Both the position numbers and the translations under genes were made by a program. This document shows positions 1 to 64,000 of a stretch of 64,000 nt of DNA, piece after piece. The DNA comes from Phaeobacter gallaeciensis (GTDB taxonomy: Bacteria; Pseudomonadota; Alphaproteobacteria; Rhodobacterales; Rhodobacteraceae): positions 3,758,001-3,822,000 of the forward strand of contig NZ_CP015124.1 in NCBI RefSeq assembly GCF_001678945.1. Direction: 5' to 3'. The notes under the pieces were generated by a model, which did no database searches, had not been told where the DNA came from, and was given only the letters and a program-made list of their open reading frames with translations. The first letter of the stretch is position 1, and each line of letters starts with the position of its first letter.

Positions 1-263
1 TCGCTGTTGAGCTGGAGCGCCAGTCGAAGGACGCGCTGCAGGCCTTTGAAAATGCCGTGCGCCAGTTCGATCAAGTGATGGAGTGCTACCTGATGACAGG
101 CAGTCGCGATATCCTGCTGCGGGTGGTGGCGCAGGATCTGACGGATTTCGACCGCTTTCTGGAAGAGCAGTTGATGCGGGTGCCGGGGATCCGCAATACG
201 CGGTCCAGCTTCACCCTGCGCACCATGATCCGCCGCGATGTGTTGCCCGGCGGACCTGGCTGA
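1..263 (+). CDS. Lrp/AsnC family transcriptional regulator, C-terminal part
   Basis: The reading frame is open from the window edge (codons from base 3) to a TGA at 261-263, giving the last 86 residues of a protein whose start lies outside the window. The text (FDQVMECYLMTGSRDILLRV, then the ending around VPGIRNTRSSFTLRTM) is the ligand-binding RAM/AsnC domain of Lrp-type regulators; the N-terminal helix-turn-helix is missing only because of the window edge. These proteins sense amino acids and usually control amino-acid transport or catabolism. The target is unknown because the upstream neighbour is not visible. Family assignment is firm, specific function is not. Confidence 0.85.
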   Translation, partial: AVELERQSKDALQAFENAVRQFDQVMECYLMTGSRDILLRVVAQDLTDFDRFLEEQLMRVPGIRNTRSSFTLRTMIRRDVLPGGPG

Positions 264-379
264 GGCGGCCAGTGCAGGAGGGATGTGAAAAGAGGAAGCC
301 GAAAAAGAAGCAGACTGGTGAAAATCTTCATATCCCCCTCTTGCAGAGTGGTGATCCTGACGGTAATACCCGATCCCAC

Positions 380-454
380 GGGTGATTAGCTCAGTGGTAG
401 AGCGCTTCGTTCACATCGAAGATGTCAGGAGTTCAAATCTCTTATCACCCACCA
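380..454 (+). tRNA. tRNA-Val (anticodon CAC)
   Basis: A full cloverleaf can be drawn. The acceptor arms are GGGTGAT (380-386) and ATCACCC (444-450), and ACCA follows at 451-454, so CCA is encoded. The D-arm is GCTCAGTGGTAGAGC. The anticodon stem is CTTCG/CGAAG around the loop TTCACAT, with anticodon CAC at 412-414, and the T-loop is TTCAAAT. It reads GUG codons. No convincing terminator follows in the 65 bases before the next gene. Confidence 0.95.
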
Positions 455-520
455 TTCCCTCTTTTATAATTTACTCGTTTGAGTGTTAGCGCGCGCAGGG
501 AACTCCGATCTTAGTCTCGG

Positions 521-1204
521 TTATAGGCTTAATATCGACCGTAATCGCTCTATGGAGACCTCGTTCGCGGGTTTGTCCAGAACCACCGTTCCGGCGTCGA
601 GGCCGAGATACCAATCGGAAATACCGGTCAGAAAGCTGAGGTTCTGTTCGCACAACAGAATACCGGCTCCGGCTTTCGCACGGTCCATCAGGCACTCCGC
701 CATATGGGCGATGTTTTCCGGCTGAACGCCCTCGGAGGGTTCATCAAGGACAATCACCTTTGTGTCCTCGATCATAGCGCGGACAAAGGCCAGGATTTTA
801 CGCTCACCGCCGGACATGGTGCCTGCGGGCTGGTCCAGCCGTTCTGCCAGCCTTGGGAAGCGGTCGAAATACCTCTCTGGTCCCTCCCGGTTGCTGCCGA
901 GGGTCAGGTTCTCCCTGACCGTCAGATCGTCGAACACCATCGATGTCTGGGGCATGTAACCGATGCCGCGTTTGCGCCGGGCATGCGAAGGACGTGAGGC
1001 GACAGAATGCCCTTCCAGCCGGATATCACCAGCCCCCGTAATCAGGCTGCCCTGCACAAGTCGTGCAAGGGTGGTCTTGCCGACACCGTTCCGGCCAAAG
1101 ACGCCCAGAACACTGCCTGCTTCGATCCGGGCCGAGACGTTGAACAGAACATGGGTGTCCCGGTAGCCGCCGGTCAGATTGTCGATTTCCAGAAGCGAGG
1201 TCAT
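521..1204 (-). CDS. ABC transporter ATP-binding protein (LivF-like), amide/branched-chain amino acid type
   Basis: The 227-residue ATPase belongs to the LivF group of the HAAT (hydrophobic/polar amino acid) ABC importers. It has Walker A GRNGVGKTT near residue 37, the signature MSGGERK near residue 129 and Walker B VIVLDEPSEG near residue 148. It should power uptake with the fused permease/ATPase encoded just upstream, whose stop codon overlaps this start by 4 bases, so the two are translationally coupled. It is the last gene of a minus-strand unit that begins with a LuxR regulator and an amidase at 7164. The substrate cannot be read from this protein; context favours amides or urea-like compounds over leucine. 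Confidence 0.88.
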   Translation of the reverse strand: MTSLLEIDNLTGGYRDTHVLFNVSARIEAGSVLGVFGRNGVGKTTLARLVQGSLITGAGDIRLEGHSVASRPSHARRKRGIGYMPQTSMVFDDLTVRENLTLGSNREGPERYFDRFPRLAERLDQPAGTMSGGERKILAFVRAMIEDTKVIVLDEPSEGVQPENIAHMAECLMDRAKAGAGILLCEQNLSFLTGISDWYLGLDAGTVVLDKPANEVSIERLRSILSL

Positions 1205-2946
1205 TTGGTGCCTCCCGCATAGACGGCCTGAACCTCGGGATTGCTGCGCACCTTGTCGAAGCTGTCAAAGGCGAGCACCTGTCCGAGGTGCAGGACCAGA
1301 ACCTTGTCCGAGATCGCCTGAACGATGCTCATGTCGTGTTCGATGACGATGACCAGACCGCCGGTTTGTGCCTGATATGTCCGCACAAGTTCGGTCATCA
1401 ACGCCGTTTCATCCGGGGAAAGCCCTGCACAGGGTTCGTCCAGCAGCAATACCCGAGGCTCAGATGCGATGGTCATGGCGTATTCCAGAAACTGACGGTG
1501 GCCTTGTGGCAGATGTGCGACCGGCGCGACCAGATCTTCCTGCAGAGGCACCGCGGGGCGTTTTAAAAGCTCCGTCAGCGATTCCGATCGCCAGTGCAGG
1601 GTCGCGGGGCGCAGCAGATCCACCAGCCGTGCCCGGTTGGCCATCATGGCAAGCGCCAGGTTGTCTGAAACGTTCATGGAAAAGAACACGGAGGGCACCT
1701 GCAACTTGCGGCCAATGCCGCTGCGCAGCGCCTTGTAAGGAGGGCGCGCGTGAATGTTGCGCGACCCCAATGCAATGCTGCCGCCGGTGATCTGCAGGTT
1801 GCCGGTGATCGCGTTGAGCGTGCTGGTCTTGCCCGCGCCATTTGGCCCGATGACGCTGATGATGCCGGTCGAGGGCGTGTCAAAGGTCACGCCGTTCAGG
1901 ATTCGGACGACACCGATCTGCAGATGAACATCGTCAAATCGCAGCGCGCCGGAGGCGTTGGTCGGTTTGCTTGGCGGAGCCGCGATGGAGGGCGCGCGCC
2001 TGCCGGGCGTTGCGGGCCGGATGCGCCGGTATACGGTCTCCAGCAACTCCGCGATGCCGCCGGGGGCCTTCAGCACCACTAGAATGAAAGCCAAGGCCAT
2101 CAATAGTTCCCAATAGGGGAAACTGTCGCGCAGCTCGGCTGAGGCCCAGCCGACGATGACGGCTCCGATCAGCGGGCCAAGCACGTGAAACCGGCCGCCC
2201 ACAGCGGTCAGGATGACCATTTCAGCGGAGAGGCCGAACCCCATCGAGGTGGGCGTCACGATCCCCTGATGCGAAGCAAAAAGCCCCCCGGCCAGGGCCG
2301 CAATGGCGGCAGAGAAAGCAAAGGCTGCGCCTTTGATGACATGGGTCGGAAATCCTAGCAGTTGCAGGCGCGGTTCGTTGTCGGCCACGGCCTTGGCGAT
2401 CAGGTTGACCGGAAGTCGGTTCAGGATGAACAGCAACAGGCTGACCAACACTGTGGCTGCCGCGATGACGTAGTAAAAACTTCCGAAGGGATCGAGATTG
2501 CCGAGGCTGGGAAACCCACTCATCCCGTTGAAGCCGCCGGTAAGCGGCGTGGCGGTTCCGGCGATCTGTTCGGCGATCATCACCAAGGCGAGTGTGATCA
2601 GTGAAAAGTATGGACCGCTTTCCTTCCGACCGCGAAAGATCAGCGTGGCCAGAAGGAAAGCTAACACGGCGATGGCAGCCAATACGGTGAAGGCCAGGAG
2701 GAGGTCGATGCCGAGTCCGTTTCCTGCGCGCAGGGTGCTCGCCGTGACATAGGCGGAAAATCCGAAGAACAGTGCCTGCCCCAGCGGCAGCACCCCGGTC
2801 TTGCCCCAGAGGTAGCCGATGCCTTGCGCTGCGATGCCATAGATCAGGTACAGCCCGATCTGGTAGGCCGTGAAGTCGCCGAACACCTCGGGGATCAGGA
2901 GAAGCACTGCCAGAAGCAGGCTAACGGGAAGAAGAACGGATACCAT
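1201..2946 (-). CDS. Fused ABC permease/ATPase (LivM-LivG type)
   Basis: The 581-residue protein joins two transporter parts. Residues about 1-310 are a multi-helix LivM-type inner-membrane permease (hydrophobic from the first residues; GLGIDLLLAFTVLAA and GHPT-like loops around GFPTHVIKGAAF). Residues about 340-581 are a LivG-type ATPase with Walker A GPNGAGKT, a degenerate signature LPQGHRQFLEYAM and Walker B LLLDEPCAGLSP. Fusion of these subunits is known in this transporter class but is less common than separate genes. The start overlaps the end of the LivH gene by 26 bases and the stop overlaps livF by 4, so this is an operon. The signature LPQGH in place of LSGGQ is a normal LivG feature. 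Confidence 0.9.
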   Translation of the reverse strand: MVSVLLPVSLLLAVLLLIPEVFGDFTAYQIGLYLIYGIAAQGIGYLWGKTGVLPLGQALFFGFSAYVTASTLRAGNGLGIDLLLAFTVLAAIAVLAFLLATLIFRGRKESGPYFSLITLALVMIAEQIAGTATPLTGGFNGMSGFPSLGNLDPFGSFYYVIAAATVLVSLLLFILNRLPVNLIAKAVADNEPRLQLLGFPTHVIKGAAFAFSAAIAALAGGLFASHQGIVTPTSMGFGLSAEMVILTAVGGRFHVLGPLIGAVIVGWASAELRDSFPYWELLMALAFILVVLKAPGGIAELLETVYRRIRPATPGRRAPSIAAPPSKPTNASGALRFDDVHLQIGVVRILNGVTFDTPSTGIISVIGPNGAGKTSTLNAITGNLQITGGSIALGSRNIHARPPYKALRSGIGRKLQVPSVFFSMNVSDNLALAMMANRARLVDLLRPATLHWRSESLTELLKRPAVPLQEDLVAPVAHLPQGHRQFLEYAMTIASEPRVLLLDEPCAGLSPDETALMTELVRTYQAQTGGLVIVIEHDMSIVQAISDKVLVLHLGQVLAFDSFDKVRSNPEVQAVYAGGTK

Positions 2947-3769
2947 CAGGTTTCAGCCAGAGAAAGAGAATGGAAAGAGTGAGAACAGCCAGATAGCCAT
3001 AGGTCTGATTGGCAACGGCCCCGAGGACGGATTGCGTTCCCGCGATAATGCCCGCGCCGATGCCCAGCCCTTCGAGGGAGCCAAGACCGCCGACCACAAG
3101 GGCAAAGAACGAGCGGATCAGGTAATCGAGCCCCATCATCGGCTCGATCCGGATGGTGGGCGCCAGGATCAACCCGGCCAGCCCGGCGGTGCAGCAGCCG
3201 AAGATAAAAGCGCCAGCCGACAGCCGGGCGGTATTGATGCCCACAGCCTCGGCCAGGTCCGGATTGCCGACCATCGCCTTGATCCGGGTGGCAACCTTGG
3301 ACCGGGCATTCCACCAGAACAATGCCGCGAAGCCTGCGAGGATGCCAAGGATGACGGCAATGCGATAGGCAGGGTAATCGGCGCCAAGAACACTGATCGT
3401 GCCGCTGATGGGCGGGGTGACGGATTGATAGCCCCGACCAAAGATCAGCTCCACCGCTTCGCGGAGCAGGATGGCGATGCCCCAGGTGGCCAGCAGGCTG
3501 TCGAACATCCGGCCATAGAGGTGACGGATGATCGTGCGCTCAAGCACGAAGGCCACCAGGGCAACGGTCAGCAGGCAAACCGGAACCTGCAGCCATGCAG
3601 GCAGACCCAGCGAGGAAGTGATGACCGGGGCATAGGCCCCGATCATTACGAATTCCCCATGTGCCATATTCATGATCTGAAGCTTGCCAAACACGATGGC
3701 CAGCCCCAATGCGACCAGCGCCAGGGTGCTGATCTGCCAGGCAAGGTTGAGGACAAGAACGGAGGACAT
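2921..3769 (-). CDS. ABC permease, LivH type
   Basis: This 282-residue membrane protein is the second permease of the HAAT importer. It carries LivH hallmarks: GLAIVFGKLQIMNMAHGEFVM split over an early helix, ALVVGGLGSLEGLGIGA near the C-terminus, and about eight hydrophobic segments. The open frame extends 90 bases further upstream, but that part overlaps the binding-protein gene. The ATG at 3767-3769 lies 10 bases after that gene's stop and opens directly with a hydrophobic helix (MSSVLVLNLAWQ), so it is preferred. It should pair with the LivM half of the fused subunit in the inner membrane. Confidence 0.9.
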   Translation of the reverse strand: MSSVLVLNLAWQISTLALVALGLAIVFGKLQIMNMAHGEFVMIGAYAPVITSSLGLPAWLQVPVCLLTVALVAFVLERTIIRHLYGRMFDSLLATWGIAILLREAVELIFGRGYQSVTPPISGTISVLGADYPAYRIAVILGILAGFAALFWWNARSKVATRIKAMVGNPDLAEAVGINTARLSAGAFIFGCCTAGLAGLILAPTIRIEPMMGLDYLIRSFFALVVGGLGSLEGLGIGAGIIAGTQSVLGAVANQTYGYLAVLTLSILFLWLKPDGIRSSSR

Positions 3770-3779
3770 GGGCGCAGGC

Positions 3780-4928
3780 TCAGTCCGCGCAGGCTTCGGA
3801 GGAGGCCACCTTGTCGAAGGAGGCAACGATGTCGAAGGTGCCGCCACTGCCATCGGCAAGATAGATCGTCTGCGCCATATGGCGTCCGGTCAGTGTGTTT
3901 TCACCGCGGGGCGTGCTCCATGTGGTACCTTCGGCGGCGGCATCCATCGCGGCAACGTCAAGGCTGCCCGCCTTGTTCGCGAGCGCGGCCAGCAGCATCA
4001 GCCCTTCATAAGCGGACTGACCAAGGCCATTCAGAGCCGGTGCATCCGCCCCGAAGGCTGCCGTGTAATCCGCCGCAAAGGAAACCGCAGCGTCTGAGTC
4101 GATGGAGGCAAAGTATCCCGAAGAGGAGAAAAGCCGGTCCGCGTTCTCTGCACCGATGCCCGCAAGGGTGTTTTCCTCGATCAATGTACCAAGTCGGAGG
4201 GCCTGCTCTTCCAGACCAAACCCCGCAAAGCTGACGTTGAAGCCGACGGACCCGCCCCCGACCAACGTGATCAGAATGGCGTCGGCGCCGCTTTCCTTGA
4301 TGCGTTGCAGCGAGGAGTCGAATTCAGAAACCGTGAAAGGCACGTATTCCTCGCCCACCACTTCACCGCCTGCATCGGCGATATAGTTCTTCGCGAGCGC
4401 ATTTGTGTCGCGCGGCCAGTTGTAATCATGGCCGATCAGATACCATTTCGACGCGCCTTCGTTTTCTGCCAGATAGGGGATCACCGGTGCCAGCTGCTGG
4501 CTGGGGGTTTCGCCGGTGACATATAGGCCGGGCGCGCAGGAGTTGCCTTCGTATACAGGGGTGTAGACATAGGGAACTTGCCCGTTGAAACGCCCGATCA
4601 GCGCTTCGCGCACTGCGGAATCATGCATGCCGACAAAGGCTTGCGCGCCTTCGCCCTTCCACAGGCGCAATGCGGCCTGTGCAGCCTCGGCCGGGGGCAC
4701 GCCGACATCGGCGAATACCAGTTCGATTGCCTCGCCGTTGATGCCACCGCCCGCGTTGATCTGCTCGGCCGCCAATGTGGCCGAGTTGCGGGTGGAAGGG
4801 CCAAACAGGCCTGCCGGGCCAGAATCCGGCACCAGCACGCCCACCTTGATATCGGCGGCGGCAGAGACCGTCCCAAGGGCCAGCGCCACCGCAGCGCTGG
4901 CAAAGAGTTTGGTTGTTGCTTTCAGCAT
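3780..4928 (-). CDS. Periplasmic substrate-binding protein of HAAT ABC importer, amide/urea-like
   Basis: The 382-residue protein begins with a typical Sec signal peptide (MLKATTKLFASAAVALALG, probable cleavage after SAAA near residue 25). It then shows a type I periplasmic-binding fold (IKVGVLVPDSGPAGLFG; AAEQINAGGGING). The segment PYVYTPVYEGNSCAPGLYVT followed by TPSQQLAPVIPYL resembles the AmiC/FmdD/UrtA branch that binds short amides or urea more than the leucine-binding branch. It lies 29 bases downstream of the amidase gene and just before livH, so binding, transport and hydrolysis genes are contiguous. The amide specificity is inferred from this resemblance and from context. Confidence 0.82.
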   Translation of the reverse strand: MLKATTKLFASAAVALALGTVSAAADIKVGVLVPDSGPAGLFGPSTRNSATLAAEQINAGGGINGEAIELVFADVGVPPAEAAQAALRLWKGEGAQAFVGMHDSAVREALIGRFNGQVPYVYTPVYEGNSCAPGLYVTGETPSQQLAPVIPYLAENEGASKWYLIGHDYNWPRDTNALAKNYIADAGGEVVGEEYVPFTVSEFDSSLQRIKESGADAILITLVGGGSVGFNVSFAGFGLEEQALRLGTLIEENTLAGIGAENADRLFSSSGYFASIDSDAAVSFAADYTAAFGADAPALNGLGQSAYEGLMLLAALANKAGSLDVAAMDAAAEGTTWSTPRGENTLTGRHMAQTIYLADGSGGTFDIVASFDKVASSEACAD

Positions 4929-4957
4929 TTTTATTCTCCCTGTGTGGATGTAGGCGT

Positions 4958-6340
4958 CTATCGCGCCATTGATTTTTCTGCGGCCCGCGCCAAAGCGAGC
5001 AGTGCACGGTCCTTGCCGGGCAGGCCGTCAAACTCGATGCCGACCGGAAGGCCCGAGGAAAGGGGGCACGGAAGCGAGATGCCTGGGGCGCCGATATTCG
5101 ATCCAAGGTCGGTATTGCGGATGTAGGTGGGGAAGGTGGGGCATTGGTCACCGTTCAATGTAACGGTTTCGTCCTCACCGATGGGCCGTGCGGGCAGGGG
5201 GGTAGTCGGGAAGACAATCGCGTCCAATCCGTTGTCTTCGAAGACCTTGCCGTAGATCTGCCGCATCGCGGGGCGGCGCACATCCATCGCAGCCCGGTAG
5301 GCGGCTTCCGGCATCGCCTCGTCCCCCAGCTGACTGCCGATGGCGCCTGCCACATCAGGGGATCCGATGCCCTTGATGAGTGTTTCAAAGGAAACCTCTG
5401 GCGCGTGTTCGGCCAGATAGGCAGGAAGGTCACGCATGACCTCGTAGAAAACGACCGGGAAGCTGAAGGCTTCGTTGTGCGGCCAGATGCCATCGAAATC
5501 GACGTCGACAAGCTTAGCTCCCGCCGCCGACAGCACCGAAAGCTGCGCCTCGACCGCTGCGTCAACCACCGGATCGAGGTTGTCATAGAACATGTTCCGG
5601 GGCACGCCCAGCGTGACATCGGTCATAGCTCGCTCCGCGAGCGCGGCATCATCGCCGGATAGGACGCCATCGAAGAGGGCGATGTCGCGGGTGCTGCGGG
5701 CCAGGGTGCCGACAGTGTCGCGGGTGTGGGAGATCGGCACGACCCCGTCGCTGTCATAGCGCCCGGTGGTTGGGCGGAAACCAATCACTCCGCACAGTGC
5801 TGCAGGAATGCGGCAGGAGCCGCCCGTATCCGTGCCGAGACCCGCCGGGAATATCCCGGCTGCAACAGCGGCAGCGGTGCCGCCGGAGGAGCCGCCGGCG
5901 ATCAGGCCGGGATCTGCCGGATTGTGCACCGCGCCGGTGACCGCATTGTTCGAAGTGATCCCGAAGGCGAGCTCGTGCATCCCCGCCTTGGCGCCGATGA
6001 AACCGCCCGCCTTGGTGATGCGCTGCACAACACCGGCATCGGTGGCCGGAGTATGCCTCAAAAGCGCCTTGGTACCGCCGGAGGTCGGATAGGCCGTTGT
6101 GTTGATATTGTCCTTGGCCACGATGGGCAGCCCGGCCAGCGCCGCCTCCGGGTGGGCTTCAAAGGCTGCGGCCGCCGCCTGGACAACCTGCCCGGCATCG
6201 AAACTTTGCAGCGCATTCAGATCGGCGTGTTTCGCGGCCCGCTCTGCCAAGGCTTCGGCATAGGCCGCCGGTGAAACCGATCCTTCCTTGAGTGCAGCGA
6301 CCGTTGCAACGGCGTCCAAACGTTCCAAATCCAGCGTCAT
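4958..6340 (-). CDS. Amidase signature family hydrolase
   Basis: The 460-residue protein is an amidase-signature enzyme, which hydrolyses a carboxamide to acid and ammonia. The Ser-Ser-Lys triad is in place: Lys in LPIVAKDNINT (about residue 96), the cis-Ser in the Gly/Ser-rich stretch AGGSSGGTAAAVAAG, and the nucleophile in GLGTDTGGSCRIPAA. Length matches the indoleacetamide/mandelamide hydrolase branch, but sequence alone does not set the substrate. It has no signal peptide, so it should act on amide brought in by the ABC importer encoded immediately downstream. It starts 60 bases after the LuxR-type regulator on the same strand. The ammonia released would link it to nitrogen assimilation. 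Confidence 0.88.
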   Translation of the reverse strand: MTLDLERLDAVATVAALKEGSVSPAAYAEALAERAAKHADLNALQSFDAGQVVQAAAAAFEAHPEAALAGLPIVAKDNINTTAYPTSGGTKALLRHTPATDAGVVQRITKAGGFIGAKAGMHELAFGITSNNAVTGAVHNPADPGLIAGGSSGGTAAAVAAGIFPAGLGTDTGGSCRIPAALCGVIGFRPTTGRYDSDGVVPISHTRDTVGTLARSTRDIALFDGVLSGDDAALAERAMTDVTLGVPRNMFYDNLDPVVDAAVEAQLSVLSAAGAKLVDVDFDGIWPHNEAFSFPVVFYEVMRDLPAYLAEHAPEVSFETLIKGIGSPDVAGAIGSQLGDEAMPEAAYRAAMDVRRPAMRQIYGKVFEDNGLDAIVFPTTPLPARPIGEDETVTLNGDQCPTFPTYIRNTDLGSNIGAPGISLPCPLSSGLPVGIEFDGLPGKDRALLALARAAEKSMAR

Positions 6341-6399
6341 TCCTGTCTCCCTGATGGTTGGGAAACAGGATAGGTTTCGGCAGGATTACATTCCTATCA

Positions 6400-7164
6400 T
6401 CACAAATGATGATTTTTCTCGGCCAAGAAAGGTGCCAGCTGGGTACGCCGGTTCAGCCCGGATTTTCGGAAGATGGAGGCGATGTGGGAGCGCAGGGTCG
6501 GCTTGGAAAAGCCCAGTTTTGCGCAGAGTTCATCATCGCTGAGGCCGGTGATCAGCAGGTCGGCAACCTCGGCCTCGCGCACCGTCAGACCCAGATCATC
6601 GGCGATATGTGCAAACCGGAGAGAGGGCGTTTGCTGCGTGGAACTGCGCGCGCGGACCAGCGCGTTAACAAGGCTGGGCCCGACGGCATCCACGATCCGG
6701 GCATCCCGTGGCGTGAAATCCTCGCGGTTTGCGCCGCGCCAGATCCGCAGGTCGCCGATGTTGTCGCCCCGGTCATAGGCAAAGAAATCCATACCGTAGC
6801 ACAGGCCATCTTGCTTCAGGAAATCGTTGTAGAACTCGGTCTTGACCAGCCGGTCGTGGCGCATCACTTCGCTGACCGGCGTCGCCTTCTTGCGCTTTTG
6901 CAGGGTTGGTGTGATCGGGTCGTTGAACTGAAAATAGCTTTCGTAGCGGCGCAGGTTGTCGTCGCTCATGTTGATCTGAACGCAGGACACGAACCTCTGC
7001 TCGGCATCATCCCAGACGTAAGAGGCGAAATAATCCGCCTTGAGAAGATCCAGCATCTTTTGGCCGACACGGCGACGGACCTCGCAATGGTCAAAGGCAC
7101 CACTGAGGTCTCGCATGATCGAAAAGATCAGCTCGGTTTCTGTTTCGGTTAGCTTCACTGGCAC
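6400..7164 (-). CDS. LuxR-family transcriptional regulator of the amidase/transport locus
   Basis: The 254-residue protein has an N-terminal sensor-like region (residues 1-180) and a C-terminal LuxR/GerE helix-turn-helix (LTVREAEVADLLITGLSDDE through the recognition helix KPTLRSHIASIFRKSGL). The sensor region contains FQFNDPITPTLQKRKK, which resembles GAF/autoinducer-type domains of orphan LuxR proteins. I see no synthase gene nearby, so a homoserine-lactone ligand should not be assumed. The start is GTG at 7162-7164; no better in-frame start is visible upstream. An inverted repeat ACTGG-CA-CCAGT (7157-7168) covers this start codon. As first gene of the unit it probably controls the amidase and importer. 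Confidence 0.78.
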   Translation of the reverse strand: MPVKLTETETELIFSIMRDLSGAFDHCEVRRRVGQKMLDLLKADYFASYVWDDAEQRFVSCVQINMSDDNLRRYESYFQFNDPITPTLQKRKKATPVSEVMRHDRLVKTEFYNDFLKQDGLCYGMDFFAYDRGDNIGDLRIWRGANREDFTPRDARIVDAVGPSLVNALVRARSSTQQTPSLRFAHIADDLGLTVREAEVADLLITGLSDDELCAKLGFSKPTLRSHIASIFRKSGLNRRTQLAPFLAEKNHHL

Positions 7165-7486
7165 CAGTCGAAATGGAACACGTCATTACTGTTGCAGAAA
7201 GAAACATCCACAACAAGAGGAGCGCGTTGCAAGGTCGAGTCCCGACGCGGGCAAGGTGGGAAAATGGGCTGTATGGGAGGCTGTGCGGCTGAAGACCACG
7301 CAGTTTTATGTTCGGGCGCAACCGGAATTCGGCATCCCGTGCTGAATGCGAAAACTCCGCACAGACCGGGTGGCGCGACTGCAAGTGGCGTCCGCGGGCG
7401 TTAATAAGGGGGGGCAAAGGTAGAGCCAGGGGCGCCCGGCAAAATGCGCTGGCCCCCGGTCTGGTCTGCATACGTGGTGAGAACGG
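7165..7486. other. Intergenic region upstream of the LuxR regulator
   Basis: This 322-base space should hold the promoter of the minus-strand luxR-amidase-importer unit and the end of the nuclease transcript. No protein-like reading frame stands out: frames on both strands have poor composition and no recognisable similarity. I could not identify a convincing -35/-10 pair or a terminator. Confidence 0.5.
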
Positions 7487-8056
7487 TCAGTCCTGTTCGG
7501 CGTCCCAGTTCCAGGGCGGAGCGGTTTCGGCCTGCCAGATGCCGCGCGCATTGGCCTGCGCGATCGAGGCCTGCGGGACATAGCGGCCGTCGTTCTCATG
7601 CGCCCAGGCCAGTCCTTCTTCGACCAGCAGGGCCCCGACGTCGACCCCATCGGCATCGCAGGTGGCCAAGTGTCGGCCATAGTGATCCTGATCGGTGCTA
7701 AAGCATTCCACCCGCTCAGCTTCGTTCACAATGGAGCGCACCCGTTGGCGCGCCTGGGCGGCGCAATCCCAATAGGACCCGTCCGGCGTGTTGCAGCGCT
7801 GCACCGCGAGCGGCGCATCAATATCGACGAGGCGGATGTTCAGATCGCCCATAGCCAGCGAATCGCCATCGATAACCCGAAAGTCCCGGCCCGGCGCCGA
7901 CACCAGCGGCACGACCTCACCGGCCAGTTTTTCGATGCTGTGCAACTGCAGAAAGATCTTTGCGGAAATGGGGTCGCCGGGCTGCAGATCGGCAGACATG
8001 GCAGCGCTGGCGGCGAAAGTAAGGGCGATACGGGCGGCAAGGTGTTTGATTTTCAT
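7487..8056 (-). CDS. Thermonuclease (SNase)-like secreted protein with altered catalytic site
   Basis: The 189-residue protein starts at ATG 8054-8056 (MKIKHLAARIALTFAASAAM), a clear signal peptide; the frame extends upstream but without signal character. The rest is a staphylococcal-nuclease-like OB fold: VIDGDSLAM, IRLVDIDAP, YGRHLATC and LVEEGLAWA. SNase enzymes use Arg35, Glu43 and Arg87. The arginines are present (IRLVD and YGRHL), but the position of the catalytic Glu in the usual DAPE motif is Leu here (DIDAPLAVQRC). It may have reduced or no nuclease activity, or may use another residue. Two pairs of cysteines suggest disulfides in the periplasm. Confidence 0.75.
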   Translation of the reverse strand: MKIKHLAARIALTFAASAAMSADLQPGDPISAKIFLQLHSIEKLAGEVVPLVSAPGRDFRVIDGDSLAMGDLNIRLVDIDAPLAVQRCNTPDGSYWDCAAQARQRVRSIVNEAERVECFSTDQDHYGRHLATCDADGVDVGALLVEEGLAWAHENDGRYVPQASIAQANARGIWQAETAPPWNWDAEQD

Positions 8057-8405
8057 CGGCGTGGCTTCTCTGATGATATTTGTCAGGTGGTGCTGATGGT
8101 TAAAAACTCGAATGAGCAGGATCATGCCCTCAAACAGGCCAATATTTGGTTAATGGCGGTGCAGACAGTGCCAGAGCGGTTCATCAGGGGCCCGCATGGC
8201 ACGCCGTTGGGGCGCCTATTCTCCCCCAGAAATCATACCGCTATGCCCCGCATCTCACCCTGGCCGAGCGGGGGGGGAATCCAGGGAAGCCGCCCCGGGC
8301 AGTCTCAGGTGTTCAGTCTGCAGGTCTGCAGAGAGGTAGGACAAGGGCCCTTGTGGGCCGCGCCGCAGTTCGGCTGCCACAAGGCTGCGGGCATAGGTGT
8401 CGGGT
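8057..8405. other. Gene-poor spacer with nested inverted repeats
   Basis: No credible gene was found in these 349 bases. The notable structure is at 8341-8384. ACAAGGGCCCTTGT (8341-8354) is a perfect 14-base palindrome, and its right half extends to CCTTGTGG (8349-8356), which is also complementary to CCACAAGG (8377-8384). The two pairings are mutually exclusive, as in terminator/antiterminator switches. The element lies between the small Cys-rich protein gene and the nuclease gene, both on the minus strand, so it would sit in the nuclease leader if they are co-transcribed. Confidence 0.45.
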
Positions 8406-8675
8406 TTAGGGTTTCAGCCGCTCAAGGATTTCCAGGTTGGCGCAGAAGGAGGGCGCAGCGGTCGCATCGGGTTCTGCATTGCGCCAGTGTTCGCATTTCC
8501 GCGCGCAATTGGAGGAATTGCAGCGATGCACCATGGTGGCATAATCCACTGCGGTGATGTCACCTTTCTTCATGGCGGCGCCAAGATCGACACCGGCAGC
8601 TCTGGCGGCGGTGGACATCAGGCCGATGGATTTGCTGAGGTACCCCGGCCTTGTCAGTTTTTCTGCTGTACTCAT
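8406..8675 (-). CDS. Small Cys-rich protein, probably DUF6455 family
   Basis: The 89-residue protein starts at ATG 8673-8675 (MSTAEKLTRPGYLSKSIGL). It has an acidic-basic helical N-terminal half with VDLGAAMKKGDI. A cysteine cluster CNSSNCARKC follows, then PSFCAN near the end. This order (MxxxLGVDL-like helix, CxxxxCxxxC, then FCxN) matches, from memory, the DUF6455 proteins common in Rhodobacterales; I could not verify it. The cysteines could bind a metal or form disulfides. No signal peptide is seen. Function is unknown, and its neighbours give little clue. Confidence 0.6.
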   Translation of the reverse strand: MSTAEKLTRPGYLSKSIGLMSTAARAAGVDLGAAMKKGDITAVDYATMVHRCNSSNCARKCEHWRNAEPDATAAPSFCANLEILERLKP

Positions 8676-9466
8676 CAAAAAAGTGTCTCCGACCCACGCC
8701 AAAGGCGCGGCTGCTGTTGGTTCGTCGCGTGTTCAAGGCGACCATTCATGTCGAGACCGGCGGAGGAGCCGACCACGTCATCAGTTGCGTTTCCAATCTG
8801 ACCGACAGCGACAGTTAAGGTGAAGAACGCGGCACGAATGGGGCACCAAAGCGCCAATCGGTAAGTTTCCGTAAAGACTAGTTACGATTTTATTCGAGCT
8901 GTCCTTATGGCGGTCACGCGACACGGCCTGAGAGAGAACCGGAGGATGGTACTCTCGCGCTCTCGGCCCGGTCTGTCCGTGTTCTGAGCTGGGGGTGTTT
9001 CTTGGACTTTTACGCCACGATGGGGGCGACCAGCCTGGTCAATGGGCGTTGCAAAAGAGATAGGCTTTTCTTGCGCGCTGCCCGCCCATTCCCCCGGCGC
9101 GGCCATGCTCATCGATGGTCCGGTTTGAACGACGGCTACTCGGTACGATACTCGCTACATCCGAAAGCCAAACCCTTTGGGAAGGCCCCAAAGGTGGGCA
9201 TTTGGCTCTGGTTCCTGACAACGGCATACTGATTACTGGCACATTCGGGCAAGGGAGAGGAGCACAGCCACACCTCACTATAACGTGATACAACCCTGGG
9301 TGGTTATGGGGGTATTCCAGACCTCTGCGTGGTTTGCTGCTCCGCCTGGTCGTTGGCACCAGATTACCGCGCCCTTATGACCTGGTTCAGCGGGCCGGGG
9401 AGAGGGTGGGCAGGCGCCGCCAAAAGGCGCATTGACGCCGGTTTCACGGCAGCACAGAGTCCCGAT
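8676..9466. other. Long intergenic region upstream of glnE
   Basis: I find no credible gene in 791 bases; short open frames on both strands lack protein-like composition and may be remnants. A two-tier hairpin lies at 9166-9207: outer arms AGCCAAA (9166-9172) and TTTGGCT (9201-9207), inner arms CCTTTGGG (9174-9181) and CCCAAAGG (9187-9194) around AAGGC. No T-run follows on either side, so it is not a simple terminator. The glnE promoter should lie within the last part of this region. Confidence 0.5.
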
Positions 9467-12265
9467 ATGAATGCTGCCTTTGACATCACCCGCCTGCCGC
9501 GCCCCTTTGATTCCGAACTGGGTGCAGAAACCCGTGCTCTGGTGCCGTCGGCTTCGGCCGAAGTGGCTGAGCTTCTGGCCGGGACCGGCGGCTCCAGCCC
9601 CTATCTGAAAGGTCTGATCACGCGGGAGGCAGCCTGGCTGCCCGAAGCCCTGGCAGATCCCGAGACGGCGCTGGAGGCCGTGTTTGCCGACTGCCGCGCC
9701 ATGGCGCCCGATCAGCTGAAACCGGGGCTGCGTCAGGCCAAGCGGCGTGTGGCCCTGCTGACGGCGCTTTGCGATCTGGGCGGTGTCTGGCCGCTGGAAC
9801 GGGTGACTGGCGCGCTGACCGATTTCGGTGCGCTTTGCGCCGATGTGGCGATCAAGTCGGAAATCGCCGCGCTGATCCGCCGCAAGAAACTGCCGGGAAT
9901 GACTGAGGCAGATGTGGAAACTGCAGGCGGGTTGACCATCCTCGCGATGGGCAAGATGGGCGCGCATGAGCTGAACTACAGTTCTGACATCGATATGATC
10001 TGCCTCTTTGATGAAACCCGGTTCGACCCGGATGATTTCTATGAGGCGCGTCAGGGCATGGTGCGGGCTACTCGCAATATGTGCGCGCTGCTCAGTGACA
10101 AGACCGGCGATGGTTACGTCTTCCGTACCGATCTGCGCCTGCGCCCGGATCCCTCAGTGACGCCGGTCGCCATGGCGATGGAGGCGGCGGAGCGGTATTA
10201 TGAGAGCCTCGGGCGCACCTGGGAACGTGCCGCCTATATCAAGGCGCGCGCCTGCGCCGGGGACATTGCCGCAGGCGAGCGGTTCCTTGCGGCATTGCGG
10301 CCCTTTATCTGGCGCCGCCATCTGGATTTCGCGGCTATCCAGGACGCCCACGACATGCGGCTCAGGATCCGGGAAAACAAGGGCACCGGCGGTGTGATCA
10401 CCGTGCCGGGCCATGACATGAAACTGGGACGTGGCGGTATCCGCGAGATCGAGTTCTTCACCCAGACCCGGCAACTGATCGCGGGCGGACGCGATGAAAG
10501 CCTGCGCCTGCGTGGCACGGTCGAAGGGCTGGCGGCGCTGGCGGCGCGGGACTGGATCCCCGCCGATGTCGCTGCAACTCTTACCGATCACTACCGGTTC
10601 CACCGCGAGGTGGAGCACCGCATCCAGATGGTGCATGACGCCCAGACCCACCGGATGCCGCAATCCGAGGATGGCATCGCCCGCGTCGCCTGCCTGATGG
10701 GGCGCGATCCGGCTGAGCTTCAGTCGGAAATCCGCGACCGGCTGACCGAGGTGCATACCTTGACCGAAGGCTTTTTCGCCCCGGATGCAAAACCGGCGGC
10801 GGCGCCTGCGCTGCCCGAGGGGTTGGATGAGGCAGTGATTGCCCGCTGGCCCACCTATCCGGCGCTGCGCTCGGCCCGGGGCGCGCAGATCTTTGATCGG
10901 TTGAAACCGGATCTTCTGGCGCGTCTGGCGCGTACCGCAAAACCGGCTGAGGCGCTTTTGGCGCTGGATGGCTTCCTCGCTGGTCTGCCCGCCGGGGTGC
11001 AGCTGTTTTCCCTGTTCGAGGCCAATCCGCAGCTGCTGGATTTGCTGGTGGATATCGTCGGCACCTCTGGCGAGCTGGCGGCCTTCCTGTCGCGCAACGC
11101 GGGCGTGTTCGACGCGGTGATCGGCGGCTCCTTCTTCGATCCCTGGCCGGGCGGCGCCAAGCTGCAGCAGGATCTGGAGGCGCTTCTGGCCGCCGAAGGC
11201 GACTACGAAACCCAGCTCGACACCACCCGGCGCTGGTGCAAGGAATGGCATTTCCGCATCGGGGTGCATCATCTGCGCGGTCTGATCGATGCCGAGGCCG
11301 CGGGCGTGCAATACGCCGAATTGGCCGAGGCGGTGATCGCCGCATTGGTGCCCTGCGTCGAGGCGCAGTTTGCCGAAAAACACGGCGCCGCGCCCGGGCG
11401 CGGCGCGGCAGTGGTGGCGATGGGCTCGCTTGGGGCCGGGCGTATCAATGCGCAGTCCGACCTTGATGTGATCGTGATCTACGATCCGCAATCGGATGAA
11501 GGATCCGAAGGCAAGCGACCGCTGGCGACGCGCCCCTATTTTGCCCGGCTGACGCAGGCACTGATCACCGCGCTGACTGCGCCGATGGCGCAGGGGCGTC
11601 TTTATGAGGTCGACATGCGCCTGCGTCCCTCGGGCAATCAGGGGCCGGTGGCGACCAGTCTCGCCAGTTTCACCAACTACCAGCAGAACGAAGCCTGGGT
11701 CTGGGAGCATCTGGCGCTGACACGGGCACGCAGCATCGCCGGGCCTGCGGATCTGATCGCCGATATCGAAGACCTGCGTCGCGCGGTGCTGAGCGGCCCG
11801 CGTGAGCGGCTGCAGATCCTCACCGAGGTGGCCAACATGCGCGCCCGTATCGCGGCGGCCAAGGCCCCGGCGGGGGTCTGGGATGCCAAGACCGGGCCGG
11901 GCAGGATGATGGATATCGAACTCGTCGCGCAGGCTGGCGCGCTGCTCTCTGGTTCTGGGGCGCGGGATGTGGCGACTGGTCTGGACGGCGCCGTCGCATG
12001 TGGCTGGCTGGATGCCGCAGAAGGTACCAGACTGGCGCAGGCCTATCGCCTATTCTGGTCAGTGCAGACGGCGGCGCGGCTGCTGTCGGCCAAGGCGCTG
12101 GATACCGCAGCAATCGGTGAGGGCGGCGCGCAGTTCCTGTGCCGCAGCACCGGATTTGAAACGCTGCAGGGTTTGGAGCAGGACTTGGAAGACAGCTATG
12201 CGGCCTGTCGTGCGATGATCGACGGGGCGCTTGATCGGGAAGGTGCAAATGGCGCAGATGAGTGA
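9467..12265 (+). CDS. glnE: Bifunctional glutamine synthetase adenylyltransferase/adenylyl-removing enzyme
   Basis: The 932-residue protein adds and removes AMP on glutamine synthetase in response to PII and glutamine. The N-terminal adenylyl-removing half carries the nucleotidyltransferase motif AMGKMGAHELNYSSDIDM near residue 160. The C-terminal adenylyltransferase half carries AMGSLGAGRINAQSDLDVIV near residue 648. Both acidic DxD sites are intact, so both activities are expected. The open frame starts at 9329, but ATG 9467-9469 (MNAAFDITRLPRPFDSELGA) begins the conserved part, so it is preferred; ATG 9377 is possible. The next gene overlaps its end by 17 bases. It links the window to nitrogen control. 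Confidence 0.93.
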   Translation: MNAAFDITRLPRPFDSELGAETRALVPSASAEVAELLAGTGGSSPYLKGLITREAAWLPEALADPETALEAVFADCRAMAPDQLKPGLRQAKRRVALLTALCDLGGVWPLERVTGALTDFGALCADVAIKSEIAALIRRKKLPGMTEADVETAGGLTILAMGKMGAHELNYSSDIDMICLFDETRFDPDDFYEARQGMVRATRNMCALLSDKTGDGYVFRTDLRLRPDPSVTPVAMAMEAAERYYESLGRTWERAAYIKARACAGDIAAGERFLAALRPFIWRRHLDFAAIQDAHDMRLRIRENKGTGGVITVPGHDMKLGRGGIREIEFFTQTRQLIAGGRDESLRLRGTVEGLAALAARDWIPADVAATLTDHYRFHREVEHRIQMVHDAQTHRMPQSEDGIARVACLMGRDPAELQSEIRDRLTEVHTLTEGFFAPDAKPAAAPALPEGLDEAVIARWPTYPALRSARGAQIFDRLKPDLLARLARTAKPAEALLALDGFLAGLPAGVQLFSLFEANPQLLDLLVDIVGTSGELAAFLSRNAGVFDAVIGGSFFDPWPGGAKLQQDLEALLAAEGDYETQLDTTRRWCKEWHFRIGVHHLRGLIDAEAAGVQYAELAEAVIAALVPCVEAQFAEKHGAAPGRGAAVVAMGSLGAGRINAQSDLDVIVIYDPQSDEGSEGKRPLATRPYFARLTQALITALTAPMAQGRLYEVDMRLRPSGNQGPVATSLASFTNYQQNEAWVWEHLALTRARSIAGPADLIADIEDLRRAVLSGPRERLQILTEVANMRARIAAAKAPAGVWDAKTGPGRMMDIELVAQAGALLSGSGARDVATGLDGAVACGWLDAAEGTRLAQAYRLFWSVQTAARLLSAKALDTAAIGEGGAQFLCRSTGFETLQGLEQDLEDSYAACRAMIDGALDREGANGADE

Positions 12266-12527
12266 GCAGGACCAGATGGACCCCAAGGGGCTGATCCGGG
12301 AATCCTTCCGGATCGACGGGATCGACATGTCGCAGTGCCGCAGTATCTTTCTGGACTGGGCGCTGAGCCTGCCCGGAGGGATTGACAACCGCGATGCGAT
12401 GCAGCGCCTGCTTGCCAAATATGAGGACGGACAGCCGGACCACCCGATGGTCATCGTTCTGCGTGAGGGGCTCGCCGAGGTCGTGAAGCCGCGTCGGCGC
12501 GGCGGCTGGCGCAGTCGGGATCGCTAG
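12249..12527 (+). CDS. Conserved small protein of unknown function, coupled to glnE
   Basis: The 92-residue protein (ATG 12249, preceded by GGAAGG) overlaps the last 17 bases of glnE in another frame. Visible features are RESFRIDGIDMSQCRSIFLD in the N-terminal half, GGIDNRDAMQRLLAKY in the middle and a basic tail KPRRRGGWRSRDR. There is no signal peptide or membrane segment; it looks like a small soluble alpha-helical protein. I do not recognise the family. Translational coupling to glnE suggests a possible link with nitrogen regulation, but coupling alone does not prove this. Confidence 0.7.
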   Translation: MAQMSEQDQMDPKGLIRESFRIDGIDMSQCRSIFLDWALSLPGGIDNRDAMQRLLAKYEDGQPDHPMVIVLREGLAEVVKPRRRGGWRSRDR

Positions 12528-12606
12528 GCGTTCGGTACCGCGCGCTATTACCGACTGGCGCGCTGCGGCCTCTTCCCCTCTATCTGCCTTGCAGCTATGA
12601 GGGGGC

Positions 12607-13821
12607 ATGACAGACACAGCCTCCGCGCCGCAGCGCCCCCGCGTAAAACTGAAGCCCAAGGCCAATGCCCGTGCGATCCGGCATGGGTTTCCCTGGGTTT
12701 ATGCCAATGAACTGGTCACCGACCGGCGCACCCGGAAACTGGCGCCGGGCACATTGGCAGTGCTTGAGGATGAGGCGATGCGGCCGCTGGGGCTGGTCTC
12801 GGTCAATCCTGACAGCAAGATCATCGGCCGGATGCTGGACCGCAACCCTGAGGCACAGATTGATCAGGCCTGGTTCGAGGCGCGCCTGTCGCGGGCGCAG
12901 GAAATGCGGACACAGCTATACGATGCGCCCTTCTATCGACTGGTCCACGCCGAGGCAGACGGGTTGCCGGGCATCGTAATCGATCGGTTTGGCGACTCTT
13001 GCGTGGTGCAGCCCAATGCGGCTTGGGCCGAAGCGCATCTTGAGGCGCTGACCGCCGCACTGGCCACCGTCACCGGCGCAGAGGTGATCCTGAAGAATGC
13101 CTCCGGCCGCACCCGGGGGCTGGAGGGGCTGGACGATGTCAATGCCACCCTGCAGGGCGAGACGCCGGACGCTCCGGTGCCGGTTCAGATGAATGGTGCC
13201 ACCTATATGGCGGATCTGACTGGCGGGCAGAAAACCGGCCTGTTCTTCGATCAGCGCGAAAACCACGCCTTTGCTGCCCGGCTGGTGGCACCGGGCGCGC
13301 GGGTGCTGGATGTGTTTTCCCATGTCGGCGGTTTTGGCCTTGCCATGCTGGCGGCTGGCGCAGCCGAGGCAACCTGCGTTGATGGGTCTGCCGCGGCACT
13401 TGATCTGGCGGGGCAGGGCGCGGCTGCGTCGGGCTGGCAGGACCGGTTCACCGCCCGGCAGGGCGATGCCTTTGACGTTCTGGCGGCGCTGGGCAGTGAG
13501 GGCGCGCAATTTGACGTGGTAATCTGCGATCCGCCCGCCTTTGCACCGTCCAAGAACGCGCTTGAGGCGGGCCTGCGTGCCTATGAACGGGTGGCCAAAC
13601 TGGCCGCGCCGCTGGTGGCGCCGGGCGGCTATCTGGGGCTCTGTTCCTGTTCGCACGCGGCGGATCTGACCCGCTTCCGCAACGCCTCGGCGCGCGGGAT
13701 CGGCAAGGCCGGGCGGCGCGGGCAGCTCATTCACACCGGATACGCCGGGCCGGACCATCCGCAGATGCCACAGCTGGCCGAAAGCGGTTACCTCAAGGCC
13801 GTGTTCTTCCGGCTGGACTGA
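12607..13821 (+). CDS. rlmI: 23S rRNA (cytosine-C5)-methyltransferase, RlmI type
   Basis: The 404-residue enzyme has the RlmI architecture. A PUA-like RNA-binding domain at the N-terminus (KANARAIRHGFPWVYANEL) is followed by a Rossmann SAM-methyltransferase domain (GLFFDQREN, VLDVFSHVGGFGLAMLA, VVICDPPAFAPSK). The motif GLCSCSH near residue 345 supplies the cysteine nucleophile typical of m5C methyltransferases. E. coli RlmI methylates C1962 of 23S rRNA. ATG 12607 lies just after GAGGGGGC, a plausible ribosome-binding site. A PIN-domain gene starts 6 bases downstream, so they are probably co-transcribed. Confidence 0.88.
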   Translation: MTDTASAPQRPRVKLKPKANARAIRHGFPWVYANELVTDRRTRKLAPGTLAVLEDEAMRPLGLVSVNPDSKIIGRMLDRNPEAQIDQAWFEARLSRAQEMRTQLYDAPFYRLVHAEADGLPGIVIDRFGDSCVVQPNAAWAEAHLEALTAALATVTGAEVILKNASGRTRGLEGLDDVNATLQGETPDAPVPVQMNGATYMADLTGGQKTGLFFDQRENHAFAARLVAPGARVLDVFSHVGGFGLAMLAAGAAEATCVDGSAAALDLAGQGAAASGWQDRFTARQGDAFDVLAALGSEGAQFDVVICDPPAFAPSKNALEAGLRAYERVAKLAAPLVAPGGYLGLCSCSHAADLTRFRNASARGIGKAGRRGQLIHTGYAGPDHPQMPQLAESGYLKAVFFRLD

Positions 13822-13827
13822 TCGCGC

Positions 13828-14370
13828 GTGAAACTGCTCCTTGATACTTGCGTTCTTTATCCCACGGTGATGCGGGAGATGCTGCTGGGCGCGGCCCGGC
13901 TGGGGCTTTATGCGCCGCTCTGGTCCGAGCGTATCCTGGAGGAATGGCGCCGCGCGGCGCTGAAACTCGGCCCCGAAGGGGCGGCGCAGGCCGCGTCCGA
14001 AGTTGCGCTGTTACAGGCGAACTGGCCCGGTGCACTTGTGGCGCCCGCACCGGGAGTGGAGGCGCGGCTGTGGCTGCCGGATGCGGCGGATGTGCACGTG
14101 CTGGCCGCCGCCATTGCGGGGCATGCCGATGGCATCGTCACCATGAACGCCAAGGATTTTCCGCGCCACACCCTGTCCGAGGAAGGGTTGAAACGCATCG
14201 GCCCGGATGAGCTGCTTTATGATCTGTGGCTCAAGGAGCAGGCCGGGATGCAGTCGGTGGGCGAGGCCGTTCTGGATGAGGCTAACCGCCTGTCCGGCGG
14301 TGGCTGGCAGATGCGCCCCTTGCTGAAAAAGGCACGCCTGCCACGGCTGGCCAAGGCGCTGGCGGGCTGA
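13828..14370 (+). CDS. PIN domain protein (putative endoribonuclease)
   Basis: The 180-residue protein starts at GTG 13828, 6 bases after rlmI. Its N-terminus KLLLDTCVLYPTVMREM and the later LPDAADVHVLAAAI and GIVTMNAKDFP supply the acidic residues of a PIN nuclease (first Asp in LLDT, second pair in DAADVH, third in NAKDFP). PIN domains cut RNA with Mg or Mn. It matches the longer Rhodobacterales PIN family that has a C-terminal extension of about 50 residues (GGGWQMRPLLKKARLPRL). No antitoxin-like partner gene is adjacent, so I do not call it a VapC toxin. Proximity to rlmI suggests an RNA-related role. Confidence 0.8.
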   Translation: MKLLLDTCVLYPTVMREMLLGAARLGLYAPLWSERILEEWRRAALKLGPEGAAQAASEVALLQANWPGALVAPAPGVEARLWLPDAADVHVLAAAIAGHADGIVTMNAKDFPRHTLSEEGLKRIGPDELLYDLWLKEQAGMQSVGEAVLDEANRLSGGGWQMRPLLKKARLPRLAKALAG

Positions 14371-14372
14371 AG

Positions 14373-15365
14373 CTAGATCTCTTTCAGGATTTCTGCGGCG
14401 ATCTCGAACGAGTGCATCCGGGCCTGATGATCGTGGATCTGCCCGGTCAGGATCACCTCATCGGGCTGATAACGTGCAATGATCTCCGATAGCTGGCTGC
14501 GCACACTCTCTGGGCTGCCCACGGCGGTGATGCGCAGCGCCTCGTTCACACCTGCCAGAACATGCGGCTCCAGATGCGCGTTGATGTCATCCACCGGGGC
14601 GGGCAGCTTGCCCGGGCGACCCAGCCGCAGCCGGGCAAAGGCCTGCTGCATGGTGGTGCGCAGCCGGATGCCTTCGGCGTCGCTGTCGGCGGCAAAGACG
14701 TTTATCGCCATCATCGCGTGCGGCTTGTCCAGGAAGGCCGAAGGCTGGAAAGAGCGCCGGTAGACCTCCAGCGCCTCCTCCAGCGCCTGCGGCGCGAAAT
14801 GGGAGGCAAAGGCATAGGGCAGGCCCAGATGCGCGGCCAGCTGCGCGCCATAAAGGCTGGAGCCGAGGATCCAGACAGGCACATTGGTGCCTTGGCCCGG
14901 GAAGGCGCGCACCGGCGCCTGCGGGTCCTCCGGCGCCATGAAGCCGATCAGATCGATCACATCCTGCGGAAAACTGTCGCCACTGGCAGCAGCCCCCATG
15001 CCGCGGCGCAGGGCACGGGCGGTCTGCATGTCGGTGCCGGGCGCCCGGCCCAGCCCCAGATCAATCCGGTCACCATAGAGGGAGGCCAGAGTACCGAAGG
15101 CCTCCGCCACCATATAGGGCGCATGGTTCGGCAGCATGATGCCGCCCGCGCCGATACGCATGGTGCTGGTCTGGCTGGCGATATGGCCGATCAGAACGGC
15201 AGTCGCGGCGCTGGCGATGCCGGGCATGTTGTGATGCTCGGCCAGCCAGTAACGGTGATAGCCTAGGCTTTCGGCCTTTTGCGCCAGTTCGGTGCTGTTC
15301 TTTAGCGCCTGCGGGATGGCAGAGCCTTCCGGAACCGGGGCAAGATCGAGCAGGGAATAGAGCAT
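14373..15365 (-). CDS. LLM-class flavin-dependent oxidoreductase (luciferase-like monooxygenase)
   Basis: The 330-residue protein starts at ATG 15363-15365 ([20 protein letters not shown]). The 29-residue upstream extension of the frame is not family-like. It has the bacterial-luciferase TIM-barrel pattern: [27 protein letters not shown]-like segment [20 protein letters not shown], and [10 protein letters not shown]. It should use FMNH2 from a partner reductase to oxidise an unknown substrate, as in YhbW/YvbT-type proteins. It converges with the PIN gene, with only 2 bases between their stops, so read-through control there is tight. Substrate unknown. Confidence 0.85.
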
Positions 15366-15470
15366 GAGCGCGGCCTTTTGATCGAGTGTTTTCCAAGATG
15401 TGGCGCCTCTTCCTGCGGGGCGCAAGGCGTGTGGCAGAGCAGGGAGGTACAAAGGCGGTATGACCTTCCG

Positions 15471-16157
15471 TCAGGCCTTGGCCCAGTCCGCCTCCAGCCG
15501 TTCGATGGCGGCGATGCGCTGTTCGGTCTTGGGGTGGCTCATCAGCCAGGCTGGTGCCATGCCCGCGCGCGACTGGGTCAGTTCCTCAAGCTTGCGGAAT
15601 AGACTTTTTTGCGGTTCGACCCCGATGCCTGCCTTCATCAGCAGGGCGGCTGCATATTCATCCGCCTCGTATTCATCCCCACGCGACAGCCGCGCTGCCA
15701 GAAGATTTGCCAGAAGCCCGGCAATCCAGGGGCCGACAAAGGGGATATAGCGCCCGAGGATCATCATCAGCGCGGTCCTGAGGGCGTTCTGGCCGGAAAA
15801 GTCGATGATGCGTTTCTTTGAATGCCCCAGCGCCACATGCCCCAGTTCATGCGCGATGACCGAGGCGAGCTCTGCATCGCTGACATCGCCCGCCTGATAC
15901 TTGGCGTAGAACCCGCGGGTGATGAAGATACGTCCATCGGGGGCTGCAAGACCGTTCACAGGGTCGACCTCGTAGATGAAGACGGGGATATCCGCCACCT
16001 CCAGCGCCGCCGCCATCTGGTCGGTCAGCCGTTTCAGTTTCGGGTCCGCAAGCCGGGTTGAACGGGCATCAAGTTCGCGGTGGGTCCGCCAGACCGAAAT
16101 CCGGTAGGAGACGAGGCCATAGAGCACGGCCAGCAGAATGGGAGTGAGACGCAGCAT
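15471..16157 (-). CDS. M48-family zinc metalloprotease, membrane-anchored
   Basis: The 228-residue protein starts at ATG 16155-16157 with a single N-terminal membrane segment (MLRLTPILLAVLYGLVSY). The long upstream part of the frame overlaps the HD-GYP gene and is not protein-like. The gluzincin motif HELGH appears in ASVIAHELGHVALGHSKKR, and the third ligand lies in RGDEYEADEYAA. A hydrophobic stretch ILGRYIPFVGPWIAGLLANL follows the active site. It belongs to the short HtpX/Oma1-like M48 proteases used in membrane quality control. It lies 31 bases after the HD-GYP gene on the same strand. Confidence 0.85.
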   Translation of the reverse strand: MLRLTPILLAVLYGLVSYRISVWRTHRELDARSTRLADPKLKRLTDQMAAALEVADIPVFIYEVDPVNGLAAPDGRIFITRGFYAKYQAGDVSDAELASVIAHELGHVALGHSKKRIIDFSGQNALRTALMMILGRYIPFVGPWIAGLLANLLAARLSRGDEYEADEYAAALLMKAGIGVEPQKSLFRKLEELTQSRAGMAPAWLMSHPKTEQRIAAIERLEADWAKA

Positions 16158-16188
16158 GAGGTAGATATGGGGCGGGCAAGCCCCGCGC

Positions 16189-17631
16189 TCAAGCGGATTG
16201 TTGGCCGCTTTTCGTTGAAACCTGCGCGAGGCTATCCCATTCGCAGTCGCCCTGCAGGGACGTCGCAGGCCAGCCGCTGGCCGTGATCGCATCCTGTAGC
16301 GCGGCATAGCAATCCGGATCGATACCGGTGCCGGACATCTTGTCCATGATCTTATAGGCTTCCTCCAGTGGCATCGCATCGCGATAGGGGCGGTCGGCGG
16401 TCAGCGCGTCAAAGACGTCGGCAACGGCCATGATCCGCATGTCCCGCGTCAGCGCCTCTCCCTGAAGCCCATAGGGATAGCCCTTGCCATCGGGGCGTTC
16501 GTGGTGGGCCACGATCACTTCGGCCATCCGCCGGAAGGCGCCAACCCGGCTCAGCACGTCATAGCCCCAGACCGGATGCTTGCGGACGATATCCATCTCG
16601 TCCATCGTCAGCTTGCCCGGCTTGTCCAGAATGGTGTTCGAAATGCCCAGCTTGCCAATATCATGCAGCAGCGCGGCGCGGGTCATCCACCGGGTGTGGC
16701 AGGTCGCCAGCCCCAGCTGTTCACAGATCATGCGGGTATAGCGGGCGACACGTTGGGAATGGCCGTGGGTAAAGGGACTTTTAGCGTCGATCACCAGCGA
16801 AAAGGCATGACTGATCTCATCAAGGTAGTCCTCGTTCACCTCTGCCGTGTGCAGGGCATGGGCGCAGGAGAACACCTGTTGCTCCAGTTCCGGTGACAGC
16901 AGGTCATGGGCGAAACCGGGGTCACGGATCAGGCTGGTGAAGACGCGGACCAGATCGGGGTCGAACCAGACGCCGGCGCGGTTTTCCATCTCCCGCGCGG
17001 CAGCTTCGGCGCCGAAATCCAGGGTAAAAACATCCGTCACCTGCGCCATCAGGGCGATGCGCGACAGGAGCGGGATCTGATCGCCCTGCTGGCCCAGAGG
17101 CCGCCCACCGCCGTCCCAATGTTCATCAAGTGAGGCGATCGCTTCGGCCACCTCTTCGGAAAACCGCATGCGGCGGGCGATTTCCGCCCCGCGGCCGCAG
17201 CGATTGCGGACCAGCTCCTGCCCGATTTCGTCCCGGTGTCCGATTACATGGCGCAATGTCTTCAGCCGCGTCAGGGGCGACGCCCCCCGGGCTGCGCTGC
17301 GCAGCACGAAGGGCATGCCTTCGCGGCAGCCTTTGACGCGTTTGAAGGTCCGTTTGAAGGCCAGATCATCCATCATGTAGAGTTCGTTGATCCGGGCCGC
17401 GTTAGAACTGCAACCGGTGTCTTTCATCAGCAGGGTGAAATACAGATCGGTGCGCATTTGCGGCGGCAGGTCCAGCGCCTCGGCCACCTGCATGCCGATC
17501 CAGGCGCAGCGGATGCAATGGCCCTTGGGCTGGCCTTCGGTCATATCCAGCGCGTGGCTGAGTGCGCCAAGGACTTCTCCAAGATGAAGCTCCGGCCCGG
17601 CGGTGCCGTCAAAGTTTGTGCCAGTGGTCAT
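16189..17631 (-). CDS. HD-GYP domain phosphohydrolase (probable c-di-GMP phosphodiesterase)
   Basis: The 480-residue soluble protein has two HD-like regions. The N-terminal region (about residues 25-215) has HCIRCAWIG and SLDEHWDGGGRP but lacks a complete canonical HD-GYP set. The C-terminal region (about residues 285-455) has GHSQRVARYTRMICEQLGL, LLHDIGKLGI and the diagnostic HHERPDGKGYPYGL. HD-GYP enzymes break cyclic-di-GMP to pGpG or GMP. There is no signal peptide, membrane segment or receiver domain, so the degenerate N-terminal HD domain may be the sensor. About 150 bases separate it from the VWA gene upstream. Confidence 0.87.
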   Translation of the reverse strand: MTTGTNFDGTAGPELHLGEVLGALSHALDMTEGQPKGHCIRCAWIGMQVAEALDLPPQMRTDLYFTLLMKDTGCSSNAARINELYMMDDLAFKRTFKRVKGCREGMPFVLRSAARGASPLTRLKTLRHVIGHRDEIGQELVRNRCGRGAEIARRMRFSEEVAEAIASLDEHWDGGGRPLGQQGDQIPLLSRIALMAQVTDVFTLDFGAEAAAREMENRAGVWFDPDLVRVFTSLIRDPGFAHDLLSPELEQQVFSCAHALHTAEVNEDYLDEISHAFSLVIDAKSPFTHGHSQRVARYTRMICEQLGLATCHTRWMTRAALLHDIGKLGISNTILDKPGKLTMDEMDIVRKHPVWGYDVLSRVGAFRRMAEVIVAHHERPDGKGYPYGLQGEALTRDMRIMAVADVFDALTADRPYRDAMPLEEAYKIMDKMSGTGIDPDCYAALQDAITASGWPATSLQGDCEWDSLAQVSTKSGQQSA

Positions 17632-17779
17632 TAAATGGCTGTACTCGATAGGGATGCAGAACTGGGCATCGACGCTAATCGCGCGTGTTTGACGATTGAT
17701 TAACGGTTTCCCGCGTCCGAAATCAAAATACGCAGGAATTTATTTAAGTTGGTGTGAAGTGCAGCCTGCAAGCCGGAGC

Positions 17780-18964
17780 TTACCGGGTCAGCTCGCGCAT
17801 GCCTTTTTCCAGCCCGTGCAGAGTCATCGGCACCATGCTGTCCTCGAAAATCTCGCGGATCATGCCGATGGAATGGGTATGGTCCCAGTATTTCTCTGGC
17901 ACCGGGTTGATCCAGAGATTGGATTTCCAGTGTTCGCGCGCGCGTTGCAACCACACCTGTCCAGCCTCCTGGTTCCAATGCTCATTGGCGCCGCCCGGAT
18001 AGGCGATTTCATAGGGCGACATCGAGGCATCGCCGACGAAGATGCATTTGTAGTCCGGCCCATAGGTGCGCAGCACCTCGTGCGTCGGCGTTTGTGCATC
18101 CCAGCGGCGGCGGTTGTCGCGCCAGACGCCTTCGTAAAGACAGTTGTGAAAGTAGAAGTATTCCAAGTGCTTGAACTCAGACCGCGCGGCCGAGAACAGC
18201 TCTTCCACCACCTTGATATGCGGATCCATCGAACCGCCCACGTCAAGGAACAGCAGCACCTTCACGGCGTTGTGCCGCTCGGGCCGGGTTTTCACGTCCA
18301 GATAGCCATGTTCGGCGGTGGCGCGGATGGTATTGTCGAGATCAAGCTCTTCTTGCGCCCCTTCGCGGACCCAGCGGCGCAGGCGCTTCAGGGCGACCTT
18401 GATGTTGCGGGTGCCAAGCTCCACATCGCCATCGAGGTTCTTGAACTCGCGCTTGTCCCAGACCTTCACCGCGCGGCGATGGCGGCTTTCCTTCTGGCCG
18501 ATGCGCACCCCTTCGGGATTATAACCATAGGCGCCAAAGGGCGAGGTGCCGGCGGTGCCGACCCATTTGTTGCCGCCCTGATGGCGCCCTTCCTGTTCCT
18601 TCAGGCGCTCTTTCAGGGTTTCCATCAGCTTGTCAAAACCGCCAAGCGCCTCGATCTCAGCCTGTTCTTCTGGCGAAAGATGCTTTTCCGCCATCTTGCG
18701 CAGCCAGTCTTCGGGGATGTCCACGGCGTCCAGAACGGCTGAGGCGGGCAGTGCCTCCAGCCCTTCGAATGTGGCGGCAAAGGCGCGGTCGAACTTGTCG
18801 ATATTGCGCTCGTCCTTCACCATGGCGGCGCGCGCCAGGTAGTAAAAGGCGTCAAGATCGTAGGTCACCAGCCCTTTTTTCATGCCTTCCAGAAAGGTCA
18901 GGTACTCCCGCAGCGAAACGGGGACCGAGGCCTGGCGCAGGTTTTCGAAAAAGGGTTGAAACAT
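17780..18964 (-). CDS. VWA domain protein (CoxE-like), partner of MoxR ATPase
   Basis: The 394-residue protein has an N-terminal helical part (VSLREYLTFLEGMKKGLVT), a charged linker and a C-terminal von Willebrand A domain. The MIDAS motif is DVGGSM (DxGxS) at about residue 241, with a later Thr and Asp expected in THEVLRTYG and FVGDASMS. VWA proteins of this kind act with MoxR AAA+ ATPases as metal-insertion or complex-activating chaperones. The MoxR gene lies 1.8 kb upstream on the same strand, separated by a DUF2927 lipoprotein and a 55-residue membrane protein. The client is not evident from neighbouring genes. Confidence 0.85.
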   Translation of the reverse strand: MFQPFFENLRQASVPVSLREYLTFLEGMKKGLVTYDLDAFYYLARAAMVKDERNIDKFDRAFAATFEGLEALPASAVLDAVDIPEDWLRKMAEKHLSPEEQAEIEALGGFDKLMETLKERLKEQEGRHQGGNKWVGTAGTSPFGAYGYNPEGVRIGQKESRHRRAVKVWDKREFKNLDGDVELGTRNIKVALKRLRRWVREGAQEELDLDNTIRATAEHGYLDVKTRPERHNAVKVLLFLDVGGSMDPHIKVVEELFSAARSEFKHLEYFYFHNCLYEGVWRDNRRRWDAQTPTHEVLRTYGPDYKCIFVGDASMSPYEIAYPGGANEHWNQEAGQVWLQRAREHWKSNLWINPVPEKYWDHTHSIGMIREIFEDSMVPMTLHGLEKGMRELTR

Positions 18965-18983
18965 CTGGGACCTTTCTGGGCAG

Positions 18984-19151
18984 TTACACCGCCATCCGGT
19001 GAATGATCAGGGTGGCGAGCATCCCGACAATACCAAAGGCAATGGCATAGACAGCGCCATATTGCAGCATGTCGGCGAGATTGCCGTTACGTTTCCGGGC
19101 CGTCAGCGCACCTGTCAGCGCCCCCAGCAGCAATGCAGCGATTACGATCAT
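18984..19151 (-). CDS. Small membrane protein of 55 residues
   Basis: A short frame starts at ATG 19149-19151 and stops at TAA 18984-18986. It encodes MIVIAALLLGALTGALTARK, a loop RNGNLADMLQYGAV, and a second helix with IAFGIVGMLATLIIHRM. Two hydrophobic segments around a short charged turn indicate an inner-membrane hairpin. It sits 19 bases upstream of the VWA gene and 47 bases downstream of the DUF2927 gene, all on one strand, so it is most likely part of the same transcript. I do not recognise a named family. Its codon use and clean membrane topology make a chance frame unlikely. Confidence 0.72.
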   Translation of the reverse strand: MIVIAALLLGALTGALTARKRNGNLADMLQYGAVYAIAFGIVGMLATLIIHRMAV

Positions 19152-19198
19152 TTTGTCAGTCCGCCTGTGTCATATGTTCCATGGATCCCCGGCCGGTC

Positions 19199-20632
19199 TT
19201 AGTGCGGGCGCAGATTTGCGACCTCCCGCAGCTTGGCCCGGACGGCCCAATCCGGGCCGAACCCGTAGCGTGCCCATCCAAGGCTGTCCAGCCTGACCGC
19301 GGAGGCGGCGTCGAATTGCCCCGCAAGGTCTAGCGCTTCGGCCTGCATCATCAAGGCCGTGGACAGCAGCGCGGCGTTTTCATAGCGGGCTGCGATCTCG
19401 GGAACCGGTTCCAGCAGCGTCAGGGCCGCATCGGGCTGGCCTCGGGCGATGGCGTAGGCCGCCATGCGTGGGCGGATGCGGGCCTGGTGCAGCTCCGTGC
19501 CGGGCTGACCGCGCAGGATTTCCATTGCGGAGGCAAACAGGGCCTGGGCGCTGTCTGGGGCATCGGCCTGTATCAGGCGGCCCAGAACATAAAGCCCCTG
19601 TGCTTGCCTATGGTCCCGCCAGCCACTGGCGCGGCCGATTTCCACGGCGGTGCGGGCCGCCAGCCTGCGCTCTGACAGGCGGGTGTCGGGGCCAAGCGCG
19701 GTTTCGATGGCGGCGATCCAGCGGCGCGGCGTTGCGGGCAGCGGGCGGGGCGGGATGCCCTGGCCGCGAGGGTTCAATCGCGCCAGGATGCCGGGCAGGC
19801 GGGCGGCGACCTCGGCACGGGTCATGCCCGTCCTCAATTCCGGCGCATAGGTGGCGCGCAGGATCAGCATGTCAAAGCCGGTCAGAACGGTGTGCACATT
19901 GTCATCGTTAAAGACGGAATCCGACAGCCGGTACAGATCGTTCAGCGGGCCAAGCGCCTGCGCCAGCTCTTCGTGCAGGCAGTCGCGCAGCTCTTGTGGG
20001 CTGACGTCGCTGGGCAGGAACAGCGCCAGATTGTCCCGCTGGCGCATCCGGGTCCAGTCGGTGTCCGGGCTGCGCCGCTTGCGGCGGAAATCCCTCAGCG
20101 ATGTGACGTTAGGCACCACGAAACAGGCCGCCTTGGGCAGAGCCTTGCGGATCGCCTTGCGCGAGACGGTTTCGATTGTGATCCGGGCGCTGTCACCATT
20201 CGCCCGGGTGATGTCGATCCCGGCCTCATTGCGCAATCGTGCCAGAAGGCGGGTCAGTTCGTGCTCGAAGCCGGGGGGCGGGGCGCCTGTTACCCGCAGC
20301 GTGATGGGGCCGTCAAACCGGGTAAAGACGGGCAGGGTGCCGCCGCCTTCGAGATTGAAATGCAGATCCAGGAAATCCCGCGCGATATCGCGGTTTGCCC
20401 GTTGTGGTGGCTGAGGGTGCGCGGCGGCGAATGCCTTGGCCGGGGGCAATGTGCTGTCGGCGATGGCAGCGCGGCCGGGCTGGCTGCCGTCAAAGGTGCC
20501 GGTGCAGCCCACAAGCGCAGCGCAGGCGAGGGCAAGCAGGATCCGGGGCGCCCGGGCAGTGTCACGATGCGTTCTTCTGAACAAAAACGGCGGTCTCCGG
20601 AAAAACGGGCTGGCGGGATGCTGCGGTGCCAT
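19199..20632 (-). CDS. DUF2927 domain protein, probable lipoprotein
   Basis: The 477-residue protein starts at ATG 20630-20632. After a basic N-terminus comes a hydrophobic stretch ending in a lipobox (LLALACAALVGC), so it is probably lipidated, although the lipobox lies about 43 residues in. The middle (residues about 80-260) has the DUF2927 layout: IARDFLDLHFNLEGG, then ARITIETVS and DCLHEELAQALGPLND, which resembles a zincin-like HExxQ site (HEELAQ). The C-terminal part looks helical, possibly TPR-like (AQGLYVLGRLIQADAPDSAQ). It lies within the MoxR/VWA cluster. Function is unknown. Confidence 0.75.
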   Translation of the reverse strand: MAPQHPASPFFRRPPFLFRRTHRDTARAPRILLALACAALVGCTGTFDGSQPGRAAIADSTLPPAKAFAAAHPQPPQRANRDIARDFLDLHFNLEGGGTLPVFTRFDGPITLRVTGAPPPGFEHELTRLLARLRNEAGIDITRANGDSARITIETVSRKAIRKALPKAACFVVPNVTSLRDFRRKRRSPDTDWTRMRQRDNLALFLPSDVSPQELRDCLHEELAQALGPLNDLYRLSDSVFNDDNVHTVLTGFDMLILRATYAPELRTGMTRAEVAARLPGILARLNPRGQGIPPRPLPATPRRWIAAIETALGPDTRLSERRLAARTAVEIGRASGWRDHRQAQGLYVLGRLIQADAPDSAQALFASAMEILRGQPGTELHQARIRPRMAAYAIARGQPDAALTLLEPVPEIAARYENAALLSTALMMQAEALDLAGQFDAASAVRLDSLGWARYGFGPDWAVRAKLREVANLRPH

Positions 20633-20764
20633 CAGGCGGCGACGCCCCGGCAAGGATAAGCTATCGCGAAAATAAGTAAACGCAGCATCAAAACGCAGGA
20701 ACGACCGCCGCTACTGCCGAAATGGGCGGCAGCGGTGAGGTCAAGAGTGGTGCCCTGGTAAGCG

Positions 20765-21607
20765 TCAGCCTCGGCGCCCGCGTGCCATGAAGGCCAGCCG
20801 TTCGAACAGATGCACGTCCTGTTCATTCTTCAAGAGCGCCCCATGCAGCTTAGGCAGCGCATCGGCGCCGTCGCGCGCGAGATCCTCGGGGGTCAGATCC
20901 TCGGCCAGCAGCAGCTTCAGCCAGTCGATGACTTCGGAGGTCGACGGCTTCTTCTTCAGACCCGCGGTGTCGCGGATTTCGTAGAACTGGGTCAGCGCCG
21001 TGGTCAGCAGGCTTTCCTTGATGCCAGGATGGTGCACTTCGACGATCTTTTTCATCGTCTCGGCATCGGGGAAGCGGATGTAATGGAAGAAACAACGGCG
21101 CAGGAAGGCGTCCGGCAGTTCTTTTTCATTGTTCGAGGTGATGATCATGATCGGGCGCTGCTTGGCGCGGATCGTCTCGCCGGTCTCGTAGACGTGGAAC
21201 TCCATCTTATCGAGTTCCTGCAAGAGGTCGTTGGGGAATTCGATGTCGGCCTTGTCGATCTCGTCGATCAGCAGCACCACCTTTTCGTCGGCCTCGAAGG
21301 CCTCCCAAAGCTTGCCCTTCTTGATGTAGTTCTTGACGTCATGCACGCGTTCATCGCCCAGCTGGCTGTCGCGAAGGCGGCTGACGGCATCGTATTCATA
21401 AAGGCCTTGTTGCGCGCGGGTGGTGGATTTCACGTTCCACTCGATCATCCGCAGACCCAGAGCGTCCGCCACCTGTTTGGCCAGCTCGGTCTTGCCGGTT
21501 CCCGGCTCCCCCTTGACCAGCAGTGGCCGCTCCAGCGTGACGGCGGCGTTGACCGCCACTTTCAGGTCATCTGTTGCAACGTAATCCTTGGTGCCCTGAA
21601 ATTGCAT
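20765..21607 (-). CDS. MoxR-type AAA+ ATPase
   Basis: The 280-residue protein starts at ATG 21605-21607 (MQFQGTKDYVATDDLKVAVN); 16 further upstream codons are open but not family-like. Walker A is KGEPGTGKTELAKQ near residue 33, Walker B is VVLLIDEIDKAD near residue 110, sensor 1 is MIITSNNEKELPDAFLRRC. This is the MoxR/NirQ/CbbQ group, which remodels or activates metalloenzymes together with a VWA partner. That partner is probably the CoxE-like protein at 17780-18964, with two further genes between. No obvious metalloenzyme gene is adjacent. Confidence 0.9.
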   Translation of the reverse strand: MQFQGTKDYVATDDLKVAVNAAVTLERPLLVKGEPGTGKTELAKQVADALGLRMIEWNVKSTTRAQQGLYEYDAVSRLRDSQLGDERVHDVKNYIKKGKLWEAFEADEKVVLLIDEIDKADIEFPNDLLQELDKMEFHVYETGETIRAKQRPIMIITSNNEKELPDAFLRRCFFHYIRFPDAETMKKIVEVHHPGIKESLLTTALTQFYEIRDTAGLKKKPSTSEVIDWLKLLLAEDLTPEDLARDGADALPKLHGALLKNEQDVHLFERLAFMARGRRG

Positions 21608-21805
21608 GTCTGTCCTGCGTCCTCTGGTTACTCTGTGCCCGTTTCCGGGCTGCAATGATGCGGTTTGGTCGCTTTTAACCCGGCTGGTTTACTATTGTGT
21701 AGTGACAATCTGCGCGGCAGGGGATAAACGCTGCGGCATGGGGAGCCGCAATGTTTGGAACGATTTGAAGAGACCAGCATTATGGGCCAGACCGAAGGAG
21801 CCGAG

Positions 21806-22228
21806 ATGAAGCAAGAAATGTTTCTGCCGGAAGACTATCGTCCGGCCGAAGACGAGCCTTTCATGAACGAAAGGCAATCTGAATATTTTCGTCGTAAGCT
21901 GCTGAACTGGAAGCACGAGCTGCTTGCAGAGAGCCGCGACACTATCGAAGGATTGCAGGACAACACCCGAAACATTCCCGACGTTGCAGACCGCGCAAGC
22001 GAAGAGACGGACCGTGCTCTTGAACTGCGCACCCGCGACCGCCAGCGCAAACTGGTTGCAAAGATCGACGCGGCCATCCGGCGCATTGATGAAGGCGAAT
22101 ACGGTTATTGCGAAGTAACCGGCGAACCGATCTCGCTGAAACGCCTGGACGCCCGCCCCATCGCCACCATGAGCCTGGAAGCGCAGGAACGCCACGAGCG
22201 CCGCGAAAAAGTTCACCGCGACGACTGA
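21806..22228 (+). CDS. dksA: DksA/TraR family RNA polymerase-binding factor lacking the zinc cysteines
   Basis: The 140-residue protein starts at ATG 21806, 5 bases after AAGGAG (21795-21800). The coiled coil carries the acidic tip DVADRA (Asp59, Asp62), the DxxDxA motif that enters the RNA polymerase secondary channel. The globular end aligns with DksA but keeps only one of four zinc cysteines: Cys102 is present, while the other three positions are Thr105, Ser123 and Ala126. It should work without zinc, as known for some cysteine-poor DksA variants. DksA with ppGpp reprograms transcription under starvation. A strong terminator lies at 22258-22285. Confidence 0.88.
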   Translation: MKQEMFLPEDYRPAEDEPFMNERQSEYFRRKLLNWKHELLAESRDTIEGLQDNTRNIPDVADRASEETDRALELRTRDRQRKLVAKIDAAIRRIDEGEYGYCEVTGEPISLKRLDARPIATMSLEAQERHERREKVHRDD

Positions 22229-22257
22229 TCGTCTCTCGGCGAAGGCAGAAACATTGA

Positions 22258-22285
22258 CGTCGGGGCCTGTGGCTCCGGCGTTTTT
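22258..22285 (+). terminator. Rho-independent terminator of dksA
   Basis: A 10-base-pair stem is formed by CGTCGGGGCC (22258-22267) and GGCTCCGGCG (22271-22280), with two G-T pairs, around the loop TGT. TTTTT follows at 22281-22285. It lies 30 bases after the dksA stop and before the FAD monooxygenase gene. Confidence 0.85.
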
Positions 22286-22327
22286 CGTTTAAGGGAAACC
22301 GGACCGGAGAATCTGCGTAGGCGACCC

Positions 22328-23506
22328 ATGGAACTGACGGATAAGAAAATCACCATTGTGGGCGCTGGTATTGGCGGTCTTGCGGCGGCGGTCGCCCTGC
22401 GCCGCAAGGGTGCGCGGGTCACGGTTCTGGAGCAGGCCGAGGCGATTTCCGAAGTGGGTGCCGGGTTGCAGATCACCCCGAACGGTCTGGCGGTGCTGCA
22501 GGCGCTTGACCTGGCCGAGGATCTGGCCTGGACTGCCCCGCGGGCCCGCGCTGTGGTGCTGCGCAGCCATGCCAAAGGGGATGAGGTTCTGCGCCTCGAT
22601 CTGGAGCAATACGCGGCGGATCTGCGATACTATTTTGTGCACCGGTCGGATCTGATCGGCCTTCTGGCGGATGCCGCCCGGCAAGAGGGCGTGAAGGTGC
22701 GCCTATTGCAAAAGGTCGAACGGGTCGAACCTGGGCCGGAGCCGATGGTGCATCTGGCCAATGGGGCGGGCTGTGGCGGTGATCTGGTGATCGGCGCAGA
22801 CGGGCTACATTCGCGGGTGCGCGCGGCACTCAACGCCCCGCGGCAGCCGTTCTTCACCGGGCAGGTCGCCTGGCGCGCCATCGTGCCGAACCATATCGGC
22901 CTGACGGCTGAGGCGCAGGTCTTCATGGGGCCGGGCCGCCATCTGGTGGCCTATCCGCTGCGGGACGGCTCCATCGTCAACCTTGTCGCCGCGCAGGAGC
23001 GGCGCGGCTGGGCCGAGGAAGGCTGGAACTTCAAGGACGATCCGGACAATCTGCGCCGCGCCTTTGCCGGATTTGGCGGCGATGCAAAGGATCTCTTGGA
23101 CGCGGCCGAGGATGTGGCGCTCTGGGGGCTGTTCCGGCACCCGGTGGCAGAGCATTGGTATGGCGACTCCATGGCGCTGTTGGGCGATGCCGCCCATCCG
23201 ACGCTGCCCTTTATGGCGCAGGGGGCCAATCTGGCGCTTGAGGATGCCTGGACGCTCTGCGCCGCGCTGGAAGAGGCCACTGACATGCAGACCGGATTGG
23301 CGCTTTATCAGAACCGTCGCCGCGCCCGCGCGGAAAAAGTGGTGGCCGCCGCCACCGGCAATGCTTGGAAATACCACCTGCGCCCGCCGCTTAACTGGCC
23401 TGTGCACCGGGTGCTGAAACTGGCTGGACGGCTGGCGCCGCAGATGATGGTGGGGCAGTTCGACTGGATCTACCGCCACGATGTGACAGCGCCGCAGCCG
23501 GGCTGA
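22328..23506 (+). CDS. FAD-dependent aromatic-ring monooxygenase (salicylate hydroxylase/UbiH-like group)
   Basis: The 392-residue flavoprotein starts at ATG 22328. It has the GxGxxG dinucleotide fold IVGAGIGGLAAAVALRRKGA near residue 10, the DG motif VIGADGLHSRVR near residue 156 and the second FAD motif LLGDAAHPTLPFMAQGAN near residue 285. These define group A single-component hydroxylases, which use NAD(P)H and O2. Best fit is the 3-hydroxybenzoate/salicylate hydroxylase subgroup, but the substrate is open because no aromatic-degradation genes are nearby. It converges with xthA, 31 bases away. Confidence 0.85.
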   Translation: MELTDKKITIVGAGIGGLAAAVALRRKGARVTVLEQAEAISEVGAGLQITPNGLAVLQALDLAEDLAWTAPRARAVVLRSHAKGDEVLRLDLEQYAADLRYYFVHRSDLIGLLADAARQEGVKVRLLQKVERVEPGPEPMVHLANGAGCGGDLVIGADGLHSRVRAALNAPRQPFFTGQVAWRAIVPNHIGLTAEAQVFMGPGRHLVAYPLRDGSIVNLVAAQERRGWAEEGWNFKDDPDNLRRAFAGFGGDAKDLLDAAEDVALWGLFRHPVAEHWYGDSMALLGDAAHPTLPFMAQGANLALEDAWTLCAALEEATDMQTGLALYQNRRRARAEKVVAAATGNAWKYHLRPPLNWPVHRVLKLAGRLAPQMMVGQFDWIYRHDVTAPQPG

Positions 23507-23537
23507 CCTGGCCGGGCGGAGGCACCGCGCCTGGGCC

Positions 23538-24344
23538 TCAGATGTCGAGGTCGACCCAGACGGGTACGTGATCCGACGGTTTTTCCCGCCCGCGCACGTC
23601 CTTGTCGATCTGGCAATCCGTCAGCAGATCCGCCGCCTGCGGGGTCAGCAGGAAATGGTCGATGCGGATCCCGTCGTTGCGGTTCCAGGCCCCGGCCTGA
23701 TAATCCCAGAAGGAATAATGGCCCGGCCCCTGATGGCGGGCGCGGAAGGCTTCGGTAAAGCCGAGGTTGACGATCCGCTGGAAGGCGGCGCGGCTTTCGG
23801 GGCGGTGCAGGGCGTCCTCGGCCCAGGCCTCGGGGCGTTTTGCATCCTCGGGCTGGGGGATGATGTTGTAATCCCCGGCCATCAGTGCGGGCATCTCATC
23901 GGCCAGAAGATCCTTGGCGCGATTGCGCAGCCGCTCCATCCACGCGAGTTTATAGGCGTATTTGCCGCCGGGCAACGGGCTGCCATCGTCGGTCAGCTCC
24001 ACCGGGTTGCCGTTGGGCAGGTAAAGCCCACAGATGCGGATCGCCTGTTTTCCGACCACGGTGGCCTCGATCCAGCGTGCCTGCTCGTCGCTGTCATCGC
24101 CGGGCAAGCCGCGGCTGACATCTTCCAGCGGCAGTTTTGAAAGGATCGCCACTCCGTTGAAGCTTTTCTGACCATGGGTTTCGACGTTGTAACCACGTTC
24201 TTCGAAAATCTCGCGCGGGAAGGCGCCGTCGACCGATTTGATTTCCTGCAGCAGAACCACATCCGGCTGCGCCTCATCAAGCCAGTCAGGCAGGGCATTG
24301 GCGCGGGCTTTGATGCCGTTGATGTTGAACGTGGCGATTTTCAT
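23538..24344 (-). CDS. xthA: Exodeoxyribonuclease III (AP endonuclease)
   Basis: The 268-residue enzyme has the full exonuclease III motif set: MKIATFNINGIKAR at the start, LLQEIKS, the catalytic region LMAGDYNIIPQPED, DGIRIDHFLLT and the terminal SDHVPVW. It repairs abasic sites and trims 3' ends using Mg. Length equals the family norm. The gene stands alone on the minus strand, and its promoter region is shared with the AT-rich divergent region in front of the repeat-peptide gene. Confidence 0.93.
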   Translation of the reverse strand: MKIATFNINGIKARANALPDWLDEAQPDVVLLQEIKSVDGAFPREIFEERGYNVETHGQKSFNGVAILSKLPLEDVSRGLPGDDSDEQARWIEATVVGKQAIRICGLYLPNGNPVELTDDGSPLPGGKYAYKLAWMERLRNRAKDLLADEMPALMAGDYNIIPQPEDAKRPEAWAEDALHRPESRAAFQRIVNLGFTEAFRARHQGPGHYSFWDYQAGAWNRNDGIRIDHFLLTPQAADLLTDCQIDKDVRGREKPSDHVPVWVDLDI

Positions 24345-24740
24345 GTCGGATCTCCAGGCGCGCCCGGCGACCGCAGGGGTGCGGGCGGGGCATTTGGGGT
24401 TGCCGATCTATCGCCCAAACAGGGGGCCAGAGCAAGGGCTGGCCACGGAGGGGCGAATCACTTATGCGGGCTGGCGCTGACGGGTGAAAGGCTCGTTTTG
24501 CGACTTTGCATGTATCCACCTAGGGTTGTTGTTTTTGGCCTTGCAGGACTGCCTTTGTGGATAAGGATTAGTATAAGGTGTGTATGGTTTTAAATACCTG
24601 TAATTAAACGGTAATTTGCAATTCAAAGTTAAAGTGATTGTCGCGGAAAAAGCAACCTGAAATTGCAGATTCCGGTTTTGGAATTGCCAACTCCGTGCCA
24701 GCGTTTTGGTGGCGATAATGCCCAACACTCGGAGGTTTCC
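24345..24740. other. AT-rich divergent regulatory region before the repeat-peptide operon
   Basis: These 396 bases separate xthA (minus) from the repeat-peptide gene (plus). About 24490-24720 is clearly richer in A and T than the rest of the window (runs such as TTTTAAATACC and TAATTAAACGG). This is what a regulated promoter or a nucleoid-protein binding zone would look like. A good ribosome-binding site GGAGG at 24731-24735 lies 5 bases before ATG 24741. I cannot assign a sure -35/-10 pair. No gene is seen inside. Confidence 0.55.
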
Positions 24741-25100
24741 ATGACTGCTTTGCTCAAGAAAAATGACGTTCAATCTGCCGCTACTTCATCCGCTGAGGCT
24801 GCTGCTGCCAGCCTGTTTGGCGGCGAAGCTGTCGAGATGTTTTCGTCCGGATCGGCGCCCTCTGCAGACCTGATGACAGGCGGCGGTGCGGAGATGTTCA
24901 GCTCCGGTTCCGCGCCGTGTGCGGCGGATAGTTTTGGCGGTGAGGCGGTTTCGCTGTTCAGCTCGGGCTCTGCACCGGTTGCGGATGGCAGCCAGTCCAG
25001 CGGCGCGCTGACCGGTCTTTTTTCCTCTGGCTCGGCGCCGCAGGCCCGGGCGCGCACCGATCAGGGGGATGTCACCGGCCTGTTTTCCTCGGGCAGCTGA
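24741..25100 (+). CDS. Repeat peptide with FSSGSAP units; candidate multi-core peptide precursor
   Basis: The 119-residue protein starts at ATG 24741 behind GGAGG. After a leader of about 30 residues (MTALLKKNDVQSAATSSAEA and on), the unit FSSGSAP occurs at residues 34-40, 53-59, 73-79 and 94-100, and FSSGS are the last five residues (115-119). Spacing is 19 to 21 residues. Most units are preceded by Met or Leu and, a few residues earlier, by GG or G (FGGEAV, TGGGAE, FGGEAV). The codons of the copies differ synonymously, so the peptide motif, not the DNA, is being conserved. Only one Cys (residue 60) is present. There is no signal peptide or membrane segment. It heads a three-gene unit with an unknown enzyme-like protein and a DMT transporter. 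Related Rhodobacterales proteins may be filed as DUF6749 (from memory, unverified). Confidence 0.85.
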   Translation: MTALLKKNDVQSAATSSAEAAAASLFGGEAVEMFSSGSAPSADLMTGGGAEMFSSGSAPCAADSFGGEAVSLFSSGSAPVADGSQSSGALTGLFSSGSAPQARARTDQGDVTGLFSSGS

Positions 25101-25138
25101 GGCAGGTGCCCCTATAAAACCGCACCATAAACAGGGGC

Positions 25139-25198
25139 GATGATCATGACCTGATCATCCAAAAGCGGGGGCACCGCCGATCCGATCCGGGGGTGCCC
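25139..25198 (+). promoter_or_regulatory. Two hairpins between repeat-peptide gene and downstream gene
   Basis: GATGATCA (25139-25146) and TGATCATC (25152-25159) form a perfect 8-pair stem around TGACC. GGGCACC (25169-25175) and GGTGCCC (25192-25198) form a second 7-pair stem. No T-run follows either stem. Such structures between a peptide gene and its downstream genes often act as processing or partial-termination points that keep peptide mRNA in excess; that role is inferred here. Confidence 0.5.
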
Positions 25199-25253
25199 GC
25201 AATACCGATCCTTCCACCACCCACTGCACAGCGCACAAAAGGAGCTCGCCTCC

Positions 25254-26315
25254 ATGGCACAGGTTCTTGCCTTTCCGACAGACCGTATTCGGCCCCAGGG
25301 GGGCAATCTGGCTGTGCTAAGCGATACCTTCGCGCGGCAACGGCACAGCCGGGAGAATGTGTTCTGGCTGAAGGAAAACGCCGAACTGCTGAATATTCTC
25401 GAATGCACGGGGGCAGAGATGCCGGTCGCGGCACTTGCACCTTTCGAGGCGTTTTACGAGACGGCAGAGCGGCGGCTGAGTTTCTTTCGGCAATACTACC
25501 GTTTCATCCTGTCCATCTGTCTGGATCTGGAGGATCTGGGATTTGCTGGCGGCAAGGGCGAAGAGATGGCCGCCTGGGTTGAGGGCAGCGATCTGGTGGA
25601 CGCCGAATTGTCCGACCTGCAACGGGCCGAGGCACGGCGGCTGCTGGCGCGTCGGGGGATCATGCTGGACTTGCCTGGGCTGGATCAGCGTCTGCATGAT
25701 TTCATCGAAACCTCGCAGACCTTTGCGCTGCCGAACAAGAAGGCGGGATATGAGCTCACCCATATCGTGTTCTACCTGTCAGAATACGGTCGCAGGGATC
25801 CGAGGCTGAGCCAGGCAGCGCTGCGCAGTCTGGAGTACGCCGGGGTGGTGTCATTTCTCGATCAGGATGCGGATCTGCTGGCCGAGGTCTGCATCGCGCT
25901 GCGCTATGCCGGGGGAGAGGTGCCTATGATCTGGGAGGACTGGCTGGCCGCGCAAACCGATGGTTTCGCCGTAATACCGCAGGGCTTTACCGGCGGGGGC
26001 GATGACTATCACTGCTATTTTGTCTGCAACTGGCTGCGCGGCCTGAGTGGCGGGAAGGCCTTTGATTGCCGCCTGCCGCAGGGCGCGACACACCTGAAGG
26101 CGCCTGAGGGCGCCGGGGTTCTGCGCAGCCTGTCCATGGCTCTTTATGAGGCAGACGTGGCGCGCGGCGGGGACTGGGCGTTGGCACGGGACAGGCTGGC
26201 GTCAGGGTTGGATCCGGCGCAGCGAAACGTACTGGCGCAAGCCGAAAACAGCTGCGCCTGCTTCGGGCAGTTCTTCGAAGGCTTCCTGCGCAGCGGCCAT
26301 GCGGGGCGGGCGTGA
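25254..26315 (+). CDS. Protein of unknown function next to the repeat peptide; possible maturation enzyme
   Basis: The 353-residue protein starts at ATG 25254, with AAGGAG at 25239-25244. It is soluble and largely helical. Recognisable short motifs are YELTHIVFYLSEYG (about residue 165), DDYHCYFVCNWLRG (about residue 246) and a Cys pair in NSCACFGQF near the C-terminus. The His-, Cys- and Trp-containing motifs look like active-site or metal-binding positions, and the helix-rich layout recalls alpha/alpha-toroid proteins such as LanC or prenyltransferase-like folds, but this is only a guess. It may correspond to DUF6902 (from memory, unverified). It lies between the repeat peptide and a transporter, whose ATG overlaps its stop, so it is a candidate tailoring enzyme. 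Confidence 0.7.
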   Translation: MAQVLAFPTDRIRPQGGNLAVLSDTFARQRHSRENVFWLKENAELLNILECTGAEMPVAALAPFEAFYETAERRLSFFRQYYRFILSICLDLEDLGFAGGKGEEMAAWVEGSDLVDAELSDLQRAEARRLLARRGIMLDLPGLDQRLHDFIETSQTFALPNKKAGYELTHIVFYLSEYGRRDPRLSQAALRSLEYAGVVSFLDQDADLLAEVCIALRYAGGEVPMIWEDWLAAQTDGFAVIPQGFTGGGDDYHCYFVCNWLRGLSGGKAFDCRLPQGATHLKAPEGAGVLRSLSMALYEADVARGGDWALARDRLASGLDPAQRNVLAQAENSCACFGQFFEGFLRSGHAGRA

Positions 26316-27271
26316 TGGGATTGCCCTTTGCCCTGACCGGCGCGGTGTTCGCTGTTCTTTATACCGGGTTCATAGCTTCGGCCGATGGCATTACCAAGCT
26401 GTTGGCGGGCGGCTATGCCCCGGCGCAGATTTATGCTCTGTCCGGGGCGGTTGTGGCGGGGCTTTGCGCCGCGACCACACTCATGCGTAGCGGCGCCCGG
26501 TCGCTACCGGACGGACTGCGCACGGACTGCCGCTTGGCCATGGGACTGCGGTCCGCGGCTACGGTGGCGGCGGCCTTGTGTTTCTTCTATGCCTTCCGCT
26601 TGCTGCCTTTTGCCGAGGTGTTCATCTTCATCGGACTGATGCCGCTTCTGGCCGGGCTGATGTCGGCGCCGATCCTGCGCGAGCGGGTGCGTCCCGGCGC
26701 CTGGCTGGCGCTGGCGGCGGGTTTTGGTGGGGTGATCTGCGTCTTTCCGGGCGGCCTTTCCAGCCTGACCGCAGGCCACGCGGTGGCGCTGGGGGCCTCT
26801 GCGCTGGGGACGCTGTCGATCACCCTGTCACGCTATATCGGTCGGCATGAGCAGAACGTGCTGGCGCAGGTGCTCTATCCCAATCTGGCGCTCAGCCTTG
26901 TCATGCTGCCGGTGCTGCCCTTTGTCTGGCTGCCAATGCCAATGGTGGATGTCGTCTGGGCGCTGAGCTATGCCGGTCTGCTGTTCGGGGCGCGTTGGCT
27001 GCTGGTGGCGGCGCTAAGACGGTTGCCATCCTATGCGGTGACGCCGCTGATGAACCTGCAATTCGTCTGGATGGTATTGATCGGCGCGCTTGGGTTTGGC
27101 GAGGTGCCGGAGCAGAGCACCTGGATGGGGGCTGGGGTGATTGCCGCCTCGGGGATCTATCTTGTCTGGGATCAGCTAACCCCGGGTGGCAATGTCTGGA
27201 GTAAGTCGATGATCAATGCGCGGCGGCAGGTCCGGCACCGCGCAGGCGTGGCGATGCGCACGGACCCGTAA
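26315..27271 (+). CDS. DMT-family (EamA) transporter linked to the repeat-peptide operon
   Basis: The 318-residue membrane protein shows the ten-helix EamA layout in two halves: FALTGAVFAVLYTGFIASAD at the start, FRLLPFAEVFIFIGLMPLL ending half one, and VTPLMNLQFVWMVLIGALGF with GAGVIAASGIYLVW at the end. ATG 26315 overlaps the preceding TGA by one base (TGATG); a GTG at 26312 is also possible. DMT proteins usually export small metabolites or amino-acid derivatives. Tight coupling to the two preceding genes suggests export of whatever they make, though an unrelated function cannot be excluded. Confidence 0.85.
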   Translation: MGLPFALTGAVFAVLYTGFIASADGITKLLAGGYAPAQIYALSGAVVAGLCAATTLMRSGARSLPDGLRTDCRLAMGLRSAATVAAALCFFYAFRLLPFAEVFIFIGLMPLLAGLMSAPILRERVRPGAWLALAAGFGGVICVFPGGLSSLTAGHAVALGASALGTLSITLSRYIGRHEQNVLAQVLYPNLALSLVMLPVLPFVWLPMPMVDVVWALSYAGLLFGARWLLVAALRRLPSYAVTPLMNLQFVWMVLIGALGFGEVPEQSTWMGAGVIAASGIYLVWDQLTPGGNVWSKSMINARRQVRHRAGVAMRTDP

Positions 27272-27366
27272 TCCGGTCGTCGCCTACCAGATCTTTCCGA
27301 GGCGTGGAAATATTCTTTAACGATCGGGGCAACGACGCGAGCGTGGCGATGCCCAGATGAGGAGAT

Positions 27367-27690
27367 TTACATCGAGAAGGAGGTGCCGCAGCCGCAGCTG
27401 GAGGTGGCATTCGGGTTCTCGATGGTGAAGCGCGCACCGATCAACTCTTCGGTGAAATCGATAACTGCGTTTTCCAGAAACGGCAGCGAAACCGCATCCA
27501 CCACAACCTTTTCACCGCCGCCTTCGAGCACCAGATCCTCGGGCGTCGGGGTGTCGAGGCCGATCTCATACTGGAAACCGGAACAACCGCCCCCTTCGAC
27601 GGCGACCCGCAAGGCCTGGCCCTGACCGGCGGCGCCGATCTCGGCGAGGCGCGCAAAGGCGCGTTCTGTGACTTTTGGGGGCAATTGCAT
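27367..27690 (-). CDS. A-type iron-sulfur carrier protein (IscA/ErpA/HesB family)
   Basis: The 107-residue protein starts at ATG 27688-27690 (MQLPPKVTERAFARLAEIGA). The three conserved cysteines are present: EGGGCSGFQYEI near residue 35, and CGCG near residue 100. It binds and passes [4Fe-4S] or [2Fe-2S] clusters to apoproteins. The frame is open 40 codons upstream, but that part crosses the promoter of the divergent dgt gene. Whether it is the IscA, ErpA or SufA member cannot be told from this gene alone, since no isc or suf genes adjoin it. Confidence 0.9.
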   Translation of the reverse strand: MQLPPKVTERAFARLAEIGAAGQGQALRVAVEGGGCSGFQYEIGLDTPTPEDLVLEGGGEKVVVDAVSLPFLENAVIDFTEELIGARFTIENPNATSSCGCGTSFSM

Positions 27691-27782
27691 ATATTTTCTC
27701 CCAAATATGTGGTGCCGCGTGCTAACCCATATATAGAAAGTCCTGGGCGGGCGACAAGATTTGCGAAGGATAAAGATCAGAA

Positions 27783-28934
27783 ATGAATGCGCCTTTTGCG
27801 ACGATGCCAAATCGGAGCCGTGGCCGGTTGGTCGCCGAGGAAGAAAGCTACTTCCGCTCTCCCTTTCAACGGGACCGTGACCGCATCATCCACGCCAGCG
27901 CCTTTCGCAGGCTCAAGCACAAGACGCAGGTCTTTGTCGAACACGAAGGTGACAACTACCGCACCCGGCTGACCCATTCGATCGAGGTCGGGCAGGTGGC
28001 GCGGACGATTGCCGGGGCGCTGGGGCTCAATCAAGAACTGACCGAGGCGGTCGCGCTGGCGCATGATCTGGGGCACACGCCCTTTGGCCATACGGGCGAG
28101 GATGCGCTGCATGCGTTGATGGCACCCTATGGCGGCTTTGATCACAACGCGCAGGCGATCCGCATCGTCACCAGCCTTGAACGCCACTATGCCAATTTCG
28201 ACGGGCTGAACCTGACTTGGGAAACGCTGGAGGCCATCGCAAAGCATAATGGCCCGGTCACTGGCCCGCTGCCCTGGGCGCTGGCCGAATTCAACGACAC
28301 CATGGATCTGGAGCTCAGCACCCACGCCAGCGCCGAAGCGCAGGTGGCGGCACTGGCCGATGATATCGCCTATAACAATCACGATTTGCACGACGGGTTG
28401 CGGGCAGAGTTGTTTAGCGATGCGGAAATCGCCGATCTGCCCATCGTCGGGTCGGCCTATCGCGAGGTGGACCTGCGCTATCCTGGGCTTGAGCTGAACC
28501 GGCGCCGACACGAGGCGCTGCGGCGCGTCTTTGGCGTGATGGTCGAAGATGTAATCGCGACCTCTCGCGGCCTGTTGCAGAAGGCCGGGGTGCAAAGCGT
28601 CGAAGATGTGCGCGCGCTGGGCGCGCCGGTAGTGGCCTTTTCCGACGGGTTGTGGAGGGATCTGAAGGAGATCCGTGCGTTCCTGTTCCAGCGCATGTAC
28701 CGGGCGCCGAAGGTCATGAAGAAACGCGCCGAGGTGGCGCAGGTGGTCGAAGCGTTGTTTCCCTATTTTCTGGCCAACCCCTATCAGATGCCGGAGCGCT
28801 GGCACGCCGAGATCCGCGCTGCGGACAGCCAGACCGTTCTTGCGCGTCTGGTGTCGGATTACATCGCGGGCATGACGGACCGGTTTGCGCTGCAGGAACA
28901 TGACCGGCTGATCCTGGGGAAACCTGTGGCCTAG
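27783..28934 (+). CDS. dgt: Deoxyguanosinetriphosphate triphosphohydrolase-like dNTPase
   Basis: The 383-residue HD-domain protein hydrolyses dNTPs to nucleosides and triphosphate. Motifs are FRSPFQRDRDRIIH, FRRLKHKTQVF, TRLTHSIEVGQVARTIA, ALAHDLGHTPFGHTGE (the HD metal site) and ALADDIAYNNHD. The length matches the alphaproteobacterial type 2 group rather than the longer E. coli Dgt. It is divergent from the Fe-S carrier gene with 92 bases between. It may help set dNTP pools together with the dCTP deaminase and MazG found later in the window. Confidence 0.9.
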   Translation: MNAPFATMPNRSRGRLVAEEESYFRSPFQRDRDRIIHASAFRRLKHKTQVFVEHEGDNYRTRLTHSIEVGQVARTIAGALGLNQELTEAVALAHDLGHTPFGHTGEDALHALMAPYGGFDHNAQAIRIVTSLERHYANFDGLNLTWETLEAIAKHNGPVTGPLPWALAEFNDTMDLELSTHASAEAQVAALADDIAYNNHDLHDGLRAELFSDAEIADLPIVGSAYREVDLRYPGLELNRRRHEALRRVFGVMVEDVIATSRGLLQKAGVQSVEDVRALGAPVVAFSDGLWRDLKEIRAFLFQRMYRAPKVMKKRAEVAQVVEALFPYFLANPYQMPERWHAEIRAADSQTVLARLVSDYIAGMTDRFALQEHDRLILGKPVA

Positions 28935-29086
28935 CGCAGTGGACTGGCGCGCATGAGGGCCGTTCGGGCGTTGCGGACCAGTTTGCGCTGCCCATTGGGG
29001 CATGACAGGCCTTGTGGCGGTCGCTGATGGTTGACCCCTGACGCAGGCGTGGGTATCCGCTAGATCAAACCAATAGGACGCCCGAT

Positions 29087-30832
29087 ATGAACCTCTTCAA
29101 CGATATCCGCTCGCTTGTGATCGACAGCCTGAACGCGTTGACCGCCGACGGCACGCTGCCCGAGGGGCTTTCTTTCGACAACGTGGCGGTGGAGCCGCCC
29201 CGCGATCCGGCGCATGGGGATATGGCGACCAATGCAGCCATGGTGCTGGCAAAACCAGCCAAGAAAAAGCCGCGCGACATTGCCGAGGCACTGGCGGCAC
29301 ATCTGGCGCAGGATGATCGGATCACCTCTGCCGAAGTGGCTGGTCCGGGCTTTTTGAACCTGCGTCTTGCACCGTCCGTCTGGCAGGGTGTGCTGAGTTC
29401 CGTTCTGGCGGATGGCACGGCCTATGGGAAGTCCGAGCTGGGGCAGGGCAAACGGGTCAACGTGGAATATGTTTCCGCCAACCCGACCGGCCCGCTGCAC
29501 GTGGGGCACACGCGCGGTGCGGTCTTCGGCGACGCGCTGGCCTCGCTGCTGGCCTATGCGGGTTATGACGTCACCCGCGAATATTATATCAACGATGGCG
29601 GCGGTCAGGTCGATGTGCTCGCCCGTTCCGTCTACCTGCGCTATCTTGAGGCGCACGGCCAGGAGGTCGCATTCGAGGATGGAACCTATCCCGGCGATTA
29701 CCTGATCGAGGTCGGCCAGGCGCTGAAGGACAGGGTAGGCGACGCCTATGTCGGCAAAGGCGAAGACGTCTGGCTGCAGGAAGTGCGCAATTTCGCTACC
29801 GACGCGATGATGGATCTGATCCGCGAGGATCTGAAGCTGCTCGGCATCGAAATGGATGTCTTCTTCTCCGAGAAATCGCTTTATGGCACCGGCAAGATCG
29901 AAGCCGCGCTGGAAAGTCTTGATGCCAAGGGGCTCATCTACCAAGGCGTGCTGGAGCCGCCGAAAGGCAAGAAGCCGGAAGACTGGGAGCCGCGTGAGCA
30001 GACCCTCTTCAAATCCACCGAACACGGCGATGACGTGGATCGTCCGGTGAAGAAATCTGATGGCGCCTGGACCTATTTCGCCCCCGATATCGCCTATCAC
30101 TATGACAAGGTGGAGCGTGGCTTTGACGAGTTGATCGACATCTTTGGCGCCGATCACGGCGGCTATGTGAAGCGCATGAAGGCTGCCGTGTCGGCTCTGT
30201 CCGATGGCAAGGTACCGCTGGATATCAAGCTGTGCCAATTGGTGAAGCTGTTCAAGGACGGTCAGGAATTCAAGATGTCCAAACGGGCAGGGACGTTCGT
30301 CACCCTGCGCGACGTGGTCGAGGCCGTGGGCCCTGATGTGACCCGCTTCATGCTGCTCACCCGCAAGAACGATCAGGGCTTTGACTTTGATCTCGACAAG
30401 GCGCTGGAGCAGTCCAAAGACAACCCGGTCTTCTACGTGCAATATGCCAATGCGCGGATCTGCTCGACCCTGCGCAAGGCGGAAGAGGCGGGAATCGCTT
30501 CTGATGATGCGGCCCTAGCCGATGCGGATCTGTCGCTGCTGGCCGCTCCGGCGCAACTGTCGGTGGCCCGCAAGCTGGCGGAATGGCCGCGCCTGGTGGA
30601 AATTGCTGCCCGCAGCAACGAGCCACACCGCGTAGCCTTCTACCTCTACGATCTGGCTTCGGATCTGCACGGCCTGTACCATCTCGGCAAAAGCGACAAA
30701 GGTTTACGATTTGTTAATGAGAGCAGCCAATCGGCAACACATGCCAATTTGGCACTTGCACGGGCCGTTTCCATTGTCATTTCCGCTGGTCTTGGTATTC
30801 TTGGCGTGACCCCGGCGGAAGAGATGCGATAA
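29087..30832 (+). CDS. argS: Arginyl-tRNA synthetase
   Basis: The 581-residue class I synthetase has an N-terminal Add-1 domain that recognises the tRNA D-loop. The HIGH-type motif is [20 protein letters not shown] near residue 140, and the KMSKS-type motif [14 protein letters not shown] lies near residue 396. The C-terminal DALR anticodon-binding domain ends with GLYHLGKS and [11 protein letters not shown]. The gene starts a plus-strand series that continues with a SPOR protein, nagZ, scpA and scpB, an order common in Rhodobacterales. Confidence 0.96.
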
Positions 30833-30925
30833 AAATACGCACAGACCGCCGGAACGAGGCAGTTCAAGAGACCCGAAAATGCGGCGCAGGTGATGTGGCG
30901 CATGAAACGGGCAGTGAGGCGGATA

Positions 30926-32182
30926 ATGGCGTATTTTACGCAGGCGGGCACGCGCCCGGCCTATGACCAGAGCGGAGTCGCAGATGGCGATTCTGCCGGT
31001 GGTGTTCAGTATCAGCGACAGCAGCAGTTCGGTGCCTATGACCCGTCGGTCCAGCCGCAGGCACAGCAGAGTTTTGTTCCACCCCAAGCCACCGCAGCCC
31101 CTGCCGCGTCCTATGCACCGCAGGGTTTTGGTGGCTTTGATCCGGCGCAGGCCGATGGGACCGGCTATGAGGCGGATGCCTATATGGCCGATGATTACGG
31201 CTACGCCGAGGATGCTGCGCCTGCCGGGCGGGCAGGATTTGGCCGGATGGCCGGAATGCTCGGTGCGGTCGCTTCGCTGGCGCTGGTCGTCGGGATCGGT
31301 GTCTGGGGCTACAAGCTGGTGATGCGCGATGTCAGCGGCGTGCCTGTGGTGCGCGCGGTCGAAGGGCCGATGCGCGTGCAGCCGGAAAACCCCGGTGGCC
31401 GTCCGGCAGACCATCAGGGGCTGGCAGTGAACGCCGTGGCCGCAACCGGCACTGCCGAGGATCCAGCCGAGCGTCTGGTGCTGGCGCCGCAACCCATTGA
31501 GCTGACTGAGGACGACCGGCCGATGTCGGAACTGGCGCAGCAGGCCGAACAGAACCGCGCCGACCGCGAGGCGCCCGCTGTTTCGGATCAGTCTCTGGCC
31601 GCCTATCAAAGCGGTGACATTAACGCCCTAGTGGCTGAACTTACCGATGGGGTAACGCCTCTTGGTGCAGAGACATCGGATGCAGCGCCGGAGCAAGTTT
31701 CCAATGCCTCTGTCGCGGCCCCCGAGATCGTACAGCCGCAGCCCCTGAAACCGGTTGAAATCGCCGCTGTTTCATCCGCGCCGCAACCCTCTGCCGCGCT
31801 GTTGAAGGCCCCGGGCGTCAAGGTTTCGCTGCGCCCGAACCTGCGGCCTGCGCGGTTCACCCCCGCAGCTGCCCCGGCCGCAACTCCCAGCTCTGCTGTC
31901 GCGATCGAGGTTTCTGCCGACAGCCTGCCCGCAGGTACGCGGCTGGCGCAGCTTGGCGCTTATGAAAGTGCTGAGGTCGCCCGCTCGGAGTGGGACCGGA
32001 TCTATGCGCAGTTCGACGACTACCTTGCCGACAAGAAACGGGTGATCCAGCGCGCCGAAAGCGGTGGCCGCACCTTCTACCGTCTGCGGGCCATGGGCTT
32101 TGACGGGCTGTCCGATGCCCGCCGGTTCTGCTCTGCACTGGTGGCAGGCAATGCCGACTGCATCCCCGTGACCACCCGATGA
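30926..32182 (+). CDS. SPOR domain protein (peptidoglycan-binding, division-associated)
   Basis: The 418-residue protein starts at ATG 30926 (MAYFTQAGTRPAYDQSGVAD); 12 upstream codons are less likely. A Gln- and Pro-rich cytoplasmic part is followed by one membrane helix (MLGAVASLALVVGIGVWGYK, about residues 110-130). A long low-complexity periplasmic linker comes next, then a C-terminal SPOR domain (about residues 335-418) with LAQLGAYESAEVARSEWDRI and FYRLRAMGFDGLSDARRFCS. SPOR domains bind denuded glycan at the division septum. The next gene, nagZ, overlaps its stop by 4 bases. Confidence 0.87.
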   Translation: MAYFTQAGTRPAYDQSGVADGDSAGGVQYQRQQQFGAYDPSVQPQAQQSFVPPQATAAPAASYAPQGFGGFDPAQADGTGYEADAYMADDYGYAEDAAPAGRAGFGRMAGMLGAVASLALVVGIGVWGYKLVMRDVSGVPVVRAVEGPMRVQPENPGGRPADHQGLAVNAVAATGTAEDPAERLVLAPQPIELTEDDRPMSELAQQAEQNRADREAPAVSDQSLAAYQSGDINALVAELTDGVTPLGAETSDAAPEQVSNASVAAPEIVQPQPLKPVEIAAVSSAPQPSAALLKAPGVKVSLRPNLRPARFTPAAAPAATPSSAVAIEVSADSLPAGTRLAQLGAYESAEVARSEWDRIYAQFDDYLADKKRVIQRAESGGRTFYRLRAMGFDGLSDARRFCSALVAGNADCIPVTTR

Positions 32183-33186
32183 CAGGATTTGGCGCGACTA
32201 TTCTGGATGCAGAGGGGCTGCGCCTCACCCAGAATGAAAAGGCCCTGTTCCGCGATGCGGATCCTTTTGGCTTTATCCTGTTTGCCCGCAATATCAGCTC
32301 TGCAGATCAGGTCCGTGCCCTCTGCGGAGAGCTCCGCGATTCCGTGGGCCGCGATTGCCTGATCACCATTGATCAGGAAGGCGGCCGGGTGCAGCGCCTG
32401 CGCCCGCCACTGGGGCGCGACTGGCTGCCGCCGATGGAACACGCGGTTCAGGCTGGTGACGGCGCCGAACGGGCCATGTATCTGCGCTATCGCCTGATTG
32501 CGCATGAGTTGCACGCGCTTGGCATCGACAGCAACTGCGCCCCGATTGCAGATATCGCCTCTGCCGACACTCACCCGTTTCTGCGCAATCGCTGCTATGG
32601 TGAGGCTTTGCCAGATGTGACCGTACTGGCTCGCGCGGTGGCCGAGGCGCATCTTGATGGCGGCGTGGTGCCGGTTCTGAAACATATTCCCGGCCATGGC
32701 CGCGCGGTGGCGGACAGCCATCTGGACCTTCCGCATGTGGCTGCACCCGCTGCCGATTTGGAGGCAACGGATTTCGCGGCCTTCCGGGCGCTGAATGACC
32801 TCCCGATGGCAATGACGGCGCATATCGTCTTTGACGCGCTTGATCCGCGCCCCGCGACCCTGTCGCCCCCGATGATGGAGCGGATCCGCAAGGGCATAGG
32901 CTTTGACGGGCTGATCATGACCGACGATATCTCGATGAAGGCCCTGCAGGGGGCACCGGCAGATATCGCCGGGCAGTCCCGCGCGGCGGGCTGCGATATC
33001 GTTCTGCTGTGCAATGCCGATCTTGCCGTGCGTACGCAGGTGGCAGAGGCTGCCGGAACCCTGGATGAGGTGGGGCAAAACCGCGCCCTGCGGGCCATCG
33101 CGGCGCGTAAAACCCCCGCTGCGCTTGACATAGAGGCTGCCGAGGCCGAACTTGCTGCCCTGATGGGCGGAAAGGTTTATGTCTGA
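32179..33186 (+). CDS. nagZ: Beta-N-acetylhexosaminidase
   Basis: The 335-residue cytoplasmic GH3 enzyme removes GlcNAc from anhydromuropeptides during cell-wall recycling. It has the NagZ signature KHIPGHGRAVADSH near residue 172, with the catalytic His/Asp dyad in that loop, and the nucleophile Asp in LIMTDDISMKAL. ITIDQEGGRVQRL binds substrate. ATG 32179 overlaps the SPOR gene stop, and its own end overlaps scpA by 8 bases, so translation of the block is coupled. The anmK gene later in the window serves the same recycling route. Confidence 0.93.
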   Translation: MTGFGATILDAEGLRLTQNEKALFRDADPFGFILFARNISSADQVRALCGELRDSVGRDCLITIDQEGGRVQRLRPPLGRDWLPPMEHAVQAGDGAERAMYLRYRLIAHELHALGIDSNCAPIADIASADTHPFLRNRCYGEALPDVTVLARAVAEAHLDGGVVPVLKHIPGHGRAVADSHLDLPHVAAPAADLEATDFAAFRALNDLPMAMTAHIVFDALDPRPATLSPPMMERIRKGIGFDGLIMTDDISMKALQGAPADIAGQSRAAGCDIVLLCNADLAVRTQVAEAAGTLDEVGQNRALRAIAARKTPAALDIEAAEAELAALMGGKVYV

Positions 33187-33976
33187 AGAGTCACTTTTTC
33201 CGGAAGAGATTCAGCCCTCGGTCGAGGATCGGCTGGCGGCTGAGGCGCTGATTGTCGATGTCGACGGCTATGAGGGGCCGCTCGACCTGTTGTTGACGCT
33301 GTCGCGTACCCAGAAGGTGGATCTGCGGCGTATTTCGGTTCTGGAGCTTGCCCGGCAATATCTTAGTTTCGTGGAGCGTGCCAAGGAGCTGCGGATCGAA
33401 CTGGCCGCTGATTACCTGGTGATGGCGGCCTGGCTGGCCTTCCTGAAATCGCGGCTGTTGCTCCCCCCCGACCCCGAAGAAGAAGGCCCCTCGGGCGAGG
33501 AACTGGCGGCGCATCTGGCGTTCCAGCTGGAGCGGCTTCAGGCCATGCGCGATGCGGCGGCGCGGCTGATGGGGCGTGACCAGTTGGGGCGGGATTTCTT
33601 TTCCCGTGGGCAAAGCGAAACGGTCGAACGTATCCGCACCGTGACCTATAGCGCCAACCTTCTCGACCTGATGCAGGGCTATGCCAGGATCCGCACCCGC
33701 GACGATTTTCGCCCCTTTGTGATGGACCGGGATTCGGTCTTCACCATGGAGGAGGCGTTGGAGCGGATGCGCGGTCTCATTGGTTTTACCGGCAGCTGGA
33801 CCGATATGCTGAGCTACCTGCCGGATGGCTGGCACAGTGATCCCGTGAAACGGCGCTCGGCCACGGCGGCGACCTTTGCCGCCTCCCTGCAGCTGGTCAA
33901 GGAAGGCCAGCTGGAAATCCGCCAGAACGAGACCTTTGCGCCGATTCAGTTGCGCCACCTGAACGGGAATACCTGA
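33179..33976 (+). CDS. scpA: Segregation and condensation protein A
   Basis: The 265-residue kleisin links SMC heads with ScpB for chromosome condensation. The N-terminal YEGPLDLLLTLSRTQKVDLR and DYLVMAAWLAFLKSRLLLPP are family hallmarks, and the C-terminal winged helix carries AATFAASLQLVKEGQLEIRQ. The start overlaps nagZ by 8 bases, and the stop overlaps the scpB ATG by one base. The nagZ-scpA-scpB order is typical of Rhodobacterales. Confidence 0.93.
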   Translation: MSEESLFPEEIQPSVEDRLAAEALIVDVDGYEGPLDLLLTLSRTQKVDLRRISVLELARQYLSFVERAKELRIELAADYLVMAAWLAFLKSRLLLPPDPEEEGPSGEELAAHLAFQLERLQAMRDAAARLMGRDQLGRDFFSRGQSETVERIRTVTYSANLLDLMQGYARIRTRDDFRPFVMDRDSVFTMEEALERMRGLIGFTGSWTDMLSYLPDGWHSDPVKRRSATAATFAASLQLVKEGQLEIRQNETFAPIQLRHLNGNT

Positions 33977-34653
33977 TGGAAGATTTCAGCAACCAGGCGC
34001 CGGACAAGGCGCAGCAGGAGTCGGACAGCCTGTTCGATGCCCCGCCCATGGCCGAGCAGGAGCGCATGGTCGAGGCGGTGCTGTTCGCCAGTACCGAGCC
34101 TGTCACCCTCCGTGATCTGGAGGCCCGCATGCCGCATGGCTGCAACCCGGGGGAGGCGCTGGAATACCTGCGCAAACGCTACGAGGGGCGCGGTGTCAGG
34201 GTGGTGCGCGTGGGCGATGCCTGGGCAATCCGCACGGCGCCGGACCTTGGCTTCCTGATGCAGAAGGAAATCGTCGAGACCCGCAAGCTGAGCCGCGCTG
34301 CAATCGAAACCCTGGCTATCATCGCCTATCATCAGCCGGTGACGCGGGCCGAGATCGAAGAGATCCGCGGCGTATCGGTGTCCCGGGGTACCATTGATCA
34401 GCTTCTGGAAATGGAGTGGATCCGCCTTGGTCGCCGCCGTATGACGCCGGGCCGCCCGGTGACATTCGTGGTGACACCGGTGTTCCTGGATCACTTTGGT
34501 TTGGAAAGCGCCCGTGACCTGCCGGGGTTGAAGGAACTGCGCTCTGCCGGGCTGCTGGAAAGCCGCCCGCCGCCGGGCAGCTTCCCGACGGGGCAGGGTG
34601 GTGACGACGGGGACGAGGATCCCGAGGAGCAGCCAGAGCTGTTCGAAAGCTGA
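33976..34653 (+). CDS. scpB: Segregation and condensation protein B
   Basis: The 225-residue protein carries two winged-helix domains. Landmarks are MVEAVLFASTEPVTLRDLEA near the start, LSRAAIETLAIIAYHQPVTR in the middle and the RGVSVSRGTIDQLLE segment. The acidic tail (GGDDGDEDPEEQPELFES) is extra. It forms a dimer that binds ScpA and SMC. It is followed immediately by an inverted repeat starting inside its stop codon. Confidence 0.93.
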   Translation: MEDFSNQAPDKAQQESDSLFDAPPMAEQERMVEAVLFASTEPVTLRDLEARMPHGCNPGEALEYLRKRYEGRGVRVVRVGDAWAIRTAPDLGFLMQKEIVETRKLSRAAIETLAIIAYHQPVTRAEIEEIRGVSVSRGTIDQLLEMEWIRLGRRRMTPGRPVTFVVTPVFLDHFGLESARDLPGLKELRSAGLLESRPPPGSFPTGQGGDDGDEDPEEQPELFES

Positions 34654-34691
34654 CGATTTCGTGTGCGGGGGCAGCCTGCCAAGAAATCGTC
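34652..34691 (+). repeat. Inverted repeat directly after scpB
   Basis: GACGATTTC (34652-34660) and GAAATCGTC (34683-34691) are perfectly complementary 9-base arms around a 22-base loop that can itself pair weakly (GGC/GCC). It starts within the scpB stop codon. There is no T-run after it, so it may protect the mRNA 3' end or weaken read-through into the small downstream gene. Confidence 0.5.
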
Positions 34692-34737
34692 CCATTCCGA
34701 TGTCACAATGACATTTGAACGGAACCGGAGCCTATTG

Positions 34738-34977
34738 ATGAACGTCGAATCCATTCTCAACATGATCATGCGCCGCCTTGTCGGGCGGGCCGTTAACTCC
34801 GGCGTGGATGCGGGGCTCAATGCGCTGTCGGGGCGCAGTGGAAAACGCGGGCGGGGCGGGCAGGCGGAAAACCGACCCGAGACACCGGCAGAGGCGGAAG
34901 AACGCGCTGAACGCGAAAGGATCCGCGAGATGCGGCAGGAGCGGCGTGCGCGGCGCGCCCAGCGGGACAACCGCTGA
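34738..34977 (+). CDS. Small highly charged protein of unknown function
   Basis: The 79-residue protein starts at ATG 34738 with GGAG 7 bases upstream. The N-terminal MNVESILNMIMRRLVGRAVN can form an amphipathic helix. The rest is almost all charged: GRSGKRGRGGQAENRP, then an Arg/Glu-rich helix EERAERERIREMRQERRARR. It could bind nucleic acid or a membrane surface. It sits between scpB and the convergent dCTP deaminase gene. No family recognised. Confidence 0.68.
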   Translation: MNVESILNMIMRRLVGRAVNSGVDAGLNALSGRSGKRGRGGQAENRPETPAEAEERAERERIREMRQERRARRAQRDNR

Positions 34978-35005
34978 GCTTTTCCGCCTGGGGGCGCTTC
35001 CGGCG

Positions 35006-36091
35006 TCAGCTGGATTGTGGCTGTTTGAAGTGCTTGGACAGTTTCAGTCCCTGTCCCTGATAGTTGGAGGCTATGCCCGCGCCATAAAGCTGCTGAGGCA
35101 CCTCAGCCATACGTTCATAAACCAATCGACCGACGACTTGCCCGTGTTCCAGCACGAAAGGCGCTTCGTGGCAGCGCACCTCAAGCACGCCACGCGATCC
35201 AGCTCCGCCCACTGAAGCGTGACCGAAGCCGGGATCGAAAAAGCCCGCGTAATGCACCCGAAATTCCCCGACCATGGCCAGATATGGCGCCATTTCGGCG
35301 GCATAGGCCGGCGGGATATGCACGGCCTCGCGGCTGACAAGGATGTAAAAGGCGCCGGGATCCAGAATGATGCGGCCCTTGGTGGTGCGCACCTCTTCCC
35401 AGTAATCCTGCGGATCGTATTCGCCGATCCGGTCCAGATCGATCACCCCGGTATGCGGTTTGGCCCGGTAGCCCACTAGATCGGTACCTGGCAGTTGCAG
35501 GTCCACGGAAAAGCCCAAGCCATCCTCGATCACCGCCTCACCATCCACCAGCGGGCTTTCTGCGTGCAGCGCGCTGAGTTCCTGATCGCTCAGCACCGCC
35601 TGACCGGTGCGGAACCGGATCTGATTGAGCCGCATGCCGGGGCGCACCAGCACGGAGAAGGAACGCGGGCATATCTCGGCATAAAGCGGCCCGGTGTAAC
35701 CCGGCTTGATGCGGTCGAATTCCTCGCCGCCATCGGTAATGGTGCGCGTGAGCAGGTCCAGCCGCCCGGTTGAGCTTTTGGCATTGGCCACGGCGGAGAC
35801 GTCATGCGGCAGGGCCAACCCTTCGAGGAGCGGCACCACGTAGACGCAGCCCTTTTCCAGAACAGCACCGCCATCCAGATCAATGCGGTGCATTTCAAAT
35901 TCAGAGAGGCGATCAGCGACCGTGTTGCCGTGTCCAGAGAGGAAGGAGGCGCGCACGCGGTAGGCCACGTGACCCAGCCGGAGGTCCAGACTTGCAGGCT
36001 GGATTTGCCCGTCGATCAAAGGCTCGGACAGGGTGATCTCGCCCTGCTGCAGCATGGTTTCCAGTGTCTGGCTGGGTAAAACGCCTGTCAT
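35006..36091 (-). CDS. 2'-deoxycytidine 5'-triphosphate deaminase, double-length form
   Basis: The 361-residue protein is about twice the length of E. coli Dcd (193 residues). The N-terminal module has QIQPASLDLRLG, VANAKSSTGRLDLLTRTITD and GYTGPLYAEICPRSFSVLV, which are the usual Dcd nucleotide-binding and active-site regions. The second module has FRVHYAGFFDPGFGHASVGG and ends in YGAGIASNYQGQGLKLSKH, a Dcd-like C-terminal lid. It converts dCTP to dUTP for thymidylate synthesis. A tandem module could fold as a pseudo-dimer. Such long forms are known in alphaproteobacteria. Confidence 0.87.
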   Translation of the reverse strand: MTGVLPSQTLETMLQQGEITLSEPLIDGQIQPASLDLRLGHVAYRVRASFLSGHGNTVADRLSEFEMHRIDLDGGAVLEKGCVYVVPLLEGLALPHDVSAVANAKSSTGRLDLLTRTITDGGEEFDRIKPGYTGPLYAEICPRSFSVLVRPGMRLNQIRFRTGQAVLSDQELSALHAESPLVDGEAVIEDGLGFSVDLQLPGTDLVGYRAKPHTGVIDLDRIGEYDPQDYWEEVRTTKGRIILDPGAFYILVSREAVHIPPAYAAEMAPYLAMVGEFRVHYAGFFDPGFGHASVGGAGSRGVLEVRCHEAPFVLEHGQVVGRLVYERMAEVPQQLYGAGIASNYQGQGLKLSKHFKQPQSS

Positions 36092-36191
36092 TGTCTTTCT
36101 CCCGTCTGGCCGGGCATCCGCCCGGTCGGGCTGCTGTTCAAGACGACCCAGATGATGGTCCCGATCTGTAACCCCAGGCTACACATACACA

Positions 36192-36223
36192 AAACGCCTG
36201 GGTGCGCAAACACCCAGGCGTTT
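36192..36223 (-). terminator. Rho-independent terminator of tRNA-Pro
   Basis: AAACGCCTGGGTG (36192-36204) and CACCCAGGCGTTT (36211-36223) form a perfect 13-pair stem around CGCAAA. Read on the minus strand, the stem ends in a TTTT run, just after the tRNA-Pro 3' end at 36228. Confidence 0.88.
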
Positions 36224-36227
36224 CGTA

Positions 36228-36304
36228 TGGTCGGGCTAGCAGGACTCGAACCTGCGACCTTCCGTCCCCCAGACGGACGCGCTACCAGGCTGCGCCATAG
36301 CCCG
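36228..36304 (-). tRNA. tRNA-Pro (anticodon GGG)
   Basis: On the minus strand the acceptor arms are CGGGCTA and TAGCCCG followed by ACCA (CCA encoded). The D-arm is GCGCAGCCTGGTAGCGC. The anticodon stem TCCGT/ACGGA holds the loop CTGGGGG with anticodon GGG, and the T-loop is TTCGAGT. It reads CCC and CCU. It lies between the dCTP deaminase and MerR genes, with its own terminator. Confidence 0.96.
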
Positions 36305-36376
36305 TTGAAGCGCTTTCTACCGTTTTTCCCGGCGGGGGCAAGAGGCATTGCCAAGTTTTTCCGCTGCTTTGGAAAA

Positions 36377-37984
36377 TTAATGTGCTTCCAGCCATTGGCG
36401 CAGCTCGGCGGCGCATTCGGCAACTTCGGCGCGCACTTCGGGCCGCAGTTCCGTTGTCTGCGACAACAGGGCCAGAACACCGGGACGCAGGCTGACCTGG
36501 GCGGCCAGATTTTCGTCGGGCACGGAAATGATTCGCGGCTTGGATTCCTCCATCGGGAGATCCCCGGTCGGGGGGAAGCCTGCTTCGGGCGCATCGGTTG
36601 CCGCGTCCTGCTCCGCATCGTCCGGCAGGCCTGGAGGGGCAAATCCTTCCCGCGGTGCATCTGCATCCATGGCATCCTGCAGGGCTGCATCTGCGTCGGA
36701 TTCGGCCAGTTCCTCGCCCAGTTGCTCTGAGAGTTCCTCAGGCAGGATGGCTTCGACAGGGGCTTGCTCGGATGCGGGTTCAGGCTCGTCATGCTCCGTA
36801 GCCATAGCCTCAGTCGGCGCTTCCTCGGCCATCAGGTCGGCGTGGGCATCGCCCAATTCGGCGGGCTCGCTCTCACCCAATGGCGTGGGAGCGTCGAGGT
36901 GGCTGGTGAGCGGCACAGCAGGGTCAATCAGCGCGGTTGGCGGCTCGGTCTCGTCCGGTGCGAAGCCGACCTCGAAGCCAGGCTCCGCCTGATCTTCGGT
37001 TGGCACAAGCGCTTCTGCATCCGGATTCGGCGCCGACTGGACCTCGCTGTCGGTGTCATCCGTGGTGCTGTCCGACTCGCCTGCGAAGGGGGCCGGTTCG
37101 GCTGTTGCCTCCGGCGCGGCGGTTTCCTCGATCACCGGGTCTGCCTCGCATTCCGGGGCAGGGGCGTCGTGGCCGCCAAGGTCCATCATGATCTGTGCAG
37201 GTTCCGGCTCTGTGGAGACGGGCTGCACCTCGTCGAAAGGCAGGCTTTCTTCGCCGCTCAGGTCGTCTTGTGGCGGGGGAAGCTCTTCCGACAGGTCAGA
37301 GGCAATAGGTTGATCCGCCGATGTGTCGGGCTCCGCATTGGGGGCCTCGGACAGGGCATCGTCGGCCTCCGCCTGCACCAGTGGCGCCTCATCCTGATCC
37401 AGCTCCGAGATGGTCTCTGGAATGCTCTCAGCTTGCGATGCACTGGGCTGGGCGCCCGCCTGGCTTTCGTCAGCGACCTCGGCAAAGGGATCAAATTGTT
37501 CCTGTTCGAAAAACGGCAGATGGCTGGCGGGGCGCGGCGAGTCTTCTTCCGCTCCTGCGCTTTCGCTCGTGATCTCGGGGGCGCCCTCGACGCTGGGTCC
37601 TGGCGTTGCGCCAGCGCCGGGATGCGCTGCGGCAGATTCTGTGGCTGCATTGCTCTGGGCGAACCCACCGCCGGATCCGGTTCCGTCCGGTTCTCCGGGG
37701 GAGGCCGTATCAAGGCTATGGGACATCTCGGAGACATGGGTAATGCCAAGGTCGCGCAGAATTGCCTGAACTTCCTTGATGGACATGCCATCGTCATGCA
37801 GCAGTTTGCGAATGCCACCCAGGAGCAGCATGTCCGCAGGGCGATAGTATCTGCGCCCACCGGCTCGCTTGACCGGTTTTACCTGGGTGAATTTGCTTTC
37901 CCAGAAGCGCAGGACATGCGCTTGCACCCCCAGCCATTCCGCCACTTCGCTGATGGTGCGGAAGGCGTCTGGTGATTTGGACAT
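36377..37984 (-). CDS. MerR-family regulator with very long acidic tail
   Basis: The 535-residue protein opens with a normal MerR winged helix (residues about 8-80: [55 protein letters not shown]). Residues about 85-485 are low-complexity, dominated by Glu, Asp, Ala, Pro and Ser. A short conserved C-terminus ([20 protein letters not shown] to RQWLEAH) closes it. MerR proteins are usually 110-280 residues, so this tail is exceptional. It follows ihfA, as is usual in Rhodobacterales (plsX-fabH-ihfA-merR). No metal-binding cysteines are seen in the HTH part. The tail could bind a partner or act as a flexible spacer. Target genes unknown. Confidence 0.85.
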
Positions 37985-38028
37985 GGGTATTGATTCCGTT
38001 GGTTCTGGACCGGTCGGGGCAGCCGTCT

Positions 38029-38331
38029 TCAGCTGCGGTTGCCGTCAGCGACTCGGTCTTTCATCAGATGGGAGGGCCGGAAGGTCAGCACACGACGTGG
38101 CTGAATCGGAACCTCTTCACCGGTTTTGGGATTGCGCCCCACACGTGCCGTCTTGTCCCGGACGCTAAAGGTGCCGAAAGAAGAGATTTTCACCTGCTCC
38201 CCGCGGACAAGGGCGTCTGACATGTGCTGCAGCATGCTTTCAACCAGTTGCGCGCTTTCGTTGCGGGAGAGGCCAACCTCGCGGAAAACGGCCTCGCTCA
38301 GATCCATTCGCGTCAGAGTTTTTTCGCTCAT
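38029..38331 (-). CDS. ihfA: Integration host factor subunit alpha
   Basis: The 100-residue DNA-bending protein starts at ATG 38329-38331 ([20 protein letters not shown]). [20 protein letters not shown] and [11 protein letters not shown] form the beta-arm, whose Pro inserts into the minor groove. It pairs with IHF beta, encoded elsewhere. It is the third gene of the plsX-fabH-ihfA-merR run. Confidence 0.95.
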
Positions 38332-38423
38332 ACCAGTCCCCGTTGTTTGCTCAAGCATAGGGGGTGGGGAATTTCACTGTCAATATCAATGAATTGCGTG
38401 CTGCGAGATTGCGCTGGCCCGTG

Positions 38424-39395
38424 CTACCAGCGCAGCACGACCGCGCCCCAGGCCAATCCGCCGCCGATCGCCTCGGTGACGATCAGGTCGCCGGGCTTGA
38501 TCTGGCCGCGTTCCTTGCCGACCGACAGGGCCAGTGGAATCGACGCAGCAGAGGTGTTGCCGTGGTCCTGAACGGTCACCACAACGTTATCGAGGCTGAG
38601 GCCCATCTTCTTGGCGGTGCCCTGAATGATGCGGATATTGGCCTGATGCGGCACGATCCAGTCCACGTCTTCGGCGCCAAGGCCCGCGCGTTCCAGAGCT
38701 GTGGTTGCGGTCTTGGCCAGTTTCTCCACGGCATGGCGGAAAACCTGGTTGCCCTGCATGCGCAGATGGCCGGTCGATTGGGTGGAAACACCGCCGTCTA
38801 CATAAAGCAAATCCTTGTAGCGCCCGTCCGAATTCAGATCGGTGGCCAGAATCCCGCGGTCATCGCTGGTGCCCGCGCCGGTCTGTGCCTCCAGAATCAG
38901 CGCGCCGGCGCCATCACCGAAGAGCACGCAGGTCGACCGGTCGGTCCAGTCCATGATGCGAGAGAAGGTTTCGGCGCCAATCACCATAACCCGGTCAGCC
39001 TGACCGGAGGCGATCAATGCGTTTGCGTTGCAGAGCGCATAGACGAAGCCGGCGCAGACCGCCTGCACGTCAAAGGCAAAGCCGCGGGTCATTTCCAGCT
39101 GCGCCTGCACCATGGTGGCCGCCGAAGGGAAGGTCAGGTCGGCAGTCGAGGTGGCCACGATGATCGCGTCGATATCGTCAGCCACAAGACCGGCATCGGA
39201 GAGCGCGGCCTTGGCCGCTGCGGTTGCCATCGAGGAGGTGGTTTCGCCCTCTTCGGCGAAATGGCGGCGTTCAATCCCGGAGCGGGAGCGAATCCATTCG
39301 TCCGTGGTGTCCAGGGTGGCTTCGAATTCCGCGTTTTCGACCACGCGTTTAGGGAGATAATGGCCGGTGCCTACAACTACTGCACGTCGCGTCAT
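38424..39395 (-). CDS. fabH: Beta-ketoacyl-ACP synthase III
   Basis: The 323-residue thiolase-fold enzyme starts fatty-acid synthesis by joining acetyl-CoA with malonyl-ACP. The Cys-His-Asn triad is visible: Cys in FDVQAVCAGFVYAL near residue 113, His in IVPHQANIRII near residue 249, Asn in DHGNTSAASIPLAL near residue 279. It starts 22 bases after plsX, consistent with one transcript for lipid precursors. Confidence 0.96.
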   Translation of the reverse strand: MTRRAVVVGTGHYLPKRVVENAEFEATLDTTDEWIRSRSGIERRHFAEEGETTSSMATAAAKAALSDAGLVADDIDAIIVATSTADLTFPSAATMVQAQLEMTRGFAFDVQAVCAGFVYALCNANALIASGQADRVMVIGAETFSRIMDWTDRSTCVLFGDGAGALILEAQTGAGTSDDRGILATDLNSDGRYKDLLYVDGGVSTQSTGHLRMQGNQVFRHAVEKLAKTATTALERAGLGAEDVDWIVPHQANIRIIQGTAKKMGLSLDNVVVTVQDHGNTSAASIPLALSVGKERGQIKPGDLIVTEAIGGGLAWGAVVLRW

Positions 39396-39416
39396 TCTGT
39401 GACTGCCTTCTTGGTC

Positions 39417-40526
39417 TTATTTTGTTGAGATCCGGTCGTCGTCGTCGGAGCCTGCGGCATCTTGGGTAAGCTCAACGGCGGATGCAACCCGCGCGGCCAG
39501 TTTTTCGGCAAAACCCTGCTCGGCCAGACGGAAGGCCAGTTTCACCGCGGCCGATACCCCGGTGGCATCGGCGCCGCCGTGGGATTTTACCACGGTGCCG
39601 TTTAGGCCCAGAAACACGCCACCATTGGCGCGCCGCGGATCGATCCGTTTTGCCAGCCGCGACAGAGAGGTATAGGCCAGCAGCGCCGCGATCTTGGACA
39701 GGAAGGAATATTCAAAGGCCTCGCGCAGGGCCGAGCGGACCAGGCTGGCGGTGCCTTCACCGGTCTTGATCGCGACGTTTCCGGTAAAGCCGTCGGTGAC
39801 GATGACATCTGCCACATTGCCGGGGATATCGCTGCCTTCGACAAAGCCGACAAATTCATAATCGGCGATCCCGGCATTTTCGGCGATCAATGCGTGGGCT
39901 TCTTTCAGCTCGGCGCGGCCCTTGTGTTCCTCGGTGCCGACGTTGAGCAGGCCAACCCGGGGGCGGGCAATGTCCATGGAATTACGAGTATAGGAGGTGC
40001 CCATCAGCGCGTATTGCAGCAGATCCTGCGCGTCGGCGCGCACATCGGCGCCCACATCCAGCATCACGTTAAACCCCTGCGGGTTCCGTGATGGCCAGAG
40101 AATCGCAATCGCGGGGCGGTTGACGCCCGGCACCTTGCGCAGGCGCAGCATACTGAGCGCCATCAGCGCGCCGGTATTGCCGCAAGAGACGACCCCGGCG
40201 GCTTCGCCGTTCTTCACGGCGTCCAATGCGGACCACATCGAGGTGCCCTTGCCATTGCGCATGACCTGGCTGGGCTTGTCGTCCATGGTGACAACGCTGT
40301 CGACATGACGAATAACGACGCGATCCGCCAGGATGCGCCGTTTGGCAACCAAGGGTGCCAATTCGTCTTCGGGGCCATGTAGAATGAATCCGATATTCGG
40401 GTTCTTCTCGGCGGATTTCGCGATACCGGCCACCACTACGGCAGGGCCGGCATCTCCGCCCATGGCATCGACAGAAATCACAATTTTACCAGTCTGCGCT
40501 TTGGATTGATCGGGTTTGCCCGTCAT
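39417..40526 (-). CDS. plsX: Phosphate acyltransferase PlsX
   Basis: The 369-residue protein converts acyl-ACP to acyl-phosphate, the donor for PlsY in phospholipid synthesis. Motifs are VISVDAMGGDAGPAVVVAGI at the N-terminus, SCGNTGALMALSMLRLR near residue 113 and DGFTGNVAIKTGEGTA near residue 250. It lies 39 bases after rpmF, the usual rpmF-plsX-fabH layout. Confidence 0.95.
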   Translation of the reverse strand: MTGKPDQSKAQTGKIVISVDAMGGDAGPAVVVAGIAKSAEKNPNIGFILHGPEDELAPLVAKRRILADRVVIRHVDSVVTMDDKPSQVMRNGKGTSMWSALDAVKNGEAAGVVSCGNTGALMALSMLRLRKVPGVNRPAIAILWPSRNPQGFNVMLDVGADVRADAQDLLQYALMGTSYTRNSMDIARPRVGLLNVGTEEHKGRAELKEAHALIAENAGIADYEFVGFVEGSDIPGNVADVIVTDGFTGNVAIKTGEGTASLVRSALREAFEYSFLSKIAALLAYTSLSRLAKRIDPRRANGGVFLGLNGTVVKSHGGADATGVSAAVKLAFRLAEQGFAEKLAARVASAVELTQDAAGSDDDDRISTK

Positions 40527-40565
40527 AGGTAAAGCCTGCCTGGCGTTATGTGATCAAAGGAGGGC

Positions 40566-40772
40566 TTACGCCGCGTCCTCATCCATGTCGATTTCGTCGT
40601 TCGCTGCAACGATTTCTTTATCGTCGTAGTGGCCGCAGGACGGGCACACGTGGTGCGGACGCTTCAGTTCGCCGCAGCTGGAGCATTCGTTCGGGTTTGC
40701 AGCAACCAGGGCATCGTGCGCGCGACGGTTGTTGCGGCGCGATTTGGATACTTTGTTCTGTTGGACGGCCAT
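40566..40772 (-). CDS. rpmF: 50S ribosomal protein L32
   Basis: The 68-residue protein has the basic N-terminus [20 protein letters not shown] and the two CxxC pairs (CSSCGEL and CPSCGHY) of a zinc-bearing L32. The acidic C-terminal extension ([11 protein letters not shown]) is seen in alphaproteobacteria. It precedes plsX on the same strand. Confidence 0.96.
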
Positions 40773-41010
40773 GTCTCAACCTTTGTCTGCTTGGCGCCTT
40801 GGGGCCATCCCCGCCGCGCGATTTCATTGTTTTGTCGTGATCGGTGTGACGTGCGTGTAGGCCGCAGCCTCTCCGATGTCCAACCAAAAATTCCGATGAG
40901 CGCGCGAAAATACTGCGAATCCTCTGCGGCGCAAGCGGTTTTTTAGGGCAGGCGGGGCGTCAGTACCAGCAGGAAGTTCACCATACGGTATTTTTCCGCC
41001 TCATTTACCG

Positions 41011-41547
41011 TCAGTCGTCGCCTTTCAACTGTTCCTTGAGAGCCGAAAGGGCGGCAAAGGGGCGGGTGTCTTCGTCGCGCATGGGTTTAACACCCGGTTC
41101 AGCGAACACTGCTTCGCCCAGTTCCTGACCTTCTTTGCGCGGGTAAGCGGGAATCGCCAGGGTCAGTGCCTCAATCATTACTTCATAGGGATCGATGCTG
41201 CTGCCCAGCGGTTCGATGGTTTCATCCTCGGTCATTTCTGCTTCGGCGTCTTCCGGCTCCTCGTAGGATGCCATGTACTGTCGCCGCACTTTCTGGTCGA
41301 TCCGGGTGGTGACCGGATCCAGCGTGACCACGCAGTCCTGCACCACGGTGGCGCCCAGGGTGCCGGTCAGCACCCAGTCCCGGCGCCCGCTGGCGCGGAT
41401 CTCGCCTTCGAACCGCAGCTTGCGCAGGCTGTTGACCTCCAGATCCCGCGCCAAGTCAGCCAGGGCTTCGGCATCGGGGCGGATATCAAAGGGCGTCGGG
41501 GCGTTCTGCGGCAGATCCGCGACCCGGAAAGCAGTGCTGTCAGCCAT
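41011..41547 (-). CDS. DUF177 (YceD-like) protein
   Basis: The 178-residue protein belongs to the DUF177 family that usually lies just before rpmF, as here (238 bases upstream). It has LRKLRFEGEIRASGRRDWVL and GTLGATVVQDCVVTLDPVTT, including the conserved Cys and Thr/Pro, then an acidic loop and LALAIPAYPRKEG-like segment. In other bacteria YceD is linked to 23S rRNA accumulation. It is divergent from bamE. Confidence 0.88.
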   Translation of the reverse strand: MADSTAFRVADLPQNAPTPFDIRPDAEALADLARDLEVNSLRKLRFEGEIRASGRRDWVLTGTLGATVVQDCVVTLDPVTTRIDQKVRRQYMASYEEPEDAEAEMTEDETIEPLGSSIDPYEVMIEALTLAIPAYPRKEGQELGEAVFAEPGVKPMRDEDTRPFAALSALKEQLKGDD

Positions 41548-41645
41548 TTTGCAAACTTTCGTTTCTTGAACCAGAAGGCTGCATTAGGTAATCGGGATGG
41601 GCGGCGTAATCAAGCCGGGGTCGCGGCAGTCTTTCGGGGGGCATC

Positions 41646-42116
41646 ATGGGTGCACAGTCTATCAAGCTGAAATCAGCGGCAAAGCTGGCGGCGACACTGC
41701 TGCTGTGCGGATCCTTGACCGCCTGCGCGGCCAGCTATCGCAAGCACGGCTATGTGCCATCCGAGGAAGATCTGGCAGAGGTGGTCGTCGGCGTGGACAG
41801 CCGAGACTCGGTTGCGGAGAGCATCGGTATTCCGTCGTCTTCCGGCGTGCTGAACGAAAGCGGCTACTACTATGTGTCCACCCGGATGCGCCATTATGGC
41901 GCTGCGGAGCCGAAGCCTGTGTCCCGCGAACTGGTTGCGGTCAACTTTGACACGCGCGGCGTCGTTAGCGGCATCCAGCGTTTCGGGCTTGAGGATGGCC
42001 GGGTGATCCCGCTGCAGCGCCGGGTCACATCCTCCAGCATCGAAGATAAGACCTTCCTGCGTCAGTTGATCGGCAACCTGGGCAACTTCTCCCCGGATGC
42101 AATCCTCGACCAGTAA
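41646..42116 (+). CDS. bamE: Outer membrane assembly lipoprotein BamE (SmpA/OmlA family)
   Basis: The 156-residue protein has a lipoprotein signal ending LLLCGSLTAC, with Cys near residue 27 as lipidation site. The SmpA/OmlA domain follows: YVPSEEDLAEVVVGVDSRDS, GIPSSSGVLNESGYYYVS and LVAVNFDTRGVVSGI. BamE is an accessory subunit of the beta-barrel assembly machine. It is divergent from DUF177, as is common in this group. Confidence 0.9.
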   Translation: MGAQSIKLKSAAKLAATLLLCGSLTACAASYRKHGYVPSEEDLAEVVVGVDSRDSVAESIGIPSSSGVLNESGYYYVSTRMRHYGAAEPKPVSRELVAVNFDTRGVVSGIQRFGLEDGRVIPLQRRVTSSSIEDKTFLRQLIGNLGNFSPDAILDQ

Positions 42117-42245
42117 GCAGGTATGGCCATGGGCTGCGGTATCTGTCGTGCGGTTGTGATCAGGGGATGCTAGTCTGACTGCGCCCTATGGAAACGCGGG
42201 TGGGGTGCCGGATGAGAGGTTTGGCGGCCACATGGGGGATCGGCA

Positions 42246-43007
42246 ATGGCGCAGTCTGCAACGCTGCTGACGGAAACACTCCTCAGCAAAGGCCGTTATC
42301 TGGCCCGGTTCGCAGGGACAGATGCGGATCTTCACGCGGCGCAAGAGTTGCGCAGCCAATGCTTTGGTACTGTGAAGCCGGATCGTGATCCCTATGATTC
42401 CCGCTGCCGCCACATACTGATCGAAGAGCGGGACACCAGGGCACTGATTGGGTGTTTCCGGATGCTGACGCTGGAGAGCGGTCAGGACATTCCCCAAAGC
42501 TATGCAGCCCAATACTATGACCTGTCCCGGCTCAGTTCCTATGAGGGGCGCATGGCTGAGGTCGGGCGGTTCTGCATTCGGGAAGGCGCCGCGGATGCAG
42601 ACATCCTGCGCATCGCCTGGGGGGCGATCACCGCCCTGGTGGACGCCGAAGATATCCGGATGCTGTTCGGGTGCAGTTCCTTCGCAGGTACGGAAGCTGC
42701 GCCCTATCTCGACACTTTTGCCCTCTTGAGGCAGCGCCATCTGGCGCCCGGCATGTGGCAGCCTGTGATCAAGGCGCCGCAGGTGGTGCGGTTTGACAGC
42801 CTCCCAGCGCGCGTGCCCGACCAGAAGGTGGCCCTGCGCCATATGCCGCCTTTGTTGCGGACCTATCTGTTGATGGGAGGCTGGGTCAGCGATCACGCGG
42901 TGGTGGATGAGGGCCTCAATACGCTGCATGTCTTTACCGGCGTCGATGTTGGTGCCATTCCGGAGACGCGCAAACGCCTGCTGCGCGCTGTAGCAGCCCC
43001 GGTGTAG
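42246..43007 (+). CDS. olsB: L-ornithine N-alpha-acyltransferase
   Basis: The 253-residue GNAT-like protein makes lyso-ornithine lipid from ornithine and 3-hydroxyacyl-ACP. It shows GRYLARFAGTDADLHAAQEL, AEVGRFCIREGAADADILRI and MLFGCSSFAGT, matching OlsB and the wider hemolysin-like acyl-transferase group. The second step (OlsA) is not in the window. It lies downstream of bamE on the same strand. Ornithine lipids are common in Rhodobacterales. Confidence 0.83.
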   Translation: MAQSATLLTETLLSKGRYLARFAGTDADLHAAQELRSQCFGTVKPDRDPYDSRCRHILIEERDTRALIGCFRMLTLESGQDIPQSYAAQYYDLSRLSSYEGRMAEVGRFCIREGAADADILRIAWGAITALVDAEDIRMLFGCSSFAGTEAAPYLDTFALLRQRHLAPGMWQPVIKAPQVVRFDSLPARVPDQKVALRHMPPLLRTYLLMGGWVSDHAVVDEGLNTLHVFTGVDVGAIPETRKRLLRAVAAPV

Positions 43008-43074
43008 CCGATTTCCACGGCTCCCAGCCGTGGTCGGCGTTGACGGCGCGCGCGGGCCGGTTTAGCTGGCTTTC

Positions 43075-44886
43075 ATGGCACGAATTCCTCTTTTGCAGAT
43101 GTCCGGCATATCGCTCACCTTTGGTGGCGATCCGGTGTTTTCCGATCTCGACCTCGTGGTGCAACCCGGTGACCGGGTTGCCCTTGTGGGCCGCAACGGC
43201 TCGGGTAAATCCACCCTGATGAAGGTGATGGCGGGTCTCGTCGAACCGGATCAGGGCAGCATCGTGGTGCCGCCAGGTAAATCGGTGGGCTATATGGAGC
43301 AGGACCCGCAGATGACCGGGTTTGCGACGCTTGGTGATTTCGCCGCCAGCGCCCTGGAGCCGGGCGAGATGTACCGGGTGGAGCGCGCAGGCGAGGGGCT
43401 GAAGTTTGATCCTGCGCGCCCGGTCGAGACTGCCTCGGGCGGGGAACGGCGCCGCGCGGCCCTGGCCAAGCTGATGGCTGAAGCGCCCGATCTGATGCTG
43501 CTGGATGAACCGACCAACCATCTGGACATCGAGGCGATCACCTGGCTCGAAGGGGAGTTGAAATCCACCCGCGCGGCCTACGTGCTGATCTCTCACGACC
43601 GGGCCTTCCTGCGCGCGCTGACCCGCGCCACCCTGTGGGTCGACCGGGGGCAAGTGCGGCGTCAGGAAAAGGGATTTGACGCCTTCGAGGCCTGGCGCGA
43701 CAAGATCTGGGAAGAAGAAGACCAGCAGCGGCACAAGCTGAACCGTTTGATCAAGTCCGAAAGCCGCTGGGCCGTCGAAGGTATTTCGGCTCGGCGCAAA
43801 CGCAACATGGGCCGGGTGCGGGCGCTGCAGGACCTGAAGGCCGAGCGCGCGTCGCAGATTAAACGCCAGGGCGCGGCCGAACTGGCGCTGGATGCCGGAC
43901 CCAAGTCAGGCCGCAAGGTGATCGAAGCCGAGGGCCTTTCCAAGGCCTTTGATGATAAGACTATTGTCTCGAACTTCTCGCTGAAGGTGCAGCGCGGCGA
44001 TCGCGTCGCCTTTGTGGGACCCAACGGCGCGGGCAAGACGACGCTGCTGAAGATGCTGCTTGGGCTGGAAGAGCCGGACGCGGGCAGCGTGACCCTTGGC
44101 ACCAATCTGGAGATTGCCCTGTTCGATCAGACCCGCGATCAGCTCGATCCCGATGCCAGCCTCTGGGAAAACCTGACAACGGATCCGGCGCTGGGGATTT
44201 CCGGCAAGGCCGATCAGGTTATGGTGCGGGGACAGCCCAAACATGTGGTGGGCTACCTCAAGGAATTCCTGTTCGATGAACGGCAGGCGCGGGCGCCGGT
44301 GCGCTCCCTGTCAGGCGGGGAAAAGGCGCGGTTGTTGCTGGCCCGGCTGATGGCGCGGCAAAGCAACCTTGTGGTGCTGGACGAACCGACCAACGATCTT
44401 GATGTGGAAACGCTGGACCTGCTGCAGGAACTGCTCGACGCCTATGATGGCACCGTGCTGCTGGTCAGCCACGACCGGGATTTTCTGGACCGCGTTGCCA
44501 CCACCACCATCGCCATGGAGGGCGACGGGCGCGCCACGGCTTATGCGGGCGGCTGGAGCGATTACCTGTCCCAACGCGCACCGAAAGAGGCGGAGGAAAA
44601 GGTCGAAAAGTCAAAACCTTCCAAGCCAAAGCCCAAACAGGAGGCGGCGCCGAAGGAAGGTCTCAGCTTCAAGGAAAAACACCGGCTTGAGGCCCTGCCG
44701 GATGAGATCGACCGGCTGGAGCAGGAGATCGCCAAGCTGGAACAGCTGATGGCAGATCCCGAGCTGTTCACCCGCGAGCCGGTGAAGTTCAAGAAAGCCA
44801 CCGAAGCCCTTGTAGAGCGTCAGGAAAAACTGGCGGCTGCAGAGGAAGAGTGGCTGGAGCTGGAGGAAAAGGCGGGCGATGCCTGA
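43075..44886 (+). CDS. uup: ABC-F family ATPase, Uup type
   Basis: The 603-residue soluble protein carries two ABC domains. The first has Walker A GRNGSGKST near residue 38 and signature ASGGERRRAALAKLM, and the second has GPNGAGKTTLLKMLLG near residue 318 and LSGGEKARLLLARLM near residue 412. A C-terminal coiled coil (DEIDRLEQEIAKLEQLM and on) defines Uup, which binds DNA in E. coli and acts on ribosomes and recombination intermediates. A terminator lies at 44979-45006. Confidence 0.92.
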   Translation: MARIPLLQMSGISLTFGGDPVFSDLDLVVQPGDRVALVGRNGSGKSTLMKVMAGLVEPDQGSIVVPPGKSVGYMEQDPQMTGFATLGDFAASALEPGEMYRVERAGEGLKFDPARPVETASGGERRRAALAKLMAEAPDLMLLDEPTNHLDIEAITWLEGELKSTRAAYVLISHDRAFLRALTRATLWVDRGQVRRQEKGFDAFEAWRDKIWEEEDQQRHKLNRLIKSESRWAVEGISARRKRNMGRVRALQDLKAERASQIKRQGAAELALDAGPKSGRKVIEAEGLSKAFDDKTIVSNFSLKVQRGDRVAFVGPNGAGKTTLLKMLLGLEEPDAGSVTLGTNLEIALFDQTRDQLDPDASLWENLTTDPALGISGKADQVMVRGQPKHVVGYLKEFLFDERQARAPVRSLSGGEKARLLLARLMARQSNLVVLDEPTNDLDVETLDLLQELLDAYDGTVLLVSHDRDFLDRVATTTIAMEGDGRATAYAGGWSDYLSQRAPKEAEEKVEKSKPSKPKPKQEAAPKEGLSFKEKHRLEALPDEIDRLEQEIAKLEQLMADPELFTREPVKFKKATEALVERQEKLAAAEEEWLELEEKAGDA

Positions 44887-44978
44887 GTGGATTTGTTTCG
44901 TGTGCGAAACATTGTCTAAAATCAGCATCTTATCGTTGACTGTTCATTTAGATATGCGGTAATTAGACTGCCGCAAGA

Positions 44979-45006
44979 AAAGGGGCGCCTGATACGGCGC
45001 CCCTTT
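44979..45006 (+). terminator. Bidirectional rho-independent terminator between uup and the SDR gene
   Basis: AAAGGGGCGCC (44979-44989) and GGCGCCCCTTT (44996-45006) form a perfect 11-pair stem around TGATAC. The A and T ends mean that it can serve the convergent genes on both strands. Confidence 0.85.
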
Positions 45007-45042
45007 AATATTTTCTGTTAGCGTATTGTTAACCCGCTATTT

Positions 45043-45798
45043 TCAACGCATGCGCAGGGCGCCATCGACGCGGATCACCTCGCCATTGAGGTAACCCATC
45101 TCGACGATGAAACCTGCAAGGCGGCCGTATTCCGCCGGATCGCCAAGGCGCGGCGGGTTCGGTACATCGGCGGCCAGCTGCTGTTGCACTTCTTCGGGCA
45201 GACCGGCCAGCATCGGGGTCATGAAGATGCCCGGTGCGATGGTCATCACCCGGATGCCCGAGGACGCCAGATCCCGCGCCATCGGCAGGCACATGCCGAC
45301 GACACCGCCCTTGGAAGCGGAATAGGCAACCTGGCCTTTCTGGCCGTCAAAGGCCGCGATGGACGCAGTGTTAATGATCACGCCACGGGCGCCATCGGGC
45401 TCTGGGTCGTTCTTGGCGATCTCTACCGCCGCCAGCCGTGCCACGTTGAAGGTGCCGACGAGGTTGATGTCGATGGTGCGCTTGTAGGCATCCAGCGGAT
45501 GCGCGCCGTCCTTGCCGACGGTCTTGATGCCATAGGCGATGCCGGCGCAGTTCACGCAGGCGGAGATCCGGCCCATCTTCTCGGCAGCAAAGGCAATCGC
45601 TGCGGCAACCGAGTCTTCGTCGGTGACGTCGGTCTGAACGAAGAAACCACCGATCTCGGCGGCGACTTTCTCGCCACGCTCGGCGTCGCGGTCAAGGATG
45701 GTGACCTTGGCACCGCCTTCTGCAAAATGGCGGGCAGTCGCCTCGCCAAGGCCGGATGCGCCGCCGGTGATTACCGCGCATGTCTGGTCAAGTTTCAT
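45043..45798 (-). CDS. Short-chain dehydrogenase, HSD10/3-hydroxyacyl-CoA dehydrogenase-like
   Basis: The 251-residue SDR has the NAD site [19 protein letters not shown] near residue 11, NCAGIAYG near residue 83, catalytic Ser in [11 protein letters not shown] and YSASKGG (Tyr-x-x-x-Lys) near residue 160. It lacks an N-terminal extension. The sequence resembles 3-hydroxyacyl-CoA dehydrogenase type 2 (HSD17B10), which oxidises 2-methyl-3-hydroxybutyryl-CoA in isoleucine and fatty-acid breakdown. Substrate is inferred only. Confidence 0.83.
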
Positions 45799-45849
45799 GA
45801 GCAGGGGTCCTCCCAGTATCTGAACATGTGTTCAAATAAACATGGGGGA

Positions 45850-46791
45850 TCAGATCTGTCCAGCGGTACCCGCCGTCATCATGCGCCGGTCCAGCCGCGC
45901 CAGTGGCGCCAGCAGGCGACCCATCGGCGGCCAGAAAATCCAGGTGCCACCAAGACCGTGCAGGTCGGCGCCGGTGCCAAGTTTGAACCGTGCGAGGCCA
46001 GGCGCGTCTTCGGTGTTGATAACGCCAAGATCCAGGCTCTTGCAGCCCTGGGCGGACAGCCAGCTCATCGCTTCCCACATCAGAAGGTTATGGGCCGACA
46101 GCTGTTTGCCGCGGTCGCTGCTGTGGGACAGGTGATAGGTGGCATGCTGTCCGTGGCGCAGCACCAGAATCGCCGCGACAGGTTCCTTGCCCTCGAAGGC
46201 CTGGAACAGTTTCGCCATGCCGGGATTGGCCTGCGCATAGGCCAGCGTCAGGCCGACGGGCCAGCTGCGATAGCCGCGTTCGGTTTGCTTTGCCTGATCG
46301 GCCGCAAACAGCCAGTGAGTCGGATCCACCGGCATGTTCTGCCGCGTCAGGCGCAGGGATTGCGATTCACCGTGTTTCAGCCGATTGCGCCATTTCTGAT
46401 GCAGCGCGGCGCGGCGGGCGTCGGGGCAGGGCGCCAGCCCCAGCCGGGCGACGCTGGCGGGGCCCATCAGAGGCACCGCGCCGTGGCGGGCCAGCTCGGG
46501 TGTGGGGGTTTCCGGTGACAGGATCACCGGCGTGCGGCGCAGGCCTTCTTCCTGCAGCATTTCCAGCAGGCGCAGGGGTTTGTGCACCGTGGCGCGGTTG
46601 ACCATGGCGACGTCGATGCGGCCCCAGAACCGTTGCCGCAGGACGGTGGTATTGTTCATCCGCTCCAGGACCAACGGATCCTGCCCGGTCGCCCGCAGCG
46701 CGCGCAGAAATTCTTCGGATTGGGGCAGGGTGTTGTGCCGTCCGGGCTGGATCGAGGTCTGGGCCGTTTCGGCAGGAATGAAATCAAACAT
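45850..46791 (-). CDS. GNAT-like acyltransferase (FemAB/Acetyltransf_6 group)
   Basis: The 313-residue protein has a C-terminal GNAT-like half with KLFQAFEGKEPVAAILVLRH, ATYHLSHSSDRGKQLSAHNL and LDLGVINTEDAPGLARFKLG. This is the pattern of FemAB-type and cellulose-synthesis-associated acyltransferases. The N-terminal half is another degenerate acyltransferase-like fold. No signal peptide. The acceptor is unknown. It lies 51 bases upstream of the SDR gene on the same strand. Confidence 0.75.
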   Translation of the reverse strand: MFDFIPAETAQTSIQPGRHNTLPQSEEFLRALRATGQDPLVLERMNNTTVLRQRFWGRIDVAMVNRATVHKPLRLLEMLQEEGLRRTPVILSPETPTPELARHGAVPLMGPASVARLGLAPCPDARRAALHQKWRNRLKHGESQSLRLTRQNMPVDPTHWLFAADQAKQTERGYRSWPVGLTLAYAQANPGMAKLFQAFEGKEPVAAILVLRHGQHATYHLSHSSDRGKQLSAHNLLMWEAMSWLSAQGCKSLDLGVINTEDAPGLARFKLGTGADLHGLGGTWIFWPPMGRLLAPLARLDRRMMTAGTAGQI

Positions 46792-46830
46792 GCCTATATG
46801 TTTACCGAGTGGAAACCTAATTCAGGGTTA

Positions 46831-46977
46831 ATGGGGCGCATGAAAAAACAGTCCCAAGTTCTGGGCCGATGCGCCCCCAGCCCCCGGATCACCAAGACCG
46901 CAGCCCTTCTTGTGGCGACGGGCCTGTCGGTTCCGGTCTTCATCCTGCTGACGCTGGCGGAGTTTCTGTTCTTCTAG
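46831..46977 (+). CDS. Small membrane protein of 48 residues
   Basis: A short frame starts at ATG 46831 (or ATG 46840) and stops at TAG 46975-46977. A basic N-terminus (MGRMKKQSQVLGR) is followed by one clear membrane helix TAALLVATGLSVPVFILLTL and ends AEFLFF. It lies divergent to the acyltransferase gene. No family is recognised. The clean basic head plus helix pattern supports a real gene, though the ribosome-binding site is weak. Confidence 0.55.
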   Translation: MGRMKKQSQVLGRCAPSPRITKTAALLVATGLSVPVFILLTLAEFLFF

Positions 46978-47081
46978 CCCTGCCGCCGGGTGCGGTGTGC
47001 TCTGCGCTCAATAACGGGGCACTCCCACTCCCGTGGGAGGAGAAGGGCCGACACGGCAGGCAAAGCAGCGCAGGCAGCAAC

Positions 47082-47110
47082 AAAAAAGAGGCAGGAAGCC
47101 CTGCCTCTTT
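47082..47110 (-). terminator. Rho-independent terminator of tyrS
   Basis: AAAGAGGCAGG (47085-47095) and CCTGCCTCTTT (47100-47110) form a perfect 11-pair stem around AAGC. Read on the minus strand, it continues into a six-T run (complement of 47082-47087), 30 bases after the tyrS stop. Confidence 0.9.
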
Positions 47111-47139
47111 AACGTTCTTCATCACATAGCCAGTGGCGC

Positions 47140-48393
47140 TTAGTCCGCCAGCTGCACCAGCGCGTGGCGTTTCTTGCCCGCGCTCAGCTTGATCGGAGAG
47201 GCCAGTGCGCCCGCGTCGATCATCAGGCCTGCATCGCTCAGCGGGGCATCGTCGATGCGCGCGCCATTCTCGGAAATCAGCCGCTTGGCCTCCTTGCCGG
47301 ATTTCGCGAGACCCGATTTCACGATCAACTGCACGATCGAGATCCCGTCACCCAGATCCGCAGGCGTCAGGGTCAAGGTCGGCAGGTCGTCCCCGACGCC
47401 ACCCTTCTCGAACACCTCGCGCGCGGTGGCCTCGGCAGCGGCGGCCGCGTCGGCGCCGTGCAGTAGGGTGGTCACCTCATTGGCGAGGATCACCTTGGCC
47501 TCGTTGATCTCGGACCCGGCCAGCGCGCCCAGACGCTCGCATTCGTCCAGTGGCATCTCGGTGTAAAGCTTGAGGAACCGGCCTACGTCCGCATCGGTGG
47601 TGTTGCGCCAGAACTGCCAGAACTCATAAGGGGAGAGCATATCCGGGTTCAGCCAGACCGCGCCGTTCTGCGACTTGCCCATCTTCTTGCCGTCCGAAGT
47701 GGTCAGCAGCGGCGAGGTCAGACCGTAGATCTCGTGATCCAGCACCCGGCGGGTCAGGTCGATACCGTTGACGATATTGCCCCATTGGTCCGATCCGCCC
47801 ATCTGCAGGATGCAGCCATAGCGGCGGTTCAGTTCCAAAAAGTCATAGGCCTGCAGGATCATGTAGTTGAATTCGAGGAAGCTGAGCGATTGTTCCCGGT
47901 CCAGCCGCGATTTCACGCTTTCAAAGGACAGCATCCGGTTGACCGAGAAATGCCGCCCGATGTCGCGCAGGAACTCAAGGTAGTTGAGATCGCTTAGCCA
48001 TTCGTCGTTGTTGATCATCATGGCGCCATTCGGGCCGTCGCCAAAATCGACATAGGCCGAAAACACCTTTTTGATTCCGGCGATATTGTCGTCGATCTGT
48101 TCGGGCGTCAGCAACGGGCGTTCATCGGCACGGAAGGAGGGATCGCCCACCTTCGTGGTGCCGCCGCCCATCAGGGTGATCGGCTTGTGGCCGGTCTTTT
48201 GCAGCCAGCGCAGCATCATGATCTGGATCAGCGATCCCACGTGCAGCGATTTCGCTGTGGCGTCAAAGCCGATATAGCCGGACTGGCCAGGGGTCATCAA
48301 CGCCTCGTCCAGACCTTGATAGTCCGTACAGTCGGCGAGAAACCCGCGCTCCATCATCACGGTGATGAAATCCGATTTGGGATGATAGGTCAT
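47140..48393 (-). CDS. tyrS: Tyrosyl-tRNA synthetase
   Basis: The 417-residue enzyme starts at ATG 48391-48393 ([20 protein letters not shown]); the frame continues upstream into anmK but that part is not family-like. HIGH-type motif is [13 protein letters not shown] near residue 48, the Tyr site is [14 protein letters not shown] near residue 195 and the KMSKS-type loop is [12 protein letters not shown] near residue 236. A C-terminal S4 RNA-binding domain carries [16 protein letters not shown]. Confidence 0.95.
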
Positions 48394-48535
48394 GGCATGC
48401 CTCGGCTTGTCTATTGCGACGTGGTGTATAAAACGCAAAAGGGGCACATGGAACCTGCTTTTGCGCAGAAAATCCATGCGCGTTGGGCAGTCTGCAGGCA
48501 GGCGGGCCCGGTTGATCTGGCTGAAGGGCAGGGAA

Positions 48536-49648
48536 ATGACACGAGCGATTGCAAAAACCGGTAGGGTGATCGCGCTTGGCGCCATGAGTGGCACCTCGCT
48601 GGATGGCGTTGATGCGGCGCTGGTCGAGACCGACGGAGAGCGGATCTTTGCTTTTGGTGACAGTGGTTACCGTCCCTATAGCGAGGCGGAGCGCGCGGTG
48701 CTGCGCGCGGGGCTCGGCCATTGGTCGGGGCCAGAGGTTGAGGCCGCAGGCGTTCTGACCGATCAGGTCCATGCCGAGCTTTTGTCCGGGTTTCCCGCCG
48801 CGCAGATTGTCGGATTTCACGGTCAGACCCTGGCCCATGCGCCGCGGCGGCAGGGTACGCTGCAGGTGGGCGATGGCGCGGCCCTGGCCGAGGCGTTGGG
48901 ACGGCCCGTGATCTGGGACTTCCGCTCTGATGACGTGGCCCTTGGCGGTGAGGGCGCGCCGCTGGCGCCATTCTTTCACTTTGCCTGCGCCAAATACATC
49001 GGCGCGACGCGCCCGCTATGCTTTCTGAACCTCGGCGGGGTCGGCAATCTCACCTATGTGGACCCGCGGTTCGAGCGGCCCGAAGATCCCGGCGCGCTCT
49101 TGGCCTTTGACACCGGGCCAGCCAATGCGCCGCTCAACGACCTTCTGCAAGCGCGGCTGGGGTTGCCGTTTGACAAGGATGGCGCGATTGCCCGCAAGGG
49201 GCAGGTCGAAGAGGGCGCGCTGGAGCTGTTCCTGGCCGAGGGGTTCTTTGCAAAGATGCCGCCGAAGTCGCTGGATCGGAACGATTTTGCCGAAATGGTG
49301 GAGCTGGTGGGGGAGCTGAGCGATGCGGATGCCGCAGCGACGCTGACCGCCATGTGCGCCGCCGCCGTGGCGCAGGGGATGGAGCATTGCCCCGCGCCGC
49401 CCGAGATGGTGCTGGTCACTGGTGGCGGGCGGCAGAACCCGGTGCTGATGGAGATGCTGCGGGTCTCGCTCGATTGCCCGGTCAAACCGGTCGAGGACGT
49501 TGGCCTTGATGGCGACATGCTGGAGGCCCAGGCCTTTGCCCATCTGGCGGTGCGGGTGGCGCGGGGCATGCCGACCTCCTGTCCCGGCACCACTGGCGTG
49601 CGCGCCTGTGTCGGCGGTGGTGTGGTGAGCGTGCCGGGCGAGGGGTAG
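48536..49648 (+). CDS. anmK: Anhydro-N-acetylmuramic acid kinase
   Basis: The 370-residue enzyme starts at ATG 48536 after AGGGCAGGG. It opens with the phosphate-binding motif [18 protein letters not shown], then [25 protein letters not shown] and a C-terminal [14 protein letters not shown]. It phosphorylates and opens anhydroMurNAc to MurNAc-6-phosphate in cell-wall recycling, downstream of NagZ, which is also encoded in this window. It is divergent from tyrS. Confidence 0.92.
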
Positions 49649-49686
49649 GTGGCCTTCATGTAGAACGAAGGGGCGGGCCTGACCCT

Positions 49687-49746
49687 GGGAGGGGGCGAAT
49701 GCGCCCTCCCGTGGGGAGGGTCGGGCGCGACCCGGCCTTGCGGCCG
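49687..49746. repeat. Array of GC-rich hairpins between anmK and the cupin gene
   Basis: Three stems follow each other: GGGAGGGGGC/GCGCCCTCCC (49687-49696 and 49701-49710, one mismatch, loop GAAT), GGGTCG/CGACCC (49718-49723 and 49728-49733) and CGGCC/GGCCG (49733-49737 and 49742-49746, loop TTGC). They lie between convergent genes. They look like a REP/BIME-type intergenic element or a compound bidirectional terminator, without T-runs. Confidence 0.6.
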
Positions 49747-49769
49747 TGTCAGAGGGGCGCGCCAAAGGG

Positions 49770-50189
49770 TTATGCGCGCGGAATATCAAATTCTGGCGCG
49801 GCCAGCTCAAAGCCTTCGAACTGGAACCCAGGTGATACGGTGCAACTGACCAGCGTATAGTCTCCGCTCGTGCGGGCAGCCTGCCAGTGGCCTGTGGGCA
49901 CGATCAGCTGCGGCGCGCCCTTCGTCAGATCCGGGGTCAAAAGGTGATCTGTGGCGGGGCCTTCATCTGTTTCGGACAGCGACAGCACCAGCGGCGCGCC
50001 TGCGTGATACAGCCAGATCTCGGCCGCATCGACGCGGTGCCAGTGGCTGGCCTCACCCGCTTTGAGCAGAAAATAGATGCAAGTGCCGGTGGGGCGACCC
50101 TCGTTCTCGGCAACCCAGGTCTGCCGGTACCAGCCGCCCTCGGGGTGGGGTTCCAGTTTCAGCTGTTCGATGATCTGATCCGCCGTCAT
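49770..50189 (-). CDS. Cupin domain protein (DUF985/Cupin_5 family)
   Basis: The 139-residue protein starts at ATG 50187-50189 (MTADQIIEQLKLEPHPEGGW). PEGGWYRQTW, SHWHRVDAAEIWLYHAG and TVSPGFQFEGFELA are hallmarks of the DUF985 cupins related to YML079W. The His pairs may bind a metal. Activity is unknown. Its start region is divergent from selO, 70 bases away. Confidence 0.87.
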   Translation of the reverse strand: MTADQIIEQLKLEPHPEGGWYRQTWVAENEGRPTGTCIYFLLKAGEASHWHRVDAAEIWLYHAGAPLVLSLSETDEGPATDHLLTPDLTKGAPQLIVPTGHWQAARTSGDYTLVSCTVSPGFQFEGFELAAPEFDIPRA

Positions 50190-50259
50190 CCGCGCCTCTT
50201 TCCTGCTGTCTGTACCTGTTTGATCTGGCAATCCGTGGCTTGCCGCATATGTTTGGGCC

Positions 50260-51678
50260 ATGACATTGCACATCCCCTTTGACAACACATACGCGCAGCT
50301 TGCGCCTCAGTTCTACAGCAAACAGGCGCCGGAACCGGTGTCCGCGCCCCGCCTGCTTGCCTTCAACAACGATCTGGCACAGCTCATGGGCATCACCCCG
50401 GGCGATCTGCCGGAGATGGCCGAGGTGTTCGGCGGCAACCGCATCCCCGAGGGGGCCGATCCGCTGGCGCAGCTTTATGCCGGGCATCAGTTCGGCAATT
50501 TCAATCCGCAGCTGGGGGATGGGCGCGCGATCCTTTTGGGCGAAACCATTGGCAGCGACGGCAAGCGCCGGGATATCCAGCTCAAAGGCTCAGGCCGTAC
50601 CCCCTATTCGCGTCAAGGCGACGGGCGCGCGTGGCTGGGGCCTGTGTTGCGGGAATATGTGGTGTCCGAGGCGATGCATGCGCTTGGCATCCCCACCACC
50701 CGGGCGCTGGCTGCTGTGGAAACCGGCGATCCCGTCTGGCGCGAGGGTGCCAAGCCCGGCGCGGTGCTGACACGGGTGGCGGCAAGCCATCTGCGGGTGG
50801 GAACCTTCCAGATCTTTGCTGCGCGCGGTGATGTCGCGGCGCTGCAGCGGCTGACGCAATACGCCATTGATCGGCACTACCCGGATGCCCAGGGCCCCAT
50901 GGGCCTGTTGCGCGCGGTGCGCGATGCGCAGGCGCGGCTGGTGGCGCAATGGATGTCGGTGGGCTTTATCCACGGCGTGATGAATACCGACAACTGCGCC
51001 ATTTCGGGCGAGACGATCGATTACGGCCCCTGCGCCTTCATGGATACGTACAACCCTTCGCAGGTCTTCAGTTCGATCGACCGGATGGGGCGATATGCTT
51101 ATGACAACCAGCCGGGAATAATCGTCTGGAACCTGGCGCAGCTGGCCACGGCGTTGATCCAGCAGCTGGACGATCCGCAGGCGGGTGTGGAGGAAGCCAC
51201 CGAGATCGTGCATGCCATGCCGGGGGTGATCGAGCGCGAATGGCTCAGCCGCTTTGCCGCAAAGGTCGGCATCGCCAGGCCGCAAGAGGGCGATATGGCG
51301 CTGATCGAGGATCTGCTGGAGCGCATGGCGGCGGGTCAGGCGGATTTCACCAACGCCTTCCGGGCGCTAGCTGGTGAGAATGCCAGTGACCAGTTCCTTG
51401 ACCCTGCGGCCTTTGACAGCTGGGCGATGGGCTGGCGGCAGCGGCTTGAGACAGAGGAAAACCCCGAGGCGCTGATGCGGCAGATCAACCCGGCCTTCAT
51501 ACCGCGCAACCACCGTATCGAAGAGATGATAGCGGCCGCGGTCGATGGCGACATGGCGCCGTTTGAACGGCTCAATCTGGTGCTGGCGCGCCCCTTTGAG
51601 GATCAGCCAGAGCACGCGGAGCTGAAAAACCCGCCGCGCCCTGAAGAGGTGGTCGCAGCAACCTTCTGCGGCACCTAA
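50260..51678 (+). CDS. selO: Protein adenylyltransferase SelO (YdiU)
   Basis: The 472-residue pseudokinase-fold enzyme moves AMP from ATP to Ser, Thr or Tyr of proteins. Family landmarks are YAGHQFGNFNPQLGDGRAIL, LKGSGRTPYSRQGDGRAWLG and GVMNTDNCAISGETIDYGPC. The C-terminus ends TFCGT, with Cys at the position where eukaryotic SelO has selenocysteine. Length is normal for bacteria. SelO is linked with redox and glutathionylation control. Confidence 0.92.
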   Translation: MTLHIPFDNTYAQLAPQFYSKQAPEPVSAPRLLAFNNDLAQLMGITPGDLPEMAEVFGGNRIPEGADPLAQLYAGHQFGNFNPQLGDGRAILLGETIGSDGKRRDIQLKGSGRTPYSRQGDGRAWLGPVLREYVVSEAMHALGIPTTRALAAVETGDPVWREGAKPGAVLTRVAASHLRVGTFQIFAARGDVAALQRLTQYAIDRHYPDAQGPMGLLRAVRDAQARLVAQWMSVGFIHGVMNTDNCAISGETIDYGPCAFMDTYNPSQVFSSIDRMGRYAYDNQPGIIVWNLAQLATALIQQLDDPQAGVEEATEIVHAMPGVIEREWLSRFAAKVGIARPQEGDMALIEDLLERMAAGQADFTNAFRALAGENASDQFLDPAAFDSWAMGWRQRLETEENPEALMRQINPAFIPRNHRIEEMIAAAVDGDMAPFERLNLVLARPFEDQPEHAELKNPPRPEEVVAATFCGT

Positions 51679-51694
51679 GGCAGAGAAGCAGGGG

Positions 51695-51787
51695 CCGCGC
51701 TCCCGCGCGGGCTCGGCCTCCTTGCGGAGGCGCTCTCCCCCTTGGGCCCGGCGCCGTGCTGCGCACGGCGCGCGCGCCATGGCGCGC
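51695..51787. repeat. Array of four perfect palindromes between selO and a DMT transporter
   Basis: Four stems are packed in 93 bases: CCGCGC/GCGCGG (51695-51710, loop TCCC), GCCTCC/GGAGGC (51716-51731, loop TTGC), GCGCCGTGC/GCACGGCGC (51751-51771, loop TGC) and the perfect 16-base palindrome GCGCGCCATGGCGCGC (51772-51787). They lie between convergent genes, like the array at 49687-49746, and share the TTGC loop. No T-run is present. Confidence 0.65.
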
Positions 51788-51845
51788 CAGACCCAACGGG
51801 AGCGGATACATCTGTGATGCCTCCGCGACGGGCGGGAGAGCTTGC

Positions 51846-52754
51846 TTATCCGATTGTGGTGCGTTTGTCGGGGCGGTTGATCAGGAAGACGCCTGCCGCC
51901 ACCAGCGCCAGTGCAAGCCAGACCTCATAAGATAGTCTCTCGCCAAGGATCAGCCAACCCATCACCACCGCCAGCACCGGCGACAGGAAGCTGAAGGAGG
52001 CAACCGACCCGGCCTTGTAGATGGTGAACAGCCAGAACCACAGCAGGTATCCGAGGCTGGCAATCGCAATGGCCTGAAACAGCACGCCTGCGATATGGAT
52101 CGGCTCGGGTGCGCGCAGCAGCGGCCCGAAAAGCGGCGACAGCGCCAGCAACAGCACGGCCGAGACCGCCAGTTGGTAGACCAGCTGCGTCACCGCGGGC
52201 ACCCGCGACAAGGGCGTTGCCCGCACGCAGAAGGCCAGCCCGGCCCAGCACAGCGTCGAGATCAGCGCCAGCACATCGCCCAGAACCGAAGCGCCGCTGG
52301 CATCCCGGTCCAGCACCGCCAGAACCACACCGCCCATCGCCAGCACCAGGCCAACAACGCGCAACCCGCTCAGTCGCTCTCCCGGCAGCCACAGATGCGC
52401 GGCCAGCGCCAGCCACACGGGCATCGAGTTGAAAATGATCGTCACCCGTGACACCGATGAGACATCCAGCGCCCAGAACAGGCAGATGAATTCACCAGTG
52501 AATAAGAGGCCCACCACGATGCCCCAGCCGTGAATGCCCGCTGGCATGCCGCCTTCGGGTCGCAGCCGGGAGCGGCGCAGCCAGACCCAGATGAGGATCA
52601 CCGCCAGCGCGATGAGCGAGCGCAGCCCGGCCTGGAACACCGGGCCAAAGCCACCGTTGGCGATCTTGATAACAACCTGATTGAAGCCAAGAAGGGCGGC
52701 AAAGCCGGTCAGGGCAAGGGCGCCCGCGGCGTCCATGGATCTCTTTTCTGTCAT
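51846..52754 (-). CDS. DMT-family (EamA) transporter
   Basis: The 302-residue protein starts at ATG 52752-52754 (MTEKRSMDAAGALALTGFAA). It has ten hydrophobic segments in two EamA repeats; landmarks are LLGFNQVVIKIANGGFGPVF, LLFTGEFICLFWALDVSSVS and FSFLSPVLAVVMGWLILGER. It should move a small metabolite across the inner membrane; substrate unknown. The upstream frame extension reads through a spacer and is not used. Confidence 0.87.
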   Translation of the reverse strand: MTEKRSMDAAGALALTGFAALLGFNQVVIKIANGGFGPVFQAGLRSLIALAVILIWVWLRRSRLRPEGGMPAGIHGWGIVVGLLFTGEFICLFWALDVSSVSRVTIIFNSMPVWLALAAHLWLPGERLSGLRVVGLVLAMGGVVLAVLDRDASGASVLGDVLALISTLCWAGLAFCVRATPLSRVPAVTQLVYQLAVSAVLLLALSPLFGPLLRAPEPIHIAGVLFQAIAIASLGYLLWFWLFTIYKAGSVASFSFLSPVLAVVMGWLILGERLSYEVWLALALVAAGVFLINRPDKRTTIG

Positions 52755-52902
52755 GGGCGCATCAGCACCGGGAGGTAACGGACTGTCAAGCAAGACGTTT
52801 CGCCAAAATCGGCTGCAATCGTGCGCGCCTTGACGCAGGCAAGGCGATCTTGGCTTGCACCGGCTGTGCGGGCGATGAACACTGGCTGGGAAAGGAGCCC
52901 CC

Positions 52903-53604
52903 ATGCCCGAGACCACCCTGCGTCTGGCCAGTTACAACATTCAGAAATGCGTTGGTCTGGATCTGCGCCGCCAGCCACGCCGTATCCTGAACGTGCTGGA
53001 GGACATGGGCGCGCGGATCGTGCTGTTGCAGGAGGCGGACAAGCGTCTGCCGCCCCGGCCCGCGGCGCTGCCGCATTTCGTTCTGAACGAGGCGGGTTGG
53101 CAGGATGTGGATCTGGGCGGTGCCGGATCGCTGGGCTGGCACGGCAATGCGGTGATCTGGAAGGGCCAGGGCATTTCCCTGCGCGACAAGGGCCACATCG
53201 ACCTGCCAGGCCTGGAGCCGCGCGGCGCGGTCTGGGCGGCCTTTGACACCCCCATCGGCCCCTTGCGGGTGGTTGGCGCGCACCTGGGGCTCACCGGGCG
53301 GGCGCGGCGGGCGCAGGTGCGGCATCTGGCACAACACAGCGCGAAATGGACCGATATGCCGACGGTCTGGGGCGGTGATTTCAACGACTGGTCGCGCAGC
53401 TCGGTTCTGGACCGGCTGGCGCCAATGATGCGGTTCCTGCCGCCTGCACCTAGCTTTCCGGCGCTGCGACCGCTTGGCGCGCTGGACCGAATTGCCCATA
53501 GCACAGGTCTGGAGGTGGTGCGGGCTGGGGTGCATCAGGCGCAGCCAGCGCACATTGCCTCGGACCACCTGCCGGTCTGGGCGGATCTGCGGCGCGCCGG
53601 TTAG
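52903..53604 (+). CDS. Endonuclease/exonuclease/phosphatase (EEP) family protein
   Basis: The 233-residue protein starts at ATG 52903 after AAGGAG. It has ASYNIQKCVGLD, IVLLQEAD, the metal-binding VVGAHLGLTG and GGDFNDWS, and the terminal SDHLPVWAD, so the catalytic set is complete. Members cut DNA, RNA or phospholipid headgroups; the short form without signal peptide gives no further hint. It is convergent with the helicase gene. Confidence 0.85.
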   Translation: MPETTLRLASYNIQKCVGLDLRRQPRRILNVLEDMGARIVLLQEADKRLPPRPAALPHFVLNEAGWQDVDLGGAGSLGWHGNAVIWKGQGISLRDKGHIDLPGLEPRGAVWAAFDTPIGPLRVVGAHLGLTGRARRAQVRHLAQHSAKWTDMPTVWGGDFNDWSRSSVLDRLAPMMRFLPPAPSFPALRPLGALDRIAHSTGLEVVRAGVHQAQPAHIASDHLPVWADLRRAG

Positions 53605-53621
53605 GCATCCGCCGCACAAAG

Positions 53622-53647
53622 AAAACCGCCACGCAATGGCGCGGCGG
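53622..53647 (-). terminator. Rho-independent terminator of the RhlE-type helicase gene
   Basis: CCGCCACGC (53626-53634) and GCGCGGCGG (53639-53647) form a stem with one mismatch around AATG. On the minus strand the stem is followed by a TTTT run (complement of 53622-53625), 35 bases after the helicase stop. Confidence 0.75.
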
Positions 53648-53681
53648 CTTCCGATTCTTCTGATCTGTTAGCAGCTTTGGC

Positions 53682-55013
53682 TTAGCTGGAGCGACGGCGC
53701 TGGCCGCCTTGTCCGTTGCCCTGGCCGCTGCCACCTTGACCGCCGCTTTGACCCTGGCCACCGCGGCCCCCGCCGCCGCCACGACGCCGACGGTTGCCAC
53801 CGGGGCGTCCGCCGCCGCCGGGTTTGCCGCCGCCACCCGGGCCGCCACGACGCCCCTTGGGCGCTGCCGGATCGGGCAGCACCTCCCACGGGCGGCCCGA
53901 GGCGACCGGAATGGTGATCTTCATGGTCTTCTGGATCGCCTTCAGCTCATCCATCTCGTCCGGTGCGCAGAATGCGACGGCCTGACCGTCCTTGCCCGCG
54001 CGTGCGGTGCGGCCGATGCGGTGCACATAGGCATCCGGCACGTTGGGCAGTTCGTAGTTGTAGACGTATTTCACGTCCGGGATATCCAGACCCCGCGCCG
54101 CCACATCGGTGGCCACCAGCACCTTGATCTCACCGGACTTGAAGGCGGCAAGGGCACGTTCGCGCTGGCCCTGGCTCTTGTTGCCGTGGATCGCCGCGGC
54201 GGCAAAACCCGCCTTGTCCAGCACCCGCATCAGCTTTTCCATGCCGTGTTTGGTGCGGCCAAAGACCAGCGTGCGCTCGTCCTTGTGCTCGGTCAGCAGC
54301 TCTTTCAGCAGGCTCAGCTTTTCTGCCTTGGCGATGAAATGCACCGATTGGGTGACCTTGGCCGCCGGTTTGCCCGGAGGGGTCACTTCGATGCGCACCG
54401 GGCGCTGCAGGTAGGAGTTGGCGATCTCGTTCATCTGTTTCGGCATGGTGGCAGAGAACAGCATGGTCTGGCGCTCTTCCGGCAGCAGGGCCGAGATCTT
54501 GCGCAGGGCGTGGATGAACCCGAGGTCCAGCATCTGGTCGGCCTCGTCCAGCACCAGGAAGTCGCAGGAGCCAAGATCCAGCGCGTTACGGTCCAGAATG
54601 TCCAGCAGGCGGCCGGGGGTGGCCACCAGAATATCGGTGCCGCGGGCAATACGCTGGATCTGCGGGTTGATCGAAACACCGCCGACCACCAGGCCGATCT
54701 TCATCGGGGAGCCTTCGGTCAGCCCTTTGAGGGTCGCGGCGATCTGGTTGGCCAGTTCGCGGGTCGGCGCCAGAACCAGACCGCGCACGGTCTTGGCCGC
54801 CGGTTTGCGGCCATAGTCCTGCATGCGGGTGATCAGCGGAATGCCAAAGGCGGCGGTCTTGCCGGTACCGGTCTGGGCCAAACCTAGTACGTCCTCGCCG
54901 TTCAGGGCATGGGGAATGGCGCGCGCCTGAATCGGGGTCGGATCCTTCAGACCCATGTCATCAAGGCGGGCGAGAAGCTGCTGCGGCAGCCCCATAGTCG
55001 AAAATTCAGTCAC
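53682..55013 (-). CDS. DEAD-box RNA helicase, RhlE-like, with Gly/Arg-rich tail
   Basis: The 443-residue helicase starts at GTG 55011-55013, preceded by AAAGGA on the minus strand; upstream sequence is not family-like. Motifs are the Q motif LKDPTPIQARAIP, I AQTGTGKTAAF, II VLDEADQML, III SATMP and VI HRIGRTARAG. The last 70 residues are a Gly/Arg/Gln-rich tail (GGGKPGGGGRPGGNRRRRGG and on), which should bind RNA non-specifically. It probably works in ribosome assembly or cold adaptation. Confidence 0.9.
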   Translation of the reverse strand: MTEFSTMGLPQQLLARLDDMGLKDPTPIQARAIPHALNGEDVLGLAQTGTGKTAAFGIPLITRMQDYGRKPAAKTVRGLVLAPTRELANQIAATLKGLTEGSPMKIGLVVGGVSINPQIQRIARGTDILVATPGRLLDILDRNALDLGSCDFLVLDEADQMLDLGFIHALRKISALLPEERQTMLFSATMPKQMNEIANSYLQRPVRIEVTPPGKPAAKVTQSVHFIAKAEKLSLLKELLTEHKDERTLVFGRTKHGMEKLMRVLDKAGFAAAAIHGNKSQGQRERALAAFKSGEIKVLVATDVAARGLDIPDVKYVYNYELPNVPDAYVHRIGRTARAGKDGQAVAFCAPDEMDELKAIQKTMKITIPVASGRPWEVLPDPAAPKGRRGGPGGGGKPGGGGRPGGNRRRRGGGGGRGGQGQSGGQGGSGQGNGQGGQRRRSS

Positions 55014-55377
55014 TTGTCGTCCTTTCGCGGCCTTTGCATCACGCAAAAGACCGGTGCCGCAGCTCCGGGACCGCGTCCCGGATTGCGGAGATGGGTGGGG
55101 CAGGGACCTCGGGCGGGGGCTGGCCGGATGCCAGGCCGCTGGCCTCTGCAAACGCCCCACGCGTGATTTTGGGAACACGGGCATATCACTAAGACGCCGG
55201 GAAATGCCTGCACCTCAGGTGCAACCGGGCCGTCTCTGCTCACGCGGCAGGGATGGATGCCTGACGCCCAAATGGAGGCCCCGGCCCGGAATGTCAATGG
55301 GCACGACAGGTGATTTGACGGTTTGCGCCCCGAGCTTGGTTCGTTACACAGGGAGCCCAGAAACGGAGAGGACTGCG

Positions 55378-55791
55378 ATGGCAGAATCGATTATCGCCCG
55401 CTGCGAGGCCAAGGGCCTGCGTATGACCGGCCAGCGCCGTGTGATTGCGCGCGCCCTGCAGGACAGCGATGATCATCCGGATGTGGAGGAGCTCTACGCC
55501 CGGGCCAGCGCGCTGGATGCCGGGATTTCCCTGGCCACGGTATATCGCACGGTAAAGCTGTTCGAAGAGGCCGGCATTCTGGACCGGCTGGAATTTGGCG
55601 ACGGCCGCGCCCGTTACGAGGACGCGGACCGCGAGCATCACGACCACCTGATCGACATCAACACTGGTGAAGTGATCGAATTCTGCGACCCCGAGATCGA
55701 AGCGCTGCAGGAAAAGATCGCGGCCAAGCTTGGATACCAGCTGAAGGGGCACAAGCTGGAACTTTACGGCGTGCCGACAAAAAAGAGCTGA
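55378..55791 (+). CDS. Fur-family transcriptional regulator (Fur/Mur type)
   Basis: The 137-residue protein starts at ATG 55378 after CGGAGAGGA. The winged helix reads LRMTGQRRVIARAL and ISLATVYRTVKLFEEAGILD. The regulatory half has EHHDHLIDINTGEVIEFCD, with the His cluster of the metal site. It lacks the C-terminal CxxC zinc pair of E. coli Fur, which is usual for alphaproteobacterial Mur proteins that sense manganese. Iron or manganese control of genes is likely, but targets are not shown here. Confidence 0.85.
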   Translation: MAESIIARCEAKGLRMTGQRRVIARALQDSDDHPDVEELYARASALDAGISLATVYRTVKLFEEAGILDRLEFGDGRARYEDADREHHDHLIDINTGEVIEFCDPEIEALQEKIAAKLGYQLKGHKLELYGVPTKKS

Positions 55792-55941
55792 CAAGCCGCA
55801 TTCATCACGATGCGTGATGATTAACATCACAACATGTTGCGTCATCCTGTCGCGAAACCGCTTGCCGGTGGCGGCAATGCTGGGCATGCCCGGATTTGCA
55901 GGGCGCCTATAGCGGGGGCCTGGCACAGGAAGGGCGCGCGC

Positions 55942-56823
55942 ATGAACAACATCAACGGTATTCTTCTGGTCATCGGAGCGATGGCAGCCTTCACCCTGGA
56001 GGATATGTTCATCAAGACCCTGTCCGAGGGGCTTCCGGTAGGGCAGATCCTGATCCTTCTGGGGCTCGGCAGCGGCAGCGTCTTTGCAGTTCTGGCGAAA
56101 TTGCAGGGGCACCGGATCTTTGCCCCGCGCGCCTGGCGCCGGAGGCCGGTGCTGCGCGCCCTGACCGAGGCGCTGGCTGCGGTCAGCTTTGCCACATCGC
56201 TGGCGCTGGTGGATATTTCCGTTGTGGCCGCCGTGTTTCAGGCAACGCCTTTGGTCATCACTATGGGCGCGGCGCTGTTTCTGGGTGAGCAGGTCGGCTG
56301 GCGGCGCTGGAGCGCGATCCTTGTTGGTTTCGCCGGGGTTCTGATGATCATCCGGCCGGGGCTCAGCGGATTTGAGCCTGCTGCCCTGCTGGTGCTGGTC
56401 TCGGTTGGGGCGGTTGCCGCGCGGGATCTGCTGACACGTGTGATGGACAGTGCCGTGCCCTCCACCGTGGTCAGTTTTCAGGCCTTTGCAGCCGTCATTC
56501 CGGCGGCGGCGCTGCTCTTGGTGCTGACGCCCGGAGAGGCGCGGGCGCTGGAGGGGGGCGAAACGCTGATGATGCTGGGCGGCGTTCTGTTCGGTGTGTT
56601 GGGTTACTACGGTATCGTTTCGGCGATGCGGGTCGGAGATGCCTCGGCTGTGACGCCCTTCCGCTATACGCGGCTTGTCTTTTCGCTGCTGGCGGGCGTC
56701 ATCATGTTCAACGAACGCCCCGATGCCATGACCCTGGCCGGGGCCGGGCTGATCATCGCCTCTGGCCTATATACCTTCCTGCGCGAACGCCGACTGGCCC
56801 GCGCCGTTCCGGCGGCGGCCTGA
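55942..56823 (+). CDS. DMT-family (EamA) transporter
   Basis: The 293-residue protein starts at ATG 55942 (MNNINGILLVIGAMAAFTLE); the 36-codon upstream extension is not membrane-like. Two EamA repeats are clear: LALVDISVVAAVFQATPLVI, then GAALFLGEQVGW, and FRYTRLVFSLLAGVIMFNER near the end. It is 150 bases after the Fur-family gene and could be a third metabolite exporter in the window. Substrate unknown. Confidence 0.87.
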   Translation: MNNINGILLVIGAMAAFTLEDMFIKTLSEGLPVGQILILLGLGSGSVFAVLAKLQGHRIFAPRAWRRRPVLRALTEALAAVSFATSLALVDISVVAAVFQATPLVITMGAALFLGEQVGWRRWSAILVGFAGVLMIIRPGLSGFEPAALLVLVSVGAVAARDLLTRVMDSAVPSTVVSFQAFAAVIPAAALLLVLTPGEARALEGGETLMMLGGVLFGVLGYYGIVSAMRVGDASAVTPFRYTRLVFSLLAGVIMFNERPDAMTLAGAGLIIASGLYTFLRERRLARAVPAAA

Positions 56824-56947
56824 TCAGGCACATCGCCGCAGCTGCAAAACTGTTGGCGCAAACAGCGAATTGTTAGCCCTAACCGGTGAAATAAAGGCGC
56901 GTTAGCGATAACGGAAACGGTTTACAATCTGCCCTCGGCTGTTATGA

Positions 56948-58258
<1,311 letters not shown>

Positions 58259-58280
58259 GGATCAGGCGACAGATCTGATG

Positions 58281-58311
58281 AAAGGCCCCGTCGGTATCGG
58301 CGGGGCCTTTT
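58281..58311 (+). terminator. Rho-independent terminator of eno
   Basis: AAAGGCCCCG (58281-58290) and CGGGGCCTTT (58301-58310) form a perfect 10-pair stem around TCGGTATCGG, with TTTT at 58308-58311, 22 bases after the eno stop. Its A and T ends also allow use by the DUF2798 gene on the other strand. Confidence 0.88.
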
Positions 58312-58329
58312 GCGTGTCCTGCGGGCGGT

Positions 58330-58578
58330 TCACCCGGCGCTGCGTGACAGCGTCAGGATGCTGATCAGGCGGCTGGCCAGGAAAAAGGCGAGTGGGCCGA
58401 CGCCCAGCGACAGGACAAAGGCGATGGGCATCGCGATCACGAACCGTCCCAGCCAGAGACCAACCCATCCGGGCGCAAAGCCGGTGGGAAAGGCGGTGAA
58501 GATACCGGTCATCAGAAAGGCCATCATCAGAGCGATGAAGAACTGGGCGAGGATGACTGTCGTTTTGGGGTGAGGCAT
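58330..58578 (-). CDS. DUF2798 small membrane protein
   Basis: The 82-residue protein has two hydrophobic segments: VILAQFFIALMMAFLMTGIF and FVIAMPIAFVLSLGVGPLAF. The motif GFAPGWVGLWLGRFVIAMP between them matches DUF2798 proteins, which are small inner-membrane proteins of unknown function. It shares the eno terminator at its 3' end. Confidence 0.82.
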   Translation of the reverse strand: MPHPKTTVILAQFFIALMMAFLMTGIFTAFPTGFAPGWVGLWLGRFVIAMPIAFVLSLGVGPLAFFLASRLISILTLSRSAG

Positions 58579-58636
58579 GAACGCACTCCGTTTTCTATCT
58601 GTGTAAACGGGATGCGACGGGTCATTTCACGATATA

Positions 58637-58766
58637 CCGCAGCACCCCGGTGACGGGGACTGCTGCGGGTTCAGGCAGGGATGTCCAGCCTGACTAACTC
58701 TTGCAGGCGCCGCTTTAGGGCGGCGTCCCGCAAGGGCCGGGATAACCGGACCGGCCCTGCGTTTTT
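58637..58766 (+). ncRNA. Candidate structured small RNA ending in an intrinsic terminator
   Basis: On the plus strand, between two minus-strand genes, three strong stems follow each other. The first is CCGCAGCA-CCCCG with CGGGG-AC-TGCTGCGG (58637-58668). The second is CGCCGC/GCGGCG (58708-58713 and 58720-58725). The last is CGCAAGGGCCGG/CCGGCCCTGCG (58729-58740 and 58751-58761, one bulged A), followed at once by TTTTT (58762-58766). The last is an excellent intrinsic terminator, yet no plus-strand gene precedes it after the eno terminator. I see no sure promoter and do not recognise a known RNA family. Confidence 0.5.
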
Positions 58767-58829
58767 CAGCGTAAGCCTCGCTAGCACCCGGTCAGGGCAC
58801 CGGTCAAGGCGCGCGGTGTCAGATTGCGA

Positions 58830-59105
58830 TCAGGGGCAGGGCGCTTCGTAATAGGTGCCGTCGCCGCGGGCATAGGCGCAGGTGTTTGTGGCCTGGTTCT
58901 GGGCCACCACGGTGCCAGCTGCCGCACCGGCAAGGGCAGCGATGATGCGCCAGTTCTTGTTGGCATCCAGCGCCTCGGCGGCGATCAGACCGGCAGCGGC
59001 GCCGCCGGTGACACCAACGACGGTGCGTTGTTCGGTGGTCAGGTTCTCGCAGCCGGTCAGGGCTAGAACGGCAGCAGCGGCGAGTGCGGTGAGTTTTTCT
59101 TTCAT
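58830..59105 (-). CDS. Small lipoprotein with glycine-zipper
   Basis: The 91-residue protein has a lipoprotein signal with lipobox LALTGC (Cys about residue 19). A Gly/Ala-rich hydrophobic part VVGVTGGAAAGLIAAEALDA and AALAGAAAGTVVAQ follows, typical of glycine-zipper outer-membrane proteins. Two further Cys near the C-terminus (NTCAYARGDGTYYEAPCP) may form a disulfide. Role unknown. Confidence 0.8.
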   Translation of the reverse strand: MKEKLTALAAAAVLALTGCENLTTEQRTVVGVTGGAAAGLIAAEALDANKNWRIIAALAGAAAGTVVAQNQATNTCAYARGDGTYYEAPCP

Positions 59106-59244
59106 CGGACATCTCCTGTCAGTGGTCTGAGGGGGAGTATTGCGCCGATTTCAGCGCCCCGATCTGTTCTGGATCAACTTTTGGGAAAAATCCGAAGGAC
59201 ACGCCCAAAGTGGCGAAAACCTGCCTGATGCGCTGTTTGGGGCC

Positions 59245-59700
59245 TCAGGGGATGAGTCTCTTGCTCATCAGTATCTCGCCTTCGCGCGGCTGAAAACGGG
59301 CGCGGGCGTAAAGGCGCTGTGCCTGTTCATTGGCCTGATCGACGGTGAGGTGCAGCGCCGTGATCCCGGCTTCGGCCAGGGTTTTGGGCAATTCTGTCAG
59401 CACTTCGGTGGCAATGCCGCGGCCGCGTACGGCGGGGCGGATGTAGATCTCATCCACCATGCCGTCCATGCCGCCAAAGGCGACCGACCAACTGAAGGTG
59501 ACCACGATATAGCCAATGGGCGCACGGGTGGGGCCGATAATATAGACTGCGCCATAAGGCATGCCCTCCAGCAGCGGCGCGATTGCCGCTTCGCGCTGCT
59601 CGGCGCTGCTGTCGAGGCCCGTCTCCTCGTGGCAGGCCGCAACCAAGGGCAGCAACTTGCCCAGATGCTCGGGCTTGGCAAGATGCAGGGCGGCGCTCAT
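59245..59700 (-). CDS. GNAT-family N-acetyltransferase
   Basis: The 151-residue protein starts at ATG 59698-59700, overlapping the stop of the nucleoside hydrolase gene by 4 bases. It has GYIVVTFSWSVAFGGMDGMV, then DEIYIRPAVRGRGIATEVL, the acetyl-CoA-binding Q/RxxGxG/A motif, and LHLTVDQANEQAQRLYARAR. Substrate unknown; translational coupling suggests a link to the nucleoside hydrolase or simply operon sharing. Confidence 0.87.
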   Translation of the reverse strand: MSAALHLAKPEHLGKLLPLVAACHEETGLDSSAEQREAAIAPLLEGMPYGAVYIIGPTRAPIGYIVVTFSWSVAFGGMDGMVDEIYIRPAVRGRGIATEVLTELPKTLAEAGITALHLTVDQANEQAQRLYARARFQPREGEILMSKRLIP

Positions 59701-60638
59701 AGCCGGGCCAGACGGTCGGTGATCAGGGCGAAAAAGCCGTCCGCGTCCACATCCCCCATGAACATGGCATTGGGCGCGTGGTCGGTGACGCCCCACCAGT
59801 CGGCGACAGTCATGCCGAGGGTCAGCTCCGATCCGGTTTCGACCTGAACGTTCACGTGACGACCTGAAAAGAGATCAGGTTGCAGCAGATGTGCGATGAC
59901 GCAGGGATCGTGCAGCGGCCCGCCTTCGGAGCCGTATTTGGCCACATCAAACCGTTCAAAGAAGTCCAGCATATCGGCGGTGAAATGACCTGCACGAGTA
60001 TCCAAAGCGCGGATCGCAGCGACTCGGGGCCGGGTTGCCAGCGCCTTGTGGGTGACATCCAGCGGCATCACAACCAGCGGCACGCCGGAGGTAAAGACGG
60101 TCTCAGCCGCCTCGGGGTCGACGTAGATGTTGAATTCGGCGGCGGGGGTGACATTGCCTACTTCGAAATAGGCGCCGCCCATCAGCACGATTTCCTGCAC
60201 CCGGTCGATGATGTCGGGCGCCTTTTTGAAGGCCGTCGCGATATTGGTCAGCGGTCCCAGCGGGCACAGGGTGACCGAGCCGGGGGCATGGCGGCGCAGG
60301 TTGTGGATGATGAAATCCACTGCGTGCCCGTCGGTCAGCGGCAGTTGGGGCTCCCACAGCTCGGGGCCATCAAGACCGGTCTTGCCGTGCACATGTTCCG
60401 CCGTCACCAGCGGCCGGGCCAGTGGCGCATCGCAGCCCGCCAGCACCGGCACATCACTGCGCCCGGCGACTTCGCAGATCATGCGGGCGTTCTTCTGCGT
60501 GAGCGATAGCGGCACGTTGCCAGCGACGCAGGTGATGCCCAGCACTTCCAGCTCGTCGGGGCTGGCCAGCGCCAGCAGCAGGGCAACGGCATCGTCCTGG
60601 CCGGGATCCGTGTCGATGATGATCTTGCGTGCGGTCAT
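59697..60638 (-). CDS. Nucleoside hydrolase (inosine-uridine type)
   Basis: The 313-residue protein starts at ATG 60636-60638 (MTARKIIIDTDPGQDDAVAL); upstream codons are not family-like. The calcium-binding DTDPGQDDA motif, GGAYFEVGNVTPAAEFNIYV and HDPCVIAHLL complete the active site. It splits ribonucleosides into base and ribose for salvage. A GNAT gene overlaps its stop. Confidence 0.92.
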   Translation of the reverse strand: MTARKIIIDTDPGQDDAVALLLALASPDELEVLGITCVAGNVPLSLTQKNARMICEVAGRSDVPVLAGCDAPLARPLVTAEHVHGKTGLDGPELWEPQLPLTDGHAVDFIIHNLRRHAPGSVTLCPLGPLTNIATAFKKAPDIIDRVQEIVLMGGAYFEVGNVTPAAEFNIYVDPEAAETVFTSGVPLVVMPLDVTHKALATRPRVAAIRALDTRAGHFTADMLDFFERFDVAKYGSEGGPLHDPCVIAHLLQPDLFSGRHVNVQVETGSELTLGMTVADWWGVTDHAPNAMFMGDVDADGFFALITDRLARL

Positions 60639-60670
60639 GAAAGGTCTTTCTGTATCTCTTTTGGTCACGG

Positions 60671-61495
60671 TCAGGTGGCTTTGGCGCGCTGGGCTTCCTT
60701 TTCGGCATCCCACAGGGCGTCCATCTCTTCAAGCGTGCTGTCCTCGGGGCGTTTGCCCAGATCGGCCAGACGCGCTTCGACGCCTTCGAACCGGCGGATG
60801 AATTTTGCGTTGGCGCGGCGCAGGGCGGCCTCGGGCTCCACCCCCAGATGGCGGCCCAGATTGGCCATGACGAACATCAGATCGCCGAATTCCTCTTCCA
60901 CCGCGTCCTGTGTCAGCTCGTCTCGCGCCTCCACCAGTTCGGCGGCCTCTTCCTGGATCTTGTCGATCACGTGGCTGGCATCGGGCCAGTCGAAACCCAC
61001 CCGGGCGGCGCGTTTTTGCAGCTTATGCGCCCGCAGCAGTGCGGGTAGACCGACAGCGACGCCATCCAGCGTGCCCTGTTGCGCCTTGCCCGCGCGTTCT
61101 GCGGCCTTGATCGCCTCCCAGTCGCGGGTCTGCTGCTCGGGGGATTTATCACGCGATTCGTCACCAAAGACATGCGGATGACGGCTGACCATCTTGTTCG
61201 ACATGGTGGTGACCACGTCCTGAAAGGTGAAATGCCCGGCTTCCTCGGCCATTTGCGCGTGAAAGACGGATTGGAACAGCAGATCGCCCAGCTCTCCCTT
61301 CAGTTCGTCCCAGGCTTCGCGCTCGATCGCATCGGCGACCTCATAAGCCTCTTCGATGGTATAGGGCGCGATGGTGGCGAAATCCTGCGCCACATCCCAG
61401 GGGCAGCCCGTTTTGGGATTCCGCAGGGCGCGCATGATTTCTAAAAGTCGTTCGATTCCGGCGGTTTCGTCGTGGATGAGCTCTGTATCGGCCAT
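60671..61495 (-). CDS. mazG: Nucleoside triphosphate pyrophosphohydrolase MazG
   Basis: The 274-residue protein has two MazG domains. The first carries GCPWDVAQDFATIAPYTIEE and EAYEVADAIEREAWDELKGE, the EExxE metal motif. The second carries EEAAELVEARDELTQ and EEFGDLMFVMANL. It removes abnormal or excess NTPs as pyrophosphate and monophosphate. Length matches E. coli MazG. It is divergent from the M20 gene, and 32 bases separate it from the nucleoside hydrolase gene on the same strand. Confidence 0.93.
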   Translation of the reverse strand: MADTELIHDETAGIERLLEIMRALRNPKTGCPWDVAQDFATIAPYTIEEAYEVADAIEREAWDELKGELGDLLFQSVFHAQMAEEAGHFTFQDVVTTMSNKMVSRHPHVFGDESRDKSPEQQTRDWEAIKAAERAGKAQQGTLDGVAVGLPALLRAHKLQKRAARVGFDWPDASHVIDKIQEEAAELVEARDELTQDAVEEEFGDLMFVMANLGRHLGVEPEAALRRANAKFIRRFEGVEARLADLGKRPEDSTLEEMDALWDAEKEAQRAKAT

Positions 61496-61557
61496 TGCAG
61501 CTGCCTATTGATCGGTGTCAGATGCATCATCCCGAGTCTGACCAAGGAGTCCACCCC

Positions 61558-62733
61558 ATGCCGGTCGTCAACCGCATCGCCGATTTTGCCACTGATATGA
61601 CCGCATGGCGGCGCCATCTGCACCAGATCCCGGAGCTGGCGCTGGATCTGCCCAAGACCGCCGCCTTCGTGGCCGAGCGTCTGCGCGAATTCGGTGTAGA
61701 TGAGCTGCACGAGGGCATCGCCCAGACCGGCATGGTGGCGATCATCAACGGGCAGGGGCATGACGCGCCGGATGCGCCGACGATTGGCCTGCGCGCCGAT
61801 ATGGATGCACTGCCCATCCCCGAGGAAACCGGCGTCGAATATGTCTCGGGCCACGCGGGCAACATGCACGCCTGCGGCCATGACGGACACACCACCATGC
61901 TGCTGGGCGCAGCGAAATACCTCGCCGAGACGCGTAATTTCAGTGGCCGCGTCGCGCTGATCTTCCAACCCGCCGAAGAGGCCATCGGCGGTGCCCGTAT
62001 CATGGTAGAAGAAGGCGTGATGGAGCAATTCAACATCGGCGAGGTCTACGCGCTGCACAATCTGCCGGGGCTGGCCGAGGGCAGTTTCCTGACCACGCCG
62101 GGGCCGATCATGGCGGCGGTGGATACCTTCCATGTGCGTATTCAGGGGGTTGGCGGGCACGGCGCCATGCCGCACGAGACCCGCGATCCGGTGATGGCGG
62201 CCTGCGGCATTGCCCAGGCGATACAGACCATCGTCAGCCGTAATCACTATGCGCTTCAGGATCTGGTGGTCTCGGTCACCCAGATCCATACCGGCACCGT
62301 CGACAACGTCATTCCCGACACGGCCTATATCAACGGCACCGTCCGCACCTTTGATCCGGAAGTGCAGGACATGGTGATGCGCCGCATGGAGGAGATCGTG
62401 GCGGGGCAGGCGGTCTCTTACGGCGTCGAAGCGACGCTGGATTACGAGGTCGGCTATCCCGCGACCATCAACGATGCGGACAAGGCGGATTTTGCTGTCG
62501 GCGTCGCGCGCGAAATCGTCGGCGAGGACCGGGTTGTCCCCGATGCCACCCGCGACATGGGGGCCGAGGATTTCTCTTACATGCTGAACGCGCGCCCCGG
62601 CGCCTATCTGTATATCGGCCAAGGCGATACCGCCGGGCTGCACCACCCCAAGTATGACTTTAATGATGCCATCGCACCCGTCGGGGCGTCCTTTTTCGCC
62701 CGTCTGGTGGAGCGCGCACAACCCGCAGCGTGA
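61558..62733 (+). CDS. M20-family amidohydrolase (hippurate hydrolase/IAA-amino acid hydrolase type)
   Basis: The 391-residue protein starts at ATG 61558, 8 bases after AAGGAG. Metal-binding motifs are RADMDALPIPEETG, ACGHDGHTTMLLGAAKYLA, FQPAEEAIGGARIMVEEG and the terminal HHPKYDFND. The lid domain begins near VRIQGVGGHGAMPHETRDPV. It hydrolyses N-acyl amino acids. It is followed by agmatinase genes, so it may belong to amino-acid or polyamine turnover. Confidence 0.9.
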   Translation: MPVVNRIADFATDMTAWRRHLHQIPELALDLPKTAAFVAERLREFGVDELHEGIAQTGMVAIINGQGHDAPDAPTIGLRADMDALPIPEETGVEYVSGHAGNMHACGHDGHTTMLLGAAKYLAETRNFSGRVALIFQPAEEAIGGARIMVEEGVMEQFNIGEVYALHNLPGLAEGSFLTTPGPIMAAVDTFHVRIQGVGGHGAMPHETRDPVMAACGIAQAIQTIVSRNHYALQDLVVSVTQIHTGTVDNVIPDTAYINGTVRTFDPEVQDMVMRRMEEIVAGQAVSYGVEATLDYEVGYPATINDADKADFAVGVAREIVGEDRVVPDATRDMGAEDFSYMLNARPGAYLYIGQGDTAGLHHPKYDFNDAIAPVGASFFARLVERAQPAA

Positions 62734-62783
62734 CTGGCTTGCAAGGGCGGGTATTCATACCACCCTCAGCAGGTGACAACATA

Positions 62784-62811
62784 GTTTCAGTCGGGTATTC
62801 CCGGCTGAAAC
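62784..62811 (+). promoter_or_regulatory. Leader hairpin upstream of agmatinase gene
   Basis: GTTTCAGTCGGG (62784-62795) and CCCGGCTGAAAC (62800-62811) form a 12-pair stem with one G-T pair around TATT, 30 bases before ATG 62842. GGGTATTC occurs twice (62749-62756 and 62793-62800). No T-run follows the stem, so it is more likely a leader structure than a terminator. A regulatory role is inferred only. Confidence 0.45.
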
Positions 62812-62841
62812 GGGGTTAACAACTTGTAACGGGGCAGGCCG

Positions 62842-63813
62842 ATGGCATTGGAAGACGCAAAGACCCAGGTGGATCAGGCTTTCACCCGCGAAGACCTGAA
62901 GGGGCTCAGCTATGAGAACACCTTTGGCGGGGCACCGTCCTTTGCGCGCCGCCGCTACACCAAGGATCTAAGCGCCGCGGATATCGCCGTTACCGGCGTG
63001 CCCTTTGATCAGGCGGTGACCAACCGCCCCGGCACCCGGCTGGGCCCGCGCGCGATCCGCGAAGCGAGCCTCTTGCAAAGTCCCGATGCCCCCTATGGCT
63101 GGGGCTTTGATCCCCTCAGCGAGCTGGCGATTGCGGATTACGGCGATCTGGCCTTTGACTATGCCAATGTCACGGCCTTTCCCGGCACCCTGCAGGCCCA
63201 TATCAAGGGCATTCTCGACAGCGACACCGCTTCGGTCACGCTGGGCGGCGATCACTACATCAGCTTTCCCATCCTGAAAGCCTATGCCGAGAAATACGGT
63301 CCGATCTCGCTGTTGCAGTTTGATGCCCATACCGACACTTGGGCTGATGATGATTTCTCGCGCGTGGATCACGGCACCATGTTCTATAAGGCGGTGAAAT
63401 CGGGGATCGTGGACCCTGCGACCTCGGTTCAGGTGGGCATCCGCACCACCAACGAGGACACGCTGGGCGTCAATATCATCGACGCCCCCACCGTGCATGA
63501 GATCGGCCCGGCAGAGACTGCCCGCCGCATCAAGGACATCCTCGGCGACCGGCCCACCTATCTGACCTTTGACATCGACGGGCTGGACCCGGCTTATGCG
63601 CCCGGTACCGGCACTCCGGTCTGGGGCGGGCTGACCTCGGCGCAGGTGGCGCGGATCCTGCGTGATATCGCCGGGATCAACATCAAAGGCGGCGATGTGG
63701 TGGAGGTTTCGCCTCCGTTCGATACTACCGGCGCGACGGCGATTGCGGGGGCTCATGTGGCGATGGAAATCATCTGCCTTCTGGGCTGGAATATGACAAA
63801 GAAGAATGGCTGA
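62842..63813 (+). CDS. speB: Agmatinase/guanidino-acid hydrolase, ureohydrolase family
   Basis: The 323-residue protein starts at ATG 62842. The binuclear manganese site is complete: GGDHYISFPIL near residue 136, DAHTDTW near residue 158 and DIDGLDPAYAPGTGTP near residue 238. It hydrolyses agmatine or a related guanidino compound to amine and urea. A second homologue starts 8 bases downstream, so the two genes are probably co-transcribed and may form hetero-oligomers or use different substrates. Confidence 0.9.
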   Translation: MALEDAKTQVDQAFTREDLKGLSYENTFGGAPSFARRRYTKDLSAADIAVTGVPFDQAVTNRPGTRLGPRAIREASLLQSPDAPYGWGFDPLSELAIADYGDLAFDYANVTAFPGTLQAHIKGILDSDTASVTLGGDHYISFPILKAYAEKYGPISLLQFDAHTDTWADDDFSRVDHGTMFYKAVKSGIVDPATSVQVGIRTTNEDTLGVNIIDAPTVHEIGPAETARRIKDILGDRPTYLTFDIDGLDPAYAPGTGTPVWGGLTSAQVARILRDIAGINIKGGDVVEVSPPFDTTGATAIAGAHVAMEIICLLGWNMTKKNG

Positions 63814-63820
63814 GCAGAGA

Positions 63821-64000
63821 ATGGCAGAGTTCAATCAACCCATCAGTGGCAACGATCTGGCGCGGTTCTCCGGGCCCAATACCTTTATGCGGCTGCCGCA
63901 GGCGACCTCGCTGACAGGGCTGGACGTGGCGGTGCTGGGCATTCCGATGGACATCGGCACCTCCTGGCGCTCGGGCACCCGGTTTGGCCCGAAACAGATC
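63821..64000 (+). CDS. Second agmatinase-family gene, cut by window end
   Basis: The first 60 residues are visible from ATG 63821 (MAEFNQPISGNDLARFSGPN). An in-frame ATG at 63806 is an alternative start overlapping the first speB gene. The segment LAVLGIPMDIGT-like text VAVLGIPMDIGTSWRSGTRF and GPKQI is the N-terminal part of the ureohydrolase fold. The metal site lies outside the window. It differs clearly from the first agmatinase, so it is not a recent duplicate. Confidence 0.87.
   Translation, partial: MAEFNQPISGNDLARFSGPNTFMRLPQATSLTGLDVAVLGIPMDIGTSWRSGTRFGPKQI

Follow-up and report, generated by a model that had tools for sequence, protein, structure and literature searches.

What is made by a gene that repeats one short peptide five times and stands directly before a gene for a protein of a family without known function and a transporter gene? 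The arrangement lies in a 64,000-nucleotide stretch of Phaeobacter gallaeciensis DNA (the whole stretch that was analysed, here termed the window). It is probably a multi-core RiPP-type system of Rhodobacteraceae, in which a protein of the family DUF6902 epimerises one residue of each repeated pentad. The repeat gene and the DUF6902 gene adjoin each other in every relative examined except one, and the pair therefore probably makes short modified peptides.

The first gene encodes the putative precursor, which was delimited from its sequence, a shuffle test and relatives; the cores were placed by sequence.

24741..25100, plus strand: precursor gene, multi-core, 119 amino acids, with CGGAGG standing 5' of the ATG
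24741..24821, plus strand: putative precursor leader, residues 1-27, MTALLKKND...ASLFG, without family match
24840..24854, plus strand: core 1, FSSGS
24897..24911, plus strand: core 2, FSSGS
24957..24971, plus strand: core 3, FSSGS
25020..25034, plus strand: core 4, FSSGS
25083..25097, plus strand: core 5, FSSGS, terminal, forming the end of the protein

An earlier note on this DNA had reported FSSGSAP at residues 34, 53, 73 and 94 followed by a terminal FSSGS, and all five copies are indeed present in the 119-residue reading frame, the last at residue 115. Across the copies the same residues are spelled by different codons (TTT/TTC, TCG/TCC/TCT/AGC and GGA/GGT/GGC), which bears out the note's view that conservation is at the peptide level. 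Among 20,000 shuffles of the protein, none contained a 5-mer at five copies, one contained four copies and 34 contained three. The heptad proposed as the unit has to be shortened to the pentad FSSGS: 83 of 108 distinct precursors stop exactly at the pentad, as here, and conservation of the A in the following AP is partial, 73% of its codon differences being synonymous. The N-terminal stretch gave a chance-level match to Pfam (MYEOV2, E=0.66), and neither the precursor nor the DUF6902 protein matched NCBIfam at E<=1, so that genome-mining rules probably miss the system. Starts such as M-[TSN]-A-[LQ]-x-K recur in the precursors of relatives, as judged by eye, and the stretch may act as a leader. 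An encoded precursor with core and putative leader, as expected of a RiPP, is thus found at the level of sequence, in the form of kept pentads and a short N-terminal stretch.

The 108 precursors hold from 2 to about 20 pentads each, usually with G-[DE]-x4 standing before the pentad. Within a precursor the pentad is uniform (91 of 98 tested) and between species it varies; in Marivita the terminal pentad differs in each of five genomes, and it is identical or nearly identical along the precursor of each. In the terminal pentads, position 1 is F in 99 precursors (V 4, Y 2, C 1, M 1, I 1), position 2 is S in 59 and T in 35 (V 4, I 4, P 2, M 2, C 1, L 1), position 3 is S in 99 (T 4, C 3, N 1, A 1), position 4 is G in 73 and W in 17 (A 7, S 6, C 3, T 2) and position 5 is S in 84 (A 8, L 7, C 6, M 3). 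Codon differences are synonymous in 94-99% of cases at pentad residues 2-5 as against 23-27% at spacer positions +7 to +11, where units were located by an anchor outside residues 2-5 that fixes G and F by construction; this profile replaces a first one, dropped because its copies had been picked by the pentad itself.

The side chain varies at every position of the pentad, which favours a change to the backbone over Ser chemistry. The earlier suggestion that the Ser side chains as such are modified does not fit these counts, since no position is invariantly Ser/Thr/Cys and position 3 comes nearest. A lanthipeptide or other RiPP modified on Ser/Thr/Cys side chains was rejected on the same ground; with Ser/Thr/Cys at position 3 in 106 of 108 precursors, no other rejection is as weak. 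A change at C-alpha tolerates varied side chains, and the lack of an invariant position is consistent with epimerisation.

Linkage of the two genes was followed in 80 named loci (the best 80 of 364 DUF6902-encoding stretches, those nearest the window protein) and in 44 loci from a survey of the family. The precursor stands directly upstream of DUF6902 in all 80 of the former and in 43 of the latter, so the adjacency of repeat gene and 353-residue gene, proposed from this one genome, extends to relatives, and the pairing is well supported by gene neighbourhood. The layout that the note had recognised, a leader with repeated cores beside a candidate modifying enzyme, recurs with it, and the enzyme belongs to a superfamily with a RiPP epimerase reported by title. 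Nor was the repeat gene found without its partner: in a survey of 149 genomes, matches to the repeat at E<=1e-3, a search that could miss divergent repeats, occurred in 40 genomes, all with DUF6902, and in none of the 105 without it. Matches at E 0.009-1 were taken as low-complexity noise. Most of the loci lie between xth and erpA, a placement that counts against the RiPP reading, being unlike that of most antibiotic-type clusters. In all 20 genomes sampled among those lacking DUF6902, the xth-to-erpA stretch contained no precursor by pattern and no EamA-like gene.

The second gene and its conserved residues are as follows, conservation being given for A3, a 16-row alignment sampling DUF6902 and DUF6895, and for alignment A2.

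25254..26315, plus strand: DUF6902 protein, 353 amino acids, candidate core-modifying enzyme (Pfam; AlphaFold2 pLDDT 91.9; VIA-align best Z 12.3)
25761..25763, plus strand: His170 (present in every A3 row but that of the degenerate L111, 15 of 16, and in all 66 rows of A2)
25872..25886, plus strand: Asp207 to Glu211, these two residues being conserved (in 15 of 16 A3 rows, again except L111, and in all 66 rows of A2)
26007..26012, plus strand: Tyr252-His253 (15 of 16 rows of A3, again except L111; 66 of 66 rows of A2)

Previously described as of unrecognised family, the protein is a member of Pfam DUF6902 (PF21843, E=2e-142, 474.7 bits against a cut-off of 27), whose function is unknown. It also scores above the cut-off for DUF6895 (PF21836, E=4.9e-22, 79.1 bits against 23.8). 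Membership of a DUF6895/DUF6902 superfamily is indicated by these profile scores over curated cut-offs and by common polar residues, namely H170, D207, E211, Y252, H253 and a [DE]-[FYW]-G motif, which DUF6902 has in common with eight aligned DUF6895-matching proteins. DUF6902 was matched at E<=0.001 in 5 of 385 genomes of the class; four of these exceed the cut-off, the genome of the window and three others from its family. DUF6895 gave eight matches in 299 genomes of the phylum, six over the cut-off, of which four are DUF6902 genes, and two, in genomes G604 and G594, below it; in two orders it was matched in 3 of 194 and 1 of 199 genomes. No PLSDB plasmid matched the 353-residue protein at E<=0.001. 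A small gene lies directly upstream of the DUF6895-matching gene in eight of nine loci, six of these small genes having a common Trp-containing motif and two a weaker one, by eye. In the titles and abstract beginnings of open-licence literature no description of a DUF6902 and precursor system was found, and one may exist elsewhere.

The AlphaFold2 model of the DUF6902 protein is almost all helical, with only two short strands. By VIA-align, residues 15-271 resemble class II terpene cyclases, protein prenyltransferase beta subunits and C3d/C4d, with Z 9.8-12.3 over 204-234 residues at 6-14% identity among the matches listed, where a Z below about 13 can reflect a common arrangement of helical proteins and a shared fold shows no function. 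The comparison spans those residues and barely tests the C-terminal part. The protein is probably an alpha/alpha toroid, as judged from the model. Foldseek found no match to it in the PDB at E<=0.001, and no solved structure matched DUF6902 by sequence at E<=1, with either the single protein or the profile; a match of one DUF6895 protein to a solved structure at E=0.94 was taken as chance. The conserved polar residues and the family suggest an enzyme. One locus, L111, serves as a natural control of a single case: it is the sole survey locus without a precursor, and its DUF6902 has lost T169, H170, Y174, E177, Y178, D207, E211, Y252 and H253; apart from E177, each of these residues is invariant throughout the 38 remaining rows of alignment A1.

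Two further features complete the locus.

25101..25253, plus strand: gap between precursor and DUF6902 with hairpins (GATGATCA-N5-TGATCATC and a GC-rich stem), fold z-score -2.39
26315..27271, plus strand: EamA (DMT) transporter, a common but not obligatory partner (Pfam E=3.4e-14)

Of 200 shuffles, 5 fold as well as the gap, whose hairpins possibly control the expression ratio of precursor and DUF6902. Rfam gave nothing at gathering threshold in 24340-27400, a promoter scan found none (shuffle mean 0.8) and a terminator scan found four (shuffle mean 2.8, sd 1.6), none of them between precursor and DUF6902. No protease gene was found beside the precursor, the nearest peptidase found in the window (M48) lying about 8.4 kb away among unrelated genes. 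RiPP enzymes, whether protease, cyclase or other, are not known to be conserved at the DUF6902 locus, which speaks against a RiPP-type system.

The start of the transporter gene does overlap the preceding stop, as first noticed: EamA can start at the ATG at 26315, sharing TGATG with the TGA of DUF6902. Its proposed role as exporter holds in part, as EamA adjoins DUF6902 in 64 of the 80 named loci, themselves the best of 364, and in 35 of the 44 survey loci, but it is not constant and appears dispensable, being missing at the site with DUF6902 kept in 16 and nine loci respectively, L111 among the nine. An EamA unrelated in function, with precursor and DUF6902 alone as the true unit, is a serious possibility, if one that we lean against; it is independent of the alternatives below, and its probability is not to be added to theirs. 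While the sites without EamA speak for it, the overlap in the window does not, nor does the absence of a similar gene at the site in all 20 sampled genomes without DUF6902, from which the transporter seems to travel with the cassette.

On balance we favour a cassette of two and often three genes, in which DUF6902 probably epimerises the pentads, proteases would release them and EamA may export the product. The ribosomal product would be a precursor in which a short leader is followed by 2 to about 20 copies of one pentad, here FSSGS. The DUF6902 protein, a predicted toroid with conserved His170, Asp207, Glu211, Tyr252 and His253, would bind each unit and alter the backbone of the pentad, the most likely change being inversion of one C-alpha from L to D by acid/base catalysis. 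Housekeeping proteases may then free short peptides or fragments, which the EamA transporter may export where present. The data show the repeat, its conservation as peptide, its linkage to DUF6902 and the conserved polar residues; an enzymatic role of DUF6902, modification of the repeat by it, epimerisation as its chemistry, and excision and export of the product are what we infer from these findings. Since epimerisation leaves mass unchanged, the mass-shift test proposed earlier would be blind to it, and full-length protein of unmodified mass as the sole form would be compatible with it.

A multi-core RiPP-type system whose DUF6902 is not an epimerase, and instead performs another backbone or terminal modification, group transfer or cutting of the repeat with the toroid as a peptide-binding funnel, is rather unlikely, even if several features are in keeping with it. 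The alpha/alpha toroid is common to the beta subunits of protein farnesyltransferase and RabGGTase, which act on peptides (Z 11.5-12.1), the conserved His/Asp/Glu set could bind metal, and precursors commonly stop exactly at the pentad, as though a free C-terminus matters. However, most of the 108 precursors hold more internal pentads than the terminal one, prenyl transfer and lanthionine formation need a fixed Cys or Ser/Thr where none is invariant (the Ser at position 3 being present in 99 of 108), and the only characterised relative known is, by its title, an epimerase.

Improbable to a greater degree is a repeat protein that stays uncut in a structural, scaffold or sensory role, with DUF6902 as chaperone, binding partner or modifier of the intact protein. 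That no protease was found at the locus would agree with it, as would the chromosomal place kept in most relatives and very regular periods, successive pentads being 20 residues apart in 279 and 21 in 330 of 656 spacings. On the other hand, a copy number of 2 to 20 and freely drifting spacers would be unusual if folding were needed, some precursors have pentads only eight residues apart (19 cases), and the small genes beside DUF6895 genes have one or two units each, by eye. A chance low-complexity repeat or annotation artefact, suggested by an Ala/Ser/Gly-rich sequence, is ruled out for practical purposes by the shuffles, the almost wholly synonymous codon changes in the cores and the precursors in all 80 named loci (best of 364).

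If the epimerising cassette is real, roseobacters hold a widespread peptide-modifying system, and DUF6902 would be a tool for chemists that acts repeatedly on short, side-chain-tolerant motifs. Roseobacters are abundant in the sea. The copies of the pentad change together within a genome, which is how a code for recognition between sender and receiver would be expected to behave, and their uniformity within genomes and difference among species make a role in signalling or self-recognition directly testable in these bacteria. In the fuller proposal the product is a roseobacter peptide signal with D-amino acids, coded by species, and its maker a new class of alpha/alpha-toroid epimerase that acts up to 20 times per precursor; we consider this speculation improbable.

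Among known systems, the closest by family is a member of DUF6895 titled as a lasso-peptide epimerase (Shi et al., ACS Catal. 2026, 16, 1757; cited in PMC13352647). DUF6902 exceeds the DUF6895 cut-off but is 15-19% identical overall to the DUF6895 proteins aligned here, and the precursor is a repeat protein and not a lasso precursor. At such identity the epimerase activity may not carry over to DUF6902. A lasso peptide cluster was rejected, as neither lasso cyclase nor leader peptidase was found by Pfam among 28 window proteins scanned between 12.6 and 44.9 kb, a set that leaves out most small ORFs and the 180-residue ORF at 13828-14370. The enzyme MslH is reported to epimerise the lasso peptide MS-271 at C-alpha with two His/Asp pairs and to have a calcineurin-like fold with Ca(II) (PMC10406935). 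The two His/Asp pairs recall the two conserved His and several acids of DUF6902, a resemblance without homology; an MslH-type epimerase was rejected because the DUF6902 model, helical with two short strands (pLDDT 91.9), does not have the calcineurin-like fold.

The enzyme family of the microviridins is that of the ATP-grasp ligases. Unlike microviridins, FSSGS-type precursors have up to 20 like pentads and no fixed reactive side chain. With the microviridins, reported to carry several cores per precursor (PMC5934393), the FSSGS system has in common one leader, several cores and one enzyme that would act many times.

24741-25100, forward strand: precursor ORF of 119 aa, from the sequence
25254-26315, forward strand: DUF6902 gene (Pfam PF21843), 353 aa, the candidate enzyme
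ATG at 26315, forward strand: EamA (DMT) transporter gene by Pfam, overlapping the DUF6902 stop

The precursor carries FSSGSAP at residues 34, 53, 73 and 94 and a terminal FSSGS at 115. This repeat, described in an earlier note, was borne out in that 20,000 shuffles of the protein never gave five copies of any 5-mer, and copy-to-copy comparison agreed that codons vary while the encoded core residues stay constant. The overlap of the transporter ATG with the preceding stop was also confirmed. The 353-residue protein, however, is not of an unrecognised family as had been claimed, since it matches DUF6902 (474.7 bits, E=2e-142) and additionally DUF6895 (PF21836; 79.1 bits against a cut-off of 23.8, E=4.9e-22), both labelled by Pfam as domains of unknown function. 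A perfect 8-bp inverted repeat, GATGATCA-N5-TGATCATC, lies at 25139-25159 between the precursor and enzyme genes.

DUF6902 relatives are encoded in 44 of 149 genomes sampled across the window's family, and in a class-wide sample 5 of 385 genomes gave a match at E<=0.001, four of them above the family cut-off, one being the genome of the window itself and the others three genomes of its family. A scan of GTDB contigs gave 364 stretches encoding DUF6902 relatives, the best 80 of which (the named loci) include Leisingera, Phaeobacter, Ruegeria pomeroyi, Marivita, Pelagimonas, Salipiger and others. A repeat precursor stands directly upstream of DUF6902 in all of these best 80 (77 found by script; L164, L193 and L202 by eye) and in 43 of the 44 loci of the family survey (39 by script; L097, L105, L107 and L110 by eye). 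Contig ends cut several precursors, and the two sets partly overlap, the 123 rows with a precursor representing 108 distinct precursors. Searching the 149 genomes for the precursor gave matches at E<=1e-3 in 40, every one with DUF6902, and in none of the 105 genomes without a DUF6902 match, which upholds the proposed tie between the repeat gene and the 353-residue gene. The same search overlooked three genomes that have DUF6902 but whose cores are divergent (YIAGL, MMCCS, FTTSM); these came to light by position, so a diverged repeat gene lacking DUF6902 might escape likewise. The precursor and DUF6902 very probably form a RiPP-type pair.

The sole survey locus (n=44) without an upstream precursor, L111 (7852-8925 in genome G039), encodes a DUF6902 protein of 25% identity at the usual place between xth and erpA. 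By the numbering of the window protein, it lacks T169, H170, Y174, E177, Y178, D207, E211, Y252 and H253. In an alignment of 39 of the 44 survey proteins, all of these positions except 177 are invariant in the 38 other rows, residue 177 being E in 32, D in four, G in one and K in one; the same eight are invariant in 66/66 rows of a second alignment. Loss of the precursor and of the putative active site thus go together in this one case, and the protein is possibly a repurposed or decaying copy.

The neighbours of the cassette among the best 80 of 364 loci are xth (75), erpA (74) and an HD-domain phosphohydrolase (73), with a FAD monooxygenase less constant (49/80, and 8/20 genomes lacking DUF6902). 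For site comparison, 20 of the 105 DUF6902-less genomes were picked, mainly by closeness of xth. Both xth and erpA were found in all 20, lying within about 510 bases of each other in 14 and separated by 1.2-5 kb of other sequence in six. No EamA-like gene was found in the fetched 7-7.5 kb around or beyond xth (tblastn, E<=1e-5), and within 3.5 kb beyond xth no ORF showed the precursor pattern of at least two G-x(3-6)-pentad units. Beside DUF6902, the EamA gene adjoins in 64 of the best 80 of 364 loci and in 35 of the 44 survey loci. As the 20 DUF6902-less sites showed neither a precursor by pattern nor an EamA-like gene, the cassette seems to come and go as a whole. Its transporter, the exporter envisaged in the earlier layout, is common but seems dispensable. 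Pfam scans covered the retained window ORFs of at least 150 aa in the 12.6-44.9 kb region, apart from 13828-14370 and the antisense ORF 27777-29003. They identified no known RiPP enzyme, and the peptidase nearest to the precursor is an M48 protein at 15471-16379.

Repeat units were located by the anchor G[DE]xxxxF, leaving out pentad residues 2-5, which gave 618 units in 108 precursors, 98 of them with two or more. Within precursors, 94-99% of codon differences at pentad positions 2-5 are synonymous; the values are 92% for the P and 73% for the A that follow the pentad, 23-27% for positions +7 to +11, and 21-44% for the five residues that separate the anchor G from its F, with G and F themselves scoring 100% by construction. 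Among anchored units, a single pentad is used in 91/98 precursors, the other seven including Ruegeria FSTSC/FSSGS mixes and L069 (a single off-register unit). In the Ruegeria-type loci L191, L078 and L176, FSTSC lies inside and FSSGS at both ends, and one enzyme may handle both cores. Terminal pentads across the 108 precursors (FSSGS 48, FTSGS 10, FTSWS 10, plus 29 other kinds) have no invariant position. A quick tree of 108 proteins took in L111 alongside 107 that have a precursor. On it, cores with Trp at position 4 need three changes, where shuffling gives a mean of 16.1, and five grouped Marivita proteins have the terminal pentads IMSAS, FTSAS, FTSGS, FTSGL and FTCGL; Leisingera, which keeps FSSGS in every member on the tree, exemplifies a non-varying clade. 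Pentads that are alike within a precursor and unlike between genomes point to concerted change. Successive units (n=656 spacings) are 20 residues apart in 279, 21 in 330 and 8 in 19. In L154, FTSGSTAL repeats head to tail upstream of DUF6902 at 8-residue spacing, which suggests that a long spacer is not required. The precursor-enzyme gap is 342 bases in L074 and L162 (Sedimentitalea arenosa), against a median of 66 (n=106).

The AlphaFold2 model of DUF6902, built from an alignment of the window protein with 65 of the 80 named-locus proteins (pLDDT 91.9, pTM 0.90), is helical with two short strands, and Foldseek gave no PDB match at E<=0.001. With VIA-align, residues 15-271 matched alpha/alpha toroids, namely class II terpene cyclases (5bp8: Z 12.3, rmsd 3.9, 227 residues aligned), the beta subunits of RabGGTase and farnesyltransferase (Z 11.5-12.1) and C3d/C4d (about Z 10-11); since Z below about 13 can be commonplace among helical proteins, according to the tool's own warning, the predicted toroid class is likely rather than certain. 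When seven DUF6902 proteins, eight DUF6895-matching proteins and L111 were compared, H170, D207, E211, Y252 and H253 were present in 15/16 rows, as was [DE]-[FYW]-G after H170 in the same rows. One protein, L127, exceeds the DUF6895 cut-off and falls just below that of DUF6902.

A small gene directly precedes DUF6895 in eight of nine loci examined. By eye, without statistics, a Trp-containing motif is common to those of L125, L126, L127, L210, L212 and L237, and weaker in L211 and L234; GYVLAWDKYVLVV of L210 (Kitasatospora) resembles, across phyla, GYVFVWDKYVYDV of L237, which carries a second unit, and L126 has two GxLxGPW units. In L125 (8104-8703), two similar precursor-like small genes (ALVGRWYVY, SLVGPWFVL) stand in tandem before the DUF6895 gene. 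A Streptomyces fungicidicus plasmid (L213, 5718-7603) has two adjacent DUF6895 paralogues and no clear precursor, and the stretch also carries a serine hydrolase and a P450.

A DUF6895 member has been reported as a lasso-peptide epimerase (Shi et al., ACS Catal. 2026, as cited in PMC13352647). Because DUF6902 is homologous to that family, the pentad offers no fixed reactive side chain and the His/acid set is conserved, the most likely reaction of this candidate enzyme would be inversion of one C-alpha in each pentad, presumably followed by release and then export of the product. Granted the RiPP-type pairing, epimerisation is reasonably likely. As epimerisation is mass-silent, ordinary proteomics would call such a peptide 'unmodified', and neither a mass-shift search nor an unmodified-looking full-length protein can decide the matter.

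In the open-licence literature no paper was found for DUF6902 and one title for DUF6895, and titles and abstract starts showed nothing describing the precursor/DUF6902 system. MslH, another lasso-peptide epimerase, is described in PMC10406935 as calcineurin-like in fold and as using two His/Asp pairs, and on that description DUF6902 resembles it in catalytic type only. RiPPs with several cores are known already; this system is set apart by its protein clade, its precursor type and its taxonomic setting.
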